From a virus: a DNA stretch of 35,034 nucleotides. The stretch spans positions 1 to 35,034 of IMG/VR virus record IMGVR_UViG_3300027852_000029; one strand, written 5' to 3'. Position 1 is the first letter of the stretch. Every line of letters starts with the position of its first letter. The translations under genes were made by a program, and so were the position numbers. Below are positions 1 to 35,034 of the stretch, in pieces. The notes under the pieces were generated by a model, which saw only the letters and a program-made list of their open reading frames with translations, was not told the DNA's origin and made no database searches.

Positions 1-127
1 ATGGCTCGTGTCTCGATTCCAAGATACAGAAACAGAGTTTAGAGTTCTAGGCAAGGCTTTAAGTGTTAACCCGAAATCTTGGAAGTACAAGCATTCTATT
101 GAGTCTAAAGTTGGCTTAGGTGCTGGC
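1..127. repeat. Terminal direct repeat, left copy
   Basis: The first 127 bases are identical to 34908-35034. The repeat lies wholly inside the portal gene, and the reading frame passes through it without a break when the two ends are joined. Exactly 127 bases is a common maximum assembly k-mer, so this is more likely the overlap of a circular contig than a physical terminal repeat. Unique length is then 34,907 bp. Confidence 0.95.
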
Positions 128-595
128 AGTAACGATCAATTAATTGAAGCTCGACAAGGGATTTATTCTATTCAGCAACAATTGAAGGCTACTGGCTCGG
201 TATTGGTGGATGAAGAAGGTATATACAACAATCTTACATCACTAACTGATGGGCTTGGATTTAGCCGTAGTGAGAAATTATTTAATAACCCTGCTGAGCC
301 TGATGAGTTATTGCTCGCTCAGAATGAACAGTTGAATCAAATGGTTTTACAGTTACAGGAGCAGAACGCACAGTTACAGAATCCATTGGCTGAAGCTGAA
401 ATGGTTAAGCGAGAGGGTGATATCGCTATTGCGCAAGGCAAGTTATCGCTTGAAGGTGCAAAGCTGGAGGAAGATCAGCGTCAGTTTAATATCAAAACAA
501 GTCAAGATGCTAATCAAAGCCAACAAAAAACAGCTTTAGAGTTAACCAAGTTAGAGCTTGATAGTGGTGAAGATATACCAGGGAGTGTAGTTTGA
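2..595 (+). CDS. Portal protein, C-terminal part (continues from 33442-34907)
   Basis: This is the 3' end of the portal gene that starts at 33442. Joining 34907 to position 1 gives one frame with codons beginning at position 2, for a total of about 686 residues, close to the 725 of P22 gp1. This part holds the end of the core and a long helical, Gln/Glu-rich tail (about residues 585-686) such as forms the barrel of P22-type portals. The stop overlaps the next start (TGATG). The GTG at position 8 is only an internal codon. The portal is the dodecameric vertex ring through which DNA is packaged and ejected. Confidence 0.9.
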   Translation, partial: WLVSRFQDTETEFRVLGKALSVNPKSWKYKHSIESKVGLGAGSNDQLIEARQGIYSIQQQLKATGSVLVDEEGIYNNLTSLTDGLGFSRSEKLFNNPAEPDELLLAQNEQLNQMVLQLQEQNAQLQNPLAEAEMVKREGDIAIAQGKLSLEGAKLEEDQRQFNIKTSQDANQSQQKTALELTKLELDSGEDIPGSVV

Positions 596-879
596 TGACT
601 GAAACAGATTTAAAGAACACAATACAAAAAGCTCAACGAGCAGATGAGTTGCTTAATGATCCGCTTATACAGGAGTTTATTATTTCCCTGCGCGGTGACT
701 TACTTAATAAGTTTGAAAGCACAAATTTAAATGATGACAAGTCTAGGCAAGATGCTTGGCAGCAATCGCAAGTATTAAATAAGTTTTTAGAAAAGTTCAC
801 CAAAACAATTAGGGATGGCAAGAACGCTAAATTATCTCTAATGGATAAAGCAAAGGTTAAACTTAAGAATGTAATTTAA
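595..879 (+). CDS. Small conserved phage protein between portal and scaffold
   Basis: A 94-residue, highly charged, probably all-helical protein. The ATG at 595 overlaps the portal stop as TGATG, which implies translational coupling; a TTG codon one position upstream is less likely as start. Small helical proteins of this size commonly sit between portal and scaffold in podophages, but I cannot name a function. No membrane segment or metal motif is visible. It would be made with the head proteins, so a minor head or assembly role is possible. Confidence 0.7.
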   Translation: MTETDLKNTIQKAQRADELLNDPLIQEFIISLRGDLLNKFESTNLNDDKSRQDAWQQSQVLNKFLEKFTKTIRDGKNAKLSLMDKAKVKLKNVI

Positions 880-907
880 ACGTGAACAACCATTAAGGAC
901 TCACACA

Positions 908-1876
908 ATGCAAACATCAGAACAAGAGATTTTAAAAAGAATCAGTATGAGCCGAGGTACTACAGAGCCTTCAACAGAAGCGCCAACTGAAAATGCCGAA
1001 GCTGTTAACGTGTCGGAAGATGCACCAATCGAAGATGTAGTTGAATTAGAGGCGCAAGCTAATGAAGAAGTTACAACGGAAATTGAAGAGCCAGCAGAGG
1101 CGCAAAATGAACAAGCGACTACTGATAATGAGGATGAGGATCTTTACGTTGAATATAAAGGACGTGAAATAAACCTTAAAGACATTGATGAATGGGAGCA
1201 AGGGCATTTACGACAAGCTGATTATACCCGTAAAACACAAGAGCTAGCAGATAACCGTAAGGACTTCGAAGCAGAACAAGAAGGATTTAACGGTAAGCAA
1301 TCCAAGTTATCAGAGCAACTATTAACATTAGAGGCGATGATTGCAGAGGACGATTTATCTGATGAAGCGCTTGCAGATTTACGAGAGTACGAACCAGAGC
1401 AGTATATTAAGCATCTTGAAAAGCAGAGCAAGCGAAAAGAGTTTTTTAAGGAAGCAAAAGTAAGCGCTACTCCCAAACAAGAAGTAAATATACAAGAAGA
1501 GCAGGGCAAGTTAATTGCAGCTAATCCACAATGGATCAGCGAAGGTAAAGCAACAGAGGCGTACACTAAAGATATGGACGCTTTAACTAGTTATTATACT
1601 GATAACAACTTTACTCAGTCACAAGTTGACGCGGTTAATAGCAATTCTTTAATTGCCAATGCAGTCATACAGGCAGCAAGAGCAAGTAAGTTAGGTAAAA
1701 CTAATGCAGCTATAGAAAAGCGAGTCCGTCAAGCCCCGGTAAGCACAAAACCTAAAGCTCAGGCAGGTAACAAACAGCTAGATCAAATCAAAAAGTTAGA
1801 GTCAGACCTTAAAAGGTTTGGTAGAAACGAAGATTTTGTCAAGCTAAGAAAGCTTAAACGACAACTTAACAACTAA
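908..1876 (+). CDS. Scaffolding protein
   Basis: 322 residues lying directly before the coat gene, the usual place for a scaffold. The first 80 residues are strongly acidic and low in complexity (many Glu, Asp, Thr, Ala). The middle (about 110-190) is charged and helical with coiled-coil character, and the C-terminus (about 270-322) is basic, with repeated Lys/Arg and a final KLKRQL-type helix. P22 and SU10-type scaffolds use a basic C-terminal helix-loop-helix to bind coat protein, which fits. The start is supported by AAGGA about 10 bases upstream. The call rests on position and composition. Confidence 0.8.
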   Translation: MQTSEQEILKRISMSRGTTEPSTEAPTENAEAVNVSEDAPIEDVVELEAQANEEVTTEIEEPAEAQNEQATTDNEDEDLYVEYKGREINLKDIDEWEQGHLRQADYTRKTQELADNRKDFEAEQEGFNGKQSKLSEQLLTLEAMIAEDDLSDEALADLREYEPEQYIKHLEKQSKRKEFFKEAKVSATPKQEVNIQEEQGKLIAANPQWISEGKATEAYTKDMDALTSYYTDNNFTQSQVDAVNSNSLIANAVIQAARASKLGKTNAAIEKRVRQAPVSTKPKAQAGNKQLDQIKKLESDLKRFGRNEDFVKLRKLKRQLNN

Positions 1877-1890
1877 AGAGAGAATTTATT

Positions 1891-2847
1891 ATGGCTACTC
1901 CAGCTGACACTACCAGTACATATGACGCGATTGGTAACCGCGAAGATTTATCAAATATCATTTATGATATTTCACCTACACAAACGCCTTTTATTTCAGG
2001 TATTGCGCATGGTGAAGCAACCGCAACTAACCACGAATGGCAAACAGATAGCTTAGCAACTGCTAGCGCTTCCAATGCTGTTATTGAGGGTGAGGATGCA
2101 ACAACTACCGCAGCAACTCCAACAGTGCGCTTAGGTAATATCACACAAATCAGCGATAAAGTACCTCGCGTTACACGTACACAGCGTCAGGTTGATTCTG
2201 CTGGTCGTGGTGATGAGATGGACTATCAAGTCATGAAGATGGCTAAAGAGCTTAAGCGCGACATGGAATCAGCTTTATTGGCTAACAATGCTAAGGTGGT
2301 CGGTTCTGAATCAGTTGCACGAGAGTTGGCTGGTGTTGAATCATGGCTAGCTACTAACACTGATTTAGGTGCTACAGGTACAGCGCCAACTGGCGATGGT
2401 ACGGATGCTCGTGGTGCTGGTACTCCTCGCTCGTTTGCTGAATCTCAATTACAAGGCGTGTTAGCGTCTATTTGGGATGAAGGCGGTGAGCCTGATACCA
2501 TCATGGTTGGCTCGACTATTAAGCAGGCTATGTCTGGCATTGTTAACGGTGGTGCTGCTGGTGCTGCGCAACGTGTTGTTGATGGTAACGCCAAGACGGT
2601 TACAACTGCCATTGATATTTACGTTAGTGATTTTGGGTCGCTTGCTGTAGTTCCTAACCGCTTTCAAGTTCAAGATTCAATGCTTGTATTGCAGATGGAT
2701 ATGTGGTCGATGGCTAGTATTACTGAGTTTAGAGAAACTCCTTTAGCTAAGACTGGTGATTCAGATCGCGTTCAATTACTTTCTGAGTACACACTTGAAG
2801 CACGCAACGAAAAATCAAGCGGTATTGTTGCTGATTTAACAGCGTAA
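1891..2847 (+). CDS. Major capsid protein, SU10/DUF5309-like
   Basis: 318 residues. The N-terminus contains TYDAIGNREDLSNIIYDISP followed by TPF, the hallmark opening of the DUF5309 (SU10-type) coat family, an HK97-fold group. An acidic and Ala/Thr-rich stretch and a Gly-rich segment (about 150-175) follow. The C-terminal half has typical HK97-fold beta content ending in LEARNEKSSGIVADLTA. RBS AGAGAG precedes the ATG. It forms the icosahedral shell with the scaffold encoded just upstream. It is shorter than P22 coat (430 residues), and pairing this coat type with P22-like portal and gp10-like proteins is a mosaic arrangement. Confidence 0.88.
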   Translation: MATPADTTSTYDAIGNREDLSNIIYDISPTQTPFISGIAHGEATATNHEWQTDSLATASASNAVIEGEDATTTAATPTVRLGNITQISDKVPRVTRTQRQVDSAGRGDEMDYQVMKMAKELKRDMESALLANNAKVVGSESVARELAGVESWLATNTDLGATGTAPTGDGTDARGAGTPRSFAESQLQGVLASIWDEGGEPDTIMVGSTIKQAMSGIVNGGAAGAAQRVVDGNAKTVTTAIDIYVSDFGSLAVVPNRFQVQDSMLVLQMDMWSMASITEFRETPLAKTGDSDRVQLLSEYTLEARNEKSSGIVADLTA

Positions 2848-2855
2848 AGCAAATC

Positions 2856-2876
2856 AAGGGAACGGACTCCCTTTTT
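2856..2876 (+). terminator. Intrinsic terminator after the coat gene
   Basis: Stem AAGGGA/TCCCTT around loop ACGGAC, then TTT, nine bases after the coat stop. The short stem suggests partial termination, which would keep downstream tail genes lower than coat. Confidence 0.65.
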
Positions 2877-2892
2877 AATTTATAGGTGATTT

Positions 2893-3048
2893 ATGACTGA
2901 AGAAAAAAAAGTTAAAAAGACTGTTAACAAGAAATGTGTGGCGCTTAAAAATTTATGTACAACTAAAGATGGCAATGTGAAAAAAGGCAGTGAATTCACT
3001 TGCTCAACTAAAGAGTATGAGATTTTTAAAAAAGCCAAGGCTGTTTAA
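2893..3048 (+). CDS. Small basic protein after coat (DUF7210-like?)
   Basis: 51 residues: a Lys-rich N-terminus, then a compact segment of the form ALKNLCTTKDGNVKKGSEFTC and KEYEIFKKAKAV. The pattern hydrophobic-basic, then a KKGSEF turn, then a short helix, resembles the small DUF7210-like phage proteins found beside coat genes. This is recognition by layout only. RBS ATAGGTGA lies upstream and the stop directly abuts the next ATG. The function is unknown; a head accessory role is suggested by position. Confidence 0.6.
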   Translation: MTEEKKVKKTVNKKCVALKNLCTTKDGNVKKGSEFTCSTKEYEIFKKAKAV

Positions 3049-3378
3049 ATGAAAGATATTGACGCTCAAACTGGTATTACAGAGACATTCAGCAAAGACT
3101 CTATAACTGGTAAAATTCATATACATAAACAGCAGGACGTTAACCCGTTCTTACAGGCTAATAAAGACGAAATGTCTACTCAGTCTAGCGGCTTTAAAGG
3201 TGATATGCATAAAATGGCATCTATACCACCTATCGTATTAGAGATGTGGCGTGAGGATATGAAAGCAAAGGGATACCCTAACCCTAACCCGCTAGCAGTA
3301 GAAAATAGAAAGTATTTATTATCAAAACTTAACTCTCCTGACTGGAATTTCTTAAGAACCAAACAAGGCGTTATCTAA
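3049..3378 (+). CDS. Conserved podophage head-region protein, function unknown
   Basis: 109 residues. The C-terminal pattern, a Met-Ala-Ser-Ile-Pro-Pro helix with EMWREDM followed by LLSKLNSPDWNFLRT, is one I associate with a conserved protein between coat and head-tail adaptor in short-tailed phages. The N-terminal half is polar and histidine-rich (KIHIHKQQD). It overlaps the next start by one base (TAATG). It is probably a minor virion or head-completion component; the exact role is not known to me. Confidence 0.7.
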   Translation: MKDIDAQTGITETFSKDSITGKIHIHKQQDVNPFLQANKDEMSTQSSGFKGDMHKMASIPPIVLEMWREDMKAKGYPNPNPLAVENRKYLLSKLNSPDWNFLRTKQGVI

Positions 3379-4001
3379 TGGCACTATCAACCTATGACGA
3401 TTTAGTTAAAAGTATTGTGGCGTGGAGCCACAGGAAGGATATAGGAGATCTAATTCCTGATTTTATAGCCTTGGCTGAAACTGAGATGTACAACAATGAA
3501 GGTTGGCAATTAGAAACTAGAGATATGGAATTTGTATCAACAGCGTCCATTTCTGGTCGTTACTTAGAGCTACCACCTAACTTTGAAAAGTCACGGAGTA
3601 TACAGTTAGAAACTGGAAGTGGATTGGTCGATGTTAAATTTCAAGCTCCAGAGCAGTTACTTAGACAGTCAACGACAGGACAACCAAGATTTTTTAGTGT
3701 GATAGGTAATGAGATAGAGTTCGATCGTGTGCCGGATTCATCATACACAATTCAAATACAATACTATAAAAAGCCAGACCCGTTAACACTAACAAACCAA
3801 ACTAACAGTGTAATAACTAATCATCCTAATATATACCTGTTCGGCGCACTACATCAGGTTTTTGTTTACCTTGAAGACCCTGAGCAAATGACAAAATATT
3901 TTGCAAAAATGCAGTCAGTTATCCGTGGTGCAAATAAAGCGGCTAAAAAAGCGCGGTATGGTGCTGCTCCTTACATGCGTGTTGAGGGGGTAACTCCTTA
4001 A
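3378..4001 (+). CDS. Head-tail adaptor protein (gp6/SU10-adaptor-like)
   Basis: 207 residues. The start STYDDLVKSIVAWSHRKD, then IPDFIALAETEMYNN, is the typical opening of the adaptor family that docks beneath the portal in P22/SU10-like phages. A beta-rich middle (YLELPPNFEKSRSIQLE, YTIQIQYYKKPDPL) and a helical end (LFGALHQVFVYLEDPEQMTKYFAKM) follow, as expected for the four-helix adaptor core with a beta insertion. The start overlaps the previous stop, and its own stop overlaps the next ATG. It would connect portal to the gp10-like nozzle and help retain packaged DNA. Confidence 0.8.
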   Translation: MALSTYDDLVKSIVAWSHRKDIGDLIPDFIALAETEMYNNEGWQLETRDMEFVSTASISGRYLELPPNFEKSRSIQLETGSGLVDVKFQAPEQLLRQSTTGQPRFFSVIGNEIEFDRVPDSSYTIQIQYYKKPDPLTLTNQTNSVITNHPNIYLFGALHQVFVYLEDPEQMTKYFAKMQSVIRGANKAAKKARYGAAPYMRVEGVTP

Positions 4002-5419
4002 TGGCATTTCAAACAGTATCGTTTAATGTGGTTGGTGGCACTTATGAAAACAAGAGCAGGCCACTTAGCAACACAAGAACGATTAATATGTACCAACAAG
4101 TTAATCCAAAAGCTAAAGATCAATCATCTTTACAATCCTTTCCTGGTCAAAAGTTTTTAAGCTCAGTTAGTGAGATTAAAGAGCGCGGCACTCACAGGAT
4201 GAAAGAGGTGCTTTATCGCGTAGTTGATAAGGTTTTGTATCAGGTTAATTCTCTAGGTATTCACTTGAAAAAGGGCGTTGTCACTGGCTCTGATAGGTGT
4301 ATTTTTGCTAATGACGGTGAGAGCCTGGTAATAGTTTCAGATAGGGTTTATGTTTACAATTCGTTTACTAACTTATTCTCTGAAAACACAAACCCTAACA
4401 TTGTCGGCACAATCTCAGTAACCATTATCAACAATCAATTTATATATACTCGCCCAGATTTTAGTTTTATGGCTCAGCCTGGTGATCCATTTGACGTTAA
4501 CGGCTTGGACGGTGTCGGCGCAGAATCCAGTCCTGACGAGTTAGTTAGGGATTACGCTTTTAATCAAACGATTTACAGATTCGGCGTAAGAACCACTGAG
4601 CCTTGGTATAACTCAGGAGTAGGAAGACCACCAATAGACAGGATAGAAGGTCAAGAGTTTAGCGTTGGCTTAGGTGCTATTCATTCGCTAATAAATACAG
4701 ACAGGGCACTGTATTGGCTTGGTGATGACAAGGCTATTTATCGCGTATCTGGTGGCACAAACGAAAGAATCAGTGATGACGGAATATCAAACACTATTGA
4801 AAACATGACAACTATAGAAGATGCGATTGGTAATACATTTACATTGCAAGGCCAAGACTTCTACATGATAACCTTCCCTAGTGAAAATAAAACGCTAGTG
4901 ATAAATGAATCTCTCGGTAAAGATGGCTGGTTTGAATTGCAAAGCGGTACGGTTGGCGGGATATATTCAGCCACTTCAATAATATCAGCTTATGATAAAA
5001 CTTTTGTATGTTCGGGTGGTAAATTATTAACGCTTGAGAATAACACGTATACGCAAGATTCAGATGTAATGTTACGCCGCAGAACAATGTTACCAATTAC
5101 TAGAAAGAACATCCCTAGTAACATTAAAGGGCGAAGAATTAAAATCTCCAGCATTGAATTTATAATGGAGCAAGGGGTTGGTTTGATTACTGGTCAAGGC
5201 GTTAATCCTAGAATGCTATTAGAGTTGTCTTTTGATGGTGGTCGTTCATTTGCTCATTCGCAATGGGTTGAATTGGGCAGACAAGGGCAGAACACGCTAG
5301 ATGTTACTGCTGATGTCATGGCTAGCGCTGATGAAATAATCCCAAGAATAACTTTATCTGATCCAGTTCCTTTTGCTGTTTACTCAGGACTTGTTGATAT
5401 TAAGGCTGTGGCAAGATGA
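4001..5419 (+). CDS. P22 gp10-like packaged-DNA stabilisation / tail nozzle protein
   Basis: 472 residues, the same length as P22 gp10. The N-terminus (SFNVVGGTYENKSRPLSNTRTI then NMYQQVN) and the regular beta pattern, with repeated WLGDD-type turns and FDGGRSF near the C-terminus, are those of the gp10 beta-propeller family. It forms the hexameric nozzle below the adaptor ring that closes the filled head and carries the tailspikes. It sits immediately after the adaptor, as in P22. It is coupled at both ends: one base overlap upstream and four bases with the next gene. Confidence 0.85.
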   Translation: MAFQTVSFNVVGGTYENKSRPLSNTRTINMYQQVNPKAKDQSSLQSFPGQKFLSSVSEIKERGTHRMKEVLYRVVDKVLYQVNSLGIHLKKGVVTGSDRCIFANDGESLVIVSDRVYVYNSFTNLFSENTNPNIVGTISVTIINNQFIYTRPDFSFMAQPGDPFDVNGLDGVGAESSPDELVRDYAFNQTIYRFGVRTTEPWYNSGVGRPPIDRIEGQEFSVGLGAIHSLINTDRALYWLGDDKAIYRVSGGTNERISDDGISNTIENMTTIEDAIGNTFTLQGQDFYMITFPSENKTLVINESLGKDGWFELQSGTVGGIYSATSIISAYDKTFVCSGGKLLTLENNTYTQDSDVMLRRRTMLPITRKNIPSNIKGRRIKISSIEFIMEQGVGLITGQGVNPRMLLELSFDGGRSFAHSQWVELGRQGQNTLDVTADVMASADEIIPRITLSDPVPFAVYSGLVDIKAVAR

Positions 5420-5715
5420 CATTTAATAGAGTCAACCCGCCGACACACATAAGAATACCTGAAGAAGTATCCAGCAACCCTCAGTTGAGAAAATTATTTG
5501 AAGATATTTTATTTAACATGTTTCAGGAGTGGAAAAGGACGGGCGGCGGGACTGACTTTATAGATCAAAACGAAACAAATATAACCGAGTCATTCACGCT
5601 ATCAAAGCTTTTTGATATAAGAGAGCAAATAGGCAGCAACAAACCTGTAACTATCGACACGACAGGGTTTACTATTGACACGACTGAACAAACTATTGAT
5701 ATGACAGAGGTTTAA
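5416..5715 (+). CDS. Small structural protein with C-terminal TIDTT repeats
   Basis: 99 residues. The N-terminal half (RVNPPTHIRIPEEVSSNPQL, then a helix ending MFQEWKRTGGG) is a conserved opening in podophage tail regions. The C-terminus (about 78-97) carries three imperfect copies of a TIDTT/TIDMT motif, encoded by similar DNA at 5651-5705. The four-base overlap ATGA with the gp10-like gene implies coupled translation. It could be a tail-hub or fibre-connecting protein. The P22 needle gp26 (233 residues) belongs near here but is much longer and coiled-coil, so I do not call it a needle. Confidence 0.65.
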   Translation: MTFNRVNPPTHIRIPEEVSSNPQLRKLFEDILFNMFQEWKRTGGGTDFIDQNETNITESFTLSKLFDIREQIGSNKPVTIDTTGFTIDTTEQTIDMTEV

Positions 5716-7035
5716 ATGGCTCAACAAAACTTAACTATAGGTGTTGCAGATGCGAAACAAGGTGATAACTATTTTACAGCATTTACTAAAGTAGAGGCGA
5801 ATACTACAGAGTTATACACTCAATTTTTTAATAGCTACATCGTAGTAAAGCAAGATAACTTAGCTACCACACTAGGCGGGGCAATAGATAGCTCTAAAGT
5901 GTACCTTTTGGACGGTGTTATTGATTTTTCTGGGACTGGATTAAGTATAGAGGTTCCTGCTGGTGGATTGAGTATAGTCGGCTCTACTTTTGATATTTCA
6001 AAGCTAATTTGTAGTGATGCTAATTACACTATGTTTACATCCCCTGTCGGTGGTAGCGGCGATCTATTAGGTATGGATTATGCTATTGAGGTTACAGGTA
6101 CAGGAGCGCAAGTTTATAACTTAACGGATGCTACCGGATTTAATGCTTTTGAATTCTCACGCATAAACTACAATGATTGCTCATCGCTAGGCACAATTTC
6201 AGGGTACAGACAAGGCTTAGAGGTTGGTACTGGTCGTTTTGGTGGTCAGCCAGAGTTAACACTGGCTGGTACATGGGTTGGTGGTTATTTTATCGACACC
6301 TCTATAGTAAGAAGCTTGACAGATGGCGCTTACTCGTTATTTAAGGCTGGAGCTGGATTTAGTATGGCATCTAGATTTAGATCTAACATGAATATAGACC
6401 TACCAGCCAGTGCTTCATTCTTTGATTTTGCGGCCAGTAACTTTACCACCCCTTCAACAGTGCAAATGACTGGCGCGATAGTTTCTAGAAATGGTGTTTT
6501 TGACGCTACAGATTCAAACATAACTCCGAACATAGATGAAACAGAGCTGGTTTGTGATTGGTCCAACAACAATGGTATGCCCAACACTTTTGAAGGTGGC
6601 TCTATCGGCGTCACTACTGAGGTAGCAACAACAATTAATACTACTGGTGTTTTTGAGGATTTAGCAGCAACGCTATGGACCGTTGCTGATTTACAGCATT
6701 TTGATAACCCAAGCGGCAATCAATTAAGGCATTTAGGTAATACACCGCGAGAATATAAAGTTGTCGCTGATTTCACTGTTGATTCAGCCTCAGGCAACGT
6801 CTTAACATTAAGGGTTAGTAAGTGGGATGATTCAGCATCTTCATTTTCTGTTGTTTTAGATCAGTCCAGACAGGTCAATGCTCTGGTTGGTGGTCGTGAT
6901 GTGGCTTTTTTTGGTGTAAACATAAATACAACGCTAGATCAAAACGATTACATAAAGTTAGAGATTGCAAACCAAACAAGTACAACCAATGTTACAGCGG
7001 AAACTGATAGTTACTACATTGTAGAGGAAAGGTAA
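5716..7035 (+). CDS. Tail fibre or spike-like structural protein
   Basis: 439 residues. The N-terminus (LTIGVADAKQGDNYFTAFTK then VEANTTELYTQF) matches the common phage structural opening, where a short strand-rich segment leads to an FTKVNxNFTELY helix. The middle is Gly/Ser/Thr-rich beta structure, and the end (about 300-439) is a compact beta domain of jelly-roll type (VVADFTVDSASGNVLTLRVS, SYYIVEER). There are no catalytic motifs. It is probably an auxiliary fibre or tail decoration protein. Its start abuts the previous stop, and its end overlaps the next start by one base. Confidence 0.65.
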   Translation: MAQQNLTIGVADAKQGDNYFTAFTKVEANTTELYTQFFNSYIVVKQDNLATTLGGAIDSSKVYLLDGVIDFSGTGLSIEVPAGGLSIVGSTFDISKLICSDANYTMFTSPVGGSGDLLGMDYAIEVTGTGAQVYNLTDATGFNAFEFSRINYNDCSSLGTISGYRQGLEVGTGRFGGQPELTLAGTWVGGYFIDTSIVRSLTDGAYSLFKAGAGFSMASRFRSNMNIDLPASASFFDFAASNFTTPSTVQMTGAIVSRNGVFDATDSNITPNIDETELVCDWSNNNGMPNTFEGGSIGVTTEVATTINTTGVFEDLAATLWTVADLQHFDNPSGNQLRHLGNTPREYKVVADFTVDSASGNVLTLRVSKWDDSASSFSVVLDQSRQVNALVGGRDVAFFGVNINTTLDQNDYIKLEIANQTSTTNVTAETDSYYIVEER

Positions 7036-7370
7036 TGGCAACATCAATAAGCTTATTTACAAACAAAGCTAACACTGTAGCTGATACGCCAGAGGCGCTA
7101 TACACAGCCCCGGAAAAAGGTAACGGAACGATAATTACTGCGGTAACTGCGGCGAACAATTCAACATCAAACAAGAGCTACAAGGCTTATATTGTTGATA
7201 AGGATTCATCGCCAGTTAATCCGCAAAGACCGTTCAGAATTGTTATTTGGGCTGATATAGATTTAGCGACAGGAATAGATGGGCAAACAATACCTCCTGG
7301 CGGATCTTTGTACACAGAATGTAACGCAGCTAACTCTGTTTATTTTACCGTTTCGGGTAAAGAAACGTGA
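7035..7370 (+). CDS. Small beta-rich virion protein
   Basis: 111 residues, almost entirely short beta strands (ALYTAPEKGNGTIITAVTAA, KAYIVDKD, PFRIVIWADIDL, LYTECNAANSVYFTVSG). This looks like the small immunoglobulin-like or fibre-tip proteins often placed after fibre genes. The TAATG overlap with the fibre gene suggests that the products act together. No enzyme motif is present. A fibre-associated or decoration role is inferred from position. Confidence 0.6.
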   Translation: MATSISLFTNKANTVADTPEALYTAPEKGNGTIITAVTAANNSTSNKSYKAYIVDKDSSPVNPQRPFRIVIWADIDLATGIDGQTIPPGGSLYTECNAANSVYFTVSGKET

Positions 7371-7386
7371 TTAGCGATAACTAACA

Positions 7387-7400
7387 AACAATGGTAAAAT
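7387..7400 (+). promoter_or_regulatory. Possible extended -10 promoter before the ejection genes
   Basis: In the 94-base gap before the first ejection gene, TGG directly precedes TAAAAT (7395-7400), an extended -10 form. No convincing -35 is present. A weak imperfect stem (TTGCT with AGCAA, 7406-7436) lies downstream. It may boost the ejection and spike genes. Confidence 0.3.
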
Positions 7401-7464
7401 GGTGTTGCTTGAATAACCTCTTCGGACTCATAGCAATAAACATTAATTAAATAAGGTTTATAGT

Positions 7465-8073
7465 ATGGGTTTTTTATCTCAATTAGGAAACGTTTTTACT
7501 GGTAGCGAAGATGCAAAAGCCAGAAAAAAAGCTGGAAGAATCCAGCAAGAAGAAGCTATTAATCAGGCTGGTCAAATAAGAGAGTCTGGTCAAGCAGCTC
7601 AAGCACTATTCGATCCTTTAACTGGTGTAGGTCAGCAGGGTATAGACTTAGCTGGTTTTCTTGGCAATCCTCAACAACAATTCGATTTCATTCAATCTAA
7701 TCCTTTATTTAAATTAGGCTTGGAAAATCTAAACACACAAACAAATCAAAGTGCTGCTTCTAGAGGTAGATTGTCTGCTGGTGACACACTTCAGCAATTA
7801 ACTAATAACGCAACGCTAGCATCTCAACCACTTATTGATCGACAAAGGCAAGATATACTTAATTTACTAGGTATTAGTCAAAACGTAGCAGGTCAACAAG
7901 CAGGAATAGAGCAAAACACAGCAAGAAGTGTAGCTGATTTACTTACTGGCGGAGCTGCTGCTAAAGCTGGTGGTATCGTTGGCGCTCAAAATGCCAGAAC
8001 TGGTGCGGTAGGTAATATATTTGACGTAGGTGCCACTATTGCTGGCTTGCCTAGCGGCACATTCGGAGGTTAA
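7465..8073 (+). CDS. Ejection (DNA transfer) protein 1, P22 gp7-like position
   Basis: 202 residues. After a charged helical N-terminus, the core DPLTGVGQQGIDLAGFL, NPQQQFDFIQSNPLFKLGL, SAASRGRLSAGDTLQQL and a Gly/Ala-rich end (GGAAAKAGGIVGAQNARTGA) match a conserved ejection-protein family in podophages. Such proteins are packaged in the head and leave first to form a conduit across the host envelope. It lies first in the usual set of three ejection genes. RBS ATAAGG precedes the start. Confidence 0.75.
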   Translation: MGFLSQLGNVFTGSEDAKARKKAGRIQQEEAINQAGQIRESGQAAQALFDPLTGVGQQGIDLAGFLGNPQQQFDFIQSNPLFKLGLENLNTQTNQSAASRGRLSAGDTLQQLTNNATLASQPLIDRQRQDILNLLGISQNVAGQQAGIEQNTARSVADLLTGGAAAKAGGIVGAQNARTGAVGNIFDVGATIAGLPSGTFGG

Positions 8074-8076
8074 AAA

Positions 8077-9279
8077 ATGGCGATCGACCCAAGAATAAGC
8101 TTAACTCCTGCGCCTACTATAAATGTAGGGCAGCGATTCAATCAAGCTTTAACTAACTTGAAAAACGTTGACTTGCTAAACCAGCTAAGAGATCTTGCAC
8201 CTCTTCAATTGGAGCAGGCACAACGACAAGCTGAATTAGAAGCGGCACAACAACCAGCGTTATTACAGCAAGCGGAATTTGCTGCTGGCGGTGGATCTCA
8301 ACTAACTAACCAACAACAACAAGCGCAGCAGATAGCTACAAGTTACGCCACAGCTTTACGTCCGCTACTTAATAACCCTGCAGCCCTACTTGGTGAGCTA
8401 CAACGACAAAAACAGCAGTTTCAAGATGCTGGTGTGCCGACTCAAGGCATAGATGAAGATATAGCGCAGATACAAACGCCTGAAGGTCTCGCTTTGCTAG
8501 GTAAAGAAATTAACGACACTTTAACTCCTGCTAGTGCCCGATCTAAGCCAGATGTAGCAACAAGATCGTTCGCGCCTATAACCGACCCTCAAACAGGTCA
8601 GGTTAGCTTACCAACTTTTGATCCTAACACTGGTGAGGCTAAATTAGTCCCTATTGAGGGTGCTAGAAAGTTGACCCTAAATCAGGAGCAGCAACAGGAG
8701 TTGAAGCAATTCACCACGAAAGAAAAAAGAAAAGCCAGACTATCTCGCTCTAAAGAGATTAAAAAAGGGTTGGGCGATAGAAACAGAAGCGCCGCCAGAT
8801 CACAACAGCCCTTGTTCGAGGCTTTGCGTTTGGCTAGTAATCCTAGAACATCCGAGGGGTTAGCTGCAGGAATTCAAACGCAATTAGCAAGAGTCCTTCC
8901 TGGTATTGATGTTTCTAACGAAGGGAATTTAGATTCTGCTTTGAATAGGTTAGCTCTAGAGCAATTGCAAAATTTCAAAGGTCCAACCACGGACTTTGAA
9001 TTCGGAGTCACTCAGAATATTGTCGGTTCATTAACAGATCCAAGAGAAGCCAATGTATCCAGATTAAAATCACTACAGCGGGCTAACTGGTTTGCTAAAA
9101 GAGAGTTCAGGCAATTCAATGATTTCATTGGTGGTGGCGGCGAGCCTGATGATTTTGCTTTTAACTTCAATGAATCCGTACAAACAAAAAAGGGTGAATT
9201 CACCTTGAAAGATTTACAAGATACTGCTGTGGATAATAATTTAACTATAGAAGAAGTTATAGAAAGGTTGGATCAATAA
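8077..9279 (+). CDS. Ejection protein 2, Gln-rich helical
   Basis: 400 residues, mostly helix with long Gln/Ala/Leu-rich heptad-like stretches (about 25-110), a proline-rich linker (about 155-185) and a helical C-terminus ending TIEEVIERLDQ. Composition and place, between a gp7-like and a large gp16-like protein, fit the second ejection protein (P22 gp20 position). It begins three bases after the previous stop, with RBS GGAGG inside the end of that gene, and overlaps the next start by one base. There is no sequence-specific motif, so the call rests on context. Confidence 0.65.
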   Translation: MAIDPRISLTPAPTINVGQRFNQALTNLKNVDLLNQLRDLAPLQLEQAQRQAELEAAQQPALLQQAEFAAGGGSQLTNQQQQAQQIATSYATALRPLLNNPAALLGELQRQKQQFQDAGVPTQGIDEDIAQIQTPEGLALLGKEINDTLTPASARSKPDVATRSFAPITDPQTGQVSLPTFDPNTGEAKLVPIEGARKLTLNQEQQQELKQFTTKEKRKARLSRSKEIKKGLGDRNRSAARSQQPLFEALRLASNPRTSEGLAAGIQTQLARVLPGIDVSNEGNLDSALNRLALEQLQNFKGPTTDFEFGVTQNIVGSLTDPREANVSRLKSLQRANWFAKREFRQFNDFIGGGGEPDDFAFNFNESVQTKKGEFTLKDLQDTAVDNNLTIEEVIERLDQ

Positions 9280-11243
9280 TGCCAGTTATAGACTTAGCAA
9301 CAGGAAAACCAGCAGATAAGCCGCCGCTAACAGATCATTCTCAGCCAGATACACAAAATAACGCTGGCGGCAGAGTTATAGACCTAGATACTGGTAGCTT
9401 CGTGCCTGTTCAGCCTCAAATCAATGAAGGTGCTGAGCAACAAAAACTGCTAGAACAACAAGCTTCAGAAACAGGGGCTTTAGAGTCTGCACTGATAAGC
9501 GCAGGTAAAACGGTCGCTGATTTGGGTCGATTCCTTGGCTTGGGTGAGGAAGAGACAGAAGCAGAAAAGCAAGCATTGTCGTTACTAAGAGAGCAAAGGC
9601 CAATATCTACAGCGACTGGGCAAGCAGTGCCTTTTGTTGTCCCAGGTATAGGTGTGGCGAATATCGCCTCATTACCAACAAGAGTTCTAGTTTCATCAGG
9701 TTTAGGAGGGGCGCAAGGTGCGACAATCGCAAAAGGTACAGATCAAGATATTTCTAAAGGAGCAGGTATTGGTGCCGCTGTTGCGGGTAGCCTTGAACTG
9801 GCTTTCCCTGTCATTGGTCGCATTGGCGGTCAGTTATTCCGGAAGCTAACAGGTCGAGCACCTAAAGCTCCGATAGTTAACAGTGCAGGCACTCCGTCTA
9901 AAGAGTTTCAATCGACATTAGACGAATCAGGGCTGACATTTGATGACGTTATTAGGGCTGTAGATAGTGATGTAGGCTTAGATGCATCTCAACAAGCTAG
10001 AAAAGTATTCCTAGAGGAAAACGGATTAACACCAACTAGAGCGCAAGTTACTGGTGATATAACCGACTTTCAGGCTCAGCAAGAGCTAGCAAAAAGCACA
10101 GGAAGAGTTAGCGCAATTCTAGAGGGTCAAGAGGACGTGCTAGTTAGTAGGTTTGAAAATGCAATAACTCAAACGGGCGGAACATCCAACCCATCTAACA
10201 GTCCCGTGTTTGATTTTATCGGAGATAAAGCGGTAGATCTTGATGCTGCAATCGGAGATGCATATAAAACAGCTCGGGATATCGCTGGAACTGAAAAAAT
10301 AGTAAAACCTGAAAATCTAGTTAAGCAAATAAGAAAGATTTCAGGCTCTGATAGCGCCACAGGCGGACTACCTAGTGCTACTAGGGATATATTAAGGGAA
10401 AAAGGAGTTTTGAGTGGTAAAAAATTAAACTCTGACGTTCGTATAGATGCTTCTGCAGCGGAATCTATAAGGCAAGACCTTAACTCTTTGTTTGATTCTT
10501 TATCTCCATTCGGCAGAAAAAAGCTAGCTGAATTTAAAGACGCACTAGATAATGATGTAGCAAGAGATGTTGGCGAGGATGTTTTTGATAACGCTCGATC
10601 GATGAAAGCTAAGTTTGAAAAAGACCTTTCCAGAGTTAAGGCTAATAAATTCGATAAAAGAAAATCTAATCTCTTACGAGATATTCTTGAAAACAAAATA
10701 AATCCAGAGAGGTTTTTGGATGAGGCTGTTTTAGCTAGAAGAGTAAGAGGCACCGACCTTGAGCAAATAAAAAGATACTTAACGCTCGATGATAACCCTG
10801 CCGGGATTGCTGCATGGAATGATTTGAGGGCTGAGGCAATGCAGAGAATAGCAAACCAATCTCTGCCAGAAGTGTCAGGCCAAAAGGCATTGTCCAGAGC
10901 GCAACTTGAAAGATCACTCGAAAGAATCGGAAGGGACAAGTTGAGAGTTTTATTTTCACAAGAAGAAAGAGGCTTCCTTAACTCTATGCTTGAGATTTCA
11001 AGAATAAGAGAGCCAGTAAGAGGAACACAACAAGGAAGAGGCCCGTCAGCTCAAGCAGTAGAGAGGTTAGCAGGTGCGATGGAGAGACTGCCACTAGTTG
11101 CAGACTCGTTCAGAGGTGCCGCTGAGAGAATAGCGAACAACAGAGCGCTAGAATTACCTGAACCAGTAAGGCAGAATTTACTAAGAATACTACAACCATC
11201 AGCAGCGGCTAGCGCTGTAGTTTCTACACAGGAGCAAAACTAA
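9279..11243 (+). CDS. Ejection protein 3, large internal virion protein
   Basis: 654 residues. The N-terminus has a repeated short motif, VIDLATGK then VIDLDTGS (about 3-10 and 33-40). A hydrophobic Gly/Ala-rich region (about 110-185: VPFVVPGIGVANIASL, GIGAAVAGSLELAFPVIGRI) could insert in membrane. The rest is long charged helices. Size, last place in the trio and the membrane-active segment fit a P22 gp16-type protein that helps DNA cross the inner membrane. I see no lytic transglycosylase motif. It overlaps the previous gene by one base and abuts the tailspike start. Confidence 0.68.
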   Translation: MPVIDLATGKPADKPPLTDHSQPDTQNNAGGRVIDLDTGSFVPVQPQINEGAEQQKLLEQQASETGALESALISAGKTVADLGRFLGLGEEETEAEKQALSLLREQRPISTATGQAVPFVVPGIGVANIASLPTRVLVSSGLGGAQGATIAKGTDQDISKGAGIGAAVAGSLELAFPVIGRIGGQLFRKLTGRAPKAPIVNSAGTPSKEFQSTLDESGLTFDDVIRAVDSDVGLDASQQARKVFLEENGLTPTRAQVTGDITDFQAQQELAKSTGRVSAILEGQEDVLVSRFENAITQTGGTSNPSNSPVFDFIGDKAVDLDAAIGDAYKTARDIAGTEKIVKPENLVKQIRKISGSDSATGGLPSATRDILREKGVLSGKKLNSDVRIDASAAESIRQDLNSLFDSLSPFGRKKLAEFKDALDNDVARDVGEDVFDNARSMKAKFEKDLSRVKANKFDKRKSNLLRDILENKINPERFLDEAVLARRVRGTDLEQIKRYLTLDDNPAGIAAWNDLRAEAMQRIANQSLPEVSGQKALSRAQLERSLERIGRDKLRVLFSQEERGFLNSMLEISRIREPVRGTQQGRGPSAQAVERLAGAMERLPLVADSFRGAAERIANNRALELPEPVRQNLLRILQPSAAASAVVSTQEQN

Positions 11244-13505
11244 ATGGCATACGCACCAATAGCGGGAATAATTCCGCAGTACGATGAGCAAGACGGTTGG
11301 TTTTTAAAGTTCTATCAGCCCAATACAACCAATCCGATTAGTATGGCTACTGACTCAACAGGTGGGACGTTACTTGATAAGGCTGAACTAGATGTTGATG
11401 GATTTATAACAACGGACGGTACAACCTTATTTATTCCACACTTAGATCAGGTTTACGATGCTTACTTGTTTCCTACCGCGGCAGAAGCAGACTCAAACGA
11501 CACAATCAACGCTAAACGAGTAGCTCAAACCGCAAATCCTTTTGATGATGCTTTTAATTTAGTTATCACAAAAGATCTAATTACATTTACATCGGGTGCA
11601 ACTTCAATTAACGTTGTCGCTAAACCCGTTGGATTGAATTTGATTATAAACGGTGTAATGCAGATAGAATCAAACGGTGATTATAGTTATAGCCAACAAA
11701 CAGGGGTTATTACACTTACTACAGGTTTAATAGCTGGCTCACAGGTTGAAGTTCAATATGGTTCAATTGTAACAGTAAGCGCAATTGACACATCGGCAGT
11801 GATTAAAGATTTAGTTAGAGATTACGGAGCTAAAGGTGATGCCGTATACACATATAATGCAAATGGCGAAGTTGTTATTGAGTCTGGAACTGATGACACT
11901 CAAGCATTAATTGATGCTATGACAGACTTTGCGGGGGGTGCGATTACAGCGCTAACCGTACCAGACAGAAAGTTCTGGATTGACTCATCAGCGGTTAATG
12001 TACCCAGTAATACAAATATTATAGGGTCTGGTGGTACTGAATTTATTATGTCAACTACTGACGATACACTTAACTTATTTATTGTGTTTTATAATAACTT
12101 GCGTGTTAGTAATGTGAGGTTTAGTGGGTTTAAAATAATCGGATCTAAAGTTGATGATAACGCGAGAGGTGCAACAGGTATATTTACACTTGGCGCTGAC
12201 GGTGTTTATCTTAATAATCTAAGCTCTGAAGGCTCAAAAGGGTTGGTATGGCTAGGTGAAGACAAAACAGATAATCTTTACGGTACAAGAAATGTATTCG
12301 CTAATAATATTTACATTAACGATTGTAAATTGTTCTCGTTTTATATTCGTGGTGTTGAGGTTCCTGCTGCTGGCTTTGATACAGCAAACGAAACATCAAA
12401 CATTAATATTTCAAATTTAATTGTTAGGGGGTCAAACGTTGGCTTAGTGTCAGCAGAGGGCAACCCTAAAAACATTAAAGTTGTTAACTACGATTCTCAG
12501 TTAAACGATAATTTATTGCAGATTGAAAAATCTAGCGAAGTTAATATAACAAATTTCTACATGGCTCAAGCTACGAGCAAGTGGAATGCGGCATCTCCTG
12601 CTCCTTCTAAATTTCAATGGCAGATTTCAGGGTCTAGCAATATATCATTTACTAACGGCTATATTGATTCAGAATTACAGGCTTTAGGGTTTGGTATATC
12701 AAACATAGGTTGCAAAAACATCTCATTCACTAACGTTAAAACAGGCGATTTATTTCGTTGTACTACACTTAACGTTCAGAATGGCGCGGACGCGTTTAAG
12801 GGTTTGTTTGGGAATTGGGCGTGGACTAACTGTACATTTCCGCGTGATGGTACGACATTCTTCCAGTCTGATACTGTAGATCAAGCTGGATTGCCGTTGC
12901 TTTACTGGCGTGATTGGGGTTTTGCTTCTTGTTTGTGGGAAAACAACTCAACTAGCAACCCTATTATATCAGTAGCCTGTACAGGGTCTATGGTGTTTGA
13001 TGAGGACTGTAATTTTAATGGTAAACCTCCAAGAGCGTTGAAAGGTCAGAAAATTACATTTAACGCCACTGTTCGCGCTAACGGAATAACAGGATCAGAC
13101 ATTTTATTTACCGCTGTTCCAGGTTTAGAGGCTACAGATCAAGAAATATTACGTCTTGGCTGTAATGTTCAAATCGAAGGTGAAGTAGAAGACACAGGGT
13201 TTGATATTGTTCATGATAATGGTTCTTATGACTCGCGCGGTCAAGCTGCTTTTTGTCGCATATCTAACGCTGTGGAGTTTAATGATCATGGCGCGTCGTT
13301 TTATAGGTTTAGTGGAACTAGTGGACTGGACAAAGCATCGGTAGGGACTTACAAATCATTATTTTACGCCAAGTCTGGAAGCGGTGCTCCCGGCGGTGCG
13401 TTAGTGCCGGATTTTTTAGGGCAGACGTATATAGATACGTCAGGATTGCCAGATATATATTCGGGGCATGCTTTATCTGCTGGCTCTTGGGTTAAATTAA
13501 ATTAG
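11244..13505 (+). CDS. Tailspike with head-binding domain and pectate-lyase-like beta-helix
   Basis: 753 residues. The first 110 (GIIPQYDEQDGWFLKFYQPN, then LDVDGFITTDG and FIPHLDQVYDAYLF) resemble the P22-type particle-binding dome. About 110-185 is a small beta domain. From about residue 190 the classic entry signal LVRDYGAKGD, with DDTQALIDAM, opens a right-handed parallel beta-helix with many NI/NISNL-type rungs. The C-terminal part (about 650-753) is probably the trimer foot. Such spikes bind and often cleave surface polysaccharide. Catalytic residues cannot be assigned by eye. Position after the ejection genes matches P22 gene 9. Confidence 0.82.
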   Translation: MAYAPIAGIIPQYDEQDGWFLKFYQPNTTNPISMATDSTGGTLLDKAELDVDGFITTDGTTLFIPHLDQVYDAYLFPTAAEADSNDTINAKRVAQTANPFDDAFNLVITKDLITFTSGATSINVVAKPVGLNLIINGVMQIESNGDYSYSQQTGVITLTTGLIAGSQVEVQYGSIVTVSAIDTSAVIKDLVRDYGAKGDAVYTYNANGEVVIESGTDDTQALIDAMTDFAGGAITALTVPDRKFWIDSSAVNVPSNTNIIGSGGTEFIMSTTDDTLNLFIVFYNNLRVSNVRFSGFKIIGSKVDDNARGATGIFTLGADGVYLNNLSSEGSKGLVWLGEDKTDNLYGTRNVFANNIYINDCKLFSFYIRGVEVPAAGFDTANETSNINISNLIVRGSNVGLVSAEGNPKNIKVVNYDSQLNDNLLQIEKSSEVNITNFYMAQATSKWNAASPAPSKFQWQISGSSNISFTNGYIDSELQALGFGISNIGCKNISFTNVKTGDLFRCTTLNVQNGADAFKGLFGNWAWTNCTFPRDGTTFFQSDTVDQAGLPLLYWRDWGFASCLWENNSTSNPIISVACTGSMVFDEDCNFNGKPPRALKGQKITFNATVRANGITGSDILFTAVPGLEATDQEILRLGCNVQIEGEVEDTGFDIVHDNGSYDSRGQAAFCRISNAVEFNDHGASFYRFSGTSGLDKASVGTYKSLFYAKSGSGAPGGALVPDFLGQTYIDTSGLPDIYSGHALSAGSWVKLN

Positions 13506-13514
13506 GATATTATT

Positions 13515-15014
13515 ATGTCAACAATGAGTAACGGAGTAACTAGCGGTATATTCTCCACACTAGTAGATTTACAAGCAAGCAAGCCTAGAGTTAACACTCA
13601 GGTTAGTTTGAATGGAGTTATCTATACAATAAATAACTCCAATTTTGGCGAAGGTTTGGCGGTAAATTCTTTATTTGCTAATCCTTTCAAGTCATTGTTA
13701 ACTAGCTTGCTGAACTCAACAGTACCTGTCCAAGTGGGGGAAATAAAAGATCTTACAGGGTACAGGGTGAAAGGTGATGTGCTTTTTAGTGTAAAAGCTA
13801 CTGGAAATACTATAACACCAAGCCAACAGCCATCAGATACTAATACAGCTACATACTCAGACGCAAACGGAAATGAATTTAGCTTAGTTGTTAATGGGGT
13901 GGTGCACAGTAAGTCGATGGGGTTAAAAGGTGACAACACAAACGACGATGCGGCAATAAATGCATTTGTTAATTTTATTACAGTAAACGATCATGAGGCC
14001 ACGCTTGAAGGATTTAATCGCTCAAGTGGTCGTATTCTGTTTAGTGTAGCATCAAACCCAAATAGAAGGATGCCGAGAATCACAGGAAGAAACCCATATG
14101 CTGATCAGTTCATATCTAGCAGTCTGGTAGCGCCAGCCATATCATTCTACGGTAGTGCTGCAGGGCCAGATCACTTTTTTGGTAAGATTGATAGTGTTGG
14201 TTTTGTTACTGATATTCCAGATGTTGGGATCAGTATAGGATTGTCTGATTTTTCAGATAATATTGGAAACACTAAGTTTACTCAGTGCTTTTTTTCTAAT
14301 GCGAACTCGACTAGTTCATCAAACGCAGTATCATTGCAAGTAAACTGGCTGTTTGATTCAGAATTTAATGGGAATGTTGTTGTTGGCAAACCCAATTTTG
14401 GGAAGGCTTTACAGTGCAGAAAAACGGTTTTTTGTGATTTTAAGGGCGGTTCTTACTCTAACGCATTTACCGGGATAACTTTTGATGGAGTTGGTGCGAG
14501 CTTAGCTACTACATTCACCACTTACGACATAGAAAATACAACGGTAGGGGTTACAGTTGATGACGTAGGAGCTAACAGAATATTATTTACGAATGGATTT
14601 ATTGATATAAGAGATCCGATAGGGGACGCGCAACCATCAGGCGACTCGATGTTTAATGTATTGAGCTCAAACGTTGGTGGAGTCACTATTGATAATGTGG
14701 TTAATGCTAGGGCTTACAGCGAATTATATACAGGAAACTTTTTCGGCACAGGAACTGATCACACAAAACTACTGGTTAAAGGTAGATATTCAGGGCAAAC
14801 AACTCCTGCTGTACTGGCTTCGGATGCTGCAACCACAAACACAACAGGTCAACAACAAAGAGTTACTATATGGGGCGGCACAGTTACAGATATATTTATT
14901 AACGGAACTCAATTCACAGGCTTGACAAGTGGTGAGTTCGTGCTTAATCCAGGAGAGTTTATTGCTATTAGGTACTCAGTAGCACCTACATGGAAATGGT
15001 TAGCTATATTTTAA
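13515..15014 (+). CDS. Second beta-helix tailspike or fibre
   Basis: 499 residues. The N-terminus (FSTLVDLQASKPRVNTQVSL, NGVIYTI) is a short pre-helix domain common in phage spikes. A long disordered linker follows, then GLKGDNTNDDAAINAFVNF (about 135), the entry to a pectate-lyase-like beta-helix. The last 75 residues, after a GQQQRVTIWGG strand, form a compact beta end domain finishing WKWLAIF. It lacks the dome of the preceding spike, so it may attach through that spike or another adaptor. RBS TAGGATAT precedes the start. It is the last gene of the late block. Confidence 0.75.
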   Translation: MSTMSNGVTSGIFSTLVDLQASKPRVNTQVSLNGVIYTINNSNFGEGLAVNSLFANPFKSLLTSLLNSTVPVQVGEIKDLTGYRVKGDVLFSVKATGNTITPSQQPSDTNTATYSDANGNEFSLVVNGVVHSKSMGLKGDNTNDDAAINAFVNFITVNDHEATLEGFNRSSGRILFSVASNPNRRMPRITGRNPYADQFISSSLVAPAISFYGSAAGPDHFFGKIDSVGFVTDIPDVGISIGLSDFSDNIGNTKFTQCFFSNANSTSSSNAVSLQVNWLFDSEFNGNVVVGKPNFGKALQCRKTVFCDFKGGSYSNAFTGITFDGVGASLATTFTTYDIENTTVGVTVDDVGANRILFTNGFIDIRDPIGDAQPSGDSMFNVLSSNVGGVTIDNVVNARAYSELYTGNFFGTGTDHTKLLVKGRYSGQTTPAVLASDAATTNTTGQQQRVTIWGGTVTDIFINGTQFTGLTSGEFVLNPGEFIAIRYSVAPTWKWLAIF

Positions 15015-15019
15015 TAAAA

Positions 15020-15043
15020 CGCCCTAATGGAGATATTAGGGCG
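15020..15043. terminator. Hairpin terminator between convergent blocks
   Basis: Perfect 9-bp stem CGCCCTAAT/ATTAGGGCG with a 6-base loop. On the minus strand it is followed by TTTTATT, a proper U-tract, so it clearly ends the leftward operon. On the plus strand no U-tract follows, yet it sits six bases after the last late gene and probably limits readthrough there too. Confidence 0.8.
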
Positions 15044-15084
15044 CGTCAACTTCCATGTTTAAAACTCATATATAAAGCCGAAAC

Positions 15085-15558
15085 TTATTGAATCGGTTTT
15101 TCTTTTCCATAACATTTTTTAGTTCCTATCCATCCAAAGTATGCAGCACTTCTTGTATCCTCATTGCTCCTACCTTCCCATCTAGTTATTTTTTCAAACT
15201 GCAACTTGTCTTTTTTCCACATCTTAGAGACTTTGTGTTTAATTACTTTTATCTCATGATATTCAAAAAGCCTTTCTAGCTCTATTTGCGCTTGCTGGCA
15301 CTTACCTACACTTCTATTTATTGCTGTAGCAGCTTTAGCATTTTTAATGCCTCCTTTCTGGAATGCTGAATTATTAGCGCAAACATCTTCTATATGAACC
15401 TCGCAATTATCTTTCATGCCGCCATCAAAGCCGAAGGTTAACATGTCGTGCACCTCAAGTAATTGCATGGACTTTAAATCTGTTAATCCTCCGTTAACAT
15501 AAACAGCCACACCATGCGCTTTACTGTCTGGATCTATTCCTATAATCATTTTACTCAT
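15085..15558 (-). CDS. RuvC-like Holliday junction resolvase
   Basis: 157 residues with an RNase H-like fold pattern. IIGIDPDSKAHGVAVY supplies the first acidic residue (Asp9), VHIEDV the second (Glu57), and NEDTRSAAY the C-terminal acidic pair (Glu133/Asp134). This spacing matches phage RuvC-type nucleases, which cut four-way junctions so that branched replication DNA can be packaged. It is last in the leftward operon and overlaps the upstream gene by four bases (ATGA). It would act on recombination products of the RecT encoded elsewhere in the genome. Confidence 0.8.
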   Translation of the reverse strand: MSKMIIGIDPDSKAHGVAVYVNGGLTDLKSMQLLEVHDMLTFGFDGGMKDNCEVHIEDVCANNSAFQKGGIKNAKAATAINRSVGKCQQAQIELERLFEYHEIKVIKHKVSKMWKKDKLQFEKITRWEGRSNEDTRSAAYFGWIGTKKCYGKEKPIQ

Positions 15559-15848
15559 GCTATCACCAACAACCCTTTATCAATTAGTTTCTGTTGAGTC
15601 CTTTCTAGTGCGTACATTTTTGCACTGTCAACCATGCCATCGCCATATAGCGCTGGCGATCTACCATCAATTACATCGTGACAGTTAGAGCACGCATATA
15701 CAGCAAAATGATCGCTACACTTGATAGCCATCCCTCTATTTTTACCAATATGACATAAAACAACAGTTTCATTACCTGAACAGTTACCTAGCAGTAAAGT
15801 GCAATCTTCACCTTTTGCTGATTTAGTTATTTTAGTTTGCCTTGCCAT
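15555..15848 (-). CDS. DUF1364/YbcO-like putative nuclease
   Basis: 97 residues. The order SAKGEDCTLLLGNCSGNETV, VLCHIG, a variable loop, then VYACSNCHDVIDGR and a C-terminal helix (YALERTQQKLIDKGLLVI) is that of the DUF1364 family, including E. coli DLP12 YbcO. Conserved Cys and His residues (C17, C24, H33, C53, C56, H57) are placed as for a metal-bound HNH-like nuclease. Family members sit in the nin region of lambdoid phages beside resolvases, as here. The biochemical role is not firmly established. It overlaps both neighbours. Confidence 0.82.
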   Translation of the reverse strand: MARQTKITKSAKGEDCTLLLGNCSGNETVVLCHIGKNRGMAIKCSDHFAVYACSNCHDVIDGRSPALYGDGMVDSAKMYALERTQQKLIDKGLLVIA

Positions 15849-16023
15849 TAACCAATCCTCTTATCCATCTCATAGCCGCAACATGCAACCTATACAATCG
15901 CCCACAATGTAATTCATAATACTTGTTATTCATCTTATTAACTAAATCAAGTCGCTTTAACCCTTTACCGCAACACTCTAAAGCGCAGTGTTGATCTTGT
16001 TTATGTAATGACATTATTTTCAT
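15832..16023 (-). CDS. Small Cys/His-rich basic protein
   Basis: 63 residues from the ATG at 16023, chosen because GGGAG lies five bases upstream; an in-frame ATG at 16035 would add four residues but lacks such an RBS. It contains HCALECCGKGLKRL and YYELHCGRLYRLHVAAMRW, so C-x3-CC and H-C-x6-H could hold a metal. It is strongly basic and may bind nucleic acid. It overlaps the next gene by 17 bases. I do not recognise a family. The setting is the recombination/nuclease end of the leftward operon. Confidence 0.65.
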   Translation of the reverse strand: MKIMSLHKQDQHCALECCGKGLKRLDLVNKMNNKYYELHCGRLYRLHVAAMRWIRGLVNGKAN

Positions 16024-16025
16024 GC

Positions 16026-16628
16026 TCACTCCCATGAGTCGTTAACTATGGTTAAATACTCTTCATTCAATACCTGTAGATAAACCTCTGTTATTTTACT
16101 GCAAGAGTGCCCCATTAAACGGCTAAGTATATGTAAAGGAACTGGCTTATCTGCTGTTATCCTTGACACTCCGTAAGAGTGTCTCAATCCTTTGCATGTA
16201 GCCATAGCGCCCTTTATACCCGCTCGCTCCATAACATTCTTAACAACTCGGTACATGCTTGTTCTACATTTAGCCCATAACAAGGCTTTATCCTTTTTCT
16301 TTTTTTGCTTATCTCTTACATGGAAAACCAAATCAAGACTGTCAATTAACTCCTCTGGTACGGGTATGTCTCTATATTTGTCGTGCTTAACCCTTCCTTT
16401 ACTGTCCGTCTTTCGCTGCTTTAAGGTTTTAATTCTGATTATGTTATTGTCTAAATCTATTCTATCCATTGTTAATTGCATAGCTTCGCTAGACCTACAG
16501 CCAGTGTAATAAAGCAAATGACAGTACATCCTATTAATAGGTGTTTCTTTTTTTGTCTCAAGCATAAAAGCTTTAAGCTCTTTCTTGGTGAGATAAAGCC
16601 TGACACCATTAGGATCGAACAATCTCAT
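16026..16628 (-). CDS. Tyrosine recombinase, catalytic domain only
   Basis: 200 residues with the complete tyrosine-recombinase catalytic set. TGCRSSEAMQL supplies Arg45, KGLRHSYG the K-x-x-R box (Lys146, Arg149), LMGHS His174, and ITEVYLQV the nucleophile Tyr183. Lys replaces the usual first His of HxxR, as in a known branch of these enzymes. The N-terminal SAM-like arm/core-binding domain is missing; typical phage integrases have 300-400 residues. It may integrate the genome, resolve multimers, or serve another recombination step. The ATG has no close RBS. No attachment site is evident nearby. Confidence 0.8.
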   Translation of the reverse strand: MRLFDPNGVRLYLTKKELKAFMLETKKETPINRMYCHLLYYTGCRSSEAMQLTMDRIDLDNNIIRIKTLKQRKTDSKGRVKHDKYRDIPVPEELIDSLDLVFHVRDKQKKKKDKALLWAKCRTSMYRVVKNVMERAGIKGAMATCKGLRHSYGVSRITADKPVPLHILSRLMGHSCSKITEVYLQVLNEEYLTIVNDSWE

Positions 16629-16637
16629 TTCGCTGTG

Positions 16638-16670
16638 AAAAACTGGTTTTTGATATAAGATAATTTATCT
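16638..16670 (-). promoter_or_regulatory. Two inverted repeats in the recombinase leader
   Basis: Between the upstream gene and the recombinase ATG lie AAAAAC/GTTTTT (16638-16651) and AGATAA/TTATCT (16658-16670). On the minus strand a good GGAG (16671-16674) precedes both, about 40 bases from the ATG. The hairpins could fold away the spacer and control recombinase translation. They could equally be recombinase or protein binding sites. Confidence 0.4.
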
Positions 16671-16678
16671 CCTACGGA

Positions 16679-17038
16679 CTATTTGGTTGCAAAATTCTTG
16701 CGTTTATTCGTTTTATTAAACTTGTTGTACCAACCATGATCGCGCTGATTGGTGTGATCAGTTGGCTTGCTTTCAAACATTCTCCGTTGAAAATTTTCAA
16801 TTTTAAAAATAAATTCGTCTTCACAAATCAGTATTCGTCTAGGTGTAGCCAAAGAAACAATCCTAGTTTTTGCATATAATATTGCCGCCCGAGTTTCATC
16901 GTTCAACCAAGCTTTTTGATATTCATGAACTTTAAAATGACCATATTTAGACTGAAATTGTTTTGCATAATCACTAAGAAGTTCATTAGCTTTTTTTAAC
17001 GCTTGCTTAGTTTGTTCATCGTATTCAGTTTCTAACAT
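16679..17038 (-). CDS. Hypothetical charged helical protein
   Basis: 119 residues, not recognised. The N-terminal two-thirds are helical and charged (EQTKQALKKANELLSDYAKQ, then HEYQKAWLNDETRAAILYAK). A short beta stretch (RRILICEDEFIFKI) and a basic Asn/Lys-rich tail (NKFNKTNKRKNFATK) follow. The tail suggests nucleic-acid contact. The leader shares a motif with the upstream gene's leader (see 17049-17061). RBS is weak (GGATAAAG). Confidence 0.6.
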   Translation of the reverse strand: MLETEYDEQTKQALKKANELLSDYAKQFQSKYGHFKVHEYQKAWLNDETRAAILYAKTRIVSLATPRRILICEDEFIFKIENFQRRMFESKPTDHTNQRDHGWYNKFNKTNKRKNFATK

Positions 17039-17066
17039 GCTTTATCCATTGGGCTATTCTGGCGAA

Positions 17067-17264
17067 TTAAAGAGCTGCTACTTGGCGTTTGAAATCTTGA
17101 AGCTGCTTAGCATCCAAACAAACTACAAGCTCTTTTCTATAGTTCCCCTCCCATTGGCCTAACACATGGATCGAAGGTTCGTTATCTTCATTATTAAGCC
17201 ATAGATGTGTGCCACCATCTTCGGTATTCTCAGTACAGCTAAATTTTTCTTTTGGTATACTCAT
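17067..17264 (-). CDS. Hypothetical small protein
   Basis: 65 residues, not recognised. It looks like a single compact beta domain with a final helix: GGTHLWLNNEDNEPSIHVL, then KELVVCLDAKQLQDFKRQV. RBS AGAGGA lies well placed before the ATG. The leader carries two hairpins (17277-17317). Small beta/alpha proteins of this kind are often modulators of host or phage enzymes, but nothing here shows which. Confidence 0.65.
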   Translation of the reverse strand: MSIPKEKFSCTENTEDGGTHLWLNNEDNEPSIHVLGQWEGNYRKELVVCLDAKQLQDFKRQVAAL

Positions 17265-17276
17265 AAATCCTCTTTA

Positions 17277-17317
17277 CCGCATTGAGCGGGCTATTCTGAT
17301 GCACGAATTTGTGCATC
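17277..17317 (-). promoter_or_regulatory. Tandem hairpin leader with a repeated AGAATAGCCC motif
   Basis: Hairpin CCGC/GCGG (17277-17289) and hairpin GATGCAC/GTGCATC with a 6-base loop (17298-17317) lie before the 65-residue gene. Between them, on the minus strand, is CAGAATAGCCC. The same motif, then CAATG and TAAAG, recurs in the leader of the next gene (17041-17061). Neither has a U-tract, so they look like leader or processing elements, not terminators. Confidence 0.45.
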
Positions 17318-17329
17318 GTGTGTATTTGG

Positions 17330-17548
17330 TTAGTTTTTAGTGTTAATTTTATCTAGTCGCGCTTGTCTGCGAGCTAATTCACGTAATAACTTTTTTCTCT
17401 TTCTTGCGTTTATCTTGTTTTCATTAACTTCATCTAGCATGCTCGCACTCATTGAGTTGGATAGGCTAGCGCTGATAGCGTCTGATAAGTTTGTACACCC
17501 AATACCAGTAAGGGCTAAGCTAAGGGCTAATTTTTTAGTTGTTTTCAT
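17330..17548 (-). CDS. Small exported or membrane-anchored protein
   Basis: 72 residues from the ATG at 17548, chosen because GGAGA lies five bases upstream; an upstream in-frame start would add eight residues. The N-terminus MKTTKKLALSLALTGIGC is a signal-peptide-like sequence, basic then hydrophobic, ending at a Cys. The lipobox is poor (Gly at -3), so lipidation is uncertain. The mature part begins polar and Ser-rich, then becomes a highly charged basic helix (KINARKRKKLLRELARRQAR). It could be a superinfection-exclusion or envelope protein; this is inference only. Confidence 0.6.
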   Translation of the reverse strand: MKTTKKLALSLALTGIGCTNLSDAISASLSNSMSASMLDEVNENKINARKRKKLLRELARRQARLDKINTKN

Positions 17549-17574
17549 GCTTCTCCGTACAGGCTTACACAAAT

Positions 17575-17913
17575 TTATTTTAAAACCTCAGAGCGTCTAC
17601 CCCAATAAGTGTTATTAAACCCTCCAATCAAATTCTCACAAGCATTTTTAGCTTTATCTCGTATAAACCCGTTACCATTTGGAGTGCCTTGATATACTAA
17701 AAACGAGTAGTCGCATTTGTATTTAACTACATGAACTTTACCGTTAACCTTTATACTAAATCTTGGATTCTTATTTGAGTTATCCATCATTTTACATAAG
17801 TAGTAATGATTCGATTTAACGCCTAAAGCAACAAGAGCACTGTTTTTATCAACATGACCATGCACAAAGAACTTAATCCCTTTGCGAATGTATCTTGCGT
17901 TTGCGTCTAACAT
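17575..17913 (-). CDS. Hypothetical protein, first gene after an internal leftward promoter
   Basis: 112 residues, not recognised. It is basic (many Lys/Asn) with alternating strand-like segments (GIKFFVHGHVDKNSALVALG, RFSIKVNGKVHVVKYKCDY, FLVYQG) and a C-terminal helix with KNACENLIGGFNNTYWGRRS. A sigma70-type promoter lies 110 bases upstream. Independent expression suggests a gene made at a different time or level from the operon around it. Confidence 0.65.
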   Translation of the reverse strand: MLDANARYIRKGIKFFVHGHVDKNSALVALGVKSNHYYLCKMMDNSNKNPRFSIKVNGKVHVVKYKCDYSFLVYQGTPNGNGFIRDKAKNACENLIGGFNNTYWGRRSEVLK

Positions 17914-18026
17914 ACTTATTCCTTATTAAATTGTAATATATTGTTTAATATTTGACCTGCACACAAGGTAACTTTTGAATCGAAACCTTTATTTGTATGC
18001 ATTTCAAACCCTATATGTTTTGTTTA

Positions 18027-18054
18027 ATCCTAGCTTAAATAAAAAGCCTGTCAA
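18027..18054 (-). promoter_or_regulatory. Leftward sigma70-type promoter
   Basis: On the minus strand TTGACA (18049-18054, perfect -35) is followed after 16 bases by TAGGAT (18027-18032). It lies just past the stop of the DUF1367 gene and reads into the genes at 17913 and beyond. The intergenic stretch 17914-18060 holds no gene; it also has an imperfect ACCT/AGGT inverted repeat near 17959-17973. Confidence 0.7.
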
Positions 18055-18060
18055 GTTAAT

Positions 18061-18498
18061 TTAAAACCAATTCATTAACTGGTTAATTGTATTTTCATCA
18101 GTGGATTTACTAAATACATTCATTAACGCTGAATCAGTGACGGCCTTATAACACTTTGAGCGCTCATCTGGCGGCATTTTTTCATACTTTAATGACATAG
18201 GCTCAATCTCGAATGTTTGACCGTTAGGATGAAATATTTGCTTGCAATAACCAGCACCAATCAATAAATTCTTTTTCGTTAAATTAATCTGGTCTTTTGT
18301 CGGATTTAAATCGCCATAGTAATGTTGAGCAACAAACTTAAAGAAAGCGTATATCTTTTGATGAAGCTTATAATTCTGATTTAACTTAACATCACAAGAA
18401 TAAACCTCACCATTACCCATAGATTTCACAGCCTCCTCTGCATCTTCATCAGCAGGCCATAACTTTCCGTTAGCAGTTTTAAGTAGGTTTATTTTCAT
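18061..18498 (-). CDS. DUF1367-family phage protein
   Basis: 145 residues. INLLKTANGKLWPADEDAEE, then KLNQNYKLHQKIYAFFKFVA, is the opening seen in DUF1367, found in lambdoid prophages (E. coli YdfU group), where a basic helix NxxxHKKFFAL follows a small beta domain. Members accompany recombination and nin-type genes; the biochemical role is not established. I chose ATG at 18498 because it overlaps the upstream stop as ATGA; a GTG at 18507 is possible. Confidence 0.75.
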   Translation of the reverse strand: MKINLLKTANGKLWPADEDAEEAVKSMGNGEVYSCDVKLNQNYKLHQKIYAFFKFVAQHYYGDLNPTKDQINLTKKNLLIGAGYCKQIFHPNGQTFEIEPMSLKYEKMPPDERSKCYKAVTDSALMNVFSKSTDENTINQLMNWF

Positions 18499-18569
18499 GC
18501 CAAACACACTGCAGTTATAAATATAATAAACGCTGCCATTCTCAGTGTAAATATTGTTTTTTCGCTCAT
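18495..18569 (-). CDS. 24-residue single-span membrane peptide
   Basis: The peptide reads MSEKTIFTLRMAAFIIFITA then VCLA, a short polar head and one hydrophobic helix. Its ATG overlaps the upstream stop (TAATG) and its stop overlaps the next ATG (ATGA), with AGGAGG-like RBS upstream. Coupling at both ends makes it a likely real gene despite its size. The function is unknown. Confidence 0.6.
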   Translation of the reverse strand: MSEKTIFTLRMAAFIIFITAVCLA

Positions 18570-18829
18570 TATATTTTCCTCCTAAGTGCTTTGTTCAGGC
18601 TTTGAGTTATCGCTCCTTTTGACTCATCACCATTAAATACGCCAACTAAATCATGGTGTTGATTGTCAATCATGCGTTTAGTGTTGGCGGTATTGGCGAA
18701 CACAGCAGATAAGCACAATTTACCGCGTCTATGAATAGTAAATACAGCTATAGGGCTATAATGTGTTGCTGTTTCAACTCTGCCAACAATAAAATCTTTT
18801 GACTGTTCTTTAAATGCTTCTGTACTCAT
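18569..18829 (-). CDS. Hypothetical small protein
   Basis: 86 residues, not recognised. The middle is beta-rich (DFIVGRVETATHYSPIAVFT, then RRGKLCLSAVFA) and the end is polar, with a final basic helix (ITQSLNKALRRKI). It has four-base overlap with the HTH gene upstream and TAATG overlap downstream, so it is part of a tightly coupled set. No motif allows a functional guess. Confidence 0.6.
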   Translation of the reverse strand: MSTEAFKEQSKDFIVGRVETATHYSPIAVFTIHRRGKLCLSAVFANTANTKRMIDNQHHDLVGVFNGDESKGAITQSLNKALRRKI

Positions 18830-19059
18830 TTTTTATTGCCCTTTTTAGCTTCGCTTATCCAGTGCTTTAACGTACTACAATTAACGCCTTTTGTGTTAGC
18901 CACATCAGCTATTTTTTTAAACTTGCCTGATAGCCACAAAGCAACGCATTCATTTTTAAAAATAACCCCTGCTGGCTTTGAATTGTAATAACGCCCTTCG
19001 CTTCCTTTAGGTTCGATATACTGGTCTGAATAAATTATATTAGAGCTTAAATTAATCAT
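18826..19059 (-). CDS. Helix-turn-helix protein
   Basis: 77 residues. The C-terminal half, KNECVALWLSGKFKKIADVA, NTKGVNCSTLKHWISEAKKG, has the form of a homeodomain-like HTH of the terminase-small/transposase type (Trp-Leu-Ser-Gly, then IADVA, then a recognition helix with STLKHWI). The first 30 residues are polar and Tyr-rich with no clear fold. It could be a regulator or DNA-packaging accessory; it is far from terL, so regulation is more likely. ATGA overlap with the upstream peptide. Confidence 0.65.
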   Translation of the reverse strand: MINLSSNIIYSDQYIEPKGSEGRYYNSKPAGVIFKNECVALWLSGKFKKIADVANTKGVNCSTLKHWISEAKKGNKK

Positions 19060-19160
19060 GCTATCACCGCCACATAATAAATAAAACTCAGACTCATAAT
19101 TGCCGACACTAAATAAACTAACACTGCTTTAACTGATGTTTCTTTTTTTCTAACTCTCAT
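19056..19160 (-). CDS. 34-residue single-span membrane peptide
   Basis: A basic start (MRVRKKETSVK) followed by a hydrophobic helix (AVLVYLVSAIMSLSFIYYVA then VIA). Coupled at both ends: TAATG with the upstream gene and ATGA with the HTH gene. The positive-inside head suggests an N-in inner-membrane peptide. The function is unknown. Confidence 0.6.
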   Translation of the reverse strand: MRVRKKETSVKAVLVYLVSAIMSLSFIYYVAVIA

Positions 19161-19348
19161 TAATGACATCCTTTTAATTTTAATTTACGTTTAAGTCTTT
19201 CGTTTTCTTGCTTGATTAAAGCTAACTCAGCGTTAAGACTTGCACACTCGTCAAAATGTAAAATATCAACGCTATTTAAATCATCCTGTAATAAGTCAGC
19301 TCTTAGTTTTTCTTTCTCGTACATATCACGGTATGTTGTCACCTTCAC
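19160..19348 (-). CDS. Small coiled-coil protein
   Basis: 62 residues, charged, with leucine heptads in the C-terminal two-thirds (LNAELALIKQENERLKRKLK), a likely coiled-coil dimer. The GTG start at 19348 forms a GTGA overlap with the upstream stop, with GAGGGG close by; an internal ATG at residue 9 is the alternative. Such proteins are common in phage accessory operons; the role is unknown. Confidence 0.6.
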   Translation of the reverse strand: MKVTTYRDMYEKEKLRADLLQDDLNSVDILHFDECASLNAELALIKQENERLKRKLKLKGCH

Positions 19349-19470
19349 TCCCCCTCAAATAAATTTTTAAACTTAATAAACGCTTTCTTATGCTCAATAG
19401 TTTCATTACCTGCTATATGAGCCTCAACCCATAATCGAAAATGCTTTGCCATTAATTGTTTGTTGGTCAT
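19345..19470 (-). CDS. 41-residue basic/aromatic protein
   Basis: The sequence runs MTNKQLMAKHFRLWVEAHIA then GNETIEHKKAFIKFKNLFEGE. It is probably one or two helices. The start lies two bases after the upstream stop, and the stop overlaps the next GTG as GTGA. I do not recognise it. The tight spacing is the main evidence that it is translated. Confidence 0.55.
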   Translation of the reverse strand: MTNKQLMAKHFRLWVEAHIAGNETIEHKKAFIKFKNLFEGE

Positions 19471-19472
19471 GA

Positions 19473-19778
19473 TTACGCCTTGTTAGCTTCTATTATTGCT
19501 AGGCATATAGCTTTGTTAGGTGATACGACACTATTGCCAAGTATTAATTTCTTATTAATTAAGTGCTCTTTACCATTACATGTGATTATTGATGTTGGAA
19601 TGACATCATGCTTAATCATCAACTTAAAACATAAAGCATCATCTGTTAGTGGATTGTATTCATCTTTTTCACATTCTATAGCTCCGTGCTTTATTCTTGA
19701 CCATGTAAAACTATTTTGGCGTAAAGTCACACCTTCAATATCAGCTATACGTTTACAAATCTCTAAATCGGTTAACAT
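19473..19778 (-). CDS. NinX/DUF2591-like phage protein (tentative)
   Basis: 101 residues. The start LTDLEICKRIADIEG, the middle EYNPLTDDALCFKLMIKHDV and the end SPNKAICLAIIEANK follow the arrangement of DUF2591/NinX-like proteins, in which N-P and D-A-L motifs precede a final N-x-R/K-A-I helix. This is by eye only and could be wrong. RBS AAGGAG precedes the ATG. Neighbours in lambdoid phages are nin genes, matching the content of this operon. The function of the family is unknown. Confidence 0.5.
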   Translation of the reverse strand: MLTDLEICKRIADIEGVTLRQNSFTWSRIKHGAIECEKDEYNPLTDDALCFKLMIKHDVIPTSIITCNGKEHLINKKLILGNSVVSPNKAICLAIIEANKA

Positions 19779-19805
19779 ATTTATTCTCCTTTATAGTTTG
19801 TTAAA

Positions 19806-20672
19806 TTAACTACCGCAGTAACCGCCATCACATTGTCTAGCAAACTCTCTACCTTCTTTAGTTTCCGTTTCATAAGCCACATCAGAAACACCTTCAAACA
19901 TAACGCACTGCTCGCCTTTTAATTTATATTCATTTGGTACGTACTGGCTTTTAAACCCTCTTTCACCTCTGCCCCAAGCAACAGCCTGCCGAATACCGAC
20001 CCCCCCACCAACGCGGTAAGGCCTAAACATAGTTCTTGGCTTGTCGTTTCTGGTGTGACCCATTTCAATTTCAATGCTTTCTATTAAATCAATTCTCGGA
20101 TCGTTAAGCGGCATCATTGAGAGGTCTGTTTTATTAGCACAAACACACGGGTAACACTCCATTGATGAGTGAGGTAATGGTTTAAAAGGTGTTTTATTAA
20201 TTAGCTCATCACGCATAACCTCGTCATACCTAACTAATGGGTTCCAAACATCGCGCCCACCATGCTTTTTACTTTCCTCTTGATGTTCGGCTAAGTCAGC
20301 ACGGTTCAGGCTTTCCTCTCTTCTTCTACCGGTAACACATATCAAGTCTAAATCGGGATCTATTTTCTCTAGCAACTCATTATTTGGCTTTTCTTTTAAC
20401 TCTTGCGTACAAAACTGCATCGCGCTTGCTGGCATCGGCCAACCTTTTTTTCTACGAACAAGAGCCTCAAGCCCTTCTGATTTTGTTATATAAAAAGTAA
20501 CACCTAAACCAAGCAGCCATTCGCCAATCTTTTTAATCCTCAAAGGCCAATCATTACGCGCCCACCCTGTATTGTTATAAACAACACAAAAATCTAAACC
20601 CTTATCTATCATTAGCTGAATATTGGCTATTGAATCATTACCGCCAGAACAGCCAACTATATATTTATGCAT
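19806..20672 (-). CDS. PAPS-reductase-like PP-loop ATP pyrophosphatase family protein
   Basis: 288 residues. The N-terminal PP-loop SGGNDS (9-14) is followed by FCTQELKEKP (87-96) and GRRREES (115-121), the set used by PAPS reductase and DndC-like enzymes to bind adenylated substrate. A Cys cluster CYPCVC (173-178) and a C-terminal CDGGYC (281-286) could bind iron-sulfur or zinc. Phage homologues are widespread but their substrate is generally not known; sulfur transfer to DNA or tRNA, or nucleotide metabolism, are candidates. It is first in the leftward operon, with RBS AAGGAG. Confidence 0.8.
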   Translation of the reverse strand: MHKYIVGCSGGNDSIANIQLMIDKGLDFCVVYNNTGWARNDWPLRIKKIGEWLLGLGVTFYITKSEGLEALVRRKKGWPMPASAMQFCTQELKEKPNNELLEKIDPDLDLICVTGRRREESLNRADLAEHQEESKKHGGRDVWNPLVRYDEVMRDELINKTPFKPLPHSSMECYPCVCANKTDLSMMPLNDPRIDLIESIEIEMGHTRNDKPRTMFRPYRVGGGVGIRQAVAWGRGERGFKSQYVPNEYKLKGEQCVMFEGVSDVAYETETKEGREFARQCDGGYCGS

Positions 20673-20692
20673 CTTTATTCTCCTTATAGTAC

Positions 20693-20720
20693 GTTATCTA
20701 AATCGTTGATGAATTAACAA
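20693..20720 (-). promoter_or_regulatory. Probable leftward promoter for the nin-like operon
   Basis: On the minus strand TTGTTA (20715-20720) and GATAAC (20693-20698) are 16 bases apart, 20 bases before the PP-loop gene. This is a moderate match and the only reasonable candidate in the gap for starting the leftward block. Confidence 0.4.
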
Positions 20721-20733
20721 TAGCAATTAATAT

Positions 20734-20762
20734 TTGACTTGTCTATAAAGACATGTAATTAT
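20734..20762 (+). promoter_or_regulatory. Rightward early promoter with operator palindrome in its spacer
   Basis: TTGACT (20734-20739), 17-base spacer, AATTAT (20757-20762) with an upstream TGT making an extended -10. A near-perfect 20-base palindrome, core TGTCTATAAAGACA, spans 20737-20756 and so fills the spacer. A bound protein there would block RNA polymerase. The product of the next gene, a LexA-type DNA-binding domain, is the obvious candidate ligand; that link is inferred. Confidence 0.65.
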
Positions 20763-20793
20763 TTGTACAGGTTTACTAAATAGGAATTAATTA

Positions 20794-21003
20794 ATGAAAG
20801 ATTTAACTGTTAAGCAAAAGGCTGTACTGAGTGCCATAAAAGAGTTTATTAATAAAAATAGCTTTCCACCAACATGCCAAGAATTAAGGAGTATACTCGG
20901 CTATTCTTCTGCTAATTCAATTACTGGCTATTTAGATTTAATTGAAAAGAAAGGCTACATAAAAAGAGCACCAAAAATCGCGCGTTCAATAGTGGTTTTA
21001 TAG
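20794..21003 (+). CDS. Free-standing LexA-type winged-helix DNA-binding domain
   Basis: 69 residues that align by pattern to the whole LexA N-terminal domain: LTVKQKAVLSAIKEFINK, FPPTCQELRSILGYSSANSI (recognition helix), then TGYLDLIEKKGYIKRAP, ending ARSIVVL. LexA continues into a self-cleaving peptidase domain; here the stop falls exactly at the end of the DNA-binding domain. The protein therefore cannot respond to RecA by autocleavage and would dimerise poorly unless by other means. It heads the replication operon and follows a promoter with a palindromic operator. It could be an early regulator or could compete at host SOS boxes. Confidence 0.82.
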   Translation: MKDLTVKQKAVLSAIKEFINKNSFPPTCQELRSILGYSSANSITGYLDLIEKKGYIKRAPKIARSIVVL

Positions 21004-21007
21004 GCAT

Positions 21008-21031
21008 AAAAAAACCGCTTTGCGATAGCGG
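21008..21031 (-). terminator. Intrinsic terminator on the antisense strand
   Basis: Stem CCGCT/AGCGG (21015-21019 and 21027-21031) with a 7-base loop; on the minus strand it is followed by seven Ts (A run 21008-21014). On the plus strand no U-tract follows, so it does not stop the rightward transcript. It would stop leftward transcription entering the LexA-like gene and the divergent promoters. Confidence 0.65.
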
Positions 21032-21060
21032 CTCAATTAATCAGTAGAAGGTAATTATAT

Positions 21061-21735
21061 ATGAGTAATAAAAAGAAGTCATTTTTATTGCATATCGACA
21101 GCTTAGATATACTTGATGATCTAACTAACGGGCAAGCTGGAGTCTTATTTAAAGCTATAAAAGCCTATCAGCACGATGATGATTTTCCGATAGATAGTAT
21201 CGTTAAAATAGCGTTTTCACCATTCAAAAACCAGTTTATCAGGGATGATGAAAAATACAATAAAACATGCGAAAGGCGCGCCATTGCTGGCTCTAAGGGA
21301 GGTAAGCAAAAGGTAGCAAATGCTAGCAAATGCAAGCAAAAGGTAGCAAACGTAGCAGATACAAAGAATAAGAATAAGAATAAAACAAAGAATAAGAGTG
21401 ATAATAATAAAGAAGTAACTAAGGATCTTGTCGCTGACGCTCCTACATTTAATTTTAAAAGTGAATTGTTATTGCTTGGTGTTGATAAAGATATTTTAGA
21501 TGATTGGATTAAAGTCAGGATTAAGAAGAAAGCGGCTAATACAAAGACAGCATTGGCAGGATTTTTAACAGAAGCGACAAAAGCAAACTTGAGCGTTGCT
21601 GATGCTGTTAAAGTTTCTGCTGAAAATAGTTGGTCAGGGTTTAGATCGTCATGGTATGCAAATTTATCGCCAGACCAAAAAGCTAAATCAACACACACTT
21701 TTGAAAATCAAAATTATCAATCAGGAAAATTCTAA
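21061..21735 (+). CDS. Phage replication initiator (DUF6291-like N-terminus), origin-containing
   Basis: 224 residues. The N-terminus (KSFLLHIDSLDILDDLTNGQ, AGVLFKAIKAYQHDDD, IAFSPFKNQFIRDDEKYNKT, then RRAIAGSKGGK) follows the DUF6291 pattern of phage replication proteins. A low-complexity basic linker (about 80-125) is encoded by DNA repeats that probably are the origin. The C-terminal domain (about 135-205: DDWIKVRIKKKAANTKTALA, then ENSWSGFRSSWY) looks like the DnaT/DnaD-type helicase-recruiting module. As with lambda O, it would bind its own gene and hand over to the loader encoded next. RBS GAAGG. Confidence 0.75.
   Translation: MSNKKKSFLLHIDSLDILDDLTNGQAGVLFKAIKAYQHDDDFPIDSIVKIAFSPFKNQFIRDDEKYNKTCERRAIAGSKGGKQKVANASKCKQKVANVADTKNKNKNKTKNKSDNNKEVTKDLVADAPTFNFKSELLLLGVDKDILDDWIKVRIKKKAANTKTALAGFLTEATKANLSVADAVKVSAENSWSGFRSSWYANLSPDQKAKSTHTFENQNYQSGKF
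21301..21417. other. Probable replication origin: 10-bp iterons plus AT-rich tract
   Basis: Five AGCAAA hexamers end at 21310, 21320, 21330, 21340 and 21350, exactly 10 bp apart, with a sixth partial copy (AGCAGA) at 21354. They are followed by a purine-rich AT tract with four AAGAAT copies (21364-21381, 21388-21393) and ATAATAATAAAG. Phased initiator sites beside an easily melted region, inside the initiator gene, is the lambda ori design. The identification is inferred from this layout. Confidence 0.65.
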
Positions 21736-22502
21736 TGAAAACTCTTAAATCTATGCCAGATGATCCAGAGGTCAAACATTGTGAAAAGCATGGTGACTAT
21801 AAAGTTAAATATGCGCAAATAGGCGGAGGTAAATGCTGGGTGTTTGATAACTGCTGTGCTTGTGTTGATGAAGCTGACGCAGCAGCAAAATTACAAAAAG
21901 AAAAGGATGACGCTGCCCGTGATATAGAATACAAAAATAAACTCCGTGAGAGCAACCGTGTTAACGCTGGTATATCAAAGCGCAATCTATATAAGACGTT
22001 TGATGATTATATTTGCACTAGTGACGGACAAGCCAAAGCCAAGAGCGATTGCGAGAGGTTCGTGAAAGAGTTTCCAAGTCAAAAAAGCATGATCATGGTT
22101 GGTGGTGTTGGCACTGGTAAAACCCTGCTCGCTTCCGCAATGCTAGACTCTTTAGTTGATAATAATCGTTGCGAGATAATTAAAGTTATTGATTTGATAC
22201 GCCACTTAAAATCCACTTGGGCTAGAGATAGTGAAAACACAGAAGAGGATTTGATCAAATACTTTGTTGATCTTGATTTGTTGGTACTCGATGAAGTTGG
22301 GTCTCAATTTGGTAGCGATACTGAAAAGTTATTTATATTCGATATCATCGACGGACGATACCAAGACATGAAGCAAACTGTATTGATCAGTAATCTTGAT
22401 ATTAACGGCATTAAAGACGTTATCGGTGAGCGTTGCGTTGATAGATTACGTGAAGGCGGTGGCAGTATGATAGCCTTTAATTGGGAGAGTAATCGTGCTT
22501 AA
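21735..22502 (+). CDS. DnaC-like helicase loader, AAA+ ATPase
   Basis: 255 residues. The N-terminal C-x2-H...C-x2-C cluster (Cys16, His19, Cys40, Cys43) looks like a zinc ribbon, a basic helix follows, then the ATPase core: Walker A GGVGTGKT (123-130), Walker B LLVLDEVG (182-189), sensor-1 ISNLD (208-212) and a likely arginine finger in GERCVDRLRE. This is the DnaC/IstB arrangement. No DnaB-type helicase gene is present, so it probably loads host DnaB at the phage origin. Its ATG overlaps the initiator stop by one base. Confidence 0.88.
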   Translation: MKTLKSMPDDPEVKHCEKHGDYKVKYAQIGGGKCWVFDNCCACVDEADAAAKLQKEKDDAARDIEYKNKLRESNRVNAGISKRNLYKTFDDYICTSDGQAKAKSDCERFVKEFPSQKSMIMVGGVGTGKTLLASAMLDSLVDNNRCEIIKVIDLIRHLKSTWARDSENTEEDLIKYFVDLDLLVLDEVGSQFGSDTEKLFIFDIIDGRYQDMKQTVLISNLDINGIKDVIGERCVDRLREGGGSMIAFNWESNRA

Positions 22503-22629
22503 TGAAAAAGAAATAATAGCGCCTGACTGGTGTACACTACCCGAATTGATGGAGATATTAAATGATACCTCTTGGGCTTATGAGTATTTCAACGTAAACA
22601 ATTCAAATAATGATGAGCAAGGAAAGTAA
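22495..22629 (+). CDS. 44-residue acidic protein
   Basis: It starts at GTG 22495, eight bases inside the loader gene, with GGAGAG at good distance. The product begins MLNEKEIIAPDWCTLPELME then ILNDTSWAYEYF and ends in an acidic Asn-rich tail. It is not recognised. The codon pattern, RBS and the short gap to the next gene support expression. Confidence 0.55.
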   Translation: MLNEKEIIAPDWCTLPELMEILNDTSWAYEYFNVNNSNNDEQGK

Positions 22630-22631
22630 AA

Positions 22632-22820
22632 ATGCAGCAATACAACAGAAAAATAAAAAAACAGCTCTGGCATGATTGGCAATTAAAAGTAATAGCTGAC
22701 AACGCAGGAATATTACCAGCAAATGAAATAGCTGAGAAAATAGGGCGTTCAGAGGTAGCGACTAGAAAGAAAGCAAATTTACATGGGTTTAGTTTAGTAA
22801 TTAATGGAGGTGTAGGATGA
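22632..22820 (+). CDS. Small homeodomain-like HTH protein
   Basis: 62 residues. LWHDWQLKVIADNAGILPAN, EIAEKIGRSEVATRKKANLH matches the common phage/transposase HTH in which a Trp-containing helix precedes EIAEKIGRS and a VATRKKA recognition helix. It is basic and small enough to be DNA-binding only. It could be a transcription regulator of the early-to-late switch; no late activator was otherwise recognised. The stop overlaps the next ATG. Confidence 0.65.
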   Translation: MQQYNRKIKKQLWHDWQLKVIADNAGILPANEIAEKIGRSEVATRKKANLHGFSLVINGGVG

Positions 22821-23035
22821 ATAATAAATTCGGTTTTGATTTTGGTAGCATGACAGTGACTAGAACATGTCATGATGAGCGAGCTAGTATTATCAGCGTA
22901 TCAACAAAAAAGGCTAAGTTTAGTGTTAGGGCTACGAATGACGGCTCTGTTAGGTTTTATGATGATCAGGGTAATGAGTGCGAACTTATCATCAAGACTT
23001 GCTCAGAGCAGTTAACGGCTACACACAAGGAGTAA
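22817..23035 (+). CDS. Hypothetical beta-rich small protein
   Basis: 72 residues, not recognised. Strand-like segments (MTVTRTCHDERASIISVSTK, AKFSVRATNDGSVRFYDD, CELIIKTCSEQ) suggest one small beta sandwich. It is coupled to the HTH gene by ATGA overlap, so the two may act together. Confidence 0.6.
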   Translation: MNNKFGFDFGSMTVTRTCHDERASIISVSTKKAKFSVRATNDGSVRFYDDQGNECELIIKTCSEQLTATHKE

Positions 23036-23040
23036 AAAAA

Positions 23041-23115
23041 ATGAAATTTAATAACGAAAGAAATATTTTGTTACACTTTTTAAAAATAATTATCGGAGCT
23101 TGTTGGTATGATTAA
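23041..23115 (+). CDS. 24-residue peptide, truncated relative of the 23752 gene
   Basis: It begins MKFNNERNILLHFLKIIIGA and ends CWYD. The first six residues and the A-rich leader match the gene at 23752, which runs to 59 residues. RBS AAGGAG precedes. It may be a short membrane peptide or the remnant of a duplication that ran into a stop. Confidence 0.4.
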   Translation: MKFNNERNILLHFLKIIIGACWYD

Positions 23116-23140
23116 GCCTCACTCAAAGAAAGGAATTATC

Positions 23141-23491
23141 ATGAATTACTCAGACAGTACACCATTTACAAGATATGAACTAGATGTAGAGGCAGCAAGA
23201 GCAGACTTAAAGCATCATGGGGTAGATTTAAAGCTAGCCGCAGATATTAGCTTGAAGATTGCTCAGTTAACCTCTGAGTACGGAGACTGCCCAGAGGTCG
23301 CTTTAGCTTGTGTTGCGACAGGTTATAATTCAAAATGCATGGCTAAACAAGACTCTGAATTTGCATACTCTAACCAAGACAAAAAAGACGATCCTCTGTA
23401 TGAATCGGCTTTAGCTTTTCAGGTCGTTGATGCCATAGTGAGTAGACACGAAAGTGACATTTACGAAGTGATATCGTCTTGGAGGAATTAA
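23141..23491 (+). CDS. Hypothetical acidic protein
   Basis: 116 residues from ATG 23141, preferred because AAAGGA lies six bases upstream; an in-frame ATG at 23108 would add 11 residues. It is helical and acidic (TRYELDVEAARADLKHHGVD, LKLAADISLKIAQLTSEYGD) with a C-terminal helix AFQVVDAIVSRHESDIYEVI. It is not recognised. It belongs to the early rightward set. Confidence 0.65.
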   Translation: MNYSDSTPFTRYELDVEAARADLKHHGVDLKLAADISLKIAQLTSEYGDCPEVALACVATGYNSKCMAKQDSEFAYSNQDKKDDPLYESALAFQVVDAIVSRHESDIYEVISSWRN

Positions 23492-23492
23492 A

Positions 23493-23729
23493 ATGGAAGT
23501 TAACGAGCATATAAATGCAGCTATAGAGAAAATAAAAGAGTCGTTAAACGATAGCAGGATGGCGCAAACAATTAAGTATTATCAGTCAGGACATGTGATG
23601 GAGGGTTTGATTGATGAGTATGATATTTCTGGCAAGTTTCCAAAAATAATTGTGTTATCTAGTACAAAAAAGAAATACTCAGTCCCGTTCTTTCAGGTAA
23701 TAAAAATAGATAAATACAGTGGGTTTTAG
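23493..23729 (+). CDS. Hypothetical small protein
   Basis: 78 residues, not recognised. A helical half (NEHINAAIEKIKESLNDSRM) is followed by strands (FPKIIVLSSTKKKYSVPFFQ VIKIDKY). A strong GGAGG precedes the ATG, which lies one base after the previous stop. Confidence 0.6.
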   Translation: MEVNEHINAAIEKIKESLNDSRMAQTIKYYQSGHVMEGLIDEYDISGKFPKIIVLSSTKKKYSVPFFQVIKIDKYSGF

Positions 23730-23751
23730 TTAGTATCAGGGAAAATAAAAA

Positions 23752-23931
23752 ATGAAATTTAACAACGAACACACTATACAACTACTAAATAGATTCTTAT
23801 CATTTAAGTTCTCAGCTTATAGATTCGAAAGGCGTAACGGGTTAATTCATGGTTTGATTGACAAAGCAAAGCAAGAGTTTATTGATAACGGGATTCATAC
23901 GAGATTGGTAGAAAAATTAGATGACAAATAA
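23752..23931 (+). CDS. 59-residue basic helical protein
   Basis: It begins MKFNNEHTIQLLNRFLSFKF and continues SAYRFERRNGLIHGLIDKAK, then QEFIDNGIHTRLVEKL. It is probably all helix. The start region repeats that of the peptide gene at 23041. It is the last rightward gene before the terminator. RBS GGGAAAA is only fair. Confidence 0.55.
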   Translation: MKFNNEHTIQLLNRFLSFKFSAYRFERRNGLIHGLIDKAKQEFIDNGIHTRLVEKLDDK

Positions 23932-23942
23932 CACGCAATAAA

Positions 23943-23968
23943 AAGCCCCAATTAAGGGGCTTAGTTTT
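23943..23968. terminator. Bidirectional intrinsic terminator
   Basis: Stem AAGCCCC/GGGGCTT (23943-23949, 23956-23962), six-base loop. AGTTTT follows on the plus strand, and on the minus strand the U-tract is TTTTTATT overlapping the stem base. It separates the early rightward block from the convergent three-gene leftward operon and ends both. Confidence 0.85.
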
Positions 23969-23977
23969 ATCTGGCTG

Positions 23978-24208
23978 TTAACACTCCATGCTATTATATA
24001 ATTCTTCAAAGTAATCTTTATCACTAAGATTTTCCATATTAGCAATAAGTCTGTCATCTTCATAATTACGAACACCTCTGTAAGCTGCTGCATTCTTATT
24101 GTTAGACTTGGTATCTTCAAAGATTAGGCTGTCAGTATCGTTTTTAACATCAGATGTTATTTTTCTACGACTTATTTCTTCTTTGCCAATGTGATTGATG
24201 CTCATCAT
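23978..24208 (-). CDS. Hypothetical acidic/polar protein
   Basis: 76 residues, hydrophilic and probably disordered in the first half (SINHIGKEEISRRKITSDVK), with an acidic helix at the end (DRLIANMENLSDKDYFEELY). RBS GGGAGAG precedes the ATG, which overlaps the stop of the upstream peptide (ATGA). A 67-residue frame overlapping it was rejected. It is not recognised; co-transcription with the possible RHH protein suggests a place in the same regulatory unit. Confidence 0.6.
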   Translation of the reverse strand: MMSINHIGKEEISRRKITSDVKNDTDSLIFEDTKSNNKNAAAYRGVRNYEDDRLIANMENLSDKDYFEELYNSMEC

Positions 24209-24282
24209 TTATACTCTCCCTCGTATGTAACCTCTAAAAAATCGTTAAGTTTCTTTTCTAATTTTAAGAATAGTTTATACAT
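24205..24282 (-). CDS. 25-residue peptide linking two coupled genes
   Basis: The peptide reads MYKLFLKLEKKLNDFLEVTY then EGEYK. It starts in TAATG overlap with the upstream gene and ends in ATGA overlap with the downstream one. Its last codons carry the RBS of the next gene. It may be a true peptide or serve mainly to carry ribosomes between neighbours. Confidence 0.45.
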   Translation of the reverse strand: MYKLFLKLEKKLNDFLEVTYEGEYK

Positions 24283-24431
24283 TATTTGATTTCCTTTTTA
24301 TGTGCTTTCATTATTAAGTCAGCTACAACCTTTACTTTATTATCAACTAAAGAGCCAGAGTCTTTCCTTCGCTTAACTAGCTCCTTTAATAATTTATCTA
24401 TATTAGTGTTTAATGCTACTGCGTTCGCCAT
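24282..24431 (-). CDS. Possible ribbon-helix-helix DNA-binding protein
   Basis: 49 residues. A short strand (NAVALNTN) is followed by a basic helix (IDKLLKELVKRRKDSG), a Gly-Ser turn and a second helix (DNKVKVVADLIMKAHKK). This is the size and order of Arc/CopG-type ribbon-helix-helix dimers. It is the first gene of its operon and faces a promoter region with symmetric AT-rich repeats, so autoregulation is plausible. The fold assignment is by pattern only. RBS AAGGAA. Confidence 0.5.
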   Translation of the reverse strand: MANAVALNTNIDKLLKELVKRRKDSGSLVDNKVKVVADLIMKAHKKEIK

Positions 24432-24461
24432 GTTTATTCCTTGATTGATTAATATGTAATA

Positions 24462-24508
24462 AATATTAAATTAATACTTGCAATAAGTCAAATATAGTTT
24501 AATATTAA
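24462..24508. promoter_or_regulatory. Overlapping opposed promoters within an inverted repeat
   Basis: Leftward promoter: TTGACT (24486-24491) and TAATAT (24463-24468) on the minus strand, 17 bases apart. Rightward promoter: TTGCAA (24478-24483) and TAATAT (24500-24505), 16 apart. The two overlap. AATATTAAA (24462-24470) and TTTAATATT (24498-24506) form a perfect 9-bp inverted repeat centred 36 bp apart, covering both -10 boxes. The rest of the gap 24432-24592 shows no gene. Confidence 0.62.
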
Positions 24509-24592
24509 TCTCAAGTCAGGTGATTAGGGCGCAACCACACAACCTGTAGATAAATATCAAAATGCGGTGCAACTAATTTAAAGGAGATAAAA

Positions 24593-24778
24593 ATGAAAAA
24601 TTATTTTATATATGATGGTCGTGCTAATTACGACATTGATTCAGCTTGTGTAGTTGAGTGTTTCGAGGCCAAGAATGACATGAGAGCTACTAGATATCAT
24701 GTATTGAATTATATGTATGAAGATACTGTGCTATGTGATTCTGATAATAATCTGATTTATTGTTCTGAGTCAGCTTGA
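24593..24778 (+). CDS. Hypothetical early protein
   Basis: 61 residues, not recognised. A small beta/alpha protein with YFIYDGRANYDIDSACVVEC and LCDSDNNLIYCSES; four Cys but no clear metal motif. AAGGAGAT is an excellent RBS, and this is the first gene after the rightward promoter. First genes after an early promoter are often host-takeover or anti-restriction proteins; this is a guess from position. Confidence 0.6.
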   Translation: MKNYFIYDGRANYDIDSACVVECFEAKNDMRATRYHVLNYMYEDTVLCDSDNNLIYCSESA

Positions 24779-24793
24779 TAAAGGAGAATAAAA

Positions 24794-24994
24794 ATGGAAT
24801 GGTTAACATTAGAAATAAATCCACCAGAAGAAATAAAAGCAATTATAGGGAAGAAAGAGAGCGCATTTGGTTACGGGCCTAGTTATCGCATAGTTGATTT
24901 TTGCGAAAAAGAATCAAGTGTTGATAATGTAATTAATGACCTTCAAAGTCATAGCATGACGCATTGGAAGTATATCGAGGGAAATGATGAGTGA
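24794..24994 (+). CDS. Hypothetical small protein
   Basis: 66 residues, not recognised. It starts MEWLTLEINPPEEIKAIIGK and ends SMTHWKYIEGNDE. RBS AAGGAG. Its end overlaps the recT start by eight to eleven bases, so it is probably co-translated with recombination functions. Confidence 0.6.
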   Translation: MEWLTLEINPPEEIKAIIGKKESAFGYGPSYRIVDFCEKESSVDNVINDLQSHSMTHWKYIEGNDE

Positions 24995-25949
24995 TTTAAT
25001 AACATACATAGGTCAGCAAGAATCTTTCTTTTTACCAGCTCTTACTGATGAAAAAATATCGTGGGAAAAAGAGAAGCAGTTTGCTATTCAGGCATTTAAT
25101 AGTAATAAATTTTTACTTGATACCGCATCTAAAAATCCTGCAAGCCTGCAGGCTGCAATTATCAATGTTGCATCTATCGGCGTTAGCTTAAACCCTGCAA
25201 ACAAACACGCTTACTTAGTTCCTCGTGACGGAAAAGTTTGTTTAGATATTTCATACATGGGCTTGATGCATTTAGCGATGAGTACAGGATCAATATTGTG
25301 GGGTCAATGTAAATTAGTACACAGCAAGGACACTTACTCGAATAAAGGTTTAGATAAAGCGCCTGAGCATTCCTATAGCCCATTTGGTGACAGGGGTAAT
25401 GTGGTTGGCGCTTACTGTACAGTTAAGACTTGTCACGGTGATTATCTAACTGATGAAATGTCTTATGATGATATTTGTAAAATACAGAATTCCTCTAAAG
25501 CTAAAAACGGCCCGTGGAAAACTCACTGGAATGAAATGGCTAGAAAAACTGTTGTTAAACGAGCTGCTAAGTATTGGCCAGCAATCGACCGCTTAAACAA
25601 CGCTATCCATCATTTAAACACTGACAACAACGAGGGTTTAGAGGATGAGAATAAAGAATACTCTGAAAAATTTAATTCTCTTTATGAAGGCAATAGCGAA
25701 CCATTAATATTATGGGGTTATATAGAGCAATTTAGAGATAAAGAAGATGTATCTCAATATATTTACAGAAACTTCCCTAAAGGACATAAAACAAAAGTTG
25801 CAGCAATATTGAAAGATGCCCGTGATATGTTTTTTCAATACAAGGCTATTTTTGAAAGTGGTGATGAATTAGCCATAGAAGAGGCGAGAGGTGAGTTATC
25901 AGAAGTAGAATTAAAAATAATCAATACTGGCATTAAAGCTAGAAATTAA
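24987..25949 (+). CDS. recT: RecT-family single-strand annealing recombinase
   Basis: About 320 residues. The core ASLQAAIINVASIGVSLNPA, then HAYLVPRDGKVCLDISYMGL, then GPWKTHWNEMARKTVVKRAA is diagnostic of RecT. It pairs single-stranded DNA with complementary strands and supports replication-linked recombination. The C-terminal 110 residues are charged and include a helical module not needed for annealing. The second of two adjacent ATGs (24984, 24987) is better spaced from GAGGG. No RecE or other 5'-3' exonuclease gene is next to it. A membrane protein and an SSB-like gene follow. Confidence 0.9.
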   Translation: MSDLITYIGQQESFFLPALTDEKISWEKEKQFAIQAFNSNKFLLDTASKNPASLQAAIINVASIGVSLNPANKHAYLVPRDGKVCLDISYMGLMHLAMSTGSILWGQCKLVHSKDTYSNKGLDKAPEHSYSPFGDRGNVVGAYCTVKTCHGDYLTDEMSYDDICKIQNSSKAKNGPWKTHWNEMARKTVVKRAAKYWPAIDRLNNAIHHLNTDNNEGLEDENKEYSEKFNSLYEGNSEPLILWGYIEQFRDKEDVSQYIYRNFPKGHKTKVAAILKDARDMFFQYKAIFESGDELAIEEARGELSEVELKIINTGIKARN

Positions 25950-25971
25950 ATAATTAAATAGGAGGAAGAAT

Positions 25972-26346
25972 ATGAACGAAGAATTACAGAAAGCTCTAGG
26001 TGAGTTATTAGGTAAAGCTAACAGCGGCATTGACACTGCTAGTAACTTTCTTGCTGCTGAGTTACCTGATGTTATACAGCAATTGTTAGCTTGGTACATG
26101 GTTGAGAATGTAATATTTTTCATAGTTAGCTTGTTGTCATCATTAGCTTTGTGGAAGGCTGCCGCTAGATGCAGAAAAGAAAACGAAAAAAATAGATACG
26201 AAATGTGGGATTTTGGGATGTGTCTTTGTGGTTTCGGCTCAGTAATCACTGTTTTCATATCAATATCATTCCTCGTTGACGGATTGAAAATATGGATAGC
26301 CCCTAAGTTATGGCTTATTGAATACGCAGCAAGCTTAACTAAATAG
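25972..26346 (+). CDS. Two-span membrane protein in the recombination block
   Basis: 124 residues. An amphipathic N-terminus (ALGELLGKANSGIDTASNFL, then LPDVIQQLLAWYMVENV) leads into hydrophobic span 1 (about 44-62, VIFFIVSLLSSLALWKAA), a basic loop and span 2 (about 80-103, GMCLCGFGSVITVFISISFL). RBS GGAGGA. The topology is holin-like, but it lies between recT and an SSB-like gene, far from the lysis genes. Alternatives are superinfection exclusion or a membrane anchor. Not recognised further. Confidence 0.65.
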   Translation: MNEELQKALGELLGKANSGIDTASNFLAAELPDVIQQLLAWYMVENVIFFIVSLLSSLALWKAAARCRKENEKNRYEMWDFGMCLCGFGSVITVFISISFLVDGLKIWIAPKLWLIEYAASLTK

Positions 26347-26372
26347 ATTTTAAATAAAGAGGATAAGAGTAA

Positions 26373-26699
26373 ATGTCAAAAATGCAATTCGATATAAAAG
26401 TAAAAAACGGAACTTACGTTAACAGTCAAAACGAAACTAAATCTCGTTATAAGACTGTGGGTAAAGTAATGATCAATGATGACGGTTCACAGTTTGCGTT
26501 ATTAGATCCAACTATCAACCTTGCAGGATTTGAAAGAGATGCTGGTAAAGATATGTTAATTGGCTCATTCTTTGAGCCATACGAGCAAAATCAACAGCAG
26601 AATAATAATCAGCAATCTCAAGGCGGGTTTCAAGGGCAGCCACAAGGCCAGCAAGGAGGATTCCAGCACAATCAAAACACAGGCTTTCAACAAAGATAA
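26373..26699 (+). CDS. Probable SSB-like protein with Gln/Gly-rich tail
   Basis: 108 residues. The first 70 are strand-rich (QFDIKVKNGTYVNSQNETKS, YKTVGKVMINDDGSQFALLD) with an aromatic end, consistent with a small OB-type fold. The rest is a disordered tail rich in Gln, Asn and Gly (QQSQGGFQGQPQGQQGGFQH). The tail resembles that of single-strand binding proteins but lacks the acidic terminal tip. Position near recT supports DNA-recombination work. I cannot confirm the fold by eye. Confidence 0.6.
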   Translation: MSKMQFDIKVKNGTYVNSQNETKSRYKTVGKVMINDDGSQFALLDPTINLAGFERDAGKDMLIGSFFEPYEQNQQQNNNQQSQGGFQGQPQGQQGGFQHNQNTGFQQR

Positions 26700-26739
26700 C
26701 AACTAGCGACCCAAGGACGGGTTTATTTTTGAAGTTGTT
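26698..26739 (+). terminator. Nested hairpin, probable terminator
   Basis: Inner stem ACCC/GGGT (26709-26712, 26719-26722) is followed by TTATTTTT. An outer stem AACAACT/AGTTGTT (26698-26704, 26733-26739) encloses it and begins at the stop of the SSB-like gene. The inner stem is weak, so termination is probably partial. The two stems are mutually compatible, suggesting a structured element. Confidence 0.5.
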
Positions 26740-26991
26740 GTTAGGCGGTAACTATTGGAGATAGAGAATGAAAGTAGGCTATTACAAAGATGATTTAGAA
26801 ATTGTAGATGCAGATACGGTGAATCATGCTGCTGAAACGTTCGCAGAAGAAAACCACGAAATATGCGAAGAAAGTGATCATAAATTCAGTTTGTTTGTAG
26901 AGGATGAAAAAGGCACTTTATTCGAGGTAAATATGTTTGTTGAATATGATCCTAGATACGAAATAGAGAGTAGCGCGATAACCGCCTAACA
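26739..26991. repeat. 11-bp inverted repeat flanking one gene, integron-like core sites
   Basis: TGTTAGGCGGT (26739-26749) and ACCGCCTAACA (26981-26991) are perfect inverted copies around the gene at 26768-26989. They contain GTTAGGC and GCCTAAC, which fit the GTTRRRY and RYYYAAC core sites that bound integron cassettes. No complete attC was found next to either arm. In the mRNA the arms could also pair. Confidence 0.5.
26768..26989 (+). CDS. Hypothetical acidic protein inside the inverted repeat
   Basis: 73 residues, strongly acidic, with strands at both ends (KVGYYKDDLEIVDADTV; KFSLFVEDEKGTLFEVNMFV, then EYDPRYEI) and a helix between (NHAAETFAEENHEI). It is not recognised. Its size and charge resemble DNA-mimic or enzyme-inhibitor proteins, but that is only an impression. 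RBS TTGGAGA. The stop codon is part of the right repeat arm. Confidence 0.6.
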   Translation: MKVGYYKDDLEIVDADTVNHAAETFAEENHEICEESDHKFSLFVEDEKGTLFEVNMFVEYDPRYEIESSAITA

Positions 26992-27104
26992 CTGTTACTA
27001 AGGTTCGTTTATCTCGCTTTTACACATTAGACCAGTTTATGTAGGTGTTTGAGTTTAAGTGAGATTAAAAAATAAGAGCGATTTATTGCGTGAAAGGAGG
27101 AAAA

Positions 27105-27230
27105 GTGATTAAAAAGATACGTAAGAGTTTATACTTGGCTAATGGGTTTAAGGCGCTCCTTGTTATGATAGTGCTGTTTTCTATAGTAGCTATTTTAATC
27201 GCGCCAGCTTATTTTGGGTGTTTCGGGTGA
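27105..27230 (+). CDS. 41-residue single-span membrane protein of the lysis block
   Basis: A basic start (MIKKIRKSLYLANGFK) and one hydrophobic helix (ALLVMIVLFSIVAILIAPAY). GTG start with a perfect AGGAGG RBS. The stop overlaps a GTG that could start the endolysin frame (GTGA). It lies directly before the peptidase and holin genes, so an antiholin or pinholin-like role is plausible. The 115-base gap before it has no gene; it contains a weak stem ATCTC/GAGAT region (27021-27066). Confidence 0.6.
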   Translation: MIKKIRKSLYLANGFKALLVMIVLFSIVAILIAPAYFGCFG

Positions 27231-27262
27231 AAGTAATATTAACTAATGTGAGTAAATTAAAG

Positions 27263-27613
27263 ATGGGTGATATAAGTAAGAACTTTAGCCGCAGTGAATT
27301 TAGCTGCAAATGTCAATGTGGGTTTTCAACAGTTGACGTTGAGCTATTGAAAGTGTTGGAGATAGTGAGGGCGCACTTTAAAAAACCGATAAAGATTAAT
27401 AGTGGATGTCGATGTGAAAAACACAACGCTCACATAGGCGGAGCATTAAACAGTAAGCACAAGCTTGGTATTGCTGTTGATATTGTGGTTGAGGACATAG
27501 AGCCGATGGTGGTGTATAATTTCTTAGATAGGTACATGCCTAATAAGTACGGTTTAGGTGATTACACAACGTTTACTCATGTAGATGTTAGGGCTGATAA
27601 GTGGAGGGGGTAA
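27263..27613 (+). CDS. Peptidase M15-type endolysin
   Basis: 116 residues from ATG 27263. The start ISKNFSRSEFSCKCQCGF and the core IKINSGCRCEKHNAHIGGAL, NSKHKLGIAVDIVV are those of the M15A L,D/D,D-carboxypeptidase-like lysins. Zinc ligands are His66, Asp73 (H-x6-D) and His106 in FTHVDVR. Three Cys near the N-terminus are typical of this group. It would cleave peptidoglycan peptide cross-links at lysis. Starting at 27227 (GTG, overlapping the upstream stop) would add 12 residues. There is no signal peptide, so release depends on the holin. Confidence 0.85.
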   Translation: MGDISKNFSRSEFSCKCQCGFSTVDVELLKVLEIVRAHFKKPIKINSGCRCEKHNAHIGGALNSKHKLGIAVDIVVEDIEPMVVYNFLDRYMPNKYGLGDYTTFTHVDVRADKWRG

Positions 27614-27614
27614 C

Positions 27615-28013
27615 ATGAGTTGGTTTACAAGTTTATTCACAAGCAACGCAGCAGAGCCAATTGACGCTATTGGTAATGTGGTCGATAGTTTATTTACTTC
27701 TGATGACGAAAGGCTGTCACATGAAGAAGTTAAACTCAGGTTAATGCAAAAACCACAATTGGCACAGGCTGAAATCAATAAGGTTCAGGCGGCTAGCCGT
27801 AGCACTTTTGTAGCAGGGGCGCGCCCTTTCTTGATGTGGGTGTGCGGTGTTGGCTTGGGCATGGCGTTTATAGTTAATCCATTGCTGGAGTATTTCATGC
27901 CTGGCGACGGTATTATTAACGTGCCTCTTGAGCAGATGATGGAGTTAACTTTGGCAATGTTAGGTCTTGCAACACTTCGTACAGTCGAAAAGCTAAACGG
28001 CGTGAGTAAGTAG
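27615..28013 (+). CDS. Holin, 3TM/GTA-holin-like family
   Basis: 132 residues. A soluble amphipathic N-terminus (MSWFTSLFTSNAAEPIDAIG, NVVDSLFTSDDERLSHEEVK) leads to ARPFLMWVCGVGLGMAFIVN (first clear span) and MELTLAMLGLATLRTVEKL (second), which is the pattern of the GTA_holin_3TM family. It makes the membrane lesion that lets the M15 enzyme reach the wall. ATG 27615 is preferred over an in-frame start 30 bases upstream because GGAGGGGG is ideally spaced. The gene lies just after the lysin. Confidence 0.82.
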   Translation: MSWFTSLFTSNAAEPIDAIGNVVDSLFTSDDERLSHEEVKLRLMQKPQLAQAEINKVQAASRSTFVAGARPFLMWVCGVGLGMAFIVNPLLEYFMPGDGIINVPLEQMMELTLAMLGLATLRTVEKLNGVSK

Positions 28014-28020
28014 TGATATA

Positions 28021-28575
28021 ATGGATTTTTCAATACACGAGGCTTTATCATGGGTACTACTAAGCGTAAAAAAGGGGGTGGCGGCACAAAGCGCAAGTAA
28101 TATTTTGCTTGCTTTGTACGTCATGTCTTACATAAAGATTAAAAGCGCCACTTATCTAGTGGCTTTTTTATGCGTGGAGGTTTACGGGAATATCTACTTA
28201 TCTGACTATTTAACGACGTTTCAATACTATTTAGGTTATGCTTTTATTTATTCGATAATATATTTGTATGTGTTTCATAATAAAGGTCAATTAAAAATAC
28301 TAGCTGCGTATGTTATACTGATTTTATTTGAACTTATCATGTGCTTAGATGCTATATATTACCCAGACACTGAAACGTATATTTATACGATTTACGCGAA
28401 TATTGTTGTATTTATTCATCTTTATATCATTGCTCAGACTATCAACAGGCGAAAGCTTAGAGCAAGCGTGGGCGCAAGTCTTAACGCTTTGGGTCGCGTG
28501 TTGGGTGTTAATTACAATCTTTCATTTTTTTGGTATAATATCAAAAACACTAGCAAAGCAACGAGTAAAAGATGA
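28021..28575 (+). CDS. Multi-span membrane protein, start and end uncertain
   Basis: The open frame gives 184 residues with four or five hydrophobic spans between about residues 28 and 142 (ILLALYVMSYIKIKSATYLV, then YLGYAFIYSIIYLYVF, ILAAYVILILFELIMCL, IYANIVVFIHLYIIAQTI). The ATG at 28021 has a poor RBS. A terminator hairpin (28147-28169) lies inside span 1, and a tiny better-initiated gene overlaps the first 80 bases, so the true start may be near 28108-28123. The last 45 residues look unlike protein, while another frame (28430-28579) looks better there. The lysis position suggests a membrane accessory. Confidence 0.5.
   Translation: MDFSIHEALSWVLLSVKKGVAAQSASNILLALYVMSYIKIKSATYLVAFLCVEVYGNIYLSDYLTTFQYYLGYAFIYSIIYLYVFHNKGQLKILAAYVILILFELIMCLDAIYYPDTETYIYTIYANIVVFIHLYIIAQTINRRKLRASVGASLNALGRVLGVNYNLSFFWYNIKNTSKATSKR
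28050..28100 (+). CDS. 16-residue cationic Gly/Lys peptide
   Basis: MGTTKRKKGGGGTKRK, preceded by GAGG seven bases upstream of the ATG, a much better site than the overlapping frame has. It ends 46 bases before a strong terminator, so it would be the last gene of the lysis transcript. Net charge is about +7 to +8. The function is unknown. Confidence 0.5.
   Translation: MGTTKRKKGGGGTKRK
28147..28169 (+). terminator. Strong intrinsic terminator after the lysis genes
   Basis: Stem GCCACT/AGTGGC with a 5-base loop followed by six Ts (28164-28169). This is the cleanest rightward terminator in the window, yet it lies inside the frame of the membrane protein at 28021-28575. It may separate lysis-gene expression from terminase and structural genes unless antitermination occurs. 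Confidence 0.75.
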
Positions 28576-28850
28576 GTAGCACAGATCAACTATTGGATGC
28601 ATTAATTGGACAGGTAAGCAAGTTAACTGAATCTGTCGATAGGCTGGTCGTTATTGATGCGGCTAGAGAAGAAAGAGATAAACGGCAAGAAGAAAAAAAC
28701 GAAAAATATGACGAATTTATAGATGAGAATACAATTCCGTTGGCTCGTGTAAAAAGATTTCAAGGTCATTGGGATAAAGCAAGTGACAAAGTTTTTACGT
28801 TGATAGTGATAGCTGTATTGGCTGCTGCTGGCTTTAATTTTTTAGGGTGA
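28572..28850 (+). CDS. Coiled-coil protein with C-terminal membrane span, XhlA-like
   Basis: 92 residues. A heptad-rich helix (QLLDALIGQVSKLTESVDRL), a very charged middle (AAREERDKRQEEKNEKYDEF) and a final span (VFTLIVIAVLAAAGFNFLG). XhlA-type holin-associated proteins share this plan of N-terminal coiled coil and C-terminal anchor. It may regulate or assist lysis. Its ATG overlaps the stops of both frames upstream. No lipobox or N-terminal span typical of spanins is present. Confidence 0.62.
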   Translation: MSSTDQLLDALIGQVSKLTESVDRLVVIDAAREERDKRQEEKNEKYDEFIDENTIPLARVKRFQGHWDKASDKVFTLIVIAVLAAAGFNFLG

Positions 28851-28918
28851 TTAAAGTAATTAACTATAAGCGCGTCAAGAATTTAAAAGACAGGCCTAAC
28901 ACGATAAAGGATAGGTAA
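28847..28918 (+). CDS. 23-residue basic peptide
   Basis: It begins MIKVINYKRVKNLKDRPNTI and ends KDR. The GTG overlaps the previous stop as GTGA and the TAA overlaps the next ATG as TAATG, so it is chained to both neighbours. Over a third of its residues are Lys or Arg. It could be a real peptide or a coupling device. Confidence 0.45.
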   Translation: MIKVINYKRVKNLKDRPNTIKDR

Positions 28919-29250
28919 TGAACAGTACACAGCAAATAAAACTAACTCAGTACATGACAAATCAAAAGCAAACATCTTCAAGTATCGCCAGGTCTATAGC
29001 ATCATTAAATAACGACCTATCGGCAGCGTTAGAGCATCAAGCATACGCCAGGGGTAATCCTGACGAGGTAATTGATAGTGAGTTGCTAGCGATTATCGGT
29101 GTAGGTGTAGATCAATTACTTTCACAATATGAAGAGGTGAATAAAAAAAGAATTGATTTACTTAACGTTAAAGATGGGACCATGACTGTAGATGAGTTAA
29201 TAACAAAATACAGCATTGACCTGTCCGTGTATTCTAATGCGTTAATCTAA
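28918..29250 (+). CDS. Hypothetical helical protein before the LamG gene
   Basis: 110 residues, mostly helix (QQIKLTQYMTNQKQTSSSIA, LNNDLSAALEHQAYARGNPD, ELLAIIGVGVDQLLSQYEEV). It is not recognised. It overlaps the next start by one base. Small helical proteins before a surface-protein gene may be assembly helpers or virion components. Confidence 0.6.
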   Translation: MNSTQQIKLTQYMTNQKQTSSSIARSIASLNNDLSAALEHQAYARGNPDEVIDSELLAIIGVGVDQLLSQYEEVNKKRIDLLNVKDGTMTVDELITKYSIDLSVYSNALI

Positions 29251-30653
29251 TGGCTTTTGGCTACACTAGAGCATTACCAACAATAACAGGGAGTCATAGT
29301 GACTTCCCTGTACTGTTAGATGCTGCAACTTTTCCCACTGCTGCCGTAGACGGTGGAGCAAGTTCAGTTGATAACGGAGGTGGAAACCTTCGCGCCTACA
29401 CTGACGATACAAAAACAACTCAATTATCATTAGATGTTGTAACTTTTGTCACTGGTGTGTCTCCAGAGGTGGAGGTATGGGTAAAGATACCCACTGCTGC
29501 AACATCTGAAACAATATACTTAGAATCTGATAGTGTAGCAACAGCTCAACCTGCTGTAGGTGCTGCTTTTGGTAGGAACTCTGTATGGTCTGATTTTATA
29601 TTGACCATGCACATGGAGTCTGCTAGCCCTGTCGATTCTACAGGAAATAACACATCTATAACTGCTAATGCAGTATCGACGATTACAGGTAAGATTGGCG
29701 GGGCGTTAGACTTTAACGGTTCGACTTCTGATATAGATTTAGGAGCTGCAATACTTCCTGTGGGAGATTTCACACAATCTGCATGGGTTAACCCTGATGT
29801 GTTGTCTGGATTTCAAGGTATTATCGGGAATTGGGTTAGTGGAGACACTGGGAGAACTTATGTAGGCACTAACGGAACAAGTGCTAACTGGGACGGGTAC
29901 TCAGAAGGTGGCAACGCTAGAGGGGCGCTTTCTACTAGTGTGTATCAGATGGTAGCAGTTACAAGGACCGGGACTACAGCTACAATATACATTAACGGCG
30001 TAGCGCAAGGCGCTACAATCAATGATTTTGGCACGCCCAATGCTGATCATAATACGTTTATTGGCGCACTATCTCAAGGTACGTCAAATTTCTTTAACGG
30101 CGCGATAGATGAAGTAAGACTAAGTAACAATAATAGTTCAGCGGATAGGCTTTTAGCTGAGTTTAACAATCAGAACTCTCCGTCTACATGGGGTACGTCT
30201 GGCTCGTGGGCTGACAGTGGCGGGGGCAATACGTTAGCAGCAGATAGTGGGGCGTACACTTACACGGGCACAAGCGTTAACTTAATAAGAGCTAAAATAC
30301 TAACTGCTGACAGTGGAAATTACACATATACAGGCACAAGCGTAAGTCTATTAAAAGGCTCTGTACTAAATGCTGACACAGGCGCTTATGCTTACACAGG
30401 CACTGATGTAACACTAACTTACACTCCTGCAGGTTCTTTTGTACTAACTGCTGATAGTGGTTTGTACACGTACACAGGCTCAGATATAAATTTTAATCGC
30501 AATCGTGTTATAATAGCATCAAGCGGCAATTACTCATACTCAGGCACAGATATACAGTTTTTATTGCCTGGTCAGGTATGGACGGATAAGCCAAGTGTAT
30601 CAACTAATTGGACTAATAAAACACAAGTAACAACAATTTGGACGGATAAATAA
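29250..30653 (+). CDS. LamG-type surface protein with C-terminal tandem repeats
   Basis: 467 residues. The N-terminus (about 1-105, FGYTRALPTITGSHSDFPVL, LDVVTFVTGVSPEVEVWVKI) resembles DUF2341. About 112-300 is a concanavalin/LamG fold: LTMHMESASPVDSTGNN, ALDFNGSTSDIDLG, DFTQSAWVNPD, MVAVTRTGTTATIYINGV, GAIDEVRLSN. Residues about 328-447 hold five copies of an (A/S)DSGxYxYTGTxVxL repeat. A WTDK/WTNK/WTDK tail follows. LamG domains bind glycans, so adsorption or capsid decoration is likely. Confidence 0.72.
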   Translation: MAFGYTRALPTITGSHSDFPVLLDAATFPTAAVDGGASSVDNGGGNLRAYTDDTKTTQLSLDVVTFVTGVSPEVEVWVKIPTAATSETIYLESDSVATAQPAVGAAFGRNSVWSDFILTMHMESASPVDSTGNNTSITANAVSTITGKIGGALDFNGSTSDIDLGAAILPVGDFTQSAWVNPDVLSGFQGIIGNWVSGDTGRTYVGTNGTSANWDGYSEGGNARGALSTSVYQMVAVTRTGTTATIYINGVAQGATINDFGTPNADHNTFIGALSQGTSNFFNGAIDEVRLSNNNSSADRLLAEFNNQNSPSTWGTSGSWADSGGGNTLAADSGAYTYTGTSVNLIRAKILTADSGNYTYTGTSVSLLKGSVLNADTGAYAYTGTDVTLTYTPAGSFVLTADSGLYTYTGSDINFNRNRVIIASSGNYSYSGTDIQFLLPGQVWTDKPSVSTNWTNKTQVTTIWTDK

Positions 30654-31063
30654 TGGCAACTTACAATAAATTTAATCAAACAGTGGAAGATATGGCGAAC
30701 GGGGTTTATAACTGCGCGACAGATCAGTTCACCGTAGCTTTAACTGTAGCATCACCTGTGGCGGCCAATAGCGTGTTAGCGGATTTAACAGAGATATCAT
30801 ACACAAACTTAAGCTCGCGCAACTTGACGACTTCAAGCTCTGGACAGACATCAGGAACATTTACGCAATTGTTTAGTGATTTAGTTTTGACGGCTTCAGG
30901 TGGTGCAGTATCGGCATTTAGGTATGTAACTATCTACAACAACACACCGACTAGCCCAGCAGATCCGCTACTGTGTTATTATGATTTCGGTTCAAGTTTG
31001 GCTCTAGCTGATGGGGAACAACTCACTATAGACTTTACAACAAGTACATTTACATTAGCGTAA
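30653..31063 (+). CDS. Conserved phage structural protein
   Basis: 136 residues. The opening YNKFNQTVEDMANGVYNCAT, then DQFTVALTVASPVAANSVLA DLTEI, is a familiar pattern of small virion-associated proteins whose genes neighbour fibre genes; the rest is beta-rich (FRYVTIYNNTPTSPADPLLC, LADGEQLTIDFTTSTFTLA). It overlaps the LamG gene by one base, so the two probably act together. Its place in the particle is unknown. Confidence 0.65.
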   Translation: MATYNKFNQTVEDMANGVYNCATDQFTVALTVASPVAANSVLADLTEISYTNLSSRNLTTSSSGQTSGTFTQLFSDLVLTASGGAVSAFRYVTIYNNTPTSPADPLLCYYDFGSSLALADGEQLTIDFTTSTFTLA

Positions 31064-31109
31064 ACCGTCAATAAAATGACAGGTCAATAACCTTTTAGGA
31101 GGACTGACA

Positions 31110-31406
31110 ATGAAGCGTGGCGATAACAAAAAGAAGACTCAACGAGAGATTAATAAAGAGGAATTAAGACGGTACTTAGCTGAAAGGGGTAAGCTGTCTT
31201 ATATATTTGATAATCTAGAAAAACTAGAAGACCAAACTATCGAGATGGATAGTGTTGCTGTATCGAGATTAAATTCAGCAAATTCAACGCGTTTGGCACT
31301 ACTCAAAAAGTACCTACCTGATGAAAAGTCTGTAGAAATTAAAAACGCAGATGGCGAAACATTCAAGAGCGACACTAAGTGGACTATCGAGGTAGTGGAT
31401 GCCTAG
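31110..31406 (+). CDS. Terminase small subunit (probable)
   Basis: 98 residues. A basic N-terminus (KKKTQREINKEELRRYLAER) leads to a helical core (KLSYIFDNLEKLEDQTIEMD, NSTRLALLKKYLPDEKSVEI) whose LALLKKYLPD motif is common in small proteins preceding terL in P22/T7-like phages. It would recognise the packaging start site in DNA. RBS TAGGAGG is strong. The end overlaps terL by eight bases. No classical HTH is evident, so the call leans on position. Confidence 0.72.
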   Translation: MKRGDNKKKTQREINKEELRRYLAERGKLSYIFDNLEKLEDQTIEMDSVAVSRLNSANSTRLALLKKYLPDEKSVEIKNADGETFKSDTKWTIEVVDA

Positions 31407-32844
31407 CTTGTCCATACCTAAAAAGTTAAAGCCTTTTCTATCACCTAAAAAATTCAAGGTAGCTTATGGTGGTCGCGGGTCTGGCAAGTCTATGTCTATT
31501 GCTGGTATGTTGCTAATGCGAGTTATGACAGAGGGCGCAAGGGTTGGATGTATGCGCGAAAACATGAATTCCATTGATGATTCAGTTCATGCGTTATTGG
31601 TTGATGAAATACACAGGTTAAAACTTGAAGGCTTCACAATACTAAATAACTCTATCAGCCATTTGTCAGGTGGTGAGATTAAATATAAGGGGTTGGCTAG
31701 GAATCCAGAATCAGTCAAGTCTATGCACGGATTTAATTACTTTTGGGTAGAGGAGGCAGGAACGCTATCTAAGCGATCAATTGATTTACTTGTGCCAACG
31801 TTAAGGGCTGAGGGTGCGGAGTTATGGTTAACATTTAATCCTGGTGCGAGTGCCGACCCTATATGTCAAGAATTCTTAAAGCCATTTGAAAAAAAGATGA
31901 AAGGTGGTTGCTATGAAGATGGTCTATACACGATTATAAAGTGCAACTATTTAGATAACCCCTTCTTTCCTGAAAACCTAAACCTGTTACGCATTAAACA
32001 CAAAGAAACTAAATCAAGAGCTGAGTATGATCACGTTTGGCTTGGTGCTTATGCTGACGAAGTTGAAGACTCAATAATTAAACCTGAGTGGTTTGATGCT
32101 GCTGTGGATGCCCATAAGGTAGATAGGCTTCGAGAGATATTTAAACCTGTTGGCGCTAAAATAGCCGCTCATGATCCAAGTGATTCAGGTAGCGACAGTA
32201 AAGGCTTTTGTTTAAGGCACGGATCAATAATTAAAGTAGTCAAAGAGCGTGATACTGGCGAGATAGACGAGGGTTGCGATTGGGCTACAGGACTAGCACT
32301 AAAAAACAATGCTGATTGGTTTATATGGGACGGTGACGGAATGGGAACTGGCTTAAAGCGTCAGGTATCTATTGCTTTAGACGGAACACGAACACGCTAC
32401 CAAATGTTTAAAGGTTCTCTATCAGGCAAGGGTCAAGATAATGCCGAAAGGATATACCAAGCCGAGTATGGTGATAAAAAATCGAATCCAAAAGCGTATA
32501 AAGAGGTATTTAAGAACAACCGCGCTCAGTATTACATAGAGTTGGCTAATAGGTTTTATAATACTTACCGCTGTGTTGAGCGTAGTGATTATGTAGACCC
32601 AGATGAGATGATAAGTTTGGACAGTGAAGGTGTAGAGGATATTGATGCCTTGCGTTCAGAGGTATGCCGGATACCTAGAAAGCAAAACCCTAATGGGTTA
32701 GAGCAAATCATGAACAAGATGGAAATGAAAAAACTAGGCATTGATTCGCCTAACATGAGTGACAGTTTAATGATGGCGCTATTTAAGCCGCCAATCAAAA
32801 AGAAGCGTAAAGCTTTAAATTATGGTAAAGCTAATATTGTTTGA
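31399..32844 (+). CDS. terL: Terminase large subunit (PBSX/Terminase_3 type)
   Basis: 481 residues. The packaging ATPase has Walker A GGRGSGKS (24-31) and Walker B YFWVEEA (114-120), then WLTFNPGA. The RNase H-like nuclease begins near residue 255 with AAHDPSDSGSDSKGF, and WDGDGMG follows about 52 residues later, with a last acidic motif near SPNMSDSLMMALF. It drives DNA into the prohead through the portal and cuts the concatemer. It is followed at once by a convergent three-gene island before the portal. Confidence 0.9.
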   Translation: MPSLSIPKKLKPFLSPKKFKVAYGGRGSGKSMSIAGMLLMRVMTEGARVGCMRENMNSIDDSVHALLVDEIHRLKLEGFTILNNSISHLSGGEIKYKGLARNPESVKSMHGFNYFWVEEAGTLSKRSIDLLVPTLRAEGAELWLTFNPGASADPICQEFLKPFEKKMKGGCYEDGLYTIIKCNYLDNPFFPENLNLLRIKHKETKSRAEYDHVWLGAYADEVEDSIIKPEWFDAAVDAHKVDRLREIFKPVGAKIAAHDPSDSGSDSKGFCLRHGSIIKVVKERDTGEIDEGCDWATGLALKNNADWFIWDGDGMGTGLKRQVSIALDGTRTRYQMFKGSLSGKGQDNAERIYQAEYGDKKSNPKAYKEVFKNNRAQYYIELANRFYNTYRCVERSDYVDPDEMISLDSEGVEDIDALRSEVCRIPRKQNPNGLEQIMNKMEMKKLGIDSPNMSDSLMMALFKPPIKKKRKALNYGKANIV

Positions 32845-32852
32845 CGGTGCAG

Positions 32853-33026
32853 TTAATACTTACTAGATGGACTTTTACCTGTAGTATTGCCAAATGAACG
32901 AGGTGCTGACAACTGTTTAGTTGCCTTGCTTCCACACTCACAGTCTATTTCTTTAGTATCACGCTCAACTAATGGCTGGTATCTACGCTGGCAAGATGCA
33001 CACTTGAAGTTAAGTAATATTTTCAT
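32853..33026 (-). CDS. FmdB-like zinc-ribbon protein
   Basis: 57 residues from ATG 33026 (GGATAAG upstream); a longer start would add eight residues. NFKCASCQRRYQPLVERD, then IDCECGSKATKQLSAP, gives C-x2-C and C-x-C knuckles as in FmdB-type zinc ribbons, followed by a disordered basic Ser/Gly tail. It probably binds nucleic acid or protein as a regulator. It is the last of three leftward genes placed between terL and portal, only eight bases from the convergent terL stop. Confidence 0.68.
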   Translation of the reverse strand: MKILLNFKCASCQRRYQPLVERDTKEIDCECGSKATKQLSAPRSFGNTTGKSPSSKY

Positions 33027-33174
33027 TTTGCTTATCCTTATCATTGTCAAAAGTTAAGATATCACCCCTAAAAACATGGCACTGACTACAGCAATCGCAA
33101 TAATATAACAATTCTCCTTTAGGGTTTGCTTTTCGTATAACAAGTAACTGCTCAATTAAATCTCTTATCTTCAT
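33010..33174 (-). CDS. Small Cys-rich protein
   Basis: 54 residues: MKIRDLIEQLLVIRKANPKG, ELLYYCDCCSQCHVFRGDIL, then a polar tail. The run of four Cys and a His could bind zinc. The start overlaps the upstream stop (ATGA), and the end overlaps the FmdB-like gene by 17 bases. It is not recognised. Confidence 0.6.
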   Translation of the reverse strand: MKIRDLIEQLLVIRKANPKGELLYYCDCCSQCHVFRGDILTFDNDKDKQNENIT

Positions 33175-33341
33175 TTTAATTTATCCTCCAGGCCTTTGCA
33201 CATATCCTCAAGTTGAGTCACTAGGTTTGTATTGTTACATCTAGCGTTGTATGTTTCTATTCTTATACCCCACCTAGCGCAAGCATCTTCGACTAGCCAT
33301 CCTTTAGAAGTAAGTATCCTTGTTGCATTGTGTTTTATCAT
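33171..33341 (-). CDS. Small HTH-like phage protein
   Basis: 56 residues. TSKGWLVEDACARWGIRIET, then YNARCNN and LEDMCKGLEDKLK, follows a pattern I know from small phage proteins near terminase genes: a DAC-xx-WGIR motif that looks like an HTH turn. The RBS GAGG is seven bases upstream of the ATG. It is the first gene of the leftward island, and DNA binding is inferred. Confidence 0.58.
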   Translation of the reverse strand: MIKHNATRILTSKGWLVEDACARWGIRIETYNARCNNTNLVTQLEDMCKGLEDKLK

Positions 33342-33375
33342 TGCATACCTCGTAAATTCGCATATTCAGATAGTG

Positions 33376-33398
33376 ATTATCGCACATTTTAAGGGTGT
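33376..33398 (-). promoter_or_regulatory. Leftward promoter of the terL-portal island
   Basis: On the minus strand GATAAT (33376-33381) is preceded by TGC, an extended -10, with a weak -35 TTTGCT or similar 17 bases upstream. It would drive the three leftward genes independently of the late operon. Confidence 0.45.
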
Positions 33399-33415
33399 AG
33401 CAAACAAGTTATAAT
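33387..33415 (+). promoter_or_regulatory. Rightward promoter before portal
   Basis: Perfect -10 TATAAT (33410-33415) 27 bases before the portal ATG, with a weak -35 TTTTAA (33387-33392) at 17-base spacing. It overlaps the leftward promoter region, making a compact divergent junction. Confidence 0.45.
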
Positions 33416-33441
33416 ATGTAAATAAATTCAAAGGAATCCTT

Positions 33442-35034
33442 ATGGCTAAAATGAAAGATAGCGAATTAGTATCGTTATTATCTGCTGCTGAGAATGATGC
33501 AGCTATCTATAACGGTCAATTCATGGCTGAAAACACCAAGTATTTGAAAGGCTATCTCGCATTAAAGGAGGGTGATTTTTCCGCACCTATAGATCAATCA
33601 AGTGTGGTGTCAACAGATATTGCTGATGTGGTTGAATCTGATATGCCATCTCTGGCTAGAATATTTTTAAGTTCGGGAGGTATAGTTTCTTTTGTTCCTA
33701 ATACTGACAACGAAGCTGAGATATTAGAAGCTGAAGAAAAGACCAAGTATGTAAACTGGATTATTCGCAATCAAGCTGATTCTTTTATGTTGCTACACAA
33801 CTGGATGAAAGACGCAGAGATTCAAAAGAACGGTGTCGTTAAATACTTTATTGATGAGCAAAAAGAAGTTGAAGAAGTTGAGTATACAGGTGTTGATCAA
33901 TCAGAATTGAGCGCGATAGTTGACAGCTTAAAGGGAGCAGAAGTTGATAAAGTCAAGGTTGAGGCTACCGAACGTTCAGAACCTAACGAATTAGATGACA
34001 CTTTTGATATCAAGTTCCGCGTCACAAGAACAGAAAAGAAAGTCTGTATTATCAATGTTCCTCCTGAGGTTTTTCTTATCACCAAAAACGCTAAGTCACT
34101 AGATGATGCTGAGCTAGTTGGTGACAGGGTGAGAAAGACTCGCGGTGAATTATTGGCTGAAGGCTTTAAGAAAGAATTGATAGACCAGTTAGCTAGTGTT
34201 GATGATGAAGATAATCGAAACTCCAATTTACAGTCTATTCGTGATCGCGATCAAGGTGGCGCTGATGTAGATGTCCATATTAATGATTGGGCTAGTGAGT
34301 TTGTAGAGATATCCGACTTATACGTAAAGATTGATTATGACGGGGACGGTATCGCAGAGCGTAGGCATGTAATGATTTCAGGTAACAGGGTATTAGTTAA
34401 CGAGTCTTTTAATCATGTTCCTTACGCGTCTTTATCTGCTATTTTAATGCCTCACAAGGCGATAGGTAGAAGTCGCGCAGAAATCACTTACGAAACACAA
34501 AGGCAGCAAACTTTTAACGCTCGTGCTATTAACGATAATATACGTGCGGTAGCTAAACCGCGTCACGTTGTACATCCTGACGTTGATTTAGATGATATGT
34601 TGACAATTCGTGATAACGGTATTATCAGGATGGAGGATGACACAAATCAAACGCCTCAAACAGCAGTCATGCCAATGGTTACCCCTTACGTTGGTAACGA
34701 GATATTACAAGTTATCCAATACGTAGACCAAAAGAGAGCGCAAACAACAGGCGCTTTATTGTCTAATCAGGGTTTAGATGCTGACAAATTAATGCAGGAA
34801 ACCGCTACTAGATTTAACGGTGTACAAGATGAGGGCGAGGCCAAGATCGAATTGATAGCTCGTAACTATGCAGAAACAGGCTACCGAAAACTATACGAGG
34901 GCATAGCATGGCTCGTGTCTCGATTCCAAGATACAGAAACAGAGTTTAGAGTTCTAGGCAAGGCTTTAAGTGTTAACCCGAAATCTTGGAAGTACAAGCA
35001 TTCTATTGAGTCTAAAGTTGGCTTAGGTGCTGGC
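33442..35034 (+). CDS. Portal protein, P22 gp1-like (N-terminal part; continues at 2-595)
   Basis: 531 codons are visible here; the last 42 repeat the start of the window. The helical N-terminus (AENTKYLKGYLALKEGDF), the clip/wing region (EPNELDDTFDIKFRVTRTEK; INVPPEVFLITKNAKSLDDA), LYVKIDYDGDGIAERRHVMI, and the core helix MPHKAIGRSRAEITYETQRQ with AINDNIRAVAKPRHV are characteristic of P22-type portals. RBS AAGGAA. The gene is unbroken over the circle junction, which shows that the contig ends are artificial. Confidence 0.92.
   Translation, partial: MAKMKDSELVSLLSAAENDAAIYNGQFMAENTKYLKGYLALKEGDFSAPIDQSSVVSTDIADVVESDMPSLARIFLSSGGIVSFVPNTDNEAEILEAEEKTKYVNWIIRNQADSFMLLHNWMKDAEIQKNGVVKYFIDEQKEVEEVEYTGVDQSELSAIVDSLKGAEVDKVKVEATERSEPNELDDTFDIKFRVTRTEKKVCIINVPPEVFLITKNAKSLDDAELVGDRVRKTRGELLAEGFKKELIDQLASVDDEDNRNSNLQSIRDRDQGGADVDVHINDWASEFVEISDLYVKIDYDGDGIAERRHVMISGNRVLVNESFNHVPYASLSAILMPHKAIGRSRAEITYETQRQQTFNARAINDNIRAVAKPRHVVHPDVDLDDMLTIRDNGIIRMEDDTNQTPQTAVMPMVTPYVGNEILQVIQYVDQKRAQTTGALLSNQGLDADKLMQETATRFNGVQDEGEAKIELIARNYAETGYRKLYEGIAWLVSRFQDTETEFRVLGKALSVNPKSWKYKHSIESKVGLGAG
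34908..35034. repeat. Terminal direct repeat, right copy
   Basis: Identical to positions 1-127 and inside the portal gene. See the left copy for the meaning: circular contig overlap, or less likely a short physical terminal repeat. Confidence 0.95.

Follow-up and report, generated by a model that had tools for sequence, protein, structure and literature searches.

The gene at 21061-21735 on the plus strand of the window, by which we mean the entire 35-kb virus record (35,034 nucleotides) analysed here, encodes a protein of 224 residues with a DUF6291 domain (residues 7-84), a low-complexity linker and an O-like/primosomal C-terminal part. The protein matched Pfam PF19808 (DUF6291) with an E-value of 1.4e-20 and 73.6 bits, the gathering cut-off being 27.2, as well as phrog_6451 (2e-20) and phrog_678 (1e-14). 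Its C-terminal domain (21448-21699, plus strand), recognised from phrog matches reaching residues 212-213 and from clustering of C-terminal sequence types, is an exchangeable module of C-type 0. A gene for a DnaC-like helicase loader follows on the same strand (21735-22502; phrog_50, E 7e-60, with IstB-like/AAA Pfam matches). Directly upstream, an ORF at 20794-21003 (plus strand) encodes a small protein resembling the LexA DNA-binding domain (PF01726, E 9e-17), which could be a regulator or an accessory initiator; several related phages have small ORFs of similar size ahead of their DUF6291 genes. A PAPS-reductase-like gene on the minus strand (19806-20672; phrog_424) adjoins this early region. 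The window also encodes an integrase-family gene, RecT and a terminase, which suggests that the phage is probably temperate. Homology and gene order support the view, already taken in the original prediction, that the gene product acts as a replication initiator working with a helicase or loader. Its C-terminus is O-like/primosomal, helicase or loader genes lie downstream in many relatives, and some relatives carry the C-terminal domain of lambda O or of r1t Orf11.

The repeats sit in the protein linker, between the N- and C-terminal domains. Five exact copies of AGCAAA start at 21305, 21315, 21325, 21335 and 21345 (array 21305-21350, plus strand) and fall, at their 10-bp spacing, in all three reading frames. 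A sixth copy with one mismatch, AGCAGA, begins at 21354, 9 bp past the fifth, and as the degenerate AGCAGAT (21354-21360, plus strand) it forms a junction that is conserved in the AGCAAA class and has the analogues GCCGAT and ACCGAT elsewhere. Four AAGAAT units follow at 21364, 21370, 21376 and 21388. TRF independently returned arrays of period 10 (21300-21350) and period 6 (21364-21397), so the five phased AGCAAA elements and the four AAGAAT units are as originally described. The extent first given, 21301-21417, indeed holds both array and tract, but the unit ends at about 21411. The stretch at 21358-21411 (plus strand), composed of nearly C-free hexamers (AAGAAT and its relatives), is a candidate DNA-unwinding element by its codon lock, low stability and silent-site conservation. 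Its low stability was evident from nearest-neighbour energies, which ranked the 50-bp window starting at 21361 among the ~0.2% of such windows on the contig that are least stable. The least stable stretch of the contig, at 24448-24510, contains the tandem repeat ATTAATATGAA and lies between listed ORFs. GC skew was uninformative as a test of the origin, since its sign changes track gene strand.

Phasing of this kind is rarely produced by chance. The pattern AGCAAA-N4-AGCAAA-N4-AGCAAA occurs three times in the window, always within the array, where 100 dinucleotide shuffles gave 0.02 on average, and four phased pairs were reached in 2 of 20,000 synonymous-codon redraws of the linker peptide. 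Because the 10-bp unit is read in three frames, the encoded peptide has a period of 10 residues (KQKVANASKC/KQKVANVADT). The description of the repeats as encoding a low-complexity linker thus stands as to their position, although the peptide is periodic. The placement of all sites on one helix face likewise holds roughly: with a 10-bp spacing and ~10.5 bp per turn, the sites drift by ~70 degrees over five copies.

To place the locus in its family, we scanned IMG/VR and bacterial genome contigs with a DUF6291 alignment and added annotated phages, which yielded 52 non-redundant linkers (pairwise <85% identical) retrieved by protein sequence. All 51 proteins of the family alignment carry the DUF6291 Pfam match. 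Nearly all of the 52 linkers consist of short repeats followed by a nearly C-free hexamer tract, a count that, like the others below, overstates the number of independent events since the relatives share ancestry. The main repeat classes are AGCAAA, AACCCA and TACC, with AACCGA or other words in a few linkers; arrays of the AACCCA class often contain a central inverted copy, TGGGTT. Common to the classes is the junction, in which a last degenerate copy leads into GATA. The sole linker without repeats immediately after the DUF6291 domain is L049, where an in-frame T5orf172 (GIY-YIG-like) insert (3001-3951 of that locus) separates the domain from the iterons on the border of the origin; the AGCAAA array of L049, with a short tract, is found beyond the insert. 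One gene on the minus strand of L218 has two arrays, with several AACCCA/TGGGTT copies ahead of AGCAAA copies and a GTAAAT-type tract after both; it may hold an origin of dual specificity or one in transition. Three AACCCA copies at 10-bp spacing were also seen in ORFs of a different kind (L263, L294, L312, L342 and others) with ERLRKFRE-like and PTQPNPTQPN peptides, which may represent another initiator family with in-gene repeats.

Selection acts on the DNA of array and tract, as had been suspected, and it is evident in four ways: the copies are phased over three frames, codons are locked, silent sites are conserved and the DNA words are specific to these genes. Among the protein-retrieved relatives, the AGCAAA class contains 82 copies where 21 ± 4 were expected from synonymous draws, with 49 pairs at 9-11 bp (1.5 expected) and frames divided 39/24/19, and the AACCCA class contains 86 copies (11 ± 3 expected) with 34 pairs (0.5 expected); for these counts the classes were assigned partly from the encoded peptide, and the TACC-type L059 was counted with the AGCAAA class. 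Relative to a background pooled from the same genes, and with L059 now placed in the TACC class, the codons of the tract are locked: serine is AGT in 154/154 cases (17% elsewhere), aspartate GAT in 174/175 (68%), asparagine AAT in 132/132 (59%) and lysine AAG in 86/104 (30%). The C content of the hexamer tract is 0.6%, compared with 16%. In 14 close relatives, silent variation affected 67 of 77 sites in the N-terminal domain, 5 of 21 in the iterons and 2 of 14 in the tract, while amino-acid divergence in the repeats was similar to or above that of the N-terminal domain.

DNA-word searches of IMG/VR pointed back to the same genes. Among the matches listed for triple AGCAAA, 69 of 120 fell in same-strand DUF6291-like ORFs, mostly just behind the domain; among those listed for triple AACCCA, 68 of 120 fell in DUF6291-like ORFs. 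The control word AGCTTT x3 at 10 bp gave 32 loci, none of them in a sense ORF of at least 60 residues, which makes it a weak control for coding context. The 21-nt tract word GATAGTGATAGTAAGAGTGAT had 12 matches, every one in a DUF6291 gene and on the strand of the gene. The same peptide spelt with TCN serines had five IMG/VR matches, none in a DUF6291 gene, and one of the five matches to its other AGY spellings was in such a gene, with one silent change.

The iteron class goes together with a short protein segment. In the window the codons for this candidate specificity segment, TCERRAIAGSKGGK, occupy 21265-21306 (plus strand) and correspond to the end of the long third helix. With iteron class assigned from DNA words alone, the segment type fits the class in 82 of the 83 decided protein-retrieved linkers, five more being undecided: ..AG..GG pairs with AGCAAA (29 linkers), N..NG with AACCCA or AACCGA (40 linkers) and LIA..R(Y/H) with TACC (13 linkers). 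The single mismatch, L062, appears to be an artefact of word counting: three AACCCA copies are present in this linker, and GGTA occurs within its hexamers. Among the pattern-found loci the clearest exception is L207, which combines an NRENGKSGGRP segment with six AGCAAA copies. The protein of the window and that of L044 share 78% of the core, yet their arrays are AGCAAA and TACC, respectively. Simple inheritance of iteron class with the DUF6291 core was rejected, the classes requiring 18 changes on a core tree of poor resolution, where shuffling gave a mean of 22.8. In the predicted structure DUF6291 forms three helices, of which the long one (residues 46-80) ends in the segment. Binding specificity is therefore probably located at the end of the third helix, around residues 69-82; linkage alone could also hold segment and iterons together, because they adjoin in the DNA. 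Comparison of the full model and of an N-terminal model (mean pLDDT 88.6) with PDB folds gave no convincing match, the best having a VIA Z of 5.2 to a stretch of a spliceosome protein, in the range of common helical arrangements, so the fold comparison did not show DNA binding by DUF6291. A sequence search of solved structures gave no significant match.

Behind the tract, at least 14 C-terminal sequence types were distinguished. The proteins of the window and of L003 are 90% identical in the N-terminal core and differ in C-terminal type. One type, found in five linkers, includes L007, whose C-terminal domain is 49% identical to that of lambda O over 94 residues and whose next gene is annotated as replication protein P; the C-terminal domain of L011 resembles that of r1t Orf11 (E 3e-15). 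Among the next genes in the sampled relatives are those for DnaB-like helicases, primase/helicases and DnaC-like loaders. Swapped C-termini with varied helicase or loader genes are the pattern expected if the N-terminal half of the initiator belongs with the origin and the C-terminal half with the helicase contact.

Taken together, the array, the tract, the DNA-level selection and the homology of the gene make it very likely that this phage carries its replication origin inside its own initiator gene, as the original prediction held, and we regard the locus as a strong candidate origin. In the mechanism we propose, the DUF6291 domain would bind the five or six AGCAAA sites, which face roughly the same side of the helix, and the bound array would strain and open the adjoining, nearly C-free hexamer tract. 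Judging from gene order and homology, the C-terminal domain may then hand over to the neighbouring DnaC-like loader, which would in turn load the replicative helicase.

Several other explanations of the repeats deserve consideration. Phage initiators are able to regulate transcription close to their own binding sites, and the repeats might be mainly an operator through which the protein autoregulates transcription, with replication starting elsewhere. An array within the gene could act as a roadblock, and further AT-rich windows of low stability exist on the contig, with the minimum at 24457. However, an operator needs no codon-locked tract of low stability behind its sites, yet such a tract is fixed in all three iteron classes, and gene order and C-terminal homology indicate helicase loading; we thus consider this explanation improbable. 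Still less probable is that the block has been conserved as a recombination joint for swapping C-terminal helicase-loading domains. The C-terminal types do switch right after the block, and the N-terminal part and repeats of the window and L003 are alike. Such a joint leaves the segment-matched iteron sequences and their helical spacing unexplained, and it could itself be a by-product of an origin.

It is least likely, to the point of being negligible, that replication slippage created the repeats as neutral sequence in a linker where the protein tolerates change. The low complexity and variable length of the tract, with its perfect (GATAGT)n runs, are what slippage might leave. But slippage would neither hold silent sites constant among relatives nor give identical codons in diverged lineages, and it would not keep a 10-bp unit over three frames.

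An origin within the initiator gene gives a family filed as function-less a proposed function and mechanism, and it explains the low-complexity (SD)n, (KN)n and KQ-VANASK peptides as a readout of origin DNA. It also provides a sequence signature by which origins of uncultured phages may be found straight from contigs, and the three natural iteron classes with their matching segments make the specificity between initiator and origin amenable to simple swaps. A tract of fixed hexamers also invites the question of which factor reads it. As a tentative extension, in which we place rather little confidence, DUF6291 might define a large initiator family not named before, with an origin built as a portable cassette: the segment, its matching iterons and a shared unwinding tract that would be read, once single-stranded, 6 nt at a time. 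If so, the GAT/AAG-AGT/AAT tract, kept behind all iteron classes, would be a strand-specific code read by the initiator or loader, beyond mere AT-richness.

The design of such an origin is already known. For the DUF6291 version, we found in the open-licence literature no paper on DUF6291, its binding, melting or replication, nor on family-wide phage origins like these. At iteron plasmid origins (RK2, F, R6K), as in DnaA-trio or ori2 elements, direct-repeat sites lie beside a repeated unwinding element (PMC10797057). The plasmid Rep proteins have winged-helix domains, whereas DUF6291 is predicted to form three helices, and the tract units differ as well. We know of no such plasmid origin that is located inside the initiator gene. 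The DnaA-trio element consists of consecutive 3'-(G/A)AT-5' triplets beside a DnaA-box; in the tract of the window 5'-TAR-3' recurs, mostly at least 6 nt apart, and no run of consecutive triplets spans the whole tract.

Phage systems are nearer. The TP901-1 ORF13 and Tuc2009 ORF16 replisome organizers bind direct repeats that lie within the genes encoding them and act as ori (PMC8965321). In TP901-1 ORF13 the N-terminus is HTH_36-like and the C-terminus is of the DnaB_2 (DnaD-like) kind, in contrast to the DUF6291 and O-like/primosomal parts of the window protein, and inspection of its sequence by eye revealed no comparable 10-bp array of 6-mers. In lambda, ori lies in the middle of the O gene, with iterons and an AT-rich region between the DNA-binding and helicase-loading parts (PMC7466680), an arrangement shared with the DUF6291 genes. 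Lambda has four 18-bp iterons ~20-24 bp apart where the window has 6-bp iterons at 10 bp, and the N-terminus of O is Phage_rep_O (PF04492) where the window protein has DUF6291 only. A BLAST comparison of the window protein with lambda O gave no match, and membership of the lambda O family was rejected, given the different N-terminal domain and iteron form. The parallel with lambda ori originally drawn is fair, although the layout of lactococcal r1t comes closer. Phage r1t has reportedly been studied experimentally (Zuniga, 2002). Its orf11, for which homology to the Tuc2009 replisome organizer has been described (PMC8965321), contains four GGAACC repeats exactly 11 bp apart within the initiator gene. 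Directly behind them lies a tract of GATAAGAAT type with almost no C, and the next gene, as in the window, encodes a DnaC-like loader. The repeats of r1t differ from those of the window in sequence and spacing (11 bp versus 10 bp), and Orf11 matches only PF09524 in Pfam, unlike the DUF6291-bearing window protein; r1t orf11 is nevertheless the closest layout that we found.
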